The position numbers and the translations under genes are program-made. Of a stretch of 64,000 nt of DNA, positions 1 to 64,000 are shown piece by piece. This DNA comes from Bolinopsis microptera. Taxonomy: Eukaryota > Ctenophora > Tentaculata > Lobata > Bolinopsidae. The first letter of the stretch is position 1; every line of letters begins with the position of its first letter. The notes under the pieces were generated by a model. That model did no database searches. It worked only from the letters and a program-made list of their open reading frames with translations, and was not told the origin of the DNA. The stretch lies in assembly GCF_026151205.1 (NCBI RefSeq), contig NC_087074.1, forward strand, positions 19,636,740-19,700,739. The letters are read 5' to 3'.

Positions 1-2
1 AC

Positions 3-503
3 ATAAGCATTAACAACAAAGTGCGAATCTACATCGCAGCTGTTCTTACCATTCTGACCTATGGAAGTGAGATATGGAACACGACTCAAGTGCAGACAAG
101 AAGATTAGAGTCTTTCCATCAGTACTGCTTACGCAGAATCCTGAGAGTGAGGTGGTTCCATCGAGTAAGAAATGAAGATGTTTTAAGAAGGGCTTCAATA
201 ACTGCTCTTACTGACATAATAGCAACAAAACGGCTACGTTGGTTTGGACATGTCAGTAGAATGCCTGAAGATCGGTTACCTAACTATCTACTTGAATGGA
301 AACCCAAGCATGGGAAACGATCAAGAGGCAGGCCTAGGAAGAGCTTAAATGATGTATTTATTGAAGATGCTGAGCAGAGATTGGATCGTAATGGACTCAC
401 GATTGATTGTATGAGAAGATTGGCTGCAGATCGAAAAGGATGGAGAAATATTACCCGCCGAAGTTGTATAATACAAAGTAATGACGCAGATGACGCAGAC
501 TAA
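3..503 (+). CDS. C-terminal tail of an RTE/CR1-type LINE reverse transcriptase (partial)
   Basis: The frame is open from the window edge to the stop at 501-503, so the 5' part lies outside the window. The translation has the post-RT region typical of invertebrate LINE polymerases: LTYGSEIW near the start, then FHQYCLRRILRVRW, KRLRWFGHVSRM and a basic RGRPRK stretch. The protein ends in acidic SNDADDAD. Just downstream are short TGTAA/ATGTA-type repeats (about 525-545), like the short repeats that end RTE-class elements. The reverse transcriptase core is not in the window. I infer the class from the tail only; another CR1/Jockey-like clade is possible. The fragment has no frame break, so the insertion may be fairly young. 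Confidence 0.75.
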   Translation: MSINNKVRIYIAAVLTILTYGSEIWNTTQVQTRRLESFHQYCLRRILRVRWFHRVRNEDVLRRASITALTDIIATKRLRWFGHVSRMPEDRLPNYLLEWKPKHGKRSRGRPRKSLNDVFIEDAEQRLDRNGLTIDCMRRLAADRKGWRNITRRSCIIQSNDADDAD

Positions 504-1476
504 TCCTTTTGGATGGAGATCTCGCCATGTAACATGTATGTATGTAACATATATTATGTATAACGTTTCTCCATTTTAATTTGATACACTCATTTTAATC
601 AACTTAAACATATATAATGCCTGGTGTTCACTAACAACACACTGGCTCCTTGGTGCGCTGTCAGAAGACATGTTCCACCTCAAATTAGTAACGTGTAGTT
701 ACTAGGCGTTACTAGGCGTTACTAGGCGTTACGTAGCACTTAGCTTTATTTGTGCCAAAAATAACTTATTTCAAGTTCTCAGGCTCATAATATTACAAAA
801 GTGATATAACATACTAATAGTAATATCATATACACATTACACATAACAAGTTTTTACTAAGACTGCTTGTTTATGAGATCCTGGAGAGGTTTGCTGTTTA
901 TCAGTCTCATGATCAGATAATGTACTTAGTAGAAACTAGGTAGGACAAGTGAAACTTGCGTTTCCTCCTAAACAGTAGTTTCACTTGTCCTACCTAGTCT
1001 CTACTACCGGATATTATCCCTGGAATCAATGCTTGTTTACATGAGAAGTAGTCTACATACTCCTCAGTTCATCACGTATATTAGATTTACAAAGCATACT
1101 GGAGAGTTGATGTCTTTTACCAACACCTCAAACTATACTTTTTTAGTGGGTTCTAAGGTTTTGTCGCTGCCTTCTCAGTACTTACAGCTCAGGTTATTGA
1201 ACTCAGGGAAACATAAGTATCTAAATTTGTATGGTTTCTCTTCAGACGGCTGACCATACTTTCTATTCTGGGTTCGACAAAGCACTCCTTTTCTAAATAA
1301 CTCTTCAGTGTACGTGTTGTAATTCTAGATCACGTACTTTAAAATCTGACGTACTTTCTTCACCATGAATGATGAAGTGTACCAGAATTTCTACAGTTTA
1401 AGTTGACATTCTCCAGATTTTCCCGAGCAGAGGCACTAGGCTGACTAGGGAGAGGAATTTATATCTATAATTATGT
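504..1476. other. Gene-free stretch with short repeats
   Basis: No coding sequence seen. It contains a small direct repeat of a TTACTAGGCG unit near 695-732 and the hairpin listed at 928-1005. The segment about 870-1020 shares words with about 40180-40262 (GCTGTTTATCAGTCTCATGA and GGATATTATCC), so both hold a dispersed repeat. Confidence 0.5.
928..1005. repeat. Inverted repeat, 28-29-bp arms
   Basis: The left arm (928-956) and right arm (977-1005) are reverse complements except for one or two bases, around a 20-bp loop. The shared core is GGTAGGACAAGTGAAACT. It is probably the fold-back end of a dispersed repeat, since flanking words recur near 40.2 kb. Confidence 0.7.
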
Positions 1477-1504
1477 CGGGGGATCATACACTTAGAACCG
1501 TACG

Positions 1505-1541
<37 letters not shown>

Positions 1542-1938
1542 GGGGGTGGGTCATATTTTCTTCCAAAACACAGTTGGTACATGGTCCATTTCCCAGAAAA
1601 ACAGTTAGTACATGGGGGGTGTCCAAGCCCAAAAAAAACCCATTTTACCTCAAATTTTAATTTTGGGAATGGTTTTTTGGGTTTTAATGGTTTTTAGTTT
1701 CTTTTTGGGTTTTTTGAATTTTTTCCTGTTTTTGTAACTTTTTATCTAATTCGACTACATTGAAAACAAAACCATTACTAAATAGTGGTTAAAATTTGTC
1801 CATTTCCCAATGTTTAATGAGCTGTGTCTTAATTATTATCCGAAAAAACAGTTAGTACCGCGAAGGGGGTGGGTGGGTCTTTTGACAAAATTCCAAAATT
1901 ACACTTAGTCGTCGTCACGTACAGAACTAAGTACCTGA

Positions 1939-1976
<38 letters not shown>
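1477..1976. mobile_element. 500-bp inverted-repeat element with G34 and C36 tracts
   Basis: The left end CGGGGGATCA and right end TGATCCCC...G are inverted copies, with further matching (ACTTAG, TACGT) over about 28 bp. ATTATGT lies directly outside both ends (1470-1476 and 1977-1983), a candidate 7-bp target duplication. A run of 34 G starts at 1507, and a run of 36 C (1940-1975) extends the right terminus. Inside, ACAGTTRGTAC occurs three times (near 1570, 1603 and 1846). No transposase is present, so this would be a non-autonomous element. Homopolymer lengths in assemblies are unreliable. Confidence 0.5.
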
Positions 1977-2248
1977 ATTATGTTACTATTTATCGATCTT
2001 GGTTACTATTTTACCGATTATGTTACTATTTATCGATCTTGGTACTCGAGAGTTGATGCATTGAATAGTCTACACTCTAGTTCTACAGCATTTAAATTCA
2101 GAAAATAACTTAAATATAGTTTTTAATAAACACAATAAGGAGATATAGAAACGCTTCGTTAGTGCTAAGTAGATGACAGGTCGCCACATTGCCGACTATT
2201 AGCACCTGTCATGTACTGCGCATGCTAAAGCTAAAGGGCGTAGCCAGG

Positions 2249-2560
2249 AGTGTTGTAAGAGGTTGGGCACTCTGCCAACTAAGTGGGCCAGGTCCGACCA
2301 GGGGTGATGTAAGAGGTTGGGCACTCTGCCAACTAAGTGGGCCAGGTCCGACCAGGGGTGTTGTAAGAGGTTGGGCACTCTGCCAACTAAGTGGGCCAGG
2401 TCCGACCAGGGGTGTTGTAAGAGGTTGGGCACTCTGCCAACTAAGTGGGCCAGGTCCAACCAGGGGTGTTGTAAGAGGTTGGGCACTCTGCCAACTAAGT
2501 GGGCCAGGTCCGACCAGGGGTGTTGTAAGAGGTTGGGCACTCTGCCAACTAAGTGGGCCA
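2249..2560. repeat. 54-bp tandem repeat, about 5.8 copies
   Basis: The unit contains GAGGTTGGGCACTCTGCCAA and CAGGTCCGACCAGG and repeats almost without change. Because 54 is divisible by three, several frames stay open on both strands; this is not evidence of a gene. A second block of the same unit lies at 3363-3447. Confidence 0.95.
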
Positions 2561-3362
2561 TGTTAAATTGTATATTCTGATCAATCACGGGAGACAAAGT
2601 AAAACACTTGTATTTTTGGGTTAGTAACTAAATTGGTAACAATTGGTTAAATGGGTTAGTAATTGAATTGGTAACAAATTGGTAATGGGTTAGCACACTA
2701 ACGCTGCACTCACTATCGCTGCACGTCACTCTACACAGACCTCAAACACAACTCTCACTCACTTAACCTCGTGAGTGGTGTGGTAATGTGATTACAAACA
2801 AATCTTCCCAAAACTGTAAATCCTTCTTAATAACAGTTCAAACTTCTTAGAAACTACTTCTTCTAACTTCTTCTAACTTCTTAGAAACTAAATCTTCTAT
2901 CACTTCCCCAGAAGTGATGTGAACGTGTTATGATATTCCCTTACTCACAAACACTAGATCTTCTCTTTAGGTTCTTCTGTGTGGTCCCCGTGACACACAC
3001 ACACTGGAACTTGACTTGTCTGGCTCTTCACTCTTACAGCAGCAGACTACTCACTAGAACTAAAAACAACCTTGTAAATATAAGAAAGTATGTTAGAAAG
3101 TAGTAACCCAAAACTACAAACCTAGGACTAAAGAAACTACTACAAAGAAACTGAAAAGGAACAAAGACCAAAATAAGCTAAACATTACACTACCTGCCCT
3201 TCAGGGTTAGCTCTCGTTCCGTTCACCTGAATCCTCTATACTAGACTGGTATTTACATCCTTGTTGTATTTACATGCTAAGGGAATGAATGTGTGTGAAA
3301 CAACAAAACATAACCACTCAGACATGTCTATGAATATAATAACTTAAAGGTAAAATATGATA
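2561..3362. other. 802-bp sequence separating two blocks of the 54-bp repeat
   Basis: Repeat unit sequence stops at 2560 (..GGGCCA) and resumes at 3363 (GGCCAGG..). The sequence between looks like an insertion into a once continuous array. It has short internal repeats (TTAGTAA.TGAATTGGTAAC type near 2620-2690; CTTCTTAGAAACTA near 2845-2890). I see no coding sequence and no clear terminal repeats. Confidence 0.4.
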
Positions 3363-3447
3363 GGCCAGGTCCGACCAGGGGTGTTGTAAGAGGTTGGGCA
3401 CTCTGCCAACTAAGTGGGCCAGGTCCGACCAGGGGTGTTGTAAGAGG
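3363..3447. repeat. Second block of the 54-bp tandem repeat
   Basis: About 1.6 units, in the same orientation and with the same sequence as 2249-2560. Confidence 0.9.
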
Positions 3448-5806
3448 CTCTTTCCCCCACACAATGGGAGGTGCTAATGGAAGGTTCTGTAGGAGAGAGG
3501 AGGGGACTATATCCCCAATGCTATGGAGGACAAATCGCCTACGAAAACATATTTATAATTCACGAATTACGATGCTCCTAGACAACGAGAAAGCTTACAA
3601 ACGTGACAAGACAGAGATCACCACCAGAGAGAAAGTTTAGTGCTAAGGTCATATTATCTAATAAACACTAATTATTTTGCGCTCTTCTCCCCCTTGAAGT
3701 TATCCACTCTTGCTGTTGCGCATCTCCCCTTGTCCCCCCCTCCCCCCCCCCCCCCCCCCCCCCCTCCCCTGCTTCCTTAATGGCCACGCCTTGCTCATTT
3801 CGAACATGTCACATATTGCAGGGATTTACCTTTTTTTGTTGCTACATACATGCCTCAAGCGTTTTGAACAGTCTTCAAGAAAGTAACAAATAATTGAAAT
3901 TCAACTGTATTTGTTGTTACGAGCAGGGAGACAATGCCCGCGAAACATTTTTTGCAAATTTCTCCGCTCCAAGATAACAACAACGCTAACAGGAAGTCTT
4001 AAAAAAGTAACGAAACAAAGGTAACTGCCACGGGAAATTTTGTTTAGTACTAAATACTACTTAGTACTAATTCTTTTTTGCTCCTATTTATATTATTTTA
4101 AAAGTTCTCCCGATGACCATGCTCTTAGTTTTACATGTGCTTATTTCGTACACCTCTTTCTTATTGCTCTAATTGCTACATGCCTTAAGTTCCTAAAGTA
4201 AACCGATTTGAATTTCTTGAATGTTACAAATAATTGAAATTCCCCTGTCTTTTCTGAATTAAATTCTTTGCAATATTACTTGAAGCAAGTTCTTTATTCC
4301 ATATATTCCAGGATGTTATAAGCTAGGAAACTGTCACTCTTGACAATGATATCCTACACATATAACATTTTTTTACATGCCGTAACTTTAGAACAGGGCG
4401 CCACTTTCTATTATTATAATATGTGAACACTGCAAATCCTAACATATAACTGTAACCCTATATAATATAACTCGGACAGATATCTGTCAAAACGAGGAAC
4501 ACTCCCATGGAATTGTCAAAATTTTAAAACTTTTGAATGACAGTCATCATAACTGAAAATATGTAGTTTGCTGCAAAATACAGGCATTGAGCGGTTCTTG
4601 ACGTACTATTTATGTTATAATTTCATTTCTACCTGTCTAACTTATTAGCTTTGATTCTCTGGGGCTACCGTATATATAAGGAAACCTTCTGAAATCCTGG
4701 AATATTGTTACCTCGGCCGAAACATATTACTAACTGAGTACTGAGTAAACGAGTATGACCCTACCTGGGTGCATCTAGTATCGCCCACTCGAGAATATTT
4801 ATATTATTATATTTAATGTTTAACGAAATTCTGGGAGGATATTACATCTAATAAGATTTGACCAATATTATTCTAAAAGTACTAAAATCTTCCCTCGCTA
4901 ATTTACCTGGATACGAACTTAGCAGCTCACTATAGAAATGTTAGCAACGAAAAGGGGAGGGGTATTTAGGCTGGGGGGGGGGGGGGCGTCCCTGAAACTT
5001 TTATACAGATTCAAAACCAAACTTATTCAAGTGTTCATTCTTAGCTCAGTGCAGATAAAACGTGATCCGATGCTAAATCTGATAGTTGAAACGTAGTTTC
5101 GAAACTTGGAAACCTTATTTAAGCGATTTGGGAGCTCTTTTGAAACATCAAAAAGCGGAGCCGGCCGGTGTGGACACTTCATCCTGGTAACGTTACGTCG
5201 TTACGCCAAAAATGTACTCTTTTCCATCCGTAGATTTACTGTGTCTCATTGAACTGTAATTACTATAACTGTAAGTCATTTACTGTTATCGATATATAGT
5301 TGTAAACGTTAGCTGTACTAAATGTCCAGTTTTATATCTCTAGTCACTGATGATCGTTCGTGCAGATAGGTCTACAACACGTGTTTACAGGCACGCGCGG
5401 CAATGAAATGTGTCAGTTAACAGCGGAACTAAACCGCGCGCACGTGCGGTGCGCGCAAAATAATTAGCAAGTAATTAATTTGCTAATTTGAACAAACCAA
5501 TGGAAATACAAAGAATCGAATGAAGTAAAAACATAATCTTTACTGATCACTACTTTATCTAAAATAAGCATTCCAACAAAAAATCACTTATTTACGGGAA
5601 AATTGCTAAAATATTGATTACGTAATATGTGAACGACCCCTTTTGACTCTAGTACTGGCTTTGAGCTGTTCGAGATTAGAGACATTAGAGAATATAGTTT
5701 ATCATGATTTATTTGGGATGATTTAACTGTTATGAGATTAGATGGATCAAGACTGTTCTGTTGACTGTTCCTATGATGATCTAGCCTTGGTCTTCCAAAA
5801 AGGAAG
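3448..5806. other. Gene-free AT-rich stretch
   Basis: No gene recognised. It holds a C-rich tract at about 3724-3774, a G run near 4975-4986 and a CG-rich alternating patch near 5390-5460 (GCGCGCACGTGCGGTGCGCG). Confidence 0.5.
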
Positions 5807-5877
5807 TGCGTCGGCCGGGAATCGAACCCGGGCCTCCCGCGTGGCAGGCGAGAATTGTACCACTCAACCACCGACGC
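5807..5877 (-). tRNA. tRNA-Gly (anticodon GCC)
   Basis: Read on the minus strand, the 71 bases fold as a standard cloverleaf. The 7-bp acceptor stem is GCGTCGG/CCGACGC with discriminator A. The D arm is GTTG-AGTGGTA-CAAT, the anticodon arm is CTCGC-CTGCCAC-GCGGG with anticodon GCC, and the T arm has loop TTCGATT. The internal promoter boxes are intact (box A region TGGTTGAGTGG, box B GGTTCGATTCC). Animal tRNA-Gly(GCC) usually has C13-G22 in the D stem; here it is G13-C22, a paired change that keeps the stem. On the minus strand the gene is followed by AAAAAGG-type sequence rather than a long T run. Confidence 0.95.
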
Positions 5878-8224
5878 ATACAAATAATGCGATGATCAAC
5901 CGAGTAATTCTTACAGGACGAAACGTATTTACAAGAATATGTGGCACAACAACTACACAGCGTTAAAGCGAGACTCCAGATTCTTCGAACATATAGTCTC
6001 AGTACAAGTGACAGTGATGAAATAGACGGGACCGTGCTCAACGTGAAATGTGTCCAATCATCACAGGTATTCCTTAACACAAATGAATAAATAATAATAT
6101 AAATTTATGTTTTCACCTTTATCAATTTGTCTTCTTCAAAATAGGTTTCTGATATCTGGCCCAAAAAAGTAAAACTCTCCATAATTCCAGAGCGAAGTCA
6201 GCAGTGATCCGTACGTATCAGCTTACAACGCAAGACTGGTCAACCTGGGAGTGAACCAATCCCTTGTCAGACCACGCCTTTCTTTGGAATGTGCAGAAAC
6301 TTCAGACATTTGCTGAAAACCATCTGCCAATTTGACGTCCTGTCAGCTGTACGTCAGCTATTTTCTTATTCCTCCTTCTGTTTGTTAGTTGTTATCCTGC
6401 ACCGTTAATAGTATAAGTTAAAATTGTTGAAGCTGTATTTCACACAAGGTATAAAATATAAAGTATCCATGATGATAGACAGAAATCATATGGATTTCCT
6501 TTTAAGAGAACAAACTGGATAGGAATATTATTCATTTCCCGTTCTATTTATTTAACGAGTACTCAAATTATGTTTATACACGTTAGCTTAGGATTATAGC
6601 ACTAGCAGCTGGAAGATTCTTATCTTCATGATATCATAGTGGACATATTCAGAGTTCTCTCTTGATATGGAAGAACATTTTAAATGAAGTCTAATTGAAA
6701 CTTAGATCAAAAATTAAGAGAAGGACCTAAATTATAGTGACCTAAATTATAGTGATATCCAATTTCAAATGTGTCCACTAAGATAGAAGATTTTTCCGAC
6801 ACACCGTTAAGTTTCGATAATAGGTAAATATATTGTCTCAAATCTCAAATTATTTGTCAAGTTGTAAACCTATTTGTCAGTAAATACGAGATTCAGTGAT
6901 CGTGTTTTACATACGAGTGATAGGGCACGTTTTAAGTGTTGTATTAAACAATCGGTACTGTAAAACCATTTTTTTTTGTGGGTACTGATTTTACGGATTT
7001 CTTGAATTGGATCATTTTCGCGGCATCAATTTTCGTGAATTCAAATGATTGAATTCACAGTATGTCACTTGGACAACAGAAGAGCCTTTTATTATCAAAT
7101 TGGGTTTTTGTTTCACTGAACTTATATTGTTGAAATAGTAATGCAATATGCAATAATGGGGGGGGGGGGGGGCAATAATGGTACACTTTAACACATTTTA
7201 TACTAATAGTTACAATTTTTAGGGGATATTGACTTTTATTTCCGAATCGATTAACATTTTGTTTAGTCACTCTTCAATGACGCCCTCGTTTTAGCTGCAG
7301 ACTATATAATATAAAGGACAATTAGAGAAACTATAAGATTATTATTCTAATCTGCAGTTTAAAGTGCGTTAATTGCAGGATTGATTGATGCATATAATTT
7401 TGGTTCTTTGGACACAAATCAGAATATTAAACATACGGAACCGCTAGATCTAGACAATGAAAGTGTTTTTCTTTTATTTCTTTTTAATCATTTCTCGTTT
7501 GAATGTACATGCTGGGTAAAGTTTATCGGAGGTGACATACTTCATCAGATTTCTTAAACCAATTTTCACTAATTGTAGTGTCTTAGACGTATGCTCATCA
7601 GTGACAACCAACCATGTGTGTGATAGAAACACGAAACTTCCAAATATTAGGAAAATATATACCTGCTTAAAATTAATGAGGGTTTGAGCGAATTTGTTTT
7701 TTATAATAATCTCTTTTTCTTGCCCTTCTAATCTGGTACCACTGATGAACACACGTTAAAAAGAATTGAATTTTACTGACTTTGCCCAATATCGTATGCT
7801 GATTGGCTACTGCTGATATTAACTGTAATTACTGAGGAGGATTTCGGTGTTTTTCGCTATTACAAATATAAATATCCTCCCCATAAATGAAGTGCTAACC
7901 GAATATTATATAACAGATCACAGTAACTGTAATCTTTATTTGCATTTATTATTATTATTCCATGCTTGTTATTAATATAGAATATATTTTTGTTACTAAT
8001 TAATCATTATAACCTCATTATATAACCGTTTAATGTTTGTATGGCCTGTGTAAAGTATTGCTGTATTTCTTAACCTAAAATGTGACACGCAGTTCGATAA
8101 ACTATTCGTTTTATTTCGGGGTTAAACGCAAGACAAAATCAGAATCGTTTAAGTTTCACAGAAAATGAATTCCACAGGAAAATTGTTCTATAGGAAATAG
8201 ATAAATTACAAATAAACACGACTA
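5878..8224. other. Gene-free AT-rich stretch
   Basis: I recognise no gene. A G run of about 14 lies near 7159-7172. A 92-codon minus-strand open frame (7474-7752) has no recognisable domain, and I do not call it. Confidence 0.45.
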
Positions 8225-8230
8225 TTTATT
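8225..8230 (-). promoter_or_regulatory. Candidate polyadenylation signal AATAAA for the GPCR gene
   Basis: TTTATT on the plus strand reads AATAAA on the minus strand, about 140 bases past the GPCR stop codon. Confidence 0.4.
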
Positions 8231-8365
8231 GGTAAATTATACCGTTCATTGATTCCATTTACACACTTATACAAATAAAAAACAAAACGCTAAAACATAC
8301 ACTATTTGTTCTCCAATTCACCGCGATCCTCGTAGTCCTATAACTAACATGGATCACATCTCCAA

Positions 8366-10100
8366 CTACCCTTTAAAACTACACCTGCAACTGTCACACA
8401 TTCCCGCCACATTCCGGCCTCCCCGCACTATCAACTCCCAGGTGGACCTCCTCATGTTCTTGTTGTGTTTAAGGAGCATGATGGTGTTCACAAATCCGGT
8501 TACTGGCATCGCCATGTAGTACCACAAGGTTGCGTACAGTTTTCCTGCGGGGGTTGCTGCTATCAGGTCGAATACAGACGTATCCGGCTCAAACACGTAC
8601 ACTAGCACTTGCATGATGAAGATGAAATGGATAACCAGGTAGTTGAATGATAGGGATAAAGTGCACTTGATGACGGCGGCTTCCATCCTCGTCAGACCAC
8701 TGATACTATGCCGGATTGCCTTATGCTTGGCAATGATGGCAACAACAGCACTCCCGCTAGTTAGGGAACTGCTCCGATCTTCTCTGGAGGGGATGGATAC
8801 TCGCCTAGTGTTTGGATTTGATAGACGTCTCGTGTTGGGATAAGATATAGGTCTATTGTTTTTTTGGAAAGTGGGTTCTTGGTGGTGAATGATGCAGTTC
8901 TCGGGTAAGACTGGGCAGGAGTTACCTGTACCAGTGTCGTCTTGTTGTTTCGCTCGTTTGATTGGAGACTTGAACAGTTTCAACGCAACTATAAAGTTCC
9001 CAGCTACGATGATAAACCATGCAATTATGAGAGGCACGGCAAGAAGAAAGAGGACGAGGAAGTAGCCGGCGTTGTGGTGGTTTGGAATAATCTCGGTCAT
9101 CTTGAAATCACATGTTGCCCAATCTGGTTGGTATCTCATCTTGTGTCCTGCAATGAAGGGGGCCGACGCCACGCCGAGACCTGTCGTAGGGATTGCTATT
9201 TTAGGAAATTTCAAATTATTTCTCGTTTAGTGATGAGAGGTTTTTTTCTACTTATAAATTTTAGCTCAGTGTTTTTAGCTTAAGATAGAATTGAAAACTA
9301 TAAACTTACCCCATATCCAGCTTATAGAGAACCCGATCCAATAAAACGGATGATTGAAGCTGAGCTGGGAAAACCTGAATAAATCATTAATATTAAATCC
9401 TGTATCACTGACTCAGTTAACATTCAATTTGGATAAGACATTCTAAGATATTTCTGATCGGTGATTTACAAGCTTACTTGACGGGGAAGGCTATAGCAAT
9501 GATTCTCTCGATAGTAGTGATGGAGAGGAGTAGGGGTGTTGATATCTGGTTCAGATTAACCAGAATGCCAGGAATTTGACAAAACAGAATGTCTGTGGGT
9601 AGTTTTTCTCTCTGGTTAACCAGACCCAGTCCTAACACTACAGCTTGTGTTCCTGAGGTGAAGAGAGGGGTCAGTTGTGGGAACCTAGTGTTAATGTTAT
9701 ACTTATATCGTGATATCAACGAATAATGACTATTCCTGTAAAAGCATGGTGCGGTGCCTGATTTAAATTCCTGTGGTACCATAAAACCAAACTGAAAGTC
9801 CTAGTTTCTTTGTCCACCTGCGATCAGGTTACTGATAGTGATGTGGATCAAACAGTTGGAACTTCTGGTACGGGTTCTCTTCCAACCGTAAAATATCATG
9901 ATGTTCAGGGACATCCCCAGAAATCCTGAAATTTCACTTTTTATCACAGAGTATTCACTTCTCCAGAACAGCTTAATAATGTTTTTAATTTCTTGAAAGA
10001 CAACAGAGCATGATCACAAGTAATGAAACACGTTTCACTCACCAAGGAATAGATTGATGGAGCCAAATATCAGATTGGCAAACTTCACAATAAGTGCCAT
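8366..10100 (-). CDS. Rhodopsin-like (class A) G protein-coupled receptor, five exons
   Basis: Minus-strand exons: 10043-10100, 9818-9925, 9478-9652, 9310-9374 and 8366-9195, joined in phases 1,1,2,1 into 411 residues. Introns are GT-AG; the exon 2 donor (gtggac) is weak, the others good. Residues 2-35 and 45-70 form TM1/TM2 (MSLNIMIFYGW, then NCLIHITISNLIAG). TM3 has its Cys in ILFCQIPG and ends ERIIAIAFPVK, so the DRY position is ERI. TM4 is FYWIGFSISWIWG, spanning the exon 4/5 junction. Loop 2 has the partner Cys in DWATCDF. TM5 runs from NAGYFLVLF, ICL3 is long and Ser/Arg-rich, and TM6 and TM7 follow. TM7 has MPVTGFVNT instead of NPxxY. Position P-7 of TM7 is Leu, so there is no retinal Lys and it is not an opsin. 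The extracellular N-terminus is almost absent, so a further upstream exon is possible. The ligand is unknown. Confidence 0.8.
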
Positions 10101-10140
10101 AGATGTACTAACCTAACTAAATGAAACTGATTAAGATTTG

Positions 10141-10929
10141 GCAACTTAATTCAGAACATGTAAGACATAAAATTAGTAGAATAATTTTTGCCAATGAAAT
10201 AAGTTATCAAAATCACAATATTTGCTATAGCAACGTCCACATCAGCTAGTATCATAACTACTAAGATGATAGCGAAAAAAGATACCGCGAACCCATGATT
10301 TTTACAGAGATCCTGATTAATATACAGTCTGTATTACAGGGGCATAAACCTTGTAACTCTCCTGCCGACTTTCAGGAACCATGGGATAACACCAGTCTCG
10401 AGTGATTAAAAACAAATTAGAACTTGGATTGTTGTTTACAGGAACTTTATAGGTCAGGTTTACTACAGCATCTGGTCGATCAGGGCACAATCACGATCAG
10501 CCAAACATTTATTTCAGGCGTCATTTCGCTGCATTGAGATCTAGTATACTTAAGACGTTTGTGAGATAGAGACGTGCTTAAACAAAATTTTAGTTAAACA
10601 AATATAAATAGCATCAAGTCGGCCAATTTACGAGCACCACTTCAAACTTTGACAAACGCCTTGCAAATGCAACAGCTGTTGTGCCACACATCGCAAAATG
10701 TCGACCGTTAATGTACAAAATATGTTTAGCTGCCCTTTCAAATCTAACGGTATCAAATGAAAGATGCTGCAGTCCTACTCCTAGAGTTAGATCAAAGGAC
10801 TCACGGTGGCTTCTGATGTCTTAAATTTGAGCCCTATAATTCCATGTGGTATTATTTGCAAACGTTGATTGACTTTGAAATCTTGGAAATAGTTCAGATG
10901 CTCTGAAATAGAGCATTCCTAGTCTTAAT
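10141..10929. other. Gene-free stretch upstream of the GPCR
   Basis: It contains the GPCR 5' flank. I see no TATA box or other clear promoter element and no other gene. Confidence 0.4.
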
Positions 10930-11453
10930 GGCTCTTATTAAATCGCTCGCCCAAAAATTTCACGTGACTTTGGTTTTTTTGGTTTTGCAGCCGTACAAAA
11001 CGGTTTTACATAAACCCTAATCCCAACCCTAACCCTAACCCCGAAGCTATCCATAATCTTAACCACAACCCTAAGGCTCTTACTAAATCGCTCGCCCAAA
11101 AATTTCACGTGACTTTGGTTTTTTTGGTTTTGCAGCCGTACAAAACGGTTTTACATAAACCCTAATCCCAACCCTAACCCTAACCATAACCCCGAAGCTA
11201 TCCATAATCTTAACCACAACCCTAACCCTAACCCGAGCCCTAAATAATAGAATTCACGTTTTACTAGCCTGTCACGTGACCAAAACGGTTTTTTTGCCCA
11301 TAACTCTACAGGGAAGCATTTAACCTAAACCCTACTCCAGGGGGGGATTCGGAATGCAGCGTCCAAAAATACACCGATCCGGATCACTTTCATGCCTAAA
11401 GGGCCTTTCACAAGATTTTCTTAAATTTGGGCGACGATTTAGTAGGAGCGAGT
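10930..11453. mobile_element. Inverted-repeat element with a duplicated 145-bp unit carrying CCCTAA runs
   Basis: A unit starting GGCTCTTATTAAATCGCTCG at 10930 is repeated at 11075 (period 145 bp, nearly identical). Each copy ends in ACCCTAACCCTAACC, the animal telomere motif. Near 11415-11453 the start appears inverted (GGGCGACGATTTAGTAGGAG), giving imperfect terminal inverted repeats. No coding sequence. I infer a MITE-like element; a clear target duplication was not found. Confidence 0.5.
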
Positions 11454-14400
11454 CTCAATAACCAGTATTAAAGGTAAAACCGACCTTTTTTTAGTCATAT
11501 CAGACAAATCGTTTCGACTTAACAACAAATAAAATAGTAATACTAAACGAATGGATCAACCAAACATTCAAGCATTGTATTAAACGCAAAATTTGGTTGT
11601 ATTTTATTGACTGTTTTTTAGATAAGAATGCTATTGAATAATGATAGGGATATTGATAAAGCGATTTAACAAATTCACTTTAACTATAGCCAAACAATTC
11701 CTGTGGCACAGGTGCACAACTTTAATATGCTCTTTCATAATACCTTAATTTGTCACCAGTTTTGGCGTTAACTCCCATCGTCCCTGGACATTGCTATTGG
11801 CTATCAGATGGAAATAACGGTCAACAAGAGTTTTTCCTTCGTGACTGTATACTGTTATAAATGATTCCTTAATCTAGCTAAGTTTGGATGTAAAGGTGCC
11901 GAAATGGAATATCGGGGGGATTCAGAATGAAGTTTCAAGGCCGCAGAAAACAAGTTATAAGCAGGTGTTTGAAGTTTTTTAAATTGACCGTCACCATTCC
12001 AAAGCCTTTATAACAAACACACTCCTCCATAATTGAAGACTTTTTCGTTTAAGATTGACGCACCAATCCCACTTCTAGTTCTAACCACTGAAGTTTTAAA
12101 GTAACCCCTCAGTGACCTTAAGATTAGATTTGATACACGTTGCATACCGATACCGGACAGCGAAAAGAGGTAATGCAATATGCAACGTGCCATCTAGTCA
12201 GAACCTAATTTGCATTGCCAAACGAATTCAAAAAACGCTCTACTTGTGGTAATGGTCGTTTATGTATTTTACGTAATCGCTGAGGGGGAAGGGAGGGGAT
12301 TTCTAAATAATTACGTTAGGTAATTGTAAAAACACAATAGCTAGTGTAAAACTGATTACGGAGGTGGAAGGGGGGTTAAAATGAGCCATAAAGTGACTAC
12401 GTAATATATGTACGACTACGACCCCTAACCGATCATGAGGCACACAGGCAAGCTCCGTAAATAATAACCAAACTGAATGCTAATACTAAAACCAGTGCTC
12501 ACCTCAAACCCTGACTTTGATCCGGACCGCACCGATGGGTTGAACTGGCTAAAGGTTGATTTTACCTAATCAGGTAATTATAATTTAATATTGATGGAAT
12601 ATGGTACTTTCATCAATTTTTACATAAGATACCGGTGCAGGCATTCTGATTTAGCTGTCCAGCCTGGCGTATTACTTAGCTAATTATGATAAATTGCAGG
12701 GCCCGTAAACTCTTTCACAGGCCCGAAGACGTCACTGAGCAATCTTTGGGTGGGTCTTGTGAATTATTAGCGTGCTCGATTTTTTGATCGATTTCACCGA
12801 TATGACGAAGTGACATGATCATAGTATCTTGCGACATTATTCCAAGTGCGGTATCCAGTATAACTATCTGAAATCGTAACCTCTATACTTTATAATTTAT
12901 AATTGCAAAGAGAGAGAGAGAGAGAGATCTTGCAATTGAAGCGTTTCTGTAACTACATAAACATTTTTAAACATCGTTTTGTGTGGCAGTCAACAAGAAA
13001 ACTAAAAATCAGATTATTAACACATAACAGCGGGAGCAGCGGCGGCACAGACCGAAACTGTGCTGTAATATTTGTCAAGCGGTACCTAAAAATAGGAATA
13101 CCGCGAAAATCTCACTAACCATCCAACGTCAAAAATCTAAACTGGGACTCATGTCAACTTGTAATATATACAAAGTTCAAACGATACGTCCAGAAGAATG
13201 ACATGGGGTGAATGGCATCTTGCGATCAACCCTTCCGTAATTGGCTAAACGTGTCCCTGCAGTGTCCCGCATGAAATCTTAATACCTCTAGAAGTTGCTA
13301 CCTCCGATTATTATAGACAACTTCGTTAACTTTATAGTGAACTCTGACACTTGGTGATCATTAACGGGTAGGTAATTTAGAATTGGATTCGTGGAAGGTT
13401 TCCACGTGCGGATACTGACACCGCTCCACGAGTGGCACTATTGTTGCATGTGGAGTGTCCACGTCAGTGTCGAAACGGGCACTTCAAAGGAGATGTTTCG
13501 AGAGTGGCCAGTGGTATAAAGATAAAAACGGCACGCTAGCTTACGGCTGATGAAGTGGCTGGTACGGTCTAATGCTCTAATGATTTCTTCATCGTGGAGT
13601 GGATTTCATTAAACATATCTACATTTTAACAGGGCTGCAGGCTGGATAAAGCTCTATTGGGGATCGATTTAAGGCTCTGCAATATTTTCTGTATTACTGT
13701 TAAGGGTAGCAGCAGCAACCTGCAGACACCACGGTTAAAGGCGTCCGATTTGGAAATTTGAAATTACCCAATTCAGAAAATCAACACTATAAAGTGAGTA
13801 GTCAGATAATCGACTAATTGAGTCGTTTTTTTCTTTTTTAAATCGCCTGTGAATTTCATTTCCAAGTTTTCCATTTCTTTGATCCCATCCTTGAAGTACG
13901 CTATATAAGACGTGCCGTGCGCGGGCCTGACCGCCCGCAATAAGATCGGATGCGTGCAGGCTGGAGTACGCTTGTAGTAAATTATGAAATGTTGCATTGT
14001 AAATATTTAGAATTGACGAATAAATTTGTGATCTGAAAGTATATTTTACAAAAGCTGGGCTTTGGGAATTTAGGTAAGAATTATAAGTTCTTTTTAAAAA
14101 AAAAATAACCACAGATAATTTTAAATTTATTTCTATTTGTCGTATAATCAATAAACAATTTAATCAAATTTTTTTACAGAATGCGCGGCATTGGCGGCCC
14201 AGTTATTGTCTTACACATTAAATTGCAATTTAAATAGAAATGTGATATATGAAAATTTAAAACTTTCAAAACGGAGCTTATAATATCATTATATTATGAT
14301 TGTAAAATAACGGATAAAATTTTAAATTTGTTTTTCACTAAAAATTTGTTTCACTATATAATAGTCCCTATAGTAGACACAATACACATCAAAACTCATC

Positions 14401-16496
14401 GGATCAATGCATGACACTGAATGCCGATTATATCCTAGTTTAAAGACTATACGTAAGACTATGGAGTGAGAAGTATGATGAGTAGAAATTAGAAAGTAAA
14501 ACAACAAATTAAGGAAATAAGTAAGTAATCGTTCAAAATAAGGTATATAGTATGTTTACCTGAGGACCCCAGGCTATTATGTTCATTAACATAATAGAAT
14601 AAAGATTTGGCGGAATGACAGGCTGAGCGCGGCCCAGTAAATAGTATGTATTATAGTGGTACTAGCACTATTGAACACGCGGCTAGTAGAGGCCGAATCG
14701 GCCCGAATCACTAATTTAGACATTTTCATGTTCATAATCGATTGGAGGCATATTTCCCCTAATACTAAGCTAGTAGAGCCTCGATTGCTGGAAGCCATGT
14801 AAGACAGATATCCGTGGGAGAGCTTAGCCCAATAGTTTTTTAAAATTTATTAAATCCCGCCACAACACCCTCGAGGTTTGGTAAAATCAACCTCGAAATT
14901 GGACTTGAACACGAAAATCGAATTCAGTCCGATCTCTGCGTACAACCTGTCCCAACTGGCCTTTTGAATTTTGATACATTAACATACGTTTTTGGTAAAA
15001 TTGCAAATATGACTGAACGTTCTCCAGGGGGTTAGTAACCACCATCTTTTGGTAACAAGCGTAAGGGTTTGGCAAAAATGTTATTACAAATTTACGTTAG
15101 GGCATCAAGCTAGAAGAGGACAAGCGGGCCAACGTGTCCTTGGTGACGATTCGGAAAAAGCGTCGCGGCGCGCCAGTATGCTCGTCGCCACTAAAGCTAT
15201 ACACGAAAAACTTAATCTATAGCAATGTGAACAATGTTCTAGTACCACCAGTTAATGTCAGGCATTTACCACAACAAAATATTAGGGCCAAAGGTGATCC
15301 AAGTTTGGTGAAGTTGTCCTCCAACTTCGGAGGAACAGAAAAATTAGAAAAGCCAAAGACAAAAATATGTTTAATATTATCTACAGGTTTCTACAAAAAA
15401 GCGTAATCGCAACATCACAAAGAATATAAGATAAATACTATAAGAAAATCATCAGGAATCCAAAGGTAACTTATTTTAGGTCTATCCGAAAATAGTTGAA
15501 CGCAAGATTTTAATAACAGTTTTTGATACCATTTTATTGATATAAGTAATATGCAAGCTCAGGAAAAAATCCGCAGCAGTGATCAACGGCTCACTTTTGC
15601 CTTACAGTAAGCCGCCATTTCTCGTATTGCTTTTATATACCGTCATATCATTGAAAATTGGAAGCCTTCCTCGACGTCCTCCAGGTTTCCCAAAAAAAAG
15701 AACGATCCGAATCCAGGCAAAAACGAACATGGTCCTGCAAACGCTGACAGTTTTCGGATCGCGGTCGCTTTAAGAGACGCGATTTTCCCAATTACTCAAG
15801 TCGCTGCGCGGATTAATCTGGCTGCAGCTTAGACGTATTTGGGAGCAGAATTCATTACTCATCTAAAGGAAAACGCAAAATCCTTGTGATCTTCAGTTGT
15901 ACCAAAATTCCACTCTTGGACGGAAACACTCATAAACCCAAAGTAGTTGTGCCACTGTCACATTTAGCAAACGATAAAGTGAAAGTACTGGTTGATGATC
16001 CCTCCCCTACTGTCAGGTGATATACCTAAAATTAAGAGGTGTTAAAAGTACAGATAATGTGATCATGCACGGTTTAGAAAATTAAGCTTCTTCCGCTAAC
16101 AGCAGCGATATAAAATTATTGGCCTATCTTCAACATGATGCATTCTCATTTCCCAACAAGTTTGTTAAACATTGACCTAAAGCGTACGTGTCACGGGATG
16201 CCGACAATCTAGTACTTCTTGAAAATAACCAGATACAAAGAAGTTCAATAAACGATTAAAAGGTTGGACATCACCACTGGCACAGACCTGATATCCCCGA
16301 ACCGAACACATACAACATAAATATTTCCTCAGCATACCTCGTCATAGTTTTCGAAGATAGTAGAGATGATATCCGTTGACATTTGTAAACATTCATACGT
16401 CCCACCTTGGTAGCGGATTTATGGGCAGTTTTGTTTCAGCATACCTGAAAAATAGAATCAATTAGGAAACTCATCATAAATTTTCAAAAGATTGAC
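11454..16496. other. Gene-free stretch
   Basis: No recognisable gene or RNA in about 5 kb. An (AG)n run lies at 12908-12927, and the dispersed repeat at 14560-14640 is listed separately. Open frames here (for example 13735-14151) are AT-rich without domain signal. Confidence 0.4.
14560..14640. repeat. Dispersed repeat, second copy at 43643-43731
   Basis: It shares CAGGCTATTATGTTCAT, GGCGGAATGACAGGCTGAG and CCCAGTAA with 43643-43731 in the same orientation. The centre has a small TATTATGTT/AACATAATA palindrome. Confidence 0.7.
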
Positions 16497-16569
16497 TGAA
16501 GTGGGATTCGACCCACGCCCTTCGGACCTGGTGCCTAAAACCACGCCTTAAACCGCCTCGCCATCCACC
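16497..16569 (-). pseudogene. tRNA-Leu(TAG)-like pseudogene or SINE head
   Basis: On the minus strand the sequence resembles tRNA-Leu: box A TGGCGAGGCGG, anticodon loop TTTAGGC (anticodon TAG), a variable arm around GGTCCGAAGGGC and a T stem GTGGG/CCCAC. Two defects argue against function. The T loop is one base short (TCGAAT), which also damages box B. The 3' acceptor strand (ACTTCAG...) does not pair with the 5' strand GGTGGAT. A tRNA-derived SINE fragment is the alternative. Confidence 0.65.
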
Positions 16570-16866
16570 ATGTAAATTCAATTGAAATGTTTAGTTATAT
16601 ATGAGAACAAAAAAATGCGTATTTTTGTATTGCGTAATCCATTTCTTTTTCGAAAACGGACACACAATACTCCATCGTGATCGAATAGAAAGCTACCCGA
16701 ATAATGTGACGATATCATTTAACAGACGTCTGAAAAGAATGATAATGAGTGAAAGCCTTTGAAAGAACTGAATCCAGTCCCCAAACTCTGGCCAGAAAGC
16801 TATCCGGTGAACTCCGCCGACACATGGGAAAGAACAAACGGTACACAAGTTGTAGTCGATGTCACT

Positions 16867-16958
16867 CTGCCAGAAGAGACCCTTTAAAGCGATGCTGAGT
16901 TGTTTCCCAGAGCTCCACGATCCGTTTTCACTCAGGGGTAATAGTGTGCCAATGCACC
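16867..16958 (-). other. Possible exon, unrecognised
   Basis: A good acceptor (catatatttacag on the minus strand) precedes an open frame reading CIGTLLPLSENGSW, then SSGKQLSIALKGLFW. A weak donor (gtgaca) lies near 16867. Sequence and translation resemble the plus-strand candidate exon at 17117-17190 in inverted orientation. The family is not recognised and expression is unknown. Confidence 0.25.
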
Positions 16959-17116
16959 CTGTAAATATATGAGTACAGCCTAAATGTAAACAAGTTCAGG
17001 TAAAAAGGGAGGAAAATCTCAACTGAAAGCCAGAAAAATTAGTTGGGTATTAAAAATGTTGGTACCCTCAACAGTAAACATTTTGACTGTAGACGAGTTT
17101 TTCCTTTATCCTCCAG

Positions 17117-17190
17117 TAAATCCTGGTTCCTGGAGTCTTGTACAACATAAGCTTAGTGTTGATGTCGTGAAGGAATTGCGGGAATCTCAG
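17117..17190 (+). other. Possible exon, unrecognised
   Basis: It is flanked by a strong acceptor (tttttcctttatcctccag) and a fair donor (CAG|gtatgc). The open frame reads NPGSWSLVQHKLSVDVVKEL. Its SW..LS pattern matches the inverted candidate at 16867-16958. It could be one exon of a decayed duplicated gene; no neighbouring exon could be tied to it. Confidence 0.25.
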
Positions 17191-17584
17191 GTATGCCTCA
17201 TGGTTTGAAGGAGCGGAGGAATGCCGGCTGAGACAGTTGCGGGAAAGGAGGGCGAGAATGGTGCGCTTGCAGCAGGCTCCTGTTCCGCAGGAGTAGTCGA
17301 GTGTGTACTGATCATTCTAAGAAGTTTTGTACAGTTTCAAATTTAGAAACAACTGAGTGGTTCAATTTCGAAGAAATTTCTTTTTTCAAAAAAAAACAGA
17401 ACAAACCCATCGGTTTTCAGTTAAATGAACAGAGGCACAAGCTGCCAAGGTTTACTTTGCATGTCCAAACCAAGTCATCCTCATAAATAAACGGTTCTTT
17501 GTACAATTAGGCCCAACATTGAGACCAATGACGTATTGTACTTCTCATGTATGAGTTGTGTATAATAGGCTAACTTCAAAGACA

Positions 17585-18550
17585 ATAAAAATGAGATCAT
17601 TATATATGCTGATAATTGTGAGACAACTAGGAAAAGCAATGCAGGACGGGAATAGATTATTATGTTTTCGAGAAATATTGTCGTGTGCCGTATGTGATAT
17701 TAAAGAAGCGAGAATGAACAAGCAATAAGCATAAAGAACTAGTATAAGAGTAGCTCACTGAGATTTAAACTGCCCGCAACGTGACAAAACAACTGTGTTA
17801 GCACTTAACAGCTGCGAATAGCTATCAGCGTGGAATGGAAGTAGTACTACCGCTCCAAAGATCATGCGAGGGAACAAACACTACCTTCTAGAAAATGTAA
17901 TATCTGCCAAGTGCCAACCTACGAAAAGCAACCCGTATGTGACTGTTTATAAAGCGACAGTAAGTATAGGTACATTAACTACGAACCCTAGTTCTCGTCG
18001 GAAAATATGTACATTCTGATAAAATAACGTGACGAAACTCTAATGCGTTTTCAAGTAATATAACCGTGTGGCTTCAATTTATAGTCCCCCAAAGAAGATT
18101 TAACTTCAAATATAATCACACTGAGTTCAGTATGATGATTATTGTGACAAAACTATGAAAAGCAGTGTAGGATGGAGATCGATTATTATGTTTTCTAGAA
18201 ATATGGTCGTGTGCGGGGTGTACCGTACGCGTACGGTGTACGTATCTTCTACGAAGCGAATTGTGAACAGTAGCCCGCAACGAGAGGGAACAAAACAACT
18301 GTGTTAACAGCTGCCAATAGCTATCAGCGTGGAATGGAAGTACTACTACCGATCCAAAGATCATGCGATAAAGAGGGAAAAAACACTACCTTCAAGAAAA
18401 TGCAATATCTGCCAAGCCACGAAAAGCAACCCGTATGTGACTGTTCATAAAGCGACAGTAAGTATAAGTACATTAACTACGAACAGTAGCTCTCACTGAG
18501 AAATACATTCTGAGAAAAGAACGTGACGAAACTCTATACTCTCCTAACAA
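17585..18550. repeat. Diverged tandem duplication of about 0.5 kb
   Basis: About 17590-18050 and 18130-18550 are two copies. Shared words, in order: CAAAACAACTGTGTTA, AGCTATCAGCGTGGAATGGA, CCAAAGATCATGCGA, GAAAAGCAACCCGTATGTGA, AAAGCGACAGTAAGTATA and AACGTGACGAAACTCTA. The sequence CCCCCAAAGAAGA at 18085 recurs at 18975, so part of a third copy borders the palindromic element at 19001. No gene seen from 17311 to 18996. Confidence 0.8.
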
Positions 18551-19000
18551 CTGCGAATTTGTTGACGGTGTGGAGTGGTACTAGTACTTCCTGTCCACAT
18601 ACAATTATCTAAATATGGTTTAATGGGATGGCCGGTATGCTAGATCGTACGAGCACAGCACGAGAAAAAGCGGCAAACTTTAAACTTTTGAAATGATGCT
18701 TGTTATCTTGATATTTCTCACCGATAAACTTGGATACTGTTGAGATGAGTCATATTTGCTTTTATAGTTTAAATAGTTCATCAGGCGCAGGTCTATTTGT
18801 GTTTATGATTGTTGAATAAAACAAATTGTATACTAATTCTTGCAAATCCTAAGAAAATGTTAACTAATATTATCTTATTATCCAGTAAATTACATAATAC
18901 ATATTGCAACATAATCATTCATTTACAAATTAATTGCAAGGGGTTTTATGCAATTGCGAGGGTTCAATTGATATTCCCCCAAAGAAGAATAATCACTTAA

Positions 19001-19233
19001 CCCATTAGGGACGATAGGGTCGTTTTTATGACCCACCTTTTCTAGACGAAAAACCAAATTACTAAACGCTATAACGAATCTATAGCATATATGCTCAAAA
19101 TTTATTGGGCTACGTATAATGAAGCCCAATAAATTTTGAGTATATATGCTATAGATTCGTTATAGCGTTTAGTAATTTGGTTTTTCGTCTAGAAAAGGTG
19201 GGTCATAAAAACGACCCTATCGTCCCTAATGGG
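19001..19233. mobile_element. 233-bp palindromic TTAA-flanked MITE (piggyBac-like)
   Basis: Arms 19001-19111 and 19123-19233 are reverse complements with a single mismatch in 111 bases, around an 11-base centre. The target TTAA is present on both sides (18997-19000 and 19234-19237), and the ends read CCCATTAGGGACGATAGGG. TTAA targets with CCC-type ends are characteristic of piggyBac elements; Kolobok is the alternative. There is no coding capacity. Such near-identity of the arms implies recent insertion or gene conversion between arms. Confidence 0.85.
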
Positions 19234-19932
19234 TTAATCAATAAAAAGCAAAGATACTATTTATATCAGAAGACTCAACAACTTTCCGAAACATTTGTGT
19301 ACACCTTCGCCCTTCACAAATAAATGTATAATGAAAATTCTGACAAAGCCTGAACACACAGCTGGGGGTAGGCAGTGAAATCTCTAGTTTTACTATAAGA
19401 CAATTTCCACCCCTACTGAGTCTACAATTACTTACAGTTGTTGACAACAACTTAATTTAACGTCACGATTCTGATAAAACATCATACTTTACTAAACTTA
19501 AAACTAGTAAGTAAAATTTAATTCACTAACGCTAAAAACGAAGGTCCCCAATGTTTTGCTGTAAACAAATCAATCGTGAAGTGTATTGAATAATCTAGAA
19601 TTGCGTCAATCATCAGAAATGTTGACCAGCAACCACTTATGATTATATTATATCAAACATTTCACCTTAACGTCATGTTTAAAAACCTTTTTTCCCCGAA
19701 AATCATGCCAGTAGATGAATTAATGGAGCTAAAGCTTGGAACATCATCATTACAATTCATTTTCAAATAAAAATCAATTCTTTACTTTTTTCCACAAAGG
19801 TATCACCATCATGAACGGGTTATCTTCAGAAGGTCAAGCAAAAAACGTACCCCAACATTCCCTAACAATACTGGAATCCCCAAGCAGCACAACAAGGCCC
19901 ATATTACAGTAGGAAATAATGAGAAGAGTCCC
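19234..19932. other. DERL2 3' flank
   Basis: No gene. No canonical AATAAA was found on the minus strand between the DERL2 stop and the MITE, so the transcript end is not placed. Confidence 0.4.
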
Positions 19933-22129
19933 CTAATCCTGATGAGGATGGTCCTCCTGAGGAGCAGCCTCCTGTTCTGGTTGTTCCCTGACATCCTCCC
20001 CCCAGTTATAGCCCCCTGGCCGGGTATCATCAGGTACCTCCCCGTACTCATCTTCTCCTTCGTCAAACAGGAGCTTCAGGAGCCGGGGTGTCTTCAGGAT
20101 CTTACATCCTCCCTGAGCAAGGCGAGATGTTATGATTTGGGCAGTATCGAGATAGCCCGACCACTGTCCGCGGACCACTGTCCGCGGACCACTGTCTGCG
20201 GACCACTGTCTGCGGACCACTGTCTGGAGGTTTTTCTGGAATAGGAAGTCTCGAGCATTCTCTAGGGAGGCGGTGGGTCCATTAATTTCGTCCATTAGAC
20301 AGAAGAGTACCATGTCAGGAATTGGAATAGTTGTTGTTGTTGATGATGGCAACTGATAATACTTCACCAAAAACGAACGACTTATATACCACATTTTAAT
20401 CGTAATCATTTATTTCATTGAGCAATCACTATTATTCGTAACTAATTATATCCAAGAGACCACATTTGAATCGTAATCAATAGTTTGATCCAGTAATTTA
20501 CTACGCTACAATTAATTATGCAAGTCGTAACTAATTGCATCCAAGATACCATACATACCATTCATATGATCTGGTAACCAATGAACTATTCACAAACACC
20601 TGTTGCTTGATTCAGGGGATACTGTTATTATACAGTAATATGATCTGGTAGACAGGTGTCTGCGGACAACTGTCCGCGAACAGTGGTCCGCAGACAGTGG
20701 TCCGCAGACAGTGGTCCGCAGACAGTGGTCCGCAGACAGTGGTCCGCAGACAGTGGTCCGCAGACAGTGGTCGGGCTATCTCGATACTGCCATGATTTGA
20801 TGCAAATTTATAAATTATAATGTCAGGTTAATATCGCATTATATAATAGTTTATTAGTCTGTTCTGATAGGATTGAATTGGAATCCAAATGCACTACACA
20901 GTCTTATCTGTAAGATTATCTGTAAGATGACTTCTAGTTTTAAAAGTTTTTGAATCTAAAACCTTACTTTCCCGACTTTAATTTAATTTTTAGAAAGAAT
21001 TCAATCAATAACTAATTCCGTCGATTATAAAAACATAATACATACCTCAATGTTAGGAAGCACATCCTCTAAGTAGAAATAAACGTGTCCTACAGCGATA
21101 CCCATGAGATCAACTATAACTGAGTTATCAAGAAGTAATGAGAATCCAAACAGAACCTGAGATTACAATGATATGACTTTTCAATGCAAATGATTAAGTG
21201 TTGAGGATGTAAAACTGCACCAAACCTTAAAGCATTTTCGATCACACAAAATTCGGTTTAAGTAAATGATTGTAATAAAAAGGATAAATTTGAATCAGTT
21301 ATCAAACAAAAAAACAAAGTGCTTACCCATGGTAAATAAGGAGCATTAAAGTTGAGCATTCCAAAGAAATTCATCCTAATGTAAGGATTTCTCTTGGCCC
21401 AGATGTACACGAGCATGATGGTAAAGGCTTGCCCCAAAAACACCAAGTTCACGAAACATGCGCATATCGTCATCAGAAAACCACCAAAAACAAACATCAT
21501 TATAAAGTCGGCTGAAATGAGAAAATGTAGATGCGGATAGAATTGTCAATTGAGCCAGTAAATGAAGATCATCAGAGAAGATTGTTGCTATAAAAAGATT
21601 GATATAAGGCTACTTTCAAGTAATGAATATGACGATTATCCTACTATCACTATCTTACTAGATGTAAAGAACTTTAGAATATGTTGAATATCTTACCAGT
21701 TCTCCCTCTGAAAGAGCCTTCTTCCAACATTCGACAGTACCGATATGTAAATATCATGTTAAATACAAAGTTAAAACCGATGGTTCCGAAGAATGTGAAG
21801 TTGGTGAAGAGTCTCCAGATCTGATATTTCCTCCAAATCAGGGACTGATTAAAATATAACTGCGAAAAGAGGATTATTAATGTTTTCGTTGATATTGATG
21901 ATGTAATTTTTCTGAGTTACAAATTCTATTGATAATAATGACGGACCGACTATAAACCTATTATTAATGATAAAATTCGAAATTAAACATCACAATTTAA
22001 ATGTAAGCTCACCTGAAAGGGTGAAAGGATGTCAAGCTGAACAGCGATAGTGGTCAGTACACACGCTGTGGCGTAAGTTCGTGTAACCGGCGGAACAGCC
22101 ATGTACTCCTGGTGGAATGTCTGAGCCAT
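19933..22129 (-). CDS. DERL2: Derlin-2 (ER-associated degradation, rhomboid pseudoprotease), five exons
   Basis: Minus-strand exons: 22013-22129, 21697-21859, 21327-21511, 21046-21156 and 19933-20112. They join in phases 0,1,0,0 into 251 residues (animal Derlin-2 is about 240). All introns are GT-AG. Family blocks in order: [96 protein letters not shown] and ILKTPRLLK. Derlins are multi-pass ER membrane proteins that help retrotranslocate misfolded proteins and recruit p97/VCP through a C-terminal SHP box. Here the tail reads [12 protein letters not shown] and continues for about 20 Glu/Gln/Pro-rich residues, so the SHP box is degenerate (no G-x-x-L-G) and not terminal. Intron 4 carries the transposon at 20140-20791. 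Confidence 0.95.
20140..20791. mobile_element. 652-bp non-autonomous DNA transposon with 8-bp target duplication, in DERL2 intron 4
   Basis: The ends are inverted copies over about 30 bp (GGCAGTATCGAGATAGCCCG followed by ACCACTGTC). ATGATTTG flanks both ends (20132-20139 and 20792-20799). The inner side of each end is a 14-bp tandem array: about five copies of ACCACTGTCYGCGG at 20158-20226 and about eight in opposite orientation at 20660-20775. An 8-bp duplication fits hAT-type transposons, although the terminal bases are not the usual CAG. It lies only 27 bases from the exon 5 acceptor. Confidence 0.9.
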
Positions 22130-22551
22130 CGTCCCAGCTGATTTGAGATTTTGACTTTTAAACTCTTCAATGTTTATAGTAATTTGTAAATGTAGAATGT
22201 AGATGGAGCTTATTTAGCGTATACAATAGTCATTTATTTTTTATTTAAGAATATCAGAATACTTGTTGATTTCTAATTCAAGCCTTGAAAATATTAAAAG
22301 TTAGTAGCATGTGATATATTATTTTGTCATGAGACAATGACACAACTTATGTGTCACGAGTGAAACACAATGTTACGTACAAAATACTGACTTTTAGTTA
22401 TATTATTAAATATTATAATACAATATTTAATTTGTTATAAATACATAGTTGTTACTTTATAATACACATGTAGTAAATAAAACTATTTTACACAAAAAAT
22501 TATATGGCATTCTTATCAGAATGTATTCTAATATAATTAACTGAGTTACTA
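22130..22551. other. DERL2 5' flank
   Basis: AT-rich, no gene. It presumably holds the DERL2 promoter. An AG eight bases before the start codon (aaatcag then CTGGGACG) is a possible splice acceptor. Confidence 0.35.
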
Positions 22552-23817
22552 CGGGTATATGCCTCACAGAATGGCCAAAAAAAAAGAAAGGTCTCTCAAA
22601 ATCACAAAACACACTTTATTCCAGTTTTTATCTCATAAGAAGCTAAGTTGACACTCAAATTTTTCTTCCCGGGGGTTGATTTAATCTCATAACCATTTTT
22701 TCTTTGAGAAAAATTGGCCGGAAAATCTTCCTCCAAAAAAACATGCCTCACAGAATGGCCAAATCTGAACTTCTATAATTTTTTGATGGAGATACTTTTT
22801 AAATTTCTATCACCACACGTTGTTAGAAAACCTATTAAGGAATGGGCTAATAACCTAAAACTCACGAAAAAACTGAGCTGTGAAAAATTATTTCACAAAC
22901 AAACAAAAAAATGCCTCACAAAATGGCCAAAAAAAAAATGAAAACGAGAAAATTTTATTTTTCTAAAACCTTTGGCTCTTGTTTCAGGCATGCTGCTGGT
23001 ATAAATATGCCTTGTTAACACCCCCATATAGGTGAAATTTCCTAGAACTGAATAAAAAGGGCATAATTTCCTACACCAAAAATGGCCATTTTGTTCATAT
23101 TCCCTGATTTCATGATTTATAACCTTCATTCGGCTGTAAAAAACACTCCATCTGGGGTGTTATTGTATGATAAATAGCTTGTGAATACTTTAGACCATCA
23201 AAACTAACATGTCTACATCAATAAAAGGAGTTTTAAATTTTGGCCATTTTTTGAAGCATATTTTGGCCATTTTGTGAGGTGTGTAGCCATTTTAGCGATT
23301 TTTTCTTCCTATATTGAACAATGTTCGTTTTTTTTTATGAATACTATTCTTTAAACATCTTCTGTCATACTGGTGCCAGAAGTTCTCACCAAAATGCAAA
23401 CTTAGTTCAAAAATTTGAAAACAAATTTTGTGAGGCATATTTTGGCCATTTTGTGAGGCGTGTATCCATTTTAGCATTTTTTTCTTCCTACATTGAACAA
23501 TGTTCGTTTTGTTTGATGAATACTATTCTTTGAACATTATCTGTCATACTGGTAACAGAAGTTCTCACCAAAATGCAAACTTAGTTCAAAAATTTGAAAA
23601 CAAATTTTCAGTGCTCAAAATTTCTACATAAACAGTAATATTTATGCCAGAAAATGTGGTCCTAGTTAATGATTTCACCACAGGAAGTGTTGCCAGAAGA
23701 CTTTTGTTTCATATGGTATCCACAAAACCTACCAGTCTTATACAAAAAATTAGTTACAAAAACATTTACAAATTTGGCCATTCTGTGAGGCTAGCCATTC
23801 TGTGAGGCATATACCCG
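22552..23817. mobile_element. 1,266-bp TA-flanked inverted-repeat element with internal phrase repeats
   Basis: Terminal inverted repeats begin CGGGTATATGCCTCACAG and end in the reverse complement, flanked by TA on both sides (22550-22551 and 23818-23819). The phrase GCCTCACARAATGGCCA recurs in direct orientation at 22561, 22745 and 22913, and inverted near 23262, 23442 and 23773-23808. About 23290-23430 is repeated as about 23468-23605 (shared TTGAACAATGTTCGTTTT and GTTCTCACCAAAATGCAAAC). There is no transposase. TA flanks suggest the Tc1/mariner group. It lies between DERL2 and DNAAF9. Confidence 0.85.
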
Positions 23818-23881
23818 TATGCTGACTTTCTGTAAGTTTTGAAAAAAAGATAATAAGTAATTTACTAAAGTTAAACATAAC

Positions 23882-23887
23882 TTTATT
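23882..23887 (-). promoter_or_regulatory. Candidate polyadenylation signal AATAAA for DNAAF9
   Basis: TTTATT on the plus strand, about 265 bases downstream of the DNAAF9 stop codon in its direction of transcription. Confidence 0.35.
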
Positions 23888-24148
23888 TGTAAAAAAAAGT
23901 GAAGCCAGCTTCCAATGATAATAAGTGTATGATTTAATATAGTATACATTATTTGATATCATAAAGTAATTTATCTTACACTGTAAAAAATACTTGATAA
24001 TGAAAACTCTGACAACTGAAAACTTTGACAAAACTTGGAAAACAAACTAAACTTTGATAACTTAATTTTGTAAAAAGCGAGCACACAAAACAAATCACAA
24101 ACATCACTAATATCAGTTATAATAATCCCAACCGGGACCTCGACACAA

Positions 24149-27100
24149 TTAACTTCCATTGAACAGCGACGACACTTTAGTGTTATCAATTTTGTGGTTG
24201 AAAAGTTCGATCTCCTCATTTCTCTTGTTTAGGAACCTTTCAACAATATCATCAAACAGTGGGTGTTCCATCTTCTTTCCTTCCATCATGGAAACGTAAT
24301 GAGAGCCATTATAAAACCACCCTTCTGGAAGTTTCTCTCTCGCTGCTTCCAACTTTAGCATTTCCTTTTCTTTTGAACTCAAAGAAAATTTAGTGTATTT
24401 ATCTTTTTTTACGGGAGGTTTCGGAGCGCAGCCTTGTAACCACTGCTTCACCTGCTGTTCAGTTATTTTGTAGCCAGTGAAAATGAAACAATTCTTGCTG
24501 CCAGGAGGCAGGGGCTTGTTGAAAGTATTGAGAGAAATAGTTTCACTTCTTGGAGTACACTCCAGGGTGTAAAGGTTGTTATCCTCCGTAAACTTAGCTC
24601 TGCCTCCAACATAGAATATAGAGCCGGACATCATCAACCTATCAACATACACTCGTCCCTCCTTCTGGTGGAGACTCTTCAGATGGGACATGAAGCGAGC
24701 TTTACAGAGATCAGCTCCGAACGAGACTGTAAGATATGTAATGGGAATGAAGGGAGGATTTGGTTTGTATTGTAAGGAATACCATCCTGGAGCAGTAAAA
24801 TGTCTTGAAATTGGCAGGGTAGATTTAGCAAATGCATCAACTGTACACATTTCTACAAGGCTATCTTTGTCTATGTAGTTGTTTCCCACAACCTCAATAA
24901 TGCTGCACGAAGGGTTCAGGGTCTTCAAGAAACTAATTCTCTCATCTTTACCTTTCTGTTTGGAAGGAATACAACCGGTAACAATGATGTTGTTAACCCA
25001 TCCCTCGCTACACTGCTCAATTATTTTTGGGAAACATGTTCGGTTGCTTATAAACAGATTTCGTAAGTCAATGCAAGTGCTCACGGAGGCAACATGACAC
25101 GATTGCCTGGTAAACTTATCAGGATGATGGACAATAGCTGCAACCACCTCAGGTACTTCAACATAAGCAGAAACAATGACAATAACTCGAATCGGATCAT
25201 TTCCCCTCTTGCTCAGCATCTGTAGAGCTTTTTGCATGTTGTGAGCACTGAACAGCTCTTCAGAACCAAGTGGCTGTCTCAGTACAATGAAATGGTGGTC
25301 TTCTTTAGTTCCTTCTGTTACTATGGAGCAGATTTTCTCTTGGTTGCTACCAGGTATTCCAACGAGCAATGTGATGAAGATGAATGGTTCTGCTGTTTCA
25401 GATTTCATTGCTGGATTGACATCAAGTTGGTTGTAGGTGAAATTCCCCAGAGAACTTAGCATCATGTGAGGTGCAAATGACGGGTAAGTGGGATAAGAAG
25501 ACTCGATCATCCTGCCCTCATCTGAAGTTCCCAAGTTGCCAACATCACTGGTTTTAACAGTCACAATATTTTCGTATCTCAGCAGGAAATCTGGAGGTAA
25601 ATTTTCTGCAGACTCTGGTATATTGTACTCCCTAAACAAAGGCAGCAAAGTGTCATTTGTGAACCTCACACCTTTCCCTCGTTGCCAGAACACCAAGCAG
25701 AACCTCTTCAGGAATGGAGGTAAGCAATTAGAGGCATGTTCAAGGTAAAGTGCGACAGCGATTGATCCAGTTTTCTTTACTCTTATCTCCTTCAAGTCGT
25801 TTATTCTGATTTGAAGAAGCGTAGAATAAGGTGATGTTATGTTGATGGTGTTGTCCTCCAATCTGAACATAGCTTCATAAGTGTTAACATCGTTGCACAG
25901 CAGAGAGCACGGTACAGAGTCTGCATTTTGTGCTCCAAAATGGTTCCATTGCACATAGGTAGGAATAACGTCTGTAACGATCAGCAGCTCAGAGTCATCA
26001 GCAGAGACGTCATCATTTTTCACGATAATGTGAGACTCAAAGAATGTGTCTTGAAATACCAATGGTTTGTAGACAACTTTAGTATTTTGCAAACTAGCAA
26101 TATTTGAAACAGCTGCTCCAAACACTTTCATGCTTGACTTTGAGTTTGAACTCACTTTATTTCCTTTAACATCAAAAGCTTCTAGACTCACTTCAATCTT
26201 TACAGAGCTTGCTTTGAAATTTACAAGCTGAGGATATTTGTAAGTACTGAGCTTTTCAGTGAACTTCTTAGTGAAGTATTGAAGTAGCTTTGAGGAGTTT
26301 TGTGTGGTTAAAAAGCGTTGAATAGTTCTTTGTGTAGTGGCAGCCATGGCATCATATATTGATGAAAGGAGGACCAAATCACTGGAGTCAACATTGTCGT
26401 GTATAAAGTAAGTTCTTCCACAGCTCAGCGAACTTGGAGATTCTATAACAGAGCAAGTAATGAAGAATGGTTTTCTAGTAACCGCATGTTTTTCCAATCC
26501 AAAAACTGTGGCACCATGAGCATGACTATCACTTGTTTGGTTGCCATGCTCTAGATAGCTCACAACAGGATCAATAGCCTTATCCAAACTGTTATCTAGA
26601 GTTTCACTTTTTATCATATTGGACACATTCATTATCATAGTATTCCACTGGAAATTTAACAAGATGCTTGTATCTTTCAGCAGATGTTTTAGAGATCCTA
26701 GATCAAAGTCACTGAACACGGAGAGCTTTTCAAAGTTGAGTGGTATTAGCGAGTGAGTAAGTCCGAAAAATCCTTGTGAGCCATAGTCTTCCAGAGCGTA
26801 TGCTTGAAGTAGTGGCCATTTTTCAATAACCATTGGGTCGAACTCATTAGAGTCATTGGAGTACGGAATGGCAATTTTATTGACACCTTGAGTCATGGAG
26901 ATAAAGGAGTAAATTTTATGGTCCTCAACTATGTTCTCATCGCTAGAGATGTTGGCATCAAGGCAGTGAATTTGAAGATCATGAACTTTGGCTAGGTAGG
27001 GAAGGATGCTTTTCATGTCTTTGTGAGTGACATAAAGCTCGACTTTAGACGGCTTAATGAGCATCACAATTTCATCTGTATCAATTTCAAAGTATTTGCT

Positions 27101-27334
27101 GAAGCTCCCTGATTTATACATGGAGCAGCCAAATAAGATGAAATTAATGAAATGCCTACAGTCAGGATTGTAACGACTGTCAATTCCATTGATAGCAACA
27201 AAACCATCAATATTGTTATCAACCAGATATCTTTGAATTTTGTTGATTCTCAACAAGCACAATGTCGACGCATCTTTCACACATGTCTTTTTCTCAGTTT
27301 GAAATGGTTGAGATATGCTTCCAATGACAACCAT
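24149..27334 (-). CDS. DNAAF9: Dynein axonemal assembly factor 9 (C20orf194/Shulin homologue), single large exon
   Basis: An uninterrupted frame of 1061 residues from ATG at 27334; the human protein is about 1180. Family blocks: GIDSRYNPDCRHFINFILFG near residue 50, IEKWPLLQAYALEDYGSQGFF near 170, SSLSCGRTYF near 300, and the C-terminal LPEGWFYNGSHYV with HPLFDDIVERFLNKRNEEIE. Known role: the Tetrahymena homologue Shulin binds newly made outer-arm dynein and holds it closed for delivery to cilia; the mammalian protein was linked to ARL3. It acts in cytoplasm and cilium. Directly 5' of GTGATGG is tttatttctttttag, a strong acceptor 3 bases before the ATG, and its TAG is also an in-frame stop. 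So either a leader is spliced on there or the message starts just upstream. Vertebrate orthologues have many introns; this copy has none. Confidence 0.92.
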   Translation of the reverse strand: MVVIGSISQPFQTEKKTCVKDASTLCLLRINKIQRYLVDNNIDGFVAINGIDSRYNPDCRHFINFILFGCSMYKSGSFSKYFEIDTDEIVMLIKPSKVELYVTHKDMKSILPYLAKVHDLQIHCLDANISSDENIVEDHKIYSFISMTQGVNKIAIPYSNDSNEFDPMVIEKWPLLQAYALEDYGSQGFFGLTHSLIPLNFEKLSVFSDFDLGSLKHLLKDTSILLNFQWNTMIMNVSNMIKSETLDNSLDKAIDPVVSYLEHGNQTSDSHAHGATVFGLEKHAVTRKPFFITCSVIESPSSLSCGRTYFIHDNVDSSDLVLLSSIYDAMAATTQRTIQRFLTTQNSSKLLQYFTKKFTEKLSTYKYPQLVNFKASSVKIEVSLEAFDVKGNKVSSNSKSSMKVFGAAVSNIASLQNTKVVYKPLVFQDTFFESHIIVKNDDVSADDSELLIVTDVIPTYVQWNHFGAQNADSVPCSLLCNDVNTYEAMFRLEDNTINITSPYSTLLQIRINDLKEIRVKKTGSIAVALYLEHASNCLPPFLKRFCLVFWQRGKGVRFTNDTLLPLFREYNIPESAENLPPDFLLRYENIVTVKTSDVGNLGTSDEGRMIESSYPTYPSFAPHMMLSSLGNFTYNQLDVNPAMKSETAEPFIFITLLVGIPGSNQEKICSIVTEGTKEDHHFIVLRQPLGSEELFSAHNMQKALQMLSKRGNDPIRVIVIVSAYVEVPEVVAAIVHHPDKFTRQSCHVASVSTCIDLRNLFISNRTCFPKIIEQCSEGWVNNIIVTGCIPSKQKGKDERISFLKTLNPSCSIIEVVGNNYIDKDSLVEMCTVDAFAKSTLPISRHFTAPGWYSLQYKPNPPFIPITYLTVSFGADLCKARFMSHLKSLHQKEGRVYVDRLMMSGSIFYVGGRAKFTEDNNLYTLECTPRSETISLNTFNKPLPPGSKNCFIFTGYKITEQQVKQWLQGCAPKPPVKKDKYTKFSLSSKEKEMLKLEAAREKLPEGWFYNGSHYVSMMEGKKMEHPLFDDIVERFLNKRNEEIELFNHKIDNTKVSSLFNGS

Positions 27335-27337
27335 CAC

Positions 27338-29026
27338 CTAAAAAGAAATAATGTAAAATAAATGAAATAGTTCAACTCCATTATAAAATTTCGCAATACA
27401 TTAGAGTTAAATAGTCAATGAAACAATAAGTTCCCCAAGACACTCTAACATCCAAGCCTTCTATAAAACGTGGCAACTCCAAATCTTAACAGTGAGTGAT
27501 AAGACAGTTCAGTTAATATTGCTTTAAGGCCTAAAGTACAATGCACCCAATAATACAATTCAAAACCTTCCATCTCAAATTCATATAGTCACAGTTTATG
27601 TTTATACTAGTCGTGAGCATTGAATTCCGATTTATTAAATCCTGCACAGAGAAGGTAGTACTTCTTCTTCTACAGTCCCTAGTTTTTGGATGCTGGAGCG
27701 AATTAGCATACATCCACAAAATAACAAAAATGACCACTTTTGCAACACTTTCTAGTATCGAATCCGTAACATTGCACTATGCCAATTTGTTTAGTTACAG
27801 TATGCCAACAATTTCCGTAACAAAGAAACAGTAAACAATTAAAAGAACTTAGTTAGATCTTGAGCCAATCGAAACAGGTGATATTATGTCTCATTTCTTA
27901 TTTCAGCTGAACACAATCAATTTATGATTTTTGAAGGTTTCTGTTAGTACATCGTATTATATTTTTGAAGAACGACCCTCCGCCTCCAGTATGTAGTTTC
28001 GTATCAAGTGAGCTTATCAAGTTAAGAAAAATTTTGTTTTTCTTAACTTGTAAGGCTCGTTAGTCCGTGTGCCACGTGGCACATATTCACCCTATCTATA
28101 CCTTTCGGTCATAATTCCGGTTGAGAACCAATACTGTGTCTAAACTTAACGTTCATAAGCTGTTAACCTAATCTTAGATGGCACTGTGGAAGGGATACAA
28201 CAAAATAAGAGATTACAAAATTGATTTTGTCCAGCCATAAGGTCAGAAACCCTCAACAATAGTCATATAAAAACCAATTCAGTAGAGTACTATATTAATT
28301 GCAGCACACTACAATGTAAATATACTGAAGGGGTACCCTTTTTGATCTTTTGGCAGGGTCTCTCAATCACGTATCAGATCATTCAGCTGAGTCGGTCGTT
28401 GAGACATTAAACAAATGTTCAATTTCGCATAGATCCAATGGATCCTTATTAGCTACTCCCTAAAACATACATATAAACTAGACGACACTGGGATTCAAAT
28501 CCTTGATGCAAGTTTGCCTGAATTGGAAATATCGTCAAAAAGGCATTTCACTATTTGTTCCGTATTGGCATGTACGCTAGCATGGCGGCAAAGTGCAGCT
28601 GAATCGGCGGGTATGATGGGGATCTGGGGAGCCAGATGGGTGTCTTGAGTTGTTCACTGCCAGTTTCTCCTTCTCTTCCACCCAGCATAAAGCTGGGTGG
28701 CTCCTAACTTCACTACCAGGTTGTATATTGACTAAATAAAAATTTAGTTATACCTATTTTTACCACTTTCTTCTCAATCAGTTTCGATTATTCAACCTCC
28801 ATAATACTCTCTTCTTTTATGAGTCCAGGATAACAGTTGCTGCATCCTCAGCAAGTTTCTTGTTGAGAGGATGGTTTTTTGATGATCTTGCTAGCATAAT
28901 GACCACTGGTCGCTGCTAACACTGTTCTCATTAATTCTTGTCTTCAATTTTGTTATTTCACCATTCAACTCACTTTCTTTCCTCAGCTACACTTAATCGC
29001 TGACAACTGGTGGTGACTGCTCTTGA
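27338..29026. other. Gene-free stretch between DNAAF9 and the LINE
   Basis: No gene recognised. A hairpin AAGAAAAATTTTGTTTTTCTT lies near 28023-28044, interrupted only by its short loop. The right part (perhaps from about 28.3 kb) is probably the 5' untranslated region of the LINE that follows; its exact 5' end could not be placed. Confidence 0.4.
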
Positions 29027-29083
29027 TACCTTGACGGCAATCCAGTGAACCTGAATCCAGCTCCCTCATCTTGGTACAATACA

Positions 29084-30439
29084 ATGTTTAACCTCAAAGA
29101 TACTATTGAATCGCTTTCATCCGCTTCAACACAGGACCTAGCAGCCCTCATTAAAACTGCTCAGAAGATTATGGATTTTAGGCACCTGGTTGGACACTTG
29201 GAATTTATTCCAGATATAATTGACAGTGCAGTTTGTTCCGACTTGTTGGCTGAGTGTGATTCCCTCAACTTGTCGGCTTCATCCAGAAGACCTGAGTCAC
29301 AATGGCTCAGTGTAACCGACAGGCCTTACATATATGTCGATAGTAAGCCAGTACATCATGCTAAGGACATTACCACACTTCCTACTTTCAGTAAAGTTAT
29401 GGAGACATTTAATGAGAGGTTTAATTGCAAAATGGACTCTTGTTTAGTACTCAAGTACACTTCAACAAGTGCAGGTACGAGTCTGCATGCAGACGACGAA
29501 ACAACCATGGACACAAATCAGCCCATTTGTAATCTATCAATTGGTGAACCCCGGACGATTGACTTTCTCTCCAATGCTGACAAAAAGGTTGTCCGATCCT
29601 TCAGAATGGAGAACAGAAGCCTGGTGCTTATGAAACCTGGTACCCAGGAGGTTATGAAGCATCGCGTTCCTGGTGAATCAGGCGCACCTGGGACACCTTC
29701 GCTGAGATATTCATTATCCTTCCGGGCTATGGCAAAGCGTCCTCAGCCACCTCTACCGGATGTAGCACAAACGAAGGGAGCTGAACAACCGTCAGGTCAC
29801 GTCAAGAGTGATATTGATAACGGTAGCCTCACAGCTCCAGCATTCAGACATGTGTGCCTAATCGCTGGTGATAGCTATGCTGCCAGGCTGGACACTGTAA
29901 AACTTGGTAGAAAATGTGTTGATGTTGTGTCTGTTGCCAGTGGAGGAGCAAGAATACATCAAGTGATGGAGCAGATTAGAGATTTTAAGTCTAAGAATGA
30001 GTCTGTCATTGTAGATAAGATATGTATTAGTGTCGGAACGAACGACATTAGATATGCGGACTCTTTAGATAAGATTAAGCTTAAATTTAAGAGTCTATGT
30101 GCTTTAATCAAAGAACTTTATACTTCTTCAAAAGTTTATTTTCAGTCCCTTTTACCTCTGCCTTGCAAAAGCAGGCATGACTGGAGAACTAACTCTTTTG
30201 TTATGAAAATGAATAGTGTCATCAAGAATGAATGTATATATCGAAGATTCCATATGTTAGACGCTTTTCGTCCATTTTCTCTACGATACTTTGATCCTCG
30301 AGTACCTCATATCAGAGATGATAGATTTTTCAAGGCTGGAGACATCCATCCCAGTGAGGCTAGGGGCATGGGTGTCCCAGCTAAACTTTATCTGAGAGCG
30401 GTTCATAGTAACTTTTTTGACCCATTCACTTTTCAGTAA
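29084..30439 (+). CDS. LINE ORF1: AlkB-like dioxygenase fused to SGNH/GDSL esterase
   Basis: 451 residues from the first ATG; an in-frame stop lies upstream at 29024. Residues about 115-217 look like an AlkB-family Fe(II)/2-oxoglutarate dioxygenase. The iron ligands H135-x-D137 (SLHADDE) and H193 (VMKHRVP) are present, with NLSIGEPRTIDF between them and RYSLSFR (R208, R214) as the 2-oxoglutarate/substrate arginines. After a linker, residues about 255-440 form an SGNH hydrolase: S264 in AGDSYAA, G287 in ASGGAR, N320 in VGTNDI, and D420/H422 in GDIHPSE. Esterase domains in ORF1 are known for CR1-like LINEs; AlkB enzymes repair alkylated nucleic acid bases. I infer that ORF1 binds or repairs the element RNA or acts on membranes. 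All catalytic positions I looked for are kept. Confidence 0.88.
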   Translation: MFNLKDTIESLSSASTQDLAALIKTAQKIMDFRHLVGHLEFIPDIIDSAVCSDLLAECDSLNLSASSRRPESQWLSVTDRPYIYVDSKPVHHAKDITTLPTFSKVMETFNERFNCKMDSCLVLKYTSTSAGTSLHADDETTMDTNQPICNLSIGEPRTIDFLSNADKKVVRSFRMENRSLVLMKPGTQEVMKHRVPGESGAPGTPSLRYSLSFRAMAKRPQPPLPDVAQTKGAEQPSGHVKSDIDNGSLTAPAFRHVCLIAGDSYAARLDTVKLGRKCVDVVSVASGGARIHQVMEQIRDFKSKNESVIVDKICISVGTNDIRYADSLDKIKLKFKSLCALIKELYTSSKVYFQSLLPLPCKSRHDWRTNSFVMKMNSVIKNECIYRRFHMLDAFRPFSLRYFDPRVPHIRDDRFFKAGDIHPSEARGMGVPAKLYLRAVHSNFFDPFTFQ

Positions 30440-30992
30440 TTACTATTAGGGCTTTAGGGGTCAAGCTAGTTTTCATAATCCGAATTTTAAGATATATTAG
30501 ACTGTGTTTTAAAAGTTTTTGGAGCTGGATGTCGGTTAACAGGGTTCCCTTAATGCTACTAGATGATAGATCTAAGTCAATATAGATTAAGAGTTGGTAT
30601 TTATAACAACAGTAAGAACCGCAGATCTAAGCAGGTTAGTATAACAGGTAACTTTGTGCCCGACATCGGGGTTCTTGATGCTTTAAGACTTTTTGTTTTG
30701 ATTTATTTGTATCTCTATTTTGCATTATGTGTGATGAGTGTGACGATTGGGATGGCTTTGGAGTGTCATTTTAGACCTTTTACTGTCACAGCCTTCCACA
30801 GCATCTCAGACAATGAATTTATTCATCTCTTCCACAGTCATAGCAAAAGCTATGCTGCGGTATTAATGTTTTTTCTCTTCAAAAGACTGGTGGCTTTATA
30901 AAATTTTAGGGGCTTCTCCTGGCTTACTTGGCAAGCTGAACTTCACTGGTCTTGAAAACAAGCCAGACAGTTACGGATACATTCAGCTAATT
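30440..30992 (+). other. Inter-ORF spacer of the LINE, with a possible small ORF
   Basis: 553 bases separate ORF1 and ORF2. An ATG frame of 112 codons (30563-30901) includes a hydrophobic run, LRLFVLIYLYLYFALCVMSV. It has no recognised domain and may be chance. How ORF2 is translated (re-initiation or separate message) is not shown. Confidence 0.3.
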
Positions 30993-33900
30993 ATGCACTA
31001 CCTCAATATTATTACTGTTAGCTGCATGCTTTGGATACATACCTTGAACGCTGTCCTTTTAATTATTGTCAACCCAAGCTTACTTAACCCTGGGCCTACT
31101 ACATACCTCAAGGTTGTTTCTTTTAATACGCATGGCCTGATTCCCTTCTCACAGCTACAGTCCGACAATCCTTCTTTTGACAACACTAAAATATTTGAAC
31201 TCCATCACTATATTCACTGCCATGAACCAGACATCCTCCTGATCAATGAATCTTGGCTTAAAAAGTCTATCATTGACTCTGAAGTCATACCTGAATCGTA
31301 CAAAGTTTTTAGACTTGATCGTTCCTTACAAACCCATCCACCAGATCCACAGAATCCAAGAAGATTTAGGAAGCATGGGGGTGGCGTTTTAGTTGCTATA
31401 CGTAGGGACATTGATATTGTATCTACTAAGTTAGAGTACAAGTGCCCGGCAGAGCTTCTTGGTATAACACTCAAATTTAGGGACGGTAGTAAACTAATTC
31501 TTTGCAGCTTCTATAGGGTAGGTACTTTAGGGGCCAACAATCATAACGCCTTCCAAGATTATGTTAGGAAGGCAAGGCAACGTAGAGGTGTTAGAGGTAT
31601 TGTAATTGCAGGGGATCTTAATCTACCTGGTATTGATTGGCAGAATTACTGTAGCAGCAATCCGGTTGAACAGCTCTTTCTAGATACTTTTAGTAACTTT
31701 GGTTTAGAACAACTTATTACCAGTCCAACACATACTGGAGGAAACATTCTTGATCTAGTCTTAACCGATAAACCCCATCTTATCTCCGATATAAAAATTT
31801 CAGAACATAATATTCCATGTAAGTCCGACCATTTTGCAGTCTCCTTTACTTTGAAATCAAAGGTGAAGCGCATCAAATCGCAAAAGAGGGAATCTTTAAA
31901 TTTTAAAAGAGCAAATTGGGATGCACTTAATGCAGACCTTGCAGATATTGACTGGCAGGCAGAGTTCACTGGTAATATGGAAACATCATGGAACAAGTTT
32001 AAGGAAGTTTTAGAGCAAAGAACCAATGAACATATTCCAAAGATTAAAATTGGAGGCAGGGCTCAACCTCCTTGGTTTGACGCTGAGTCTCATCAGGCCT
32101 GCCTAGAAAAAGAAAGGCTACACAAAAGTTATAAAGAAACCACGGACCCTTCCTGCAAGGCTGAGAAGTACTTTAAGTTCTCTAAAAGCAGAAGCGATTT
32201 TAAGAAAATTGCCTCCAACAAGATGGCATCTAGCTTTGAGGACGAGGATGATTCGAATCTAATTACAAAGAAATTCTGGTCCTATGTAAAAGCAACATCT
32301 AAGAATACTCGCATACCTGAACAAATTCACCTAGAAGATGTACACAAAAGTGATCATTCTGACCAAGCAAACCTATTTAATACCTTTTTTCATCAACAGT
32401 TCTCATCGCCTAGTGATTATGATGTACATGTTGATAACACACTCACACAGGATGATATTGATTATGTATCTACCCTTTTCAGTTCGTCTAGGATAGTAGA
32501 TATTCTCAAGAATTTGAATACTAGAAAAGCTATGGGACCGGATAAAATCCATGGTGAAGTTCTTAAAAATTGTGCCTTTACGTTAGCCCCAGCACTGGAG
32601 ATTCTTTTCACAAAGTGCTATGTATCCGGCTTCCTACCTTCAAATTGGAAATATGCAATTGTTGTTCCAGTACACAAGAAAGGCTCCAAGAATGACATTA
32701 AGAATTATAGGCCAATATCTTTGACTAGCTTAGTTATGAAAGTCATGGAAAGAATTATTCGAGATGAACTTTTGAGTAGATGTTATGATAAAATTGATCC
32801 TTGTCAACATGGTTTCCTGCCTCACAAATCTTGTGCAACTCAGATGGTTGAATTCTGCGATAGCCTATCCCTCTCTCTTAACAAGAACATTAGATCTGAT
32901 ATTGTTTACTTCGATTTTGCCAAAGCATTCGATTCCGTTAACCACGACTTAATACTATATTAGCTAAAATTTTATTATAACATCGATGGAATGCTTCTCC
33001 AATTTATGAAAAGTTACCTCTCCGGACGTCAGCAATGTGTAGTTGTTAATGGGGCTATCTCTGCAACCCTACCGGTGTTGTCAGGTGTTCCTCAAGGGTC
33101 AATAATCGGACCAACACTTTTTGTTCTTTTCATAAATGATATATATTCTGGACTTTCTCAGGGCACTAATATCCTTTTATACGCTGATGATACTAAAATG
33201 TGGAGAGAGATATCCCAAGAGGAAGACCACCATATACTTCAAAGCGATATTAATTATCTCATGACATGGGCAAGAACTAATAAGATGAAGTTTCATCCTG
33301 ATAAATGTAAGGTCTTAGCTATACTTAAGAGGTGGTCTCCCTTAGATGGCATTTTACCATTTACACGTTACACTTACTCTATGGGCCAAACTCTTCTTGA
33401 TTATACAGATTCTGAAAAAGATTTAGGCATATTCATGACGTCTAATCTAAATTTTAATAGCCAGGCCGATGCTCTATATGGTAAAGCTAACCAAAAATTT
33501 GGCATGCTTAAGAGAAATTGTCATTTTATTAATGATCTGAACAAGAGAAGAGTCTTGTATCTTACTCTTGTACGCTCAATATTCGAACACTGTCCCATCA
33601 TTTGGCGACCAGCGTCCAGTAGCACTATCAATAGGCTTGAAGGATTGCAGAAAAGGGCCCTCAAATGGATTCGTAATGATTACGGTGTAAGCTATAGTGT
33701 AGAGGAAATCTATAATGCCCATTGTAAACAGTTAAATATTCTGCCCCTAAAGTACAGGTTTGATTACCATGATCTCAAGTTCTTTCATTCCCTAGTGCAT
33801 CAATACCACCCATGCACCACTCTGCCTCAGTACCTTACTTTCTTCTCCGGGTCAAGCCGACTGAGAAGCTCACATCTTGATCACTTATCAGTAATATCTT

Positions 33901-34115
33901 CAATTCCACCTGGCTCAGCTATATCTAAATCTTACTTTTATCGAGCTCATCTCACTTGGAACCGACTTCCTCTTTCCCTTCGAGAGATTATCAGACCAGG
34001 TGTGTTTAAAACAGAACTTATTAAACACATCTGGAAGGAACATGTTTGTACTGCATCTGTAGATATTGACCCTAGTTCAGATCCTGACAATTCTTTTTCT
34101 CCAGACTACGGGTAG
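30993..34115 (+). pseudogene. LINE ORF2: APE-type endonuclease and reverse transcriptase, one in-frame stop
   Basis: One reading frame of 1040 codons, interrupted only by TAG at 32961-32963 (codon 657). N-terminal APE endonuclease: N45 (SFNTHG), E86 (INESWL), D208/N210 (AGDLNLPG), NILDLVLTD and S278-D279-H280 (KSDH). Reverse transcriptase: KAMGPDKI, NYRPISLTS, QHGFLPHKSC, FDFAKAFDSVNH, then after the stop GVPQGSIIGP and the catalytic LLYADDTKM, followed by a CR1-type thumb and tail. The stop lies between the FDxAKAFD and GVPQGS blocks, so the truncated product lacks the second half of the active site unless the stop is read through. The first 40 residues are hydrophobic and contain LNPGP, a possible degenerate 2A motif. 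Confidence 0.9.
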
Positions 34116-34588
34116 TGTATTCCTCTATTATTTTTGTTTTAATTTTTTTTTTGAGGTACTCATCACGCATTTTTGCTTTATTCGGATACAATTTTGATTT
34201 AGTCTTTTATATTCAATTATTTAAATTTTATCGTTAAAACTTCATTCCATTGGAAATATTACAAATCAGCCAATTGTAATTGAGAATTTTTGGGTTGTGG
34301 CAATTATTCTTAAAAACCTAGAAATGCCTCCTAAGTTCACAGCTCATATTATTTGCCCATTTTTCTCCTTCTGCACTTGGGGCCCAATGTAATTGCTCGA
34401 CTTTTCATCAGGTCTCTCGAGGCCTTTTGTTTGGTTATTTGGGTGTATTGGTGTCCCCTGATTGTTATCATCGCTGTACACTTGTCAAGGCATTTCTTGG
34501 TCGCTCTAGTCCATTTTTAGAAATTCTATACAACATTGATATTGTAATAAATTCTGATGATAATAATTGAAAGATTTCAATAAAAAAA

Positions 34589-35760
34589 ATGTTCATATAC
34601 CAAAGTTTAAAACAGCGCTCGATTTTCACAGTTGATAAAATACGTTATGCGCGGCGCTTTCAAAATTTTATCAACAAATTTATTTCGAATAGTTATTATT
34701 TATTGTATCACGTTGCGACCCCCACGGTCGTTTCACTATGTCTTCGACGCTACAGGGGGAGCCGCGCACTTCGTGCGCGGCGGGTCATACAACGTATGAC
34801 AAATTATTTATAGATTAAATTTATTTTATGCGAAATTTATTTTTATTTTTAGCTTGTTGGACAATTTATCATTCCGCCATATTCAAAGCTAAAGAGTTTT
34901 TAATATTTAAGTTTTAGTTACCGAAGCCCGCTGAGAGCTGCGCGTAGAAATAAGATTGTTGAGCGATAATTGCGCTGGTGCTACATTTTATACCATTGGA
35001 TAGCAAAAATGCTCAATCGAATGTCGCCCTTCTCAAAAAACTCAGCACAGGTTCTCATAAAAAGTTATGAACATTTATATGGTCAAAATAAATTCATACG
35101 CCGCGCGCCGAACAAAATGAATTCATAATAGAATAACTTGTGCGTCGCTACACGTATCTATGGATACGCGTCGCTTCACGTATCTATGGACACGATGACT
35201 ATATATAGGCATGAGCGGACGGCTCATTTTTCATATCATTACAGTCGCGCGTGTGCTAAATACAGCAGTCCTGCGAGTCATGTTGTTAAAATCTCGCCTC
35301 GTCAAATTGAAAGAACTTTACTTGCTTTAGAAGCTAAACATGGCCCAACCATGAACCAGCGAATGCAATGTGCCACGATGCAAATGTTGTGAACTTAAAG
35401 CTTCCCTTGGAAAGTGGAAACTTCTACTGCTTATAGAGTTACAACATCATTTATTTGTTATTTCCCAATGTAGTTAGTGTCTGTGGAAAGGCTTACGTCG
35501 GTCGCACTACTCGCTCTTTACGGGTTATATTATACGGGCCGGTTATATTATATATTAGGACTGGAGAACATAGGGTCAAATATTATAAACTTTTAAATGG
35601 CGATAAATAAGTGATGAATATAGTTTTTGCTTACATTTATTGGATCGTGGTTATACTTATAGACAAAGGGAACATTTCTGTGTCGATCATTGATAATTCT
35701 AGTCCCAAAACTTTGGAAGTCCGTGAACATGAATATATTTAACTTCTCTAGACTTTAATT
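34589..35760. other. Gene-free stretch
   Basis: No gene called. A GC-rich palindrome CCGCGCACTTCGTGCGCGG lies near 34762-34780, and duplicated words CGTCGCTACACGTATCTATGG and CGTCGCTTCACGTATCTATGG near 35145-35190. An 84-codon frame at 35138-35392 starts without ATG and has no recognised domain. Confidence 0.4.
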
Positions 35761-36304
35761 TTAAAACCTTTGGGAATTTATATGTCTTGATTTAGACTTT
35801 CTGGGTTTGAGGGGGTTATGTGTAGCTTTACAGTCCTTACACATCCACACGTGCCCAGATAGGGGACTGATTATAAATGCTTCTGACTGCTGACATACAT
35901 TTGTGGAAAGTTTTGACATTCTCGCAGTTGTGAGAACCCCGGAAGCATGTGTAGCAAACGAATAAGGGTGGCTCTTCAGCATCCAATTCGACAACATATG
36001 ATTCGTTGCAGTCACCGCAGGAAGTTGGAAGAAGTGAAGAGATACCAAATATGATGCGGTATACCAATGACTCCTTGGTGTACAGTTTATTGTCATCTTC
36101 GTCTGCAAGGTTAATACGGAGAAACTCTGCACATGGCTCCAGAATATCGAGATTGAACTGATTCAGTTGTTTGTAGTTGACGGTACGCTTAGCAAATGGA
36201 TCAAATGCAGCGAGGACACGTTTAACTAGTACATTAGACTCTGCCCGGCCGGAGAAGCAGGCCCCCAATCGCAGTTTTAATCTGATTCTCTGTTTCCATA
36301 TTGA
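35761..36304 (-). pseudogene. LINE ORF1-like relic with PHD-type zinc finger, frameshifted
   Basis: Minus-strand coding remains in at least two frames. They include DPFAKRTVNYKQLNQFNLD, LEPCAEFLRINLAD and a zinc-ligand pattern: CGDC, then CYTC, then SHNC in one frame, and VWMCKDCKATHNP in another frame near 35830. The last part ends in basic PRKSKSRH. The C-x2-C...C-x2-C-x4-H-x-C...C-x2-C spacing is PHD-like, and PHD domains are known in ORF1 of CR1-like LINEs. I infer a decayed ORF1; a host zinc-finger pseudogene is the alternative. The start is also frame-shifted (a METENQIKTAIGG frame near 36297). Confidence 0.5.
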
Positions 36305-36307
36305 CAA

Positions 36308-37107
36308 AAAATGACAGTTGACACGTCTTATTCTTCAAATGTACACGTCTTATTCTTCAAATGTACTCGATAATATGTACTATTTCCAATATGTACACAA
36401 ACCGCCACAGTATGCAGCAGTATCGAGCTGATAAGCTTTTAAAGATAAGGGAGACAAAAAATAGCAACGTATTAAACAAGTATACTGTATACTATACGGA
36501 CTATAAGTATACGTTGTACGTGATAATGATATGACCGTATTTTAGGATGAAGTTGGTATAATTTCTCGTAAGCAGTAATAGGGTAATGGGTATGAGGGAA
36601 GGGTTTTTGCATATACTTTTGTTAGTAGGGATTGGGATCAGATCAGATGGTTTCAATTGTATTCATTAAAGGCCAGCTAGAGAAAGATTTGAAAAAGTCA
36701 ACTATTGGAACCTTTATGTTATTGATTACGTTAGATGGGAGAGCTCTTGGCTGCATTTTACACCCTCCTGTCTATACTAGTACAATTGTTAGTTTTAACC
36801 AGCCTAAAGCCAAATTTTTAGGGATCCTCGAGAGCGTATCTTTCTCCGATCTGAGTTTTGATATAACTGGCTAGAAAACAATTGATACAATTAATATCTG
36901 TTTGTTGATTGTACTTAAGAATATTATGAGAGAGGTACACAAATACTTAGGTGTACCCTGAAACATTACTGTGATTTCAAAAGTTTTAAAGAATATTATA
37001 ATTTCCAAACTCAAATCTTGAGAAAACTAATATATACAGTTAAAGTAACGGTATACCAGTTTCTATTATCTAAGTCGAATTCTCCCCCAATTTTTATCAA
37101 TGTTTAT
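36308..37107. other. Gene-free stretch
   Basis: AT-rich. An 80-codon open frame at 36632-36874 has no recognised domain. Confidence 0.35.
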
Positions 37108-37109
37108 TA

Positions 37110-38742
37110 CGGGTAAACCGCCCCTAAAATGTCACCCACCCCTAAAACGCCACTCTTGATCGATTGGATCCCATTTTCTTAGAAAGTATCTTACCTAATC
37201 ATTTGAAACTCCTAAACATAAAAAAATATCATTCAGACCCTGCCACATCCTGAAATTGAATCTAAATGATGCCATAAGGGCATTTTTTTCACTTTGTACG
37301 AATTTTTTACTTTTGAAAACAAGCGCACAATTTTATAACTCTGGAATTCATTAATATTAACTCGGTTTTGGTCTAGGATAGTGATATTTACATATTTTAG
37401 CAACTTTGTACATATGACTGGAGATTGGAAAGTTATACATTACTCAATATTACTACCCTCCCCTAAAATGTCACCTGGCCGCCCCCTAAAATGTCATTTT
37501 ATCAGATTCTGGCTTTGAGACTACAAGCACCATAAAATGGAGGTACCAGCCTATTAAACATCATATTTAGCATCTGATGGTAATATTGGAAAGCTTTGGC
37601 AGCTCAAGGAATTAGTTTTATTTTATCAATCGCAATAAACATCCCCTAAAATGTCTAATTATCCCCCCTAAAATGTCATTTTAACCTGATCAAATTACTC
37701 ATGCTTCTCCTAAGATGCAATGCATACTCACATTTCGTTAACAGTTGATGTTAATAATTAACAAGTGCCAAAACAAGAGCTATTATCGCACACCATGCGA
37801 ACAAAATACAATGTTGACATTTTAGGGGAGAAAAAAAATGACATTCTAGGGGGCATATCATAGGTTTACCATAAACTAGTAAGTACCAAAAACCGTAGTT
37901 TTTAACATTCAATTTTGCTAAAAGCAGTCAAATCTAGTCTATAGAGAAGGTCAGATCGATTACTGGGTTGGCTTAGTTAACTACAGGTCACTAAAATTGC
38001 CAAAGATGCAGGATGATGTTAAAAATCCCAAAAAATGCAATTAAAACATGCAATTTGCACAAGGTTAAAATCACATTGAATCCATTTCTTTTGTGCCAAT
38101 TGTTAGTTTATAACTAGATAATCTAACTACAGTTGTAAATTTTGTTGACTGAGTTACTGTTTTGCCGTAAGTTCTGGGTATTCAAAAAAAGTCCCCAAAA
38201 TGTCACAAAAAGTAAATTGACTAAATTCCACCATTTTTTTTCAACAGAGAGAAATTCTGGTCGACACCTTTCAGAAATAGGTTATATTTGTCCCAGAAGT
38301 GGTTAAAATTAATAATTGAGCAACATTCTGAGTGCTACACAACCTGTTTTAGCTGACGTTTTAGGGGTAGTGCACGTGACATTTTAGGGGTTGATTACGG
38401 TTTTGAGGTACTTCCTTTAGTGAGTGAATGTTTTCAAGTAGCTTAATGTTTTAATAAGACAACACAAATAGTACTAGTGACAAAAGATAAATCAGGCCTC
38501 CTGTACATTTTGTATTTATCACACATATAGAGTTGACATTTTAGGGGTGGTGTTTTAAAAGTGACTCCATTTCAACGTCAAAAAAATTGTACCTGATTTT
38601 ATTTTCAAATTTCCAAATCTTCCTGGCAGGCTAGAAAAAGGTTTAAATATTATTCCTAGACACTTCAGAACCCTGTAAATTTAGCCCTAACTCGGCAATC
38701 TGGGCCCAAAAAACAGGTGACGTTTTAGGGGCGGTTTACCCG
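37110..38742. mobile_element. 1,633-bp TA-flanked inverted-repeat element with internal phrase repeats
   Basis: Ends CGGGTAAACCGCCCCTAAAA and its reverse complement match at 25 of 26 positions, flanked by TA at both sides (37108-37109 and 38743-38744). The phrase CCCCTAAAATGTCA recurs in direct orientation in the left half (37121, about 37449, 37482, 37643, 37665) and inverted in the right half (about 37818, 37847, 38357, 38377, 38533, 38718). One direct variant lies near 38195. There is no transposase. The architecture and the first bases (CGGGTA) match the element at 22552-23817. Confidence 0.85.
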
Positions 38743-38885
38743 TAACACGTTAATCAATTTTAGAGTCATATTAATAAATTTAAATCATAAAATCCAATAG
38801 AAACCCCCCAATAACTATTAGAAAATCAAGCACCTCATACTCGTCGTATGAGGTGACAACGTCAACAACAGTCTGCAGTCTTTCT

Positions 38886-39566
38886 TCATACTTTATCCAC
38901 TTTCAGACAGTCCAGAAACTTCCAGAAAGTAGGATTTGAACAGGATAACATGGAGTGGAATCTGTGGAGCCATCCTTCTGCTATCTTGTACTCCGAGGAA
39001 GCAGCATCTTGGTGGAATCGTGCAGGTTCCATTTGTAGTGAGCGAAGGTAGGATTGGTTGAAGAGGTCCCGATCCATGTAGACTCTTAGAAACTGCAGAA
39101 CTCCACCATGTCTGTAGGAAGAACCGCCAAGCCATGGAGATGTATTGTTGAATTTCCGGTCCATCGCTTGCTTGTGGTTGCAGGAGTCCATAGGATAGGG
39201 GGATGTGCCAGTTATCGTCAAACAGGCCGTGCACGGCAAAGAGCTGAGTGAATAGGTTGTACGAGGGCAGAGGTTCCATCCAGGATCAGGTGTTCAGCGT
39301 CAAGAGAGCAGAGGTATCTCGAGGGGTTCCAAAGAGGAAGGAGCGTCTGATTTGGGCGGAATAGTCGGAGTCCCAGAGCAGGACAGGTTTTCCAGAGTTA
39401 GTATTGATGTAGTGTGAAGATAGCTGTAGTTGCTTCTCGTCACGGGGATTAAAAGGATGTCCACGTCGGTTAGCATCCGGACTGCTTCGTTGAACCATCC
39501 TGTTATCTGGCAGCCAAGCTTAGCTCTCGACTCAAAAGACATGCCAGATACTGCCTCTGAGCACAC
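38886..39566 (-). pseudogene. MULE-like transposase relic, frameshifted
   Basis: Minus-strand fragments in different frames look like successive parts of one Mutator-like transposase. RRSFLFGTPRDTSALLTLNT is followed, past a stop, by NLFTQLFAVHGLFDDNWHIP and LSYGLL. Another frame has AEGWLHRFHSMLSCSNPTFW and KFLDCLKVDKV. Known MULE transposases of invertebrates have a comparable order (QLFTIHG..., then a C-terminal EGWH..F...HP..W.F). At least two frame changes make it inactive. No inverted repeats identified. Recognition rests on short blocks. Confidence 0.5.
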
Positions 39567-39569
39567 GTA

Positions 39570-40281
39570 TATAGTAAGAGGGTCAGCGGTAGCAGCGATT
39601 TTTTTTCAGAGCCTGTTAAGCTACGTGGACACTGGGCAGTCGTCTATAAAGGTCTTGTGGAGGAGTACTTCTAATACAGTTGATGTTGTCAGAGTCCGGT
39701 TCGTCAATTCTTATAGACTTCGTCCTTCGAACGTTCGTTCTGACGATAGGAAGTAATAGTCAATCGTGAATTATTGAACATAAAAAGAGCCAAACTACAA
39801 TTTAATAACATTAATTTAATATAAAGATTTGGAGACAAGAATTGAACAAAAACTAAGTTGAAAATAATAACTCACCGGTTAATACTCCGAGATAAAACAT
39901 TCCTTTAGCTTCCCCTGGAAAAGATAAGGTTTTAATTAATAAAGTAGCGGACAAACTAGATCATTTCAAATCGACGCGCGCGCCAATTATTTTCATTGCA
40001 AGTGCTTACAATGAACATTTCTTGAAGGGATCTAACCGAAAATTACTAGTAATTGAAGATACCATATTTTCTCAATTTCAGATTTCGCCCAAAACAGCCT
40101 AAAACTGATCTATCTTATAAGTTATCAGTTCTAATATGACATGAAAGTGTTTTGAACCGGTGAAAAAGGATATCAAATAACGGAGTAGTTCGCTGTTTAT
40201 TAGTCTCATGATTAAAATACTGATATCTGGATATTATCCGGTTTGAAGAGACAAGGACAAATGAAACAAGGAAGTTAGGAG
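39570..40281. other. Gene-free stretch
   Basis: No gene. The end (about 40180-40262) is the second copy of the dispersed repeat seen at about 870-1020. Confidence 0.4.
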
Positions 40282-40871
40282 TAAAGGCAAATTCAGGGTC
40301 AGTTAATTGAGAAGCAAGAGCAGGTTATCAGTGTTCAGGCCGAGCTATCAGCTTGCAAGACTGAGCAACTTGAAGCGATGAAGAAAACTGTGTCAAGTTC
40401 AGTTGCTGATTCAGTGAAAGCGGAGTTCCAATCTTACAGCTCTGTCGTTCAAAGTTTGCCAGCACAGTCTCCAGTAATCAGCCCGGAAGCATTGACGTCT
40501 GTAGTCAAAACTATTGTTGCAGAGGAGGACCGCAGCAGGAACCTTCTTATCTTCGGTCTGCCTGAGGAAAAAGAAGAGAAGCTCGAATCTCAAGTCAGTG
40601 AAGTTCTGGAAACTATTGGCATAAAGCCAAAAGTAGAGGCTCAGAGAACTCAAACTCGCTCATCGTTTATCAGATTCTGAGGAATGCCAGGAACCTGCGG
40701 CAGAGTGAGAAGTTTAAGACAGTTTTCTTGAGCCCTGATCGGTCTGTCGAACAGAGGAAGCTCCGGAAAGATCTGGTACAGGACATGAAGAAGCGGGCAC
40801 TCGCAGAACCGACCAAAAAGTTTTACATAAAGGACGGGCAAATTTATTGTGCCGATGAGAGCAACGGTTGA
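40282..40871 (+). pseudogene. LINE ORF1 (coiled coil plus RRM-like) relic
   Basis: The frame is open from about 40282 and starts with a coiled-coil-like segment (IEKQEQVISVQAELSACK). It continues EEDRSRNLLIFGLPEE, an RNP-like block typical of L2/L1-like ORF1 proteins. At about 40665 it shifts frame and resumes as QILRNARNLRQSEKFKTVFL, SPDRSVEQRKLRKDL and KKFYIKDGQIYCAD, ending at TGA 40869-40871. Known ORF1 proteins of this type are RNA chaperones that coat element RNA. One frameshift or small deletion disables it. A related, more decayed copy lies at 58880-59345. No ORF2 follows. Confidence 0.75.
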
Positions 40872-40874
40872 CAA

Positions 40875-41416
40875 CTTCTTTTTTTTGAGTGTTTCGTGTG
40901 CTGTTTTGATATGTTTTGGACCATGTTTGTGAGGGACATATTGGTAGCTGTAGTTATTTTCTATACAAGACTGAATAGTCTTCAGGCTTTAGCTGAGCTT
41001 TAATTTCCGACGCAGTTTCATTGAGCCACGAGTCCATGATGTGGAATATAAACAATATATTTAACTCTTAATGGTCATAGCTACTTTTGATTTCATGAAT
41101 CGTACAGATTTTAAAGTACGCTGGTACGATTTTTATCTTATTAAATTGCTGTTCAATATCTATTTTAGTAAACATAAACTGGGGTAGTAAAACCCAGTTC
41201 CCAATCAAAATCAATCAGACACAGAATAATCTTACAGAGGGGTCCCTCGGACTAACTTTAGCGGCAGATACGAATACATTATTTCCACATTCTAGCCTAA
41301 GAACTACAGAGGAACATACTGTGAGGTCATCAGAATAATCATATGCGAGAGGAGGTAATTCATCCTTAATGTCATGGAAATAAATGCCAAATAAAGAACC
41401 TAAGCTATGTGAATCA
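40875..41416. other. Gene-free stretch
   Basis: No recognisable coding sequence, probably LINE flank. Confidence 0.35.
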
Positions 41417-41505
41417 CGAATAAGATCAATGTATGATGTAATGAACTGTCGATCCATCGATCCGACAAGTGATGGAGGACAGGAGGTAGCAGAGAGATAC
41501 GTTAC
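41417..41505. repeat. Direct repeat partner of 43731-43830
   Basis: It shares AATAARRTCAATGTATGATG, AACTGTCGAT-type words and GACAGGAGGTAGCAGARAGA with 43731-43830 in the same orientation. The pair brackets the tandem repeat and the LINE insertion between them. Confidence 0.65.
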
Positions 41506-41744
41506 CGAACTAAGGAGGAGGGTATGTAGGGTGTGTTGTCAAACAGAAAGTAGCAGAAAGCTACGGTCCTGACCAAGGAATAAGGGGTAGGTGCTGAGAT
41601 GTTGTAGCGAAAGCAGTTGGATGGTGGGTAATATGAATGATCCTCGTTGTGATATCTTATATACCCCTTCTTCCGGTGACAGAGATAACAAGCTGATGCT
41701 GATCAAGCAAGCATCGTACACGTGATTATTCTCTGATAGGAGCT

Positions 41745-42063
41745 TGTTATTGTACAGTTCACGTCATTCGAACAGATCGTGTGGTATTAACTAGGGCCGC
41801 TGTTCGTGTTCTTATATGGCATGTGGTTTTAATTGAACAGCTCATGAGCTCACGTCATGAACAGATCATGTGGTATTAATTAGGGCTGTTGTTCGTGTTC
41901 TAATGGCATATGGTTTTAATCGAACAGTTCACGTCATGAACAGGTCATGTGGTATTAATTAGGGCCGTTGTTCGTGTTCTTATGGCATGTGGTATTAACG
42001 AGGGCCGAAGTTCGTGTTGTTATGGTATGTGGTATTAACGAGAGCCGAAGTTCGTGTTGTTAT
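41745..42063. repeat. Degenerate tandem repeat, about 80-bp unit
   Basis: Units contain CATGTGGTATTAATTAGGGC and GTTGTTCGTGTTCTTATGGC, followed by TTCACGTCATGAACAG. They shorten to about 40 bp near 41990-42063. The array is cut by the LINE insertion at 42064, and one more unit part is visible at 43501-43535. Confidence 0.8.
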
Positions 42064-43500
42064 TTTTATTTTTTTTTTAAAGAGAGGCTGGGCCAAGATA
42101 GCCCACGAGAGGATAGCATTGAGATGCTCTGCCTACCTCTGGGGTGTGGCAACCTTGGGGATGGTTGCCGGTGAAATCAGAGTGATTGGTGGAGGATGGT
42201 GTAAGATGATATATGAGTCAAAATGATACGCTTAAATGCCAGCTGGGTTTAGAAAAGTAAAACGAGACGAGACAGCATATGAGATAATACTTTAAGTCAC
42301 CCCGGTCTGATCCAGCTCTTCCGGCACAATTAAGCGTTTGGTGCGGTTTGCGAAATTGACAATTGTGGTGATGTGTTGGTTGTCGAATATGTCATTGACA
42401 GAGAGGTAGTAGTCCTGGAAATATTGACCTCTAATTTGGGCAATAGCTGGACACTGTCCAAGGAAGTGTGAGACAGTTTCCTCTCCGTCGCCGCACATAG
42501 GACAAGCACTGGTGTTTGATTTGCAAATGGTGTGAAGGTGTTTGTTTAAGCCGCAGTGACCCGTGATGAGGTGAACTGCAGTTCTATAATCTTGTCTGTT
42601 TTTGCTGAGTGTAGTGTTGAGGTTTTTGATGATTTTGGCATGCTTGTGGCCGAGTGTCAGTTTGGTGTGTCTGGGACCGTCAGTTAACCAAGTTTCCTGA
42701 TTCAGTCTGTTGACTTTGTTGTCGATTTGACGCTTGATGTAGGATTGTGGAATTGGACACTTCAAAGTGGATTCACTGGTTGTACCAAGCTTGGCCAGCT
42801 CATCTGCTTTTTCGTTCCCCCACAATCCGATGTGTGCTGCAATCCATCGTATCTCTAGCGTGTTGTTGGATCCGAGTGCATTAAGAGAGTCGTAACAGTC
42901 TCTTGTAGTTCTACTCCGCGTTGAAAGCGCAGAGATAGCTTGTATAGATGAGAGACTGTCAGACCATATGATGATATGTGTGTTGGTATAGGTAGAGAGA
43001 TATTTGCAAGCTTCAATGATGGCGGTGAGCTCTGTTTGGTAAACAGTGCAATAATCAGGGAGCTCGAATGATCTTTCTTCAAGGGTGGTGTTATTGTTGT
43101 CAGTCGTGATGATATAGCCAGCCCCGCATCCTGAGTCTGTGAGTGACCCGTCAGTGTAGCAGGTGATCGTTTCACTGGTAATGTTGTCAATGGTGTTTTG
43201 AAGTGAATTTCTATATTCAGTGGTATCGGCTCCAGGAGTTGTGACGGTGAAGTGCCGTCCCAGCATCATGGTTGGTGTTGCATTGTTAGGTCTCTCGTTG
43301 CTCTAGGTGGGATAATGAGGTCTGCCATGAATTGTTTGTTGATAGTGGTATGATTTTTGATAGTTCCCTTCCTGAAGGCGATAGTTTCAAGAGTGAGGCT
43401 GCCATAAGCTTGTAGCCTGGCCGCACCCTTTGCTGCTTCGCCTTGCAGGAACAGTATGATGTCAGAAGTGTCGGTGAGGTGATTCAATGCGATAAAAGGT
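42064..43500 (-). mobile_element. 5'-truncated RNase H-bearing LINE with poly(A) tail and 14-bp target duplication
   Basis: GTTCGTGTTGTTAT occurs directly at both borders (42050-42063 and 43501-43514). The minus-strand 3' end is an A-rich tail (TTTTATTTTTTTTTT on the plus strand at 42064-42078). Coding sequence inside runs on the minus strand to about 42292. The flanking tandem array also contains GTTCGTG words, so part of the duplication could be array sequence. Confidence 0.85.
42292..43500 (-). pseudogene. LINE ORF2 C-terminus: RNase H domain and Cys/His tail, frameshifted
   Basis: The main frame (42292-43269, 325 residues) is a type I RNase H domain with D40 (CYTDGS), E80 (YQTELTAI), D104 (WSDSLSS) and D156 (NEKADELAK), plus H146. 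A tail with CPMCGDGEETVSHFLGQCP follows, a C-x2-C-x8-H-x4-C motif common after RNase H in I-superfamily LINEs. Upstream, 43266-43500 continues the protein in another frame (LQAYGSLTLETIAFRKG...), so one frameshift lies near 43268. The reverse transcriptase is lost by 5' truncation. RNase H would degrade template RNA during second-strand synthesis. Confidence 0.85.
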
Positions 43501-43642
43501 GTTCGTGTTGTTATGGAATGTGGTATAAAATGAATGCTCATATATAATAATTATGTCGGGACATATCCTTAAATAATTGTAAAAAAGATACGGTAATAAT
43601 TAAGATGTCGGGTCATATCCTGAATTAGTTTACCTTGGTGCT

Positions 43643-43731
43643 TGGGACCTCAGGCTATTATGTTCATAAACATAACATCTATTCCGCCGAATAGAGATTC
43701 GGCGGAATGACAGGCTGAGTGCGCCCAGTAA
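43643..43731. repeat. Dispersed repeat, second copy at 14560-14640
   Basis: It has the same words as at 14560-14640, plus a hairpin ATTCCGCCGAAT...ATTCGGCGGAAT. Confidence 0.7.
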
Positions 43732-43830
43732 GAATAAGGTCAATGTATGATGTCATGAGCTGTCGATTCATCAGAAGTGGACACGACAGGCAATAGAGAA
43801 CAGGAGGTAGCAGAAAGATATGTTTTGCCT
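43731..43830. repeat. Direct repeat partner of 41417-41505
   Basis: See 41417-41505: shared ATGTATGATGT and AACAGGAGGTAGCAGA words in the same order. Confidence 0.65.
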
Positions 43831-45342
43831 TTTTTGGGTGCTCAAAATGAGGTTGAAACCCTACGGTTCAAACAGAGCCAGAGCACTATCGACTCACCCT
43901 GCTCATTAATCGTTAATCACCAACACAGGTAGCTTATAATTACAAGAATGTTACTACACATGTCCCTCTATACTTTTATTGGCAAGGATTGTTGATAAAT
44001 AAATGGCCGCTGCGCTTGTAACTGATTTTAAACAGACCTGGTACATTGGTGAAATCAATATTTTCGACGGGTCATAACATTACTTCTGAATATCGAAATT
44101 ACAAAATTCAAAAACTGGTCTGTAGACAACCGTCTGAACTTTTTCTTAACTCTCAGAATTTTGTGTTGATGTACCTCAAAACCCATAATCTAGGCTGTTA
44201 CCTTAAGGGTCGATTCCATACTTAGGAGTAAGGGATTTTAGGTGTGAATTTTTTCTGAAATTATTCTTTAGGCTAAAGTGCACAGCTCTTCAGGTGATAG
44301 CGAAACATATAGAAAACTATAGATTTTATAAGAGCTCTCTTTCTCCTCTAACTGACGCAAGAAAATAGTCGGGCGGAATCATCCCGGAATTCAGGGTCCA
44401 AATTTTTCTCTTTCGTCGTGTTTATCGACGAAATTTAACTTCTTTCGGACTTAGTTTTTAGACTGAATTGTAGTATGAAGGATTATCTCTCGAATGATCA
44501 AGATTCCATAGGAAACTGACCCTCAGAAGTCATGTAATGATCGTTTCTAAAAGCTTGGGTATGCTAAAATTTTACGCTAAATTGTCTACGCACCAATAAT
44601 TATGAAACTCTGCTGTACAAAGTCACGTGTTAATAATATCAAATAACCTGTTTGACAGAGGATCAGGAGTGTAACTAAGTCCGTGTTTTCCCATCACGAC
44701 AATTCCTGTTAGTGTCATGTCCAGTGTACACACCACTATGCCCCGTTCCTGGAGACATAATTTATTAGCAAATTTGTAATTTAACATTTACCTGTTGATG
44801 TAATTATAAATCGTCTAATGTGGTTATCTAATATATTCTGTATTAAACAGAGTTAGTTAGAAATTGTTGTTAATTTAAGAAGCTGCTAATACATAACTAC
44901 AGAAACTAAATATTGAGCATCCACCTCTGAAGTTGTTTTGTAACCAAAAAGTAAACATCACTCTTTGTGAGAACAGCAGCCCTCATTGCTTTAACTCAGG
45001 CTGGGGCACCGGAAACTATGGACAGGTAACCATGGAGACATATAATGAATCTCATTAGACTACTGGCAAGAATTCGCTATGCCCCCGCTGTATATCTGAA
45101 AAGTTCACTTTGTTATATCCCTCTTTCAGGAGTTATGCCGAGAATATTATAAATTGCAGAGCTTATTTAAACTGAAAGTGGCCCAATAAACATCAACTGA
45201 ATGTAATGACGGTTGTACGCTGTAAATTAAAGACTATATTCGGAAGTTATTGTCGGATATGATCGATTATAATGTTCATCAGCATTATTATTCCGATAAA
45301 ATATGGAAACTAAAGCATTCTTAATAAAAAATTTTTACTTAC
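43831..45342. other. Mostly gene-free stretch
   Basis: No firm gene. About 44957-45026 (+) reads LCENSSPHCFNSGWGTGNYG in one frame before a weak donor (CAG|gtaacc). It could be an exon of an unrecognised Cys-rich protein, but no acceptor of quality was found. Confidence 0.25.
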
Positions 45343-45522
45343 AAACGATGCGTTGGTTAATGCTACTCCTGTCTCGAAGTGTATTTCAGTGTGATCGATA
45401 TCTTCATTACAATTCATGATCGCGGAATTCATTTCTAAACAATTAGAAGTACAATTAAAAGCAATCTTGACTCTAAAATCTGAAGATTCACAAAACAATA
45501 ATGCAATAATAATCAATTTCAT
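45343..45522 (-). CDS. Possible first exon of a small secreted protein
   Basis: Sixty codons from ATG at 45522 end precisely at a good donor (TTT|gtaagt at 45342). The N-terminus MKLIIIALLFCESS looks like a signal peptide, followed by KIAFNCTSNCLEMNSAIMNC with several Cys and possible N-glycosylation sites. I could not find the downstream exons (towards lower coordinates) and do not recognise the family. Confidence 0.3.
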
Positions 45523-48284
45523 ATAAAGGTTCAAATGAGACAGGTAATAAGCATACAACAGATATGCCGATAACAAATTAGAAAAGAACTGTTATGTAAT
45601 ATGAATTACCATTCAATACGGATAATTTGCTCCTAAATTCTAAGTAATAGTAAAGCATTTGCAAATAAAATACGTCGTACACTGATCACGCTATGAAATT
45701 GAAATGCTAGATTAATCCGGCGGGCAACTTTGAGTGGCTTGTGGAAGAGGTATATACAAATTAAGCCTGGCTTGATGTAAAGAGGTGGAAGAGGTGGAAT
45801 GTTTGCGGAGTACATCACCTCTGTTTTACCAAAAGTTTTGAGACTGTGCGCGCGATTTTGACACGTGAGCGAGCGCGCAATTTTATTAATGTTTTTTTAT
45901 CATTTATACAAAATTCTTTATTTAATATATCTTGGGTTTGAACAGGATACTACCCGCTTAAAATATTTCCACTGCGTTACATAATACTCAATAAGTCAAT
46001 AAATTTATTAGATTTGTAGATATGTTGCAATTAGTTTAAATGTGTATGTTCATAACCAACCAAGACGCGCGCTGAGTTGAAACAAAAACAAAATATTTTA
46101 CGAGTACCACCCGTTCATATCAGTTTAAATTATTTACATATAATTTTTACAAATGGCAAAATCATGCGTTGTCAATGATAAATCGATTTATTATTGAGTG
46201 TACTTAACTGGTAACAAATTTATTATGTGTTTTAATTAAAAACCGTTTTGTTCCGCTGCACTGCAAAACCGTAAACCAAACAAACCGTAAACCAATTAAA
46301 AACCTCGATTTACCGTGTACCCCAATTTACTGCGGATCACGGATGTTTCCTTCCCCAAACTCCTCGGTAAATAAGGGTTTACTGCAGCATATCACATATC
46401 GATTTAACATATTATCGTACATCTGCATCGTAGTTATACTAAATATATATTAAACGGGTCTTTTAAAATGTCTAATTTGTGATATCGAGCAGTAAGACCT
46501 TGTACAAGCAGCTTCAACTTCTGAAACGATTTACGTTCTATGATTATAACACGAAATAGAATTAGAATAATCTGGTAATTCTGAATTCGATGCGCGCGGT
46601 TGTACGTGCTTGTTGTTTCATAGCGCGGCCCAAATTGTGACAAAACAGAGCAAATAGCTTGTTGGACATATGTATCGCGCGAGAACGTTTTTGTAGACGC
46701 GCATGTGACATCACGAGTGAAGAGCTCGCATTGGGAGTAATTTGTAATTTTTGATGTTTTAAGATAAAGTTGCAAAAAATGTATAAATATTCCAACAATC
46801 TGGTTAAAATCAAATTTTCAATTTGATTAAATGATTTAAAATACTTATGTTAGAAAAAAAGAAAATGTTTATATAAAGAAAAGACAATTCTTTCGACTAA
46901 ACTGTCCAATTGGAAATTTATAACCTACCAAGACGCGCGCCGAGTTATATAGATTATTAAATTCGTCGATCAGTACTGTTTTAAAATTAGGAACAGTCTT
47001 AATATTCGGAACAAATATTTTACGAGTATCACCCGTTACCTAACATATTTAGTACAACAACATGTTTAGGTATGTCCATGTATGATGTAATAGTTTCTAA
47101 TTCAATTACTGTTGATAGAGTCAATGAAACAATAAATTTTCAATGAAACAACAAGTTTTATTTTACATTTCTTTAATCATAGATAAAATACAAGCACAAA
47201 TTAGCAATTGACTTGAAATGAATTTGAAGAATTATTTGTTTGGTGATTGTTTATAATTATTTAGTAAATTTTATTTGATTGCTTATTGTATTTTTATTAT
47301 GGCAATTGGTTGAATTTAGTGAGGCAGGGTTAGTTTCTTTATTGTATTAGAAACATGTTTACTTTACAGTAGGCTTAATGCTGAGTAGCAGGCTTAATGG
47401 CGAGTAGCAGGAATGAGGGACCAAAACGCTTGGGGCTAACAATGGCCCATTTACAAACCACTTCAGACATGGTATGGACAATGATCTCAAAAAACATATT
47501 AAAAACATATTGTATAATATGAGGGAAAAATTAACAAAAGAGGCGCCAGTACCAAGAGATAAACCCTTTCCCCAATCCAGGTCCTGGGCAAACCAAGTAA
47601 AGAGAAATAAAGGATAAAGGATAAAGGAAAAGAAGAAGAAGAAAAATGTCTAAGTGGACATCATCAGCAAATGACTTGGCTATTTTCTTTGATGTCATTT
47701 ATGCTTAATTTGTCTGAAACTGACCCTAGTGCAGTCAGCAGTGCAGGGTGAGAATCCTTGTCAGGTTTTACTGGTTCTTCCAGGGCTCATGTCTGTCCGC
47801 ATTGCACTTTGTGGCGAGGCAGCATTAGTGTCTATAAAAGAATCTTGTGCCTAGCGAGGGGACTCGCAATGCCATGGTGGGCTATGAATACACCAGTTTA
47901 ACTCACGAGGCAACTCGCAAAAGCCATGGTGGGCCTTGAATACGCCAGCTCCTCGGGTTACTATAGAGCTGACAGCGCTAGTGGGCCCCCTTATGTACCA
48001 GGACTCTACCGGCAACGATCGACTAACGCCCCAGATATAAGCAAAGATTGGCGCGCAGTCATAAACAGCGGGTGCGCGCACAGAACTGCTTCCCGCTAGT
48101 ACCAATAACACTCACCTGACTCCCACGTGACACTAACCTCACGCCGCGGTGCGGTATTTCGATCATGACAAGCCAAACCGGATTAAACCACTTGTTAATA
48201 TAGCCGTTCTGCTTGCCAGTCTCTACATTAATTAGCCCGCTGGGTTTTGCTGCCCCCTGTTTGCAATTTTGCCGCCCCCTCGGA
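45523..48284. other. Gene-free stretch with dispersed repeats
   Basis: No gene. About 46055-46125 and 46925-47040 share ACCAAGACGCGCGC and ATATTTTACGAGTA.CACCCG in direct orientation, about 0.9 kb apart. Two diverged copies of a 53-bp unit (CTCGCAA..GCCATGGTGGGC) lie at about 47856-47955. The MITE at 46297-46385 is listed separately. Confidence 0.4.
46297..46385. mobile_element. Diverged Tigger-like MITE copy
   Basis: It is related to the element at 61672-61757: AACCTCGATTTACCGTGTAC, CCCAATTTACTGCGG, TTCCCCAAACTC and CGGTAAATAAGGGTTTACTG match in the same order. Confidence 0.6.
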
Positions 48285-48780
48285 GAGTGTAATGGGAGTA
48301 TCGCTACAATATGGGAGTGTAATGGGAGTATCGCTACAATATGGGAGTGTAATGGGAGTATCGCTACAATGTGGGAGTGTAATGGGAGTATCGCTACAAT
48401 ATGGGAGTGTAATGGGAGTATCGCTACAATGTGGGAGTGTAATGGGAGTATCGCTACAATATGGGAGTGTAATGGGAGTATCGCTACAATATGGGAGTGT
48501 AATGGGAGTATCGCTACAATGTGGGAGTGTAATGGGAGTATCGCTACAATATGGGAGTGTAATGGGAGTATCGCTACAATGTGGGAGTGTAATGGGAGTA
48601 TCGCTACAATATGGGAGTGTAATGGGAGTATCGCTACAATGTGGGAGTGTAATGGGAGTATCGCTACAATGTGGGAGTATTATGGGAGTATTGCTACATT
48701 GTGGGAGTGTAATGGGAGTATCGCTACAATGTGGGAGTGTAATGGGAGTATCGCTACATTGTGGGAGTGTTATGGGAGTA
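48285..48780. repeat. 30-bp tandem repeat, about 16.5 copies
   Basis: The unit is GGGAGTGTAATGGGAGTATC plus GCTACAATRT. Most variation is A or G at one site near the unit end. The order over the first ten copies is AAGAGAAGAG, suggesting an embedded five-unit (150-bp) duplication. Open frames across it follow from the period being divisible by three; the GSIATIWECN-type peptide is not evidence of a gene. Confidence 0.95.
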
Positions 48781-48785
48781 ATGTA

Positions 48786-49339
48786 TAGTAGTTACCACAC
48801 CAAACGTGTGTAATGTGTGTAATGGCATAAATGGACCCTGGATCAGAACCTGTTTTTCCTGTGTCGTACAATATGATCCCTGCTCCTGTTATTTCTGGAC
48901 TGAGTGAGAGTCCACCTCACGTGACGTCACAAACCCTCACGTTTTAGCTCAGCCACCAAAAGGCAGATAGTATCAATACAGTTCCCCACCACCTAACACA
49001 CTATCCAAACGTTAGCACACCCGCAACCGCCATTAGCAACCTACGTCTCACCAAGTCTCAAGAGCCAGCATTACTCAGCACGGGCGTCATCCTTTCATGG
49101 TGTTGAGCGGCCAGGGTAACCACCCAGAACTTCCCTAGGGACCAAGTTAGTAAATCTCCGGAGGTGCAACCCCGATTCGGCTTATACCTTAGCAGGTATT
49201 ATCATCCAGTGGCCCTCAGGGAAGGGGCTTAATGCAGATAGATGGACTCCAGTAGGACGCTCCCCAAGTGGAGGGTCGCCACCTCTATATGACGGTGGTC
49301 AGTGGGTGTCGCGACAAAAAAAAAAAAAAAAAAAAAAAA
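48786..49339 (+). mobile_element. Possible retroposed sequence ending in A24
   Basis: GC-richer sequence (clear from about 49070) ends GTGTCGCGAC followed by 24 A (49316-49339). No coding sequence, no tRNA-type box pair and no target duplication found. A SINE or 3' LINE fragment is likely; the 5' end is unknown. Confidence 0.35.
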
Positions 49340-50471
49340 TCAATCCTTAAAGTGACCAGTACTGATGGCAAACTTAGTCAAATGATCAATTTACCTAGCT
49401 TGCTAGTCTATTGATCGCTTTTTTTTTGTTGTGTCAAACAGTATATACTATATACAATAAATTAATTCAAGTGTTGCAATTGGCAGAGCACAATACAGAG
49501 GTAACGGAAATTGTCCACTGCTACCAATATTATATAATATGAAATATCAAAAATCAAATATTGAATTGAATTGAAATAAATTTTCGTGCACATACAGAAT
49601 GAATGGTTAATAATTTAATATATATGTAGATCAAGGTCTGTGCACGGGATGCTTCCTGGAAGAATCCAGTTCTTTTAGCGGGGCACCCTACCTAAAGCCA
49701 AATTGAGATATAATAATCATATTCCTAAGAAATAATCAGAAATCGAATACCAATCAAATAATATGATATATATGAGTAGTAACCATATTTACTATGCAAA
49801 ATGCCCCAACCACATAGTGTAAATTTATATAGAATTCAAATTCCATATCATCATTAAACCTCAATACCTAGTCAATATAATAGCCCAAGCAAAATTAAAT
49901 AACTTCTTATATACCTTACTGTCATACTACAAATTAATTAAACATTTGAAATCTGTTGACCAGAGAATAAATTTCTAAGCCTAATGCAAGTGAAATAATT
50001 TAGATGCAATAATGAATGCCTAATGTGAGTATCATTTGTCAATGTCCTTGTAAAAAAGTCTGTACAAGAGATATGAGTAACTAATATAGAAGAAAAAACA
50101 GGAAGTTGTCGTCTGTTGTAAAATAAATAAAATATCTAGAATATAAATTAGAATATAAAATAACATTCAGTCAATGTGTCGTCAATAAACTGTACAATTA
50201 TCAAATGTTAAAACTGGGTGATACAGTCACCAAAAAAAATACTAAGTATGATAAGTTAATAAATTAAATGTGGTCTATAAAACTACCACTAAGTATAATA
50301 GGTCAATAAATTAAAAGTGGTTTATAAAACTACCACTGTGGGAACCCCTTCTCCAGTTAAAACATGTCAGTCATGTGCAAAATCAATCAGAATGGTAAGG
50401 TGGTAAAAAAGGGAATATCTTTTCGATACGTCAATTATATATGCCTCAGATTTAAAAGAATTAGAAGTTAC

Positions 50472-53337
50472 TTAGTTATCGTCGACTATGATTGCAGTGT
50501 AAAATTTGTCATATGAATTGTCGACGGTATAATTAGGGTCTGTTGTTATAGATGATAGTAGCTGTTTCTTATACGAATCACTAAAGCTTTTAACATCGGG
50601 CAGATTTCGTAGATCTGTTGGAACATTATTCCAACATTTTGCCCCCAAGTATTGAAAGTTTTTATGTGATGTTGATCTATTGACATAAAGGTTGCAGCTT
50701 TCGCCGCTCCTACTACCTCCTGATATGTAACTAAATTTGTTCATAAAGTTTGTAGGACAATTGTCATGGATGATTCTAAACATATAATTTGACAGATGGA
50801 GTTGTCGTCTAAGATGGAGTGGTAACCATTTCATGTCTCTATAAACATTAAGGCTGCTCTCTGTTTTTGGAACGTTGAGAGCTATTTTGGCTACCTTTTT
50901 GTACAGAGTGTCAAGTTCAGCAAGTTTTGTCTTGCCAGCTCTACAATAGATCGTGTCTAAATAATCGAATTGTGGCAACATGAGTGCATTGGCAAACATT
51001 TTCCTATATTTAATGGGTAGCAGTGCTTTACTTCTATACATGGCACCAATTCTCTTCATGACCTTCCTAATAATATAATCTACATGGCTTTTGAAGTTTA
51101 ATTTACTATCTAAAATGAGGCCAAGATATTTTGTCTCTTTGCACTCCTTGATTGTGAAAGTTACCTCATTACAATCAATGGTTATTTCATCATGTTGGTC
51201 AACAGAATCAAACAATAGGAATTCAGTCTTCTTTTCATTGAGTGATAATTTATTAACACTGAGCCATTTAAAGATTGTCATAAGTTCTATTTTCATGTTT
51301 ATAAATGTGCTTCTGCAGGTTTGATCAAAGAATAGTGCACCATCATCTGCAAATAGAAAGGGCTTAGATAGGTTACAGGCATAAATGATGTCATTTATGA
51401 AGATACTAAATAATATAGGCCCAATGATGCTTCCTTGTGGTACACCACTCAGAACTTCTAAAAATGAGCTTAGATTGCCATTGATCCTAGTGCATTGATA
51501 TCTACAAGATAAGAAGTTCTTAAACCAGGTTAAAGCAATGCCACCAATTCCATAATATGCCAATTTTTGAAGCAATATTTCATGATTCACTGTGTCAAAG
51601 GCCTTCTTAAGATCAAGAAAGATGATTCCTGGTTTATAAGACTTAGATTTACTCATATATATATTTCGTCCATCAGATCGTACATCAGATAAGTTGTGGA
51701 GTGATTTTTCCGAAAGCCATATTGATGCCGGATGAAAAGTTTGTTCTCTTCCATGTAATCAGTGAGTTGCTTGCCGACAAAGTATTCTATAAGTTTTCCT
51801 ACAAGTGGAAGGATGGATATTGGCCTGTAATTATTAGGATCATCTTTCATTCCTGCCTTATGGATGGGAGTTACTCTAGCTTTTTTACAAAGGGTTGGTA
51901 CAACACCTGTATTAAGGCTCAGATTGACAATGTGGGTCAGTGGCTCAACTATGTGTGGTACAGCTTGCTTAAGTAAAAATAGAGGCACATTGTCATATGA
52001 GGCCTTGTCATTCTTGAGCGTTTCGACAATCGACATACATTAGGATATCAGTTTCATTTATTTCTTGGAATCTATCAAATGAGATATTAGAAGTTCTAGG
52101 AGGTAAAAAATCAGTAAAACTAACTCTTTCAATATTGGGGGCCTGATTTTGTAATCTTGATCCAACATTTGCAAAATGAAAGTTAAATAGCTCAGGATCA
52201 TTCTCATTGATAGTTTGACAATTAGTTGTACCAGGGGTCATATTTGATGCCAGTTTGATAGTTTTCCATATCCCTTTAAGATCATTCTTGGCACTTTTAA
52301 CTTGTAGATCATCGATTACATCAGCCTTTTTGCAGGTTTTAGCTAATTTATTTCTAATATTTCTCTGAATCTTGTAGCAATCCCAGGCCTCATTACACTT
52401 TATACATTTGCTACATGTACCACATTTATTGCAATTTCCATTGTCTCTCTTATCCTTCTTTTTACGGAATTTCTTTAGAAGAAAATGTGTATGATTAATG
52501 GCATTTAAAAGTTCAGTAGAAGGTTTATGTATGTATGAACTTTTCATGCCTTTCTATGGTCTTGCAAGGGAAGAAGGTTGCATATGCCTGTTCAATATGA
52601 TGACAAAGGCCAGCAGTGATAGCTTCAACATCTGTACTTTCCAATAGTGGACTGTAATCAGAACAGGTATCTAGATAGTCTAAGAATTAAAATTGTTTAA
52701 CATTACGTTTACAATGATTTCTAATTTCAACCTTCTCAAATTTAGGAGCTATAGGTACTTTACAATCTATCTCACACATAATAGCTTGATGATCTCCAAT
52801 ACGTTCATCAAGAACAGAAGATTGGACAAAATCTGCATAACAGTTAGTGAATATTACATCAATAGTAGTCTGGGTAAAATTGTCTCCACGTTTAGCAACT
52901 CTAGTTATCCCTTGAATGGTTTGAACTAGATTGTAACATCTCAAGGTCATATCTAATTTTTTGTACTGGGTGGATGAGATATTATTCTGGTCTATGTTTA
53001 TATCCCCAATCCAGATAACCTTTTTCCCATTCAGTTTTTTCATGCAAAAATGAATGTATTCAATAAAGTTATCAACACTGCAATAATTTCCAGAGCGATA
53101 GAAGCAGCAAACATTGATCTTGCTATTCTTAAGCTTCACCCATAATGCTTCAATGTTATCAAGCTTACTATCCATAACTAATTCTGTGTAAGCTAGTTTT
53201 TTGTTTATCATTAAGCCACAACCACCCCTAGAACTGTTTGGCCTGTCACATCGCATAAGGTTGAAGGAGGAAGGAATATTTATGGTGTCTGTGTCAATAG
53301 TATCATTAAGATTCATCTCATTTAGGGAAAGTATATA
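50472..53337 (-). pseudogene. LINE ORF2 relic: endonuclease, Cys-rich linker, reverse transcriptase
   Basis: Read on the minus strand from 53337. Endonuclease part: SLNEMN, GGCGLMINKK, IGDINID, TTIDVIFTN and IGDHQAIM, with an in-frame TAA near 52685. The linker (52008-52547) has CNKCGTCSKCIKCNEAWDC, an unusual Cys cluster. Reverse transcriptase: NNYRPISILPL and QYGFRKNHST, then FLDLKKAFDTVNH, GVPQGSIIGP, the catalytic FLFADDGAL (FADD), and a tail to 50472. Frameshifts lie near 52547, 52030 and 51655 (the last in an AT repeat). The C-terminal 394 codons are unbroken. Confidence 0.88.
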
Positions 53338-55327
53338 TGGGCAATTTCATGAAACATGAACAAGGAGGGAAAAAAATAAATTTCAGTTATGGCACTAGCT
53401 TTGATTGGAGTCTGAAAGAGAAGATTATAAACTGTCAGACACAAATAACCGCTTATAAATATCTCACTTCGTTTCTGTGTTATCGCGTTTTCAAAATACC
53501 CATAAATTGTCATGTTTTACAGGCTAAAACTACTCTATAATAAAAGCTGTTTACTAAAAAGAGATTGTTGTAATATTCATTAATTCTTGATCTGTAAAGG
53601 TGCATACCACTTCACTGAAGCTGTATGCAAAATTTGGGACTCAAAATTTAAGCAGATTCGGAGCAATGCTATTCTACTTTCTCCTGTTTTTAGTGTAAAT
53701 TACTATACATAAAAAACAAAAAAGTTTTCTGCTGGCCACATTTCATGTTATTTCTTGCTGAAATCTTGCTAAAACAAGCTAACTCTGATGTCAAGACATA
53801 ATGTACTTGTTTATTTAGATCCATAGATATCAGATCATGTCAATACCATTGTCAAGTAAGTTACATGTCAAGTAATTTACGTGTCAAGTAATTTACACAT
53901 ATGCTTTTTATTCAGTAATAGTAGTAAAACACAACAAGTAACGATTGTCAAACAGAATAAAAGTTATTTAAAAGTGATAATAGATTGGTTCTGGTCAGAA
54001 TTACATTAAAGAAATCTATAAAAATGGTTAAAAATGGTTAAAAATGGTTAAAAATTGACTTTTCGAAAATAATACTTTTCTTTACAGAAAATCCAGTGGC
54101 CTGCTTGAACACAAATTTTTGAGCTGGGAAACATTCGTACATTTACGCCCACCTACCTACTCTGTATAACTGGGCTAACTGTGGACCTAATCAGTGGATC
54201 AATCAACCAATTAAGGGGGCCGGGGGGTCTTCATCAAAATTCCCTCGAAATTGACTTTTTAGTTGTTTCTGATAGAAGGGAGTGATATCTATCAAATGCT
54301 TTTGGTCCCATGGAAAAATATTATTCCTAGCCGAAATTATTGTCGGTCAAAGGTCAGCACTTATGTGTAATTGTATTGCGCGAGCGATTTTCAATCACGT
54401 GTCCTGAAAATCGAGTCTAAAAATCTATTTTCTCCTACATGTTTTGAGCAATCACCCTGAAACTTTCAGGATATGTTCTAGAGATAATTTAAAAGAGATG
54501 AGCCAGACAGAATTTTGAGATAAGCCTTTAAACATATTTTATTCGATTTTGAAAATCTTGGACCTCGTTTTTTGACGATTTTTTGAGGTCCAAGATTTTC
54601 AAAAATTGAAAATCGCTCGCGCAATACAATTACACATAAGCGCTGACATTTGACCGATAATAATTTCGTCTAGGAACAATATTTTTCCATGGGACCAAAA
54701 GCATCTGATAGATATCACTCCCCTCTATTAGAAACAACTATAAAGTCAATTTCGAGAAAATGTTGATGAAGGCCCCCCCGGCCCCCTTAATTGGCTAATG
54801 ATAAACTGATATATCATTATTAATCATATATTACATAGTTCATACACTTAGCAAACGAATTAAAGACAAAGGGGCAGCTTTAAACAGTTAAAATCAAAGG
54901 ATTGTGTAACAGTGTAAACTACTTGACACAAAAGAGTAACTTACTTTACAAGGAACAAAGGCTTCTACAGAACACAGCTATTAACCATTTACCAAAACAA
55001 ACCCTTTCCAGTACAGGCAAGACATTTGCCAGTGTGCATGAAAAATATTTAAATGTTTACTCTCACACCTGGGCACGAAATGAGATTTCAATACACGTTG
55101 GTCAGGAATGTCAATTTGTGCCCTGTAATTTACTTTACATTTTCAAACGTGCCTCACTCAAAATCCATAGCAGTTGGAGTAAAAATCTTAATATAGCTGT
55201 GTGTGGAGTACATAGGAGATGTTTCATGCAATTTATCATGATTCTGTTATGTTTGTGTAATGCTTGAGAGTCAGAATAAGGCCAAATTTTTGTGCAAAGT
55301 GTAATTTACTTTACGTGAAATCGCCCA
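53338..55327. mobile_element. 1,990-bp TA-flanked inverted-repeat element nested in the LINE
   Basis: The ends TGGGCAATTTCATG and CGTGAAATCGCCCA are imperfect inverted copies, flanked by TA (53336-53337 and 55328-55329) in an AT-repeat target. The phrase GTAATTTACTTTAC recurs in direct orientation on the right (54936, 55125, 55301); inverted versions (GTCAAGTAATTTAC type) lie on the left near 53850-53900. Non-coding. It contains a second element at 54215-54786. Confidence 0.7.
54215..54786. mobile_element. 572-bp long-inverted-repeat element with TTAA flanks
   Basis: The arms of about 190 bp are inverted copies with scattered differences (ends GGGGGCCGGGGGG; inner GCGCGAGCGATTTTCAAT). TTAA lies at both borders (54211-54214 and 54787-54790). 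The inner part has another hairpin, TTTTGAAAATCTTGGACCTC against GAGGTCCAAGATTTTCAAAA. There is no coding capacity. TTAA targets fit piggyBac or Kolobok. Confidence 0.85.
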
Positions 55328-55561
55328 TATACATATATCACTTTTTACATCTCGTATATGTTTGTCTTTTATCTCTCTCACTAATTGATGAGATAAGCCG
55401 TTTTTACGACGCACTGGCTACAGCATACAGCTTGTAACTACTGACGAACAGACGAACTCACGGGCTCAGTGGTACCGACACAGAGCGGTCCTTTTCCTAA
55501 AAGCCACAAAAACCTCCCTACTAAAGTAAGTCACTACATTTCGATTTGCAATTTGACTGAA

Positions 55562-56100
55562 ATGGAGACCCAGACTGAGCTAAGCGGTCGCACATATTGT
55601 TTCACCACGGCAACTTGCATGGACCTGATTGGTAAACTAGTAGGATACCAGCTCGATCGGGAGCTGAAATCTTTCGGAATGGACGACGAAACTCTTTGTA
55701 ATCTAACCGTCCTTAAAAAGAAGGAACTACTCAAATTGAACCTTCAAGATAATGTGTGTTGCCAAACACCGAGCGAGACGACTAACAAACTCACTAAACT
55801 AACACAACTGTTTTCGAGGTCCGCGAACGATACGATGACAGATCTAAAGAAGAGCTTAGAAAACGCCAAGGATCTCGTCTCCTCCCTACAGAAGCTTGAT
55901 CCCGCCACCCACCCCCCACCCACCCTCCCTGAAACGGCAGTGACGGAAACTTCTCACGTTCAAGAGATTCGATAAATCTGTTCAAGAGTAGTGCCAAGAA
56001 AATGCTACTTAATCTTCAAAGTGATGGTGATGTTAACGAGTGGCAACCATTCCTACTGCACAATGTTCCTGGCCTAAGACAGTCTAGACGTGAAATTTAA
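55562..56100 (+). pseudogene. Unrecognised coding sequence with one frameshift
   Basis: From ATG 55562 a 137-codon frame reads METQTELSGRTYCF..., then GYQLDRELKSFGMDDETLCN and KKELLKLNLQDN, a Lys/Leu-rich helical segment and a Pro-rich stretch, ending at 55975. The next frame continues as well-formed coding sequence from about 55950 (SINLFKSSAKKMLLNLQSD, GDVNEWQPFLLHNVPG) to a stop at 56098-56100, so one frameshift seems to have occurred. The family is not recognised. An N-terminal or gag-like part of a retroelement ORF1 is possible, as is a host gene exon. It lies on the strand opposite to the neighbouring LINE. Confidence 0.4.
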
Positions 56101-56929
56101 ACTTTTAACATTTAACCTGAATCGAATTTCAACTGAAACGAATATAATCTAAGTTTAAATTAAGTCTATTGTCTAATTAATGGCTTGCAACAGGGAGCAG
56201 TATGAAAATCACACAACCCAGCACATAGAAACTACACTAAATGACACAAATTTAAATGACAACTCGCAATTACTGACTACCAATATAATAACCGCTCGCA
56301 TAACTACCCCCACTTAGCGTAGATAAGCAAGCATTTCACTGCCGCTAAATTCTTTTTCCATACATTAATCTCAATCGCGCACTCATAATTACTGTAAGCG
56401 CTGAGTTACCGGCCAAAATCATTAATCACTGATGGTAAAATTTTGCACAAAATTTTAAAAACAATAGTCCAAGCTGTTCAGTGCAATTCTAAACTTCTTA
56501 ACCTATAGGTTATGGATGTGTAATATCATGTGTAGCGTGAAGCGTTGTGTTTTTTAAATCTGTAGTTCATAGTACTTCATGATCACAGTGTACTTTTTGA
56601 TAAACCGTGTGCAGTGCCCTTTCCAGAGGGTTTTTTTAAAAGAATTCTTTAACGTTACTATTTTCTATCATACTGTTGTTTGTATAATAATTTGAGTAAA
56701 CATTAATCGATAAACCCGCTCGATTCCCAATAAAAAAAATCACATCTACTCCATCATAGGGGCAGGGATGAGGTTATAAGAGACTTCTGATAGTGGTTTC
56801 TCATATTTGCGGTCCATTTTTTTTCCTCTGTACCCTCGAGAGCAATGAGTGTGGTTCTTAACATTGGCGAAATCTATTCTGTCCTCACAAAAGTCTTACC
56901 AACACATCGCATACCACTCTCTTTTTCCT
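56101..56929. other. Gene-free stretch
   Basis: AT-rich, nothing recognised. Confidence 0.4.
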
Positions 56930-57642
56930 TTTTCCTGGAGATGAGTCTGCTACTCTATTTACCAAATCGCTTACATTCATTGGACATGCCTCCAGTTGTG
57001 AGAAATTACAGCCGGGGTGGAAAGTGGCCTTCCTCTACGATCACAACACTCTCTCCAAGTACTCATCCTTCTTCCCTTCCTCGTTCTCTTCGTATACTCT
57101 TGAAGAGTTTTGGTCCTGTTTGATAAGCTAATGGGGTTGAAACCCCATATGTCAAGAAAGGTCTTATCAATGAGTCCAAACTCCTCGAGCAGATACGTCA
57201 AGCCGAGCTTGGGTCACCTGTTATAGTCTTGGGGTGAGAGGCAGTCACCCACATTTACCTTCTGTAGCTGGGTTCGACTTCACATCATGACATACCTCAC
57301 GAAGGAGAATTTGCCAATGTGTCTCTTGATGTTGTGTGGGACATTATCACGTAGCCCCTAGCTTACAGGTGAGACGGTGGTCAAGATCACGTGTTTTCCA
57401 CATCCACAAGTGATGGGAGGTTTTTGGTATCCACCACTGTAGCGTAAGCAGACACTGTCCACGAAACATCCTCTTTGTTCAGAGTGTACCATACTGCTCA
57501 AGTGGCAATGTGTAAGAAGTCCCAACTGATGCTCTTTTCTCTTGCTGCAATAGGAGTGCTCTCTTAGGAGTGCCCACATCTTACCAGCTAAGCTTAAGAC
57601 TTGGGGGGCTGTGGAGCTCGGATTCTCAAATTTTTTGATCAT
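56930..57642 (-). pseudogene. Mobile-element protein relic, frameshifted
   Basis: Minus-strand frames contain, in order: FVDSVCLRYSGGYQKPPITC followed by GCGKH; then in another frame LLREVCHDVKSNPATE; then ARLDVSARGVW; and, in a third, DIWGFNPISLSNRTK with later TTGGMSNECKRFG. The same order (CLRYGW, CxCG, EVCHDV, ARLD, DVRVFNP, TPLV...GGM) is one I recall from long uncharacterised mobile-element proteins of cnidarians and other invertebrates. At least three frame changes or stops occur. I do not know the enzymatic role; the ARLD...DVRV pattern could be a nuclease. Confidence 0.45.
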
Positions 57643-58879
57643 GTCTTTCCCTGATTTGCTTGAGTTCTGGATGCAGTGTATCTTCCTGTTGGTACTACTA
57701 TGGAATCGCTTCTCTTATAGATGTGCAGAAAGCCCAGGAGTCCATACACCAAGTTCTCGAATCATACAAAGTTGTGTTTTAAGTCTTCATGGCAAAGAAG
57801 TAAACCGCTTTGCGCTCTCATACTCTAGAGGGTAAGAGATATGTTTTTATTCTTCTCCTTGAAAAGCTAATACAATCATTTTAATGGGAGAGTATTTGAT
57901 CACCTTCTGCAAACCAAGAGCCACTTTGGTCTACTTCTGTGAGGTGTCTCAGCTACTGTGGTTCGGGTTATTACCCCTCCCCTTTAAAAATCAAAACGAG
58001 ACCCCTGACTATTAATCCTGGGTTAGTGGCTCCAGACGTGGTGAATCGGGTGCTATTGAAACTCTTACAGGCTTTTGCTACTTTTGCCAACTGCTTCTGT
58101 TAAAGTATTGCCCTATATCTGGAACCGAAACGCAATAGTTATAATTTCCCCTCAAGTCAGCCTGCTAATTTATCGTTCCTCTTATCCAATGGAAAATAAT
58201 TGAACTTTCATCAGTCACTAATAAGTGTTCACTAAATCATTTGGTAATTTTATGCACTGTTCCGCAAGTTTCACTATGCGCACCGTGGCTTAAGTTGCAA
58301 TCACTAGTTATAAAGAATAAATAATGCCCCTTTTCCTGCGACAGCTGTTGCAAGGATTATCACTCTCAGTGGCTAACAAAAGAATCTTACAAACTTGTAT
58401 ATTTATGAATGCTATGATTAACTTATTACATTGTGTGAATGTGCCACCTTTGTCTTCCAAATGCAGGATTGTGACTTCTTTTTATAATCTAGCTCAATGA
58501 CACAGTTCGCAGTAAACCACTTAGCATTTGTATCGTTATTAGCTCTTTCAGCAATCATTATCCTGCTAAGTGTTTTACACGGGGTTAACAACGCCACGCT
58601 ACTAAACTTGATGGATTTTTTTTTGTCTCCTGTAGAACCTTACTACACGCAGTGGAAAAGTATATACTGCAATGGAGGTTTGAAAGCTCATGAAAGCTGT
58701 GAAACTCTCGTCTTCCTCTGATATCAACCAGGGGATTCTAAAAAACTGCGTAAGGGTCCGCTTGTAATTTCCTCAGCAACATAGTGATTTTAAAATGGAC
58801 AGTACAATATAAACCTAAGCAAGTCTGCTTCCAGCAACAAGATCAGATGAAAACAGCTAACAGATAAGACAAGCAAAAG
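57643..58879. other. Gene-free stretch
   Basis: No gene recognised. Short open frames (57611-57835, 58497-58721) lack domain signal. Confidence 0.35.
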
Positions 58880-59345
58880 CAGCTGATTAACAACTGCAGG
58901 ATCAGATCGACCTCGGTGCAGAAAACTGTAAAAAGTTGGGCAGATGTCGTCAAGAAGAACAGCGCCCTATCAGCTTACAGCAAACAAATGTGAAAGAAGA
59001 AGCCGTGAGATCATGAATGAGGAAGAAGAAAGATCAAGAAACTTGATTATCTACAACGTTAGGAGAGGAAAGAAGGGGAGCGCGCAGTGGGAAGGACGTA
59101 AAACACAAAGATATTCTTCCAGCCTTTATTTAGTTAAATTAGTTTTTCAGATGTGACAATAGACTAAGGAAACGCACACAACCTAAAACAAATGTAGAGT
59201 TTAAGACAGTTTATCTTGCACCGGATAGGACAAAGGAGCAGAGAAGGCTACACAGTGGACTAGTCAAACAGATGAAAGAACTAATTTAAAGCAGGACAAT
59301 AGCAAGCGTTATTTTATCAGAGACAATAAAGTTAATTGTGTTAGC
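58880..59345 (+). pseudogene. LINE ORF1 relic related to 40282-40871
   Basis: Heavily decayed ORF1: VKSWADVVKKNSALSAYSKQ, then EEEERSRNLIIYNV (compare EEDRSRNLLIFGLPE at 40.5 kb), then FKTVYLAPDRTKEQRRLHSG and KRYFIRDNKVNCV (compare KKFYIKDGQIYCAD). Several frame changes and stops. The middle of the domain is replaced or deleted. No ORF2 follows. Confidence 0.65.
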
Positions 59346-59350
59346 CTTAT

Positions 59351-60087
59351 CTACAAGTACACTGACTTGTTATCAGAATTTATGAAATGTTATATGTTAT
59401 GTTCATATTCTTTATCTACGTGCTGATATTATATAGTTTGTTTTACATAGTATGTATTTAGTGTAAGTTGTGGCTGTTGATTTCTATAAACCGTTTTCAA
59501 CAAGTTTTTACAAATGCAGGATTTTGTGTGGAGATTTAGGTAGAATAAAGAACTGTGGCTCAAATTTTATTATATTTAGGTCAAGGCATAATACTATATT
59601 TAGGTATTTAGGTCAGCCATGATCCATTGAGCTCGCAGGACTGAAAGTCCTTGTAAAGCAGGTCTGGCTTAAATTGTAAGTAGGTGCAGGTTGTTTCATT
59701 TCCAAGGATAGCAACTTTATTTTGTTTTAAATAAATTGTGTATACTGCTCAAAAGCCCCTATGGGTGGCCTTCGGGTCTTTCAATCAATCACACACAACT
59801 CTAACGTTATACTGCAACATCATTATTCTAAAGATTTCATGTACAGTGCTTGAACTTCACCTTGTTTTGTCATTTCAGTAAGGTCCTAGCTCTTATAGGG
59901 TTCACAACAGGCGTTGTTGTTAACTAATCAGCAGACTATCTGAATGATGTAACGCTAATTTGATTCTAATTCTAATTCAAGTTACTATCCAATTACTCAA
60001 GGAAGGAATAATGGGTAAATAATTTACTCAAAAGTAAGCCTGGTTGGCCATGCTGCTGCCCTTCTATTCTTTTTGTTTTACTTATTT
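59351..60087. other. Gene-free stretch upstream of the MRG gene
   Basis: No chromodomain coding sequence could be found here or in the 1.5 kb before it. It may contain a promoter or intron. Confidence 0.4.
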
Positions 60088-60141
60088 ATGGCTGATAACT
60101 ATCTGTTACTCCAATCCTTAACTTCAATTTCGTCTAGTAGT

Positions 60142-60747
60142 ATGGTTACAACTGAAAGGAAAAGAAACAACCCTCTTAAGCTCCTTGCTGAAACTGGAAG
60201 ACGTGAACAGCCAAGAACCCGAAAACGAAACAAAGGAGAGGATTCGGTTGACAACAAAAATGGCAACCAAATTATCTTGTTCTTTAGTCCCGGCCTAAAA
60301 GAAAAACTTATTAAGGATAGGGATCTGATCGTGGCAAAAAAGTATTTGGTGAAAATACCCTCGAAAGTGACCTGTGAAATGATATTCAAAGAGTTTCTCT
60401 ATCATGAAAATCAAGAAAATTCGATCTACTTCAGTAATGGTGTATCTCAAGATATGATTAGTGGAATCAGGACTTACTTTAATCATAGATTCATCGTTGA
60501 ACTACTTTACAAGCCAGAACTACCTCAGATCAAGAACTTGGCTGGAAAAACAGTATTCACTGAGATTTATGGTTGCGAACATTTGTTGCGGTTGATGACT
60601 TGTATTGGAAAACTCATTTCACCTAATGAGTTTGATGAATGTGGGTTTAATATTCTTCAGATGCATTACCAGAGATTTTTGGAATTCATTGATGTTAACA
60701 GAGATACCTACATGCCTGGAGATAATTATTTTCAGGTCGTTCAATGA
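60142..60747 (+). CDS. MRG-domain protein (MORF4L/MRG15-like) without chromodomain
   Basis: 201 residues from ATG 60142; an in-frame ATG at 60088 would add 18. After a basic segment (RTRKRNKGEDSV) comes an MRG domain from LKEKLIKDRDLIVAKKYLVK to the C-terminus, with ISGIRTYFNHRFIVELLYKP, TEIYGCEHLLRLM and MHYQRFLEFIDVN. These align with the MRG fold of MRG15 (YFN...QLLYK.E.PQ, YG..HLLRL, FL.Y). Known role: MRG15/MORF4L1 scaffolds NuA4 acetyltransferase and Sin3-HDAC complexes, the MRG domain binding partners and the chromodomain reading H3K36 methylation. No chromodomain is encoded here, as in the human retrocopy MORF4. The exon could be 3'-terminal: cttcaatttcgtctag lies 4 bases before the ATG. 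A poly(A) signal follows at 60838. Confidence 0.8.
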   Translation: MVTTERKRNNPLKLLAETGRREQPRTRKRNKGEDSVDNKNGNQIILFFSPGLKEKLIKDRDLIVAKKYLVKIPSKVTCEMIFKEFLYHENQENSIYFSNGVSQDMISGIRTYFNHRFIVELLYKPELPQIKNLAGKTVFTEIYGCEHLLRLMTCIGKLISPNEFDECGFNILQMHYQRFLEFIDVNRDTYMPGDNYFQVVQ

Positions 60748-60837
60748 TTAAACCATGGAAACTACAATTAACTGAACCTTTTCTGTTTAAATTATGATAC
60801 TTATAATTGAGTTGATCGACAAATGCAAATGTACCAT

Positions 60838-60843
60838 AATAAA
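60838..60843 (+). promoter_or_regulatory. Candidate polyadenylation signal AATAAA for the MRG gene
   Basis: AATAAA 91 bases past the stop codon. Confidence 0.5.
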
Positions 60844-61671
60844 TTATTACCTGAGAACGAATAATTTGGTTAACGGCTAGACATCAAATTGTCGCCTGTA
60901 TTTAAATATTTCATGTATTCTGAATTTCCGAAAATAAAGGAGTTTGCAGCACAATACAACTGGTAATTATTCGCTTTAAATGTCAGAAGTAGGACTATGA
61001 AACTAATTATTCGGTAAAAATGATCATAACCCAAATTAATGAAATAAATATTAATCAGCACGTTTTAGATTTTTCTAAGCAAGCTTTGACAAGCTATCCA
61101 GCTCTGCTGAAATGCTCCATTGGTTTTCTAACCCCATATATTCAGCAGCAGTGATGTGGTTGCAAGTTATTAAAACTACAGAAGAGCAGTTGAAGATGAG
61201 GTGAAATTACACCTCATCTACTCTGTATGAGTGCTGCTAATCATGTAAAGAACGGTGTAAAGGGGGATCCAGATTGCGAACATGGTGAAACCTTCAATGT
61301 CACCAGTATAAAGCAGAGTCTGGTCAGTATAATTACTTTTCTGTATTGGTAGTTATGTGATCCATCATTAGAATAGATATAAGGTACCTTCACATAATTC
61401 TATGTGAATAGTGTACATTTGAAGACTGCCAAGATTATTAGATTAGTGATATTTAAATTAGGTAATTGATGAAACCGCGAATCTGATCCGTGAGGCTTGA
61501 TGCCGACTTGATATGGAATGTGCAATGTGAGCTCAAATTACATATTCCAACTGAAAACAGTTTATTCATATATTGCATCCATGAATTTGAGTAGATCTCA
61601 TAAATGTAATAAAATTATTGTTAAAATATTACAATGATATAAAATTATTGATTTTATAACAGAACTCAATA
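60844..61671. other. Gene-free stretch
   Basis: Nothing recognised. A short inverted repeat, AGATGAGGTG...CACCTCATCT, lies near 61194-61220. Confidence 0.4.
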
Positions 61672-61757
61672 CAGTAAAACCCCGATTTACCATAAACCCC
61701 GATTTACTGCAGCTTTTTCCTTTCTCCCAAACTCTGCGGTAAATCGGGGTATAACTG
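61672..61757. mobile_element. 86-bp Tigger/pogo-like MITE
   Basis: The ends CAGTAAAACCCCGATTTACC and GGTAAATCGGGGTATAACTG are inverted copies, flanked by TA (61670-61671 and 61758-61759). CAGT...CCCCGATTTACC ends are typical of pogo/Tigger elements. CCCCGATTTAC is repeated inside the left end. A diverged copy lies at 46297-46385. Confidence 0.85.
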
Positions 61758-62267
61758 TATTCAGTTCCGAAAGTAACATATTGACACATTTATTTCAGTT
61801 ATCTCCCGCCTATCTGCACACCAACAGCACAAGTCATACTTGGGCATTTTCCGCAGTTGCTGAACTTATAGGTATGTCAGATCATTGTTGTATTCGCAAA
61901 ACGTTGCAACAAATCTTAGTCATAGATATTTTAAAGATCAATAATCTAATTAAACTCGGGGCTTTTTGATACGCAGCAATGTTAGCGACGTATTTCTTGC
62001 CAATTTTTCGCGTATTTCGACTAATATATAAGATTCTCATGAATTTATTTTTTATTTCCAAATTCAAATAAATTTTACATCAATCTGTTACAATTACATT
62101 GACAAAATACAAAAACGTATCGAGAATATATCTATTTATATTTAAAACTTGACGAAAAAATCCATAATTTCTTCAGTATAACAGAGGTAGATGATGTATA
62201 GAAATTAAAACATAACTGATCTTTTAAATTTCCTCGAACAAAACTTTCGACTAGCGGGTTTCTAGTA
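61758..62267. other. Gene-free stretch
   Basis: AT-rich. Ends with CTAGCGGGTTTCTAGTA, possibly the remnant of an earlier Helitron end. Confidence 0.35.
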
Positions 62268-63355
62268 TCTCTACTATAATTCAGAGAATTATTTTTGTCT
62301 GTACGACCGCCCACGTGCAAATTAGATGAAAAATAGGAATTTAGGTAACAACCAAAACGTTCCATAGCAACGGTGTTTTAATTCACACATGCACGTTCAA
62401 AGATTGTTTTAACGTCATTTTGATCGGTTTTGTGGTAATTACGTTGTGTTTAAAGTGTTTTATATTTAAATCGGCTGTATCTTCGGTTGGGATGGATATT
62501 TTTTGATGCGATTAAAACTTTCTTTCAAAGAATACTACTAGCTTCGTCCCTGTGACCACGGGCTTTCTAGTCAATATTATAATTCAAAAGATTCTTTTTG
62601 TCTGTCTGTCTGTACGACCGCCCACGTGCAAATCATATGAGAAATAGGAAGTTGTATAGTAACCATAGTAACGAGTATTGTTACACGCACGTGCACGTGC
62701 AATGATTGTTTTAACGTCATTTTGATCGGTTTTGTGATAATTACGTTGTGTTTAAATACTATTAGTTTACACATAAATCGGCTGTATGTTCGGTTTGGAT
62801 AAATATTTCTGTATGTGATTTATTTCAAAGAATACTACTAGCTTCCTCCCTGTTACCATGGCTCACGTTTTTCTCTCTCTTCGCTCTCTCTCTTCCATTA
62901 CTGCATATTATGTAGCGTTGGTACATGAATCATAATTAGGTAAGCCGCAAGTAATACTATAAGTATAAGCTTATTAGGGGTGGAGGGCACTTGATTGCGG
63001 TCTGTTTGGACTTTGGACTGTAGAGAGAGTTCATCGTATGTGCGGAGTTAATAAGGGTTAATTTCTAAAACGATTTAAATACAAATGGAAAGCGGTTCAA
63101 GACGGGAGTGATGAGGTGTAATAGTCGTGGTACAGGGTGTACGGACCTTATGATCATGGAATGTGGTGCCTAATAATGACTTAATTATCCACGAGAAAGA
63201 ACTGATTATGCAATAATATGTTAAGTACTATTGGATACATGAGGGAACTCCGAATAGAATTGCTCACCTAATGGGGGTTTTGACTCATCGGGTAAATACT
63301 CCTACCCTTTTTAACTGCGGCAGTGAAATTCCGGCCGAAGGCCGGGTTACGCTAG
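62268..63355 (+). mobile_element. Non-autonomous Helitron, 1,088 bp
   Basis: It begins TCTCTACTATAATT after an A and ends CTAG before a T, with hairpin CCGGCCGAAGGCCGG (63331-63345) 6 bases before the CTAG. These three features define Helitrons, which insert between A and T without target duplication. The 5' half is internally duplicated: about 62285-62545 resembles about 62580-62845 (shared GTACGACCGCCCACGTGCAA, TTTTAACGTCATTTTGATCG and AAAGAATACTACTAGCTTC). No Rep/helicase gene. Confidence 0.8.
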
Positions 63356-63719
63356 TATTAATAATAATTTAATATTGTATTTATGTTAGATACAGCCATA
63401 CTCTGTTGAATACATCCCATCTCGTTCGATCTTGGAAATTATGCAACTGAAGACCGGGTTAGCAATTCTTATTAATTTAATGTAATATAACGCTAAATTA
63501 TTTTTTTCCGGTTTTTTATTCGAATAAATAAGTTCTGCATGAACCAGTAACGGACCAATTTAAACTGTGACATAATTATTTGTTTAACAAAATTAGATAT
63601 GCTTCCTCCCTGAAAATCAGCACTGGACATAATATTATCTCAAAATAGGCAATATCAATATAATTAGTTTGATCATTTAATTTAAATTAAATCAAATATC
63701 ATTTAATTTGGCATATTAT

Positions 63720-64000
63720 TCACTTTATGAATCCAAATCTAATCTTAAACAATAATCTCAGAATGTGTGTCTGTGTGTGCACGTTTAATTTCGGAGCGGA
63801 TTAATCAAGAAAATGGTTAGAGTTATGGGACTGGTTTTTTCGGTATAGTGCCGAGAAAAAATGATAAAGGTTTTTTAAATCGGTCGGTGGTAAGTGGTTT
63901 AATTGATGGTTTTGTACCACAAATGTGACATAAAATGGCTCACGTTTTTCCCTCCTCGCTCTCTCTCCCATTACTACATATTATGTAGCGTTGGTAGTTG
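63720..64000 (+). mobile_element. Second Helitron-like fragment, cut by the window end
   Basis: ATGGCTCACGTTTTT, CGCTCTCTC and ATTATGTAGCGTTGGTA near 63935-63998 match 62855-62921 inside the Helitron in the same orientation. Upstream TGTGTGTCTGTGTGTGCACG replaces the TTTTGTCTGTCTG block. The rest lies outside the window. Confidence 0.5.

Follow-up and report, generated by a model that had tools for sequence, protein, structure and literature searches.

INTRODUCTION

LINEs with a type IV (esterase) ORF1, such as ZfL2-1 and CR1, encode a protein with an N-terminal helical part and an SGNH domain, followed by an ORF2 with an APE endonuclease and a reverse transcriptase. In the accessible text of Schneider 2013, esterase ORF1 proteins are described as being without structured RNA-binding domains, a transposon-specific His191/Ser228 pair is given for the ZfL2-1 esterase, and a membrane role of this domain for the ribonucleoprotein is favoured. 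The ORF1 typology of Metcalfe & Casane 2014 covers 448 elements in its Table 1, from which AlkB is absent, and neither this table nor the accessible part of Schneider 2013 names AlkB for an esterase-type ORF1.

AlkB domains have been found in other selfish elements. They occur in plant RNA viruses of the Alpha- and Betaflexiviridae and Closteroviridae, where they are part of a viral protein and are thought to preserve the viral RNA, according to the available portion of PMC9289625. The same source describes, in the orchid Phalaenopsis, a Ty3/Gypsy LTR element that acquired an AlkB as a separate ORF, m6A-demethylase-like and with its cofactor-binding residues kept (PMC9289625).

Here we describe a LINE in a 64,000-nucleotide stretch of the ctenophore Bolinopsis microptera genome (NC_087074.1, positions 19,636,740 to 19,700,739; hereafter the window), in whose ORF1 an AlkB-like dioxygenase domain stands ahead of the SGNH domain. 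In the open-licence literature, the scope of the search (Repbase and most subscription journals lie outside it), none of the matches listed describes AlkB in a LINE ORF1. To judge from the accessible text on it, the orchid element is the closest precedent found. It differs from the window element, which is a LINE whose AlkB is fused to an esterase within ORF1, resembles ALKBH2/3 and is present in several diverged groups.

RESULTS

A LINE whose ORF1 joins AlkB and SGNH domains

A sequence-only reading of the window had proposed that a LINE ORF1 here fuses an AlkB-like dioxygenase to an SGNH esterase. This was borne out: the 451-codon frame (Table 1) matches PF13532 (2OG-FeII_Oxy_2) at residues 70–214 (E=4.6e-15) and PF13472 (Lipase_GDSL_2) at residues 263–426 (E=1.2e-10), both above the curated Pfam cut-offs, and a LINE ORF2 lies downstream. 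The AlkB part also matches the PHROGs family 'alkylated DNA repair' (E=1.9e-20). Helices at the N-terminus are predicted by AlphaFold at pLDDT 61–73 only. The AlkB part was modelled in blocks at pLDDT 64–97, and the model was used for this part only, the SGNH half, which includes blocks below pLDDT 70, being left out.

Table 1. Positions of the LINE, its domains and other features within the window.
Feature	Position	Strand	Remarks
LINE element, whole	28567..34589	+	ends set against two other full copies
ORF1	29084..30439	+	451 aa: N-terminal helices, AlkB, linker, SGNH
AlkB-like 2OG-Fe(II) dioxygenase domain	29186..29734	+	residues 35-217; Pfam, PHROG, AlphaFold, Foldseek
SGNH/GDSL hydrolase domain	29849..30436	+	residues 256-451; Pfam and profile matches
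ORF2, endonuclease and reverse transcriptase	30993..34115	+	one in-frame TAG (32961-32963) in the window copy
Second, diverged LINE ORF2	50472..53316	-	in pieces; 26-37% to the first RT (tblastn)
DNAAF9 (dynein axonemal assembly factor 9) homologue	24149..27337	-	1062 codons open, no introns
MRG-domain protein	60073..60747	+	one uninterrupted frame, Pfam E=8.2e-29
Tandem arrays	48165..48884 and 2190..2617		units of 30 nt and 54 nt; each array forms an open repetitive frame

The window LINE is 99.4–99.5% identical to the C8 and C13 copies over ~28567–34589, with unrelated flanks; it starts with GGCATGTACGC and its 3' end consists of AATAAA and an A-run. No target-site duplication of at least 7 bp was found at the three full copies within the stretches compared. 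A candidate 9-bp duplication at 28413/34587 was rejected, as it falls outside the element, whose start is placed at ~28567 by the copy comparison.

ORF1 and ORF2 are separated by 553 bases in the window copy, and both are uninterrupted in at least one sister copy. EEP endonuclease and RVT_1 domains were identified in ORF2 of the window copy, of one group A copy and of one group B copy (groups are defined below). The element is a two-ORF, APE-type LINE, and from its build we take it to belong, probably, to the Jockey superfamily and to be CR1/L2-like. Among the neighbouring features in Table 1, the DNAAF9 homologue is either an intron-poor gene or a retrocopy.

The AlkB domain resembles ALKBH2 and ALKBH3

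The three iron ligands (H135, D137 and H193) and the RYSLSFR motif picked out by the sequence-only reading are all present and, together with the 2OG arginines R208 and R214, align with those of AlkBs. The alignments contain the HxD...H and RxSL(T/S)FR motifs of the family, and its double-stranded beta-helix is seen in the AlphaFold model. Throughout an alignment of eight ORF1s the five residues do not vary, and the core has the form R[YF]SLSFR.

When the profile of these eight AlkB domains was compared with the PDB, matches were obtained to ALKBH3 (E=1.4e-12), ALKBH2 (2.2e-8) and E. coli AlkB (3.9e-4), and the 47 PDB sequences retrieved at E-values of up to 1 include no ALKBH5 or FTO chain. 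Structure prediction gave the same neighbours: in a Foldseek search of the PDB with the modelled AlkB half, ALKBH2/ALKBH3 were the closest solved folds, the best 20 rows having E-values of 9.9e-14 to 5.7e-12, TM-scores by target of 0.66–0.76 and identities of 12–20%. The domain is accordingly assigned, by profile and predicted fold only, to the ALKBH2/3 type. ALKBH3 and AlkB strip m1A and m3C from single-stranded RNA and DNA, and both methylated bases obstruct Watson-Crick pairing and reverse transcription. The nearest solved relatives of the ORF1 domain thus point to methyls of the m1A/m3C type rather than to m6A.

ALKBH3 and ALKBH2 are cellular repair enzymes, and the host frames sampled fall outside the group of transposable element (TE) AlkBs. 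In an unrooted tree of 28 rows, which leaves out other host ALKBH types and has good support at 7 of its 25 inner branches, ten TE AlkBs stand apart (support 99/96) from 15 phage or plasmid AlkBs and from three host frames, which we take to be one ALKBH2-like and two ALKBH3-like.

Conservation extends well beyond the window copy. In an alignment of 37 frames, which represents ten lineages (group B counted as two) and contains the window copy twice, H135, D137, H193, R208 and R214 are all kept in 34 frames (28 distinct proteins), two of these having one stop; the other three (L035, L036 and L059) are cut short, so that not all five positions are covered. Two observations had been named in advance as fatal to the sequence-only reading, namely the lack of a significant AlkB match and the loss of the H-x-D...H ligands from other copies. 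The Pfam, PHROG, profile and fold matches are significant, and the ligands are retained in other copies and groups.

The proposed comparison of dN/dS among copies yielded, between the sister sub-groups of B represented by L038 and L041 (dS ~0.6–0.9; ~0.85 for the AlkB part), values of 0.16 for AlkB, 0.10 for SGNH and 0.44 for the linker. For AlkB, comparisons inside young sub-groups are noisy, with ratios from 0 to 1.46 on few changes (L038 versus L043, 0.85 from 12 changes; L041 versus L053, 1.46 from 6). These substitution ratios demonstrate purifying selection on AlkB and SGNH between the diverged sub-groups.

The SGNH domain has a variable acid residue

S264, G288, N320 and H422 are invariant in all eight alignment rows of the SGNH blocks; N320 is part of GTND (318–321), of which GTN is likewise shared by every row. 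S264 and N320, both put forward earlier as SGNH residues, therefore stand, but the glycine had been placed at G287 rather than G288. The proposed D420/H422 pair held for H422 only: D420 is located at H-2, and the canonical catalytic Asp (DxxH, H-3) is not present in the window ORF1. An Asp at H-2 ('DIHP') is found in groups A ('AGDIHP') and C ('RFDIHP'), group B ('SNGIHP'/'NKGIHP') has Asp at neither H-2 nor H-3, and canonical DxxH is kept by group E and by the 551- and 646-aa frames described below. As three groups have the Asp displaced or missing, 'D420/H422' overstates the triad, and some groups may have only weak esterase activity or none.

The SGNH profile matched PDB entries 6njc (E=7.5e-13), a sialate O-acetylesterase/lysophospholipase-type chain, and 4c1b ('ORF1-encoded protein', E=5e-12), which we take to be the ZfL2-1 esterase. 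At the places of His191 and Ser228 the window ORF1 has Ser316, invariant across the eight aligned ORF1s, and Gln. The kinship with CR1-type esterases that had been implied for this domain does not extend to that pair; the domain is, by its sequence, an SGNH hydrolase whose membership of the ZfL2-1 sub-lineage is unsupported by the His/Ser pair.

The fusion recurs in diverged groups across the genome

A search of the genome (264.65 Mb, 232 contigs) returned at least 95 matches to ORF1 (94 of 778 candidates scored). Sorting by identity and frame length placed 93 of the matches listed in five groups, labelled A–E in this analysis, with two short N-terminal pieces left out. Among the matches listed, identity to the window ORF1 is 94–100% in group A (n=5), 39–43% in B (n=24), 36–37% in C (n=6), 33–36% in D (n=29) and 30–31% in E (n=29). 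Group A is young, judging by the near-identity of the window element to the two other full copies.

Both domains exceed the Pfam cut-off at loci L038, L041 and L060, and at L085 and L086 AlkB is above and SGNH below it. In group D, Pfam found AlkB only, in an incomplete stretch. The AlkB part of group E was not matched by PF13532 at E<=0.01; it matched the related 2OG family PF03171 below the cut-off (E=0.0022), its ligands are present, and the SGNH domain was found. Within the alignment of eight, the AlkB-SGNH fusion persists in ORF1s at 28–39% identity.

Twenty elements of groups A, B and C were retrieved at length, and each has an ORF2 downstream on the same strand, several of these ORF2s being partial or in pieces. 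In a genome-wide search for reverse transcriptases, in which only the best 110 of 4730 candidates were scored, one of those listed lies within 6 kb downstream of ORF1 for 4/5 members of group A, 20/24 of B, 4/6 of C, 2/29 of E and 0/29 of D. The zero for group D may reflect the scoring of the best reverse transcriptases only.

ORF1 matched 13 phage and 2 plasmid records through AlkB only; none of them covers 80% of ORF1, and the SGNH part had no phage match. Viral contigs scanned with queries P0001, A2 and the ORF2 part gave no relative, and query A1 gave 24 viral AlkB loci, which were used for the fold and tree analyses only. Among contigs of other genomes the search returned one locus only, L031; it is a LINE, and its ORF1 looks, by eye, to be of CCHC type. 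This locus, which also has a long ORF2, lies on contig VFKM01000197.1, filed under a Flavobacteriales MAG and probably representing eukaryotic contamination.

AlkB and SGNH domains also occur in other frames

PF13532 matched the genome at least 151 times (587 first-look candidates), many of them in frames whose length recurs. The 121 PF13532 places that were compared all lie clear of the ORF1 matches, so the best-scoring AlkBs of the genome, among the matches listed, lie in other frames. Three such frames that were fetched (593, 551 and 646 aa) carry AlkB; in two of them an SGNH domain follows at E-values below the Pfam cut-off in significance (1.8e-4 and 3.2e-6), and in the third, an incomplete stretch, it was recognised by motif reading only.

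At least 140 SGNH places above the cut-off were compared with the AlkB places listed: 86 fall inside ORF1 matches, AlkB lies upstream of 4 and, in reversed order, 1.25–1.8 kb downstream of 8, and 42 have no nearby AlkB among the matches listed. The reversed pairs lie in frames of 229–3321 aa, and for six of the eight the open-frame length is equal for both domains. Six recurring frames of 426–434 aa (for example C8:7962741-7963067, minus strand) have SGNH and no AlkB among the matches listed, and are perhaps an esterase-only relative.

One AlkB (L084, C12:8337600-8339400, minus strand) is in a 3366-aa open frame, with no SGNH among the matches listed. A PIF1 helicase (L090, C12:8330600-8333000, minus strand) follows ~5.8 kb downstream and shares its reading frame, 4.6 kb between the two stretches being unread. 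Of the Helitron hallmarks, a Rep (HUH) nuclease and a PIF1 helicase within one protein, PIF1 was seen at L090, the part covered, and the long AlkB frames (3,226–3,388 aa) are perhaps Helitron-like.

DISCUSSION

The recurrence of the AlkB-SGNH pairing with an intact AlkB active site suggests a role in the repair or un-marking of the element's own RNA. In the full form of this explanation, to which we give about an even chance, the helical segment, a preserved ALKBH2/3-type AlkB and the SGNH domain of ORF1p together serve the element RNA. ORF1p would coat this RNA, with AlkB contributing the nucleic-acid grip, a contact with RNA that was reported to be missing from esterase ORF1 proteins. AlkB would also oxidatively strip Watson-Crick-face methyls (m1A, m3C) from the single-stranded intermediate of the element; such methyls would halt reverse transcription during target-primed synthesis, and AlkB would clear them beforehand. 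The role proposed for the ZfL2-1 esterase, to anchor or release the ribonucleoprotein at membranes, may also be that of the SGNH domain here.

The same conservation could be read differently. AlkB might counter silencing by removing host-laid m6A from the element RNA, or 6mA from its DNA, and the abundance of AlkB frames in the genome and the reported in vitro activity of the orchid Ty3/Gypsy AlkB on m6A RNA (accessible text of PMC9289625) speak for it. We nevertheless judge it unlikely, since the ORF1 profile is ALKBH2/3-like and retrieves neither ALKBH5 nor FTO within the range searched, and since the orchid domain, unlike that of ORF1, is reported to be close to m6A RNA demethylases (PMC9289625). 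On the main explanation, too, un-marking need not pay: for mammalian L1, the available part of PMC7873242 describes the m6A writer METTL3 as helping and the eraser ALKBH5 as suppressing the element.

It is quite unlikely, in our view, that AlkB is kept mainly as an RNA-binding module with catalysis secondary: wherever a frame covers the Fe(II) and 2OG ligand positions (34 of the 37 aligned), the ligands are retained, which exceeds the needs of binding. Such a role would nonetheless suit the esterase ORF1 proteins in RepBase, for which a structured RNA-binding domain was missing and the mode of RNA binding was asked about (Schneider 2013, in the text accessible). That TEs capture domains, and that group A is young, would also allow a domain of no benefit simply riding on an active LINE; the AlkB dN/dS at a dS of ~0.85, the conserved ligands and the retention of the fusion at such low identities make this highly improbable. 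Clearance of Watson-Crick-face methyls from the element's single-stranded intermediate is the reading that we prefer.

That AlkB is found close to an esterase in either order hints at cooperation between the two activities. That both enzymes recur in further long frames, and that a helicase accompanies AlkB in one such frame, suggests, at the level of sequence, a shared need, which may be a copyable single-stranded intermediate. More tentatively, and rather against the balance of probability, AlkB and SGNH could form a mobile 'escort' module: a single TE-specific AlkB lineage, combined with SGNH in either order in LINEs and Helitron-like elements, that would keep single-stranded intermediates methyl-free and membrane-tied. 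If so, transposons of two classes would run their own epitranscriptomic repair.

Plant RNA viruses are likewise selfish RNA-based elements with an AlkB of their own, although the likeness to the LINE is by description only. We know of no esterase in their AlkB proteins. Of the two halves of a LINE, ORF1 is less well understood, and a demethylase-type enzyme in an esterase ORF1 offers it a testable role, the erasing of methyls on the element's own RNA. Self-encoded AlkB, described before in plant RNA viruses and in an LTR element of an orchid, is hereby extended to the LINEs of a ctenophore genome.
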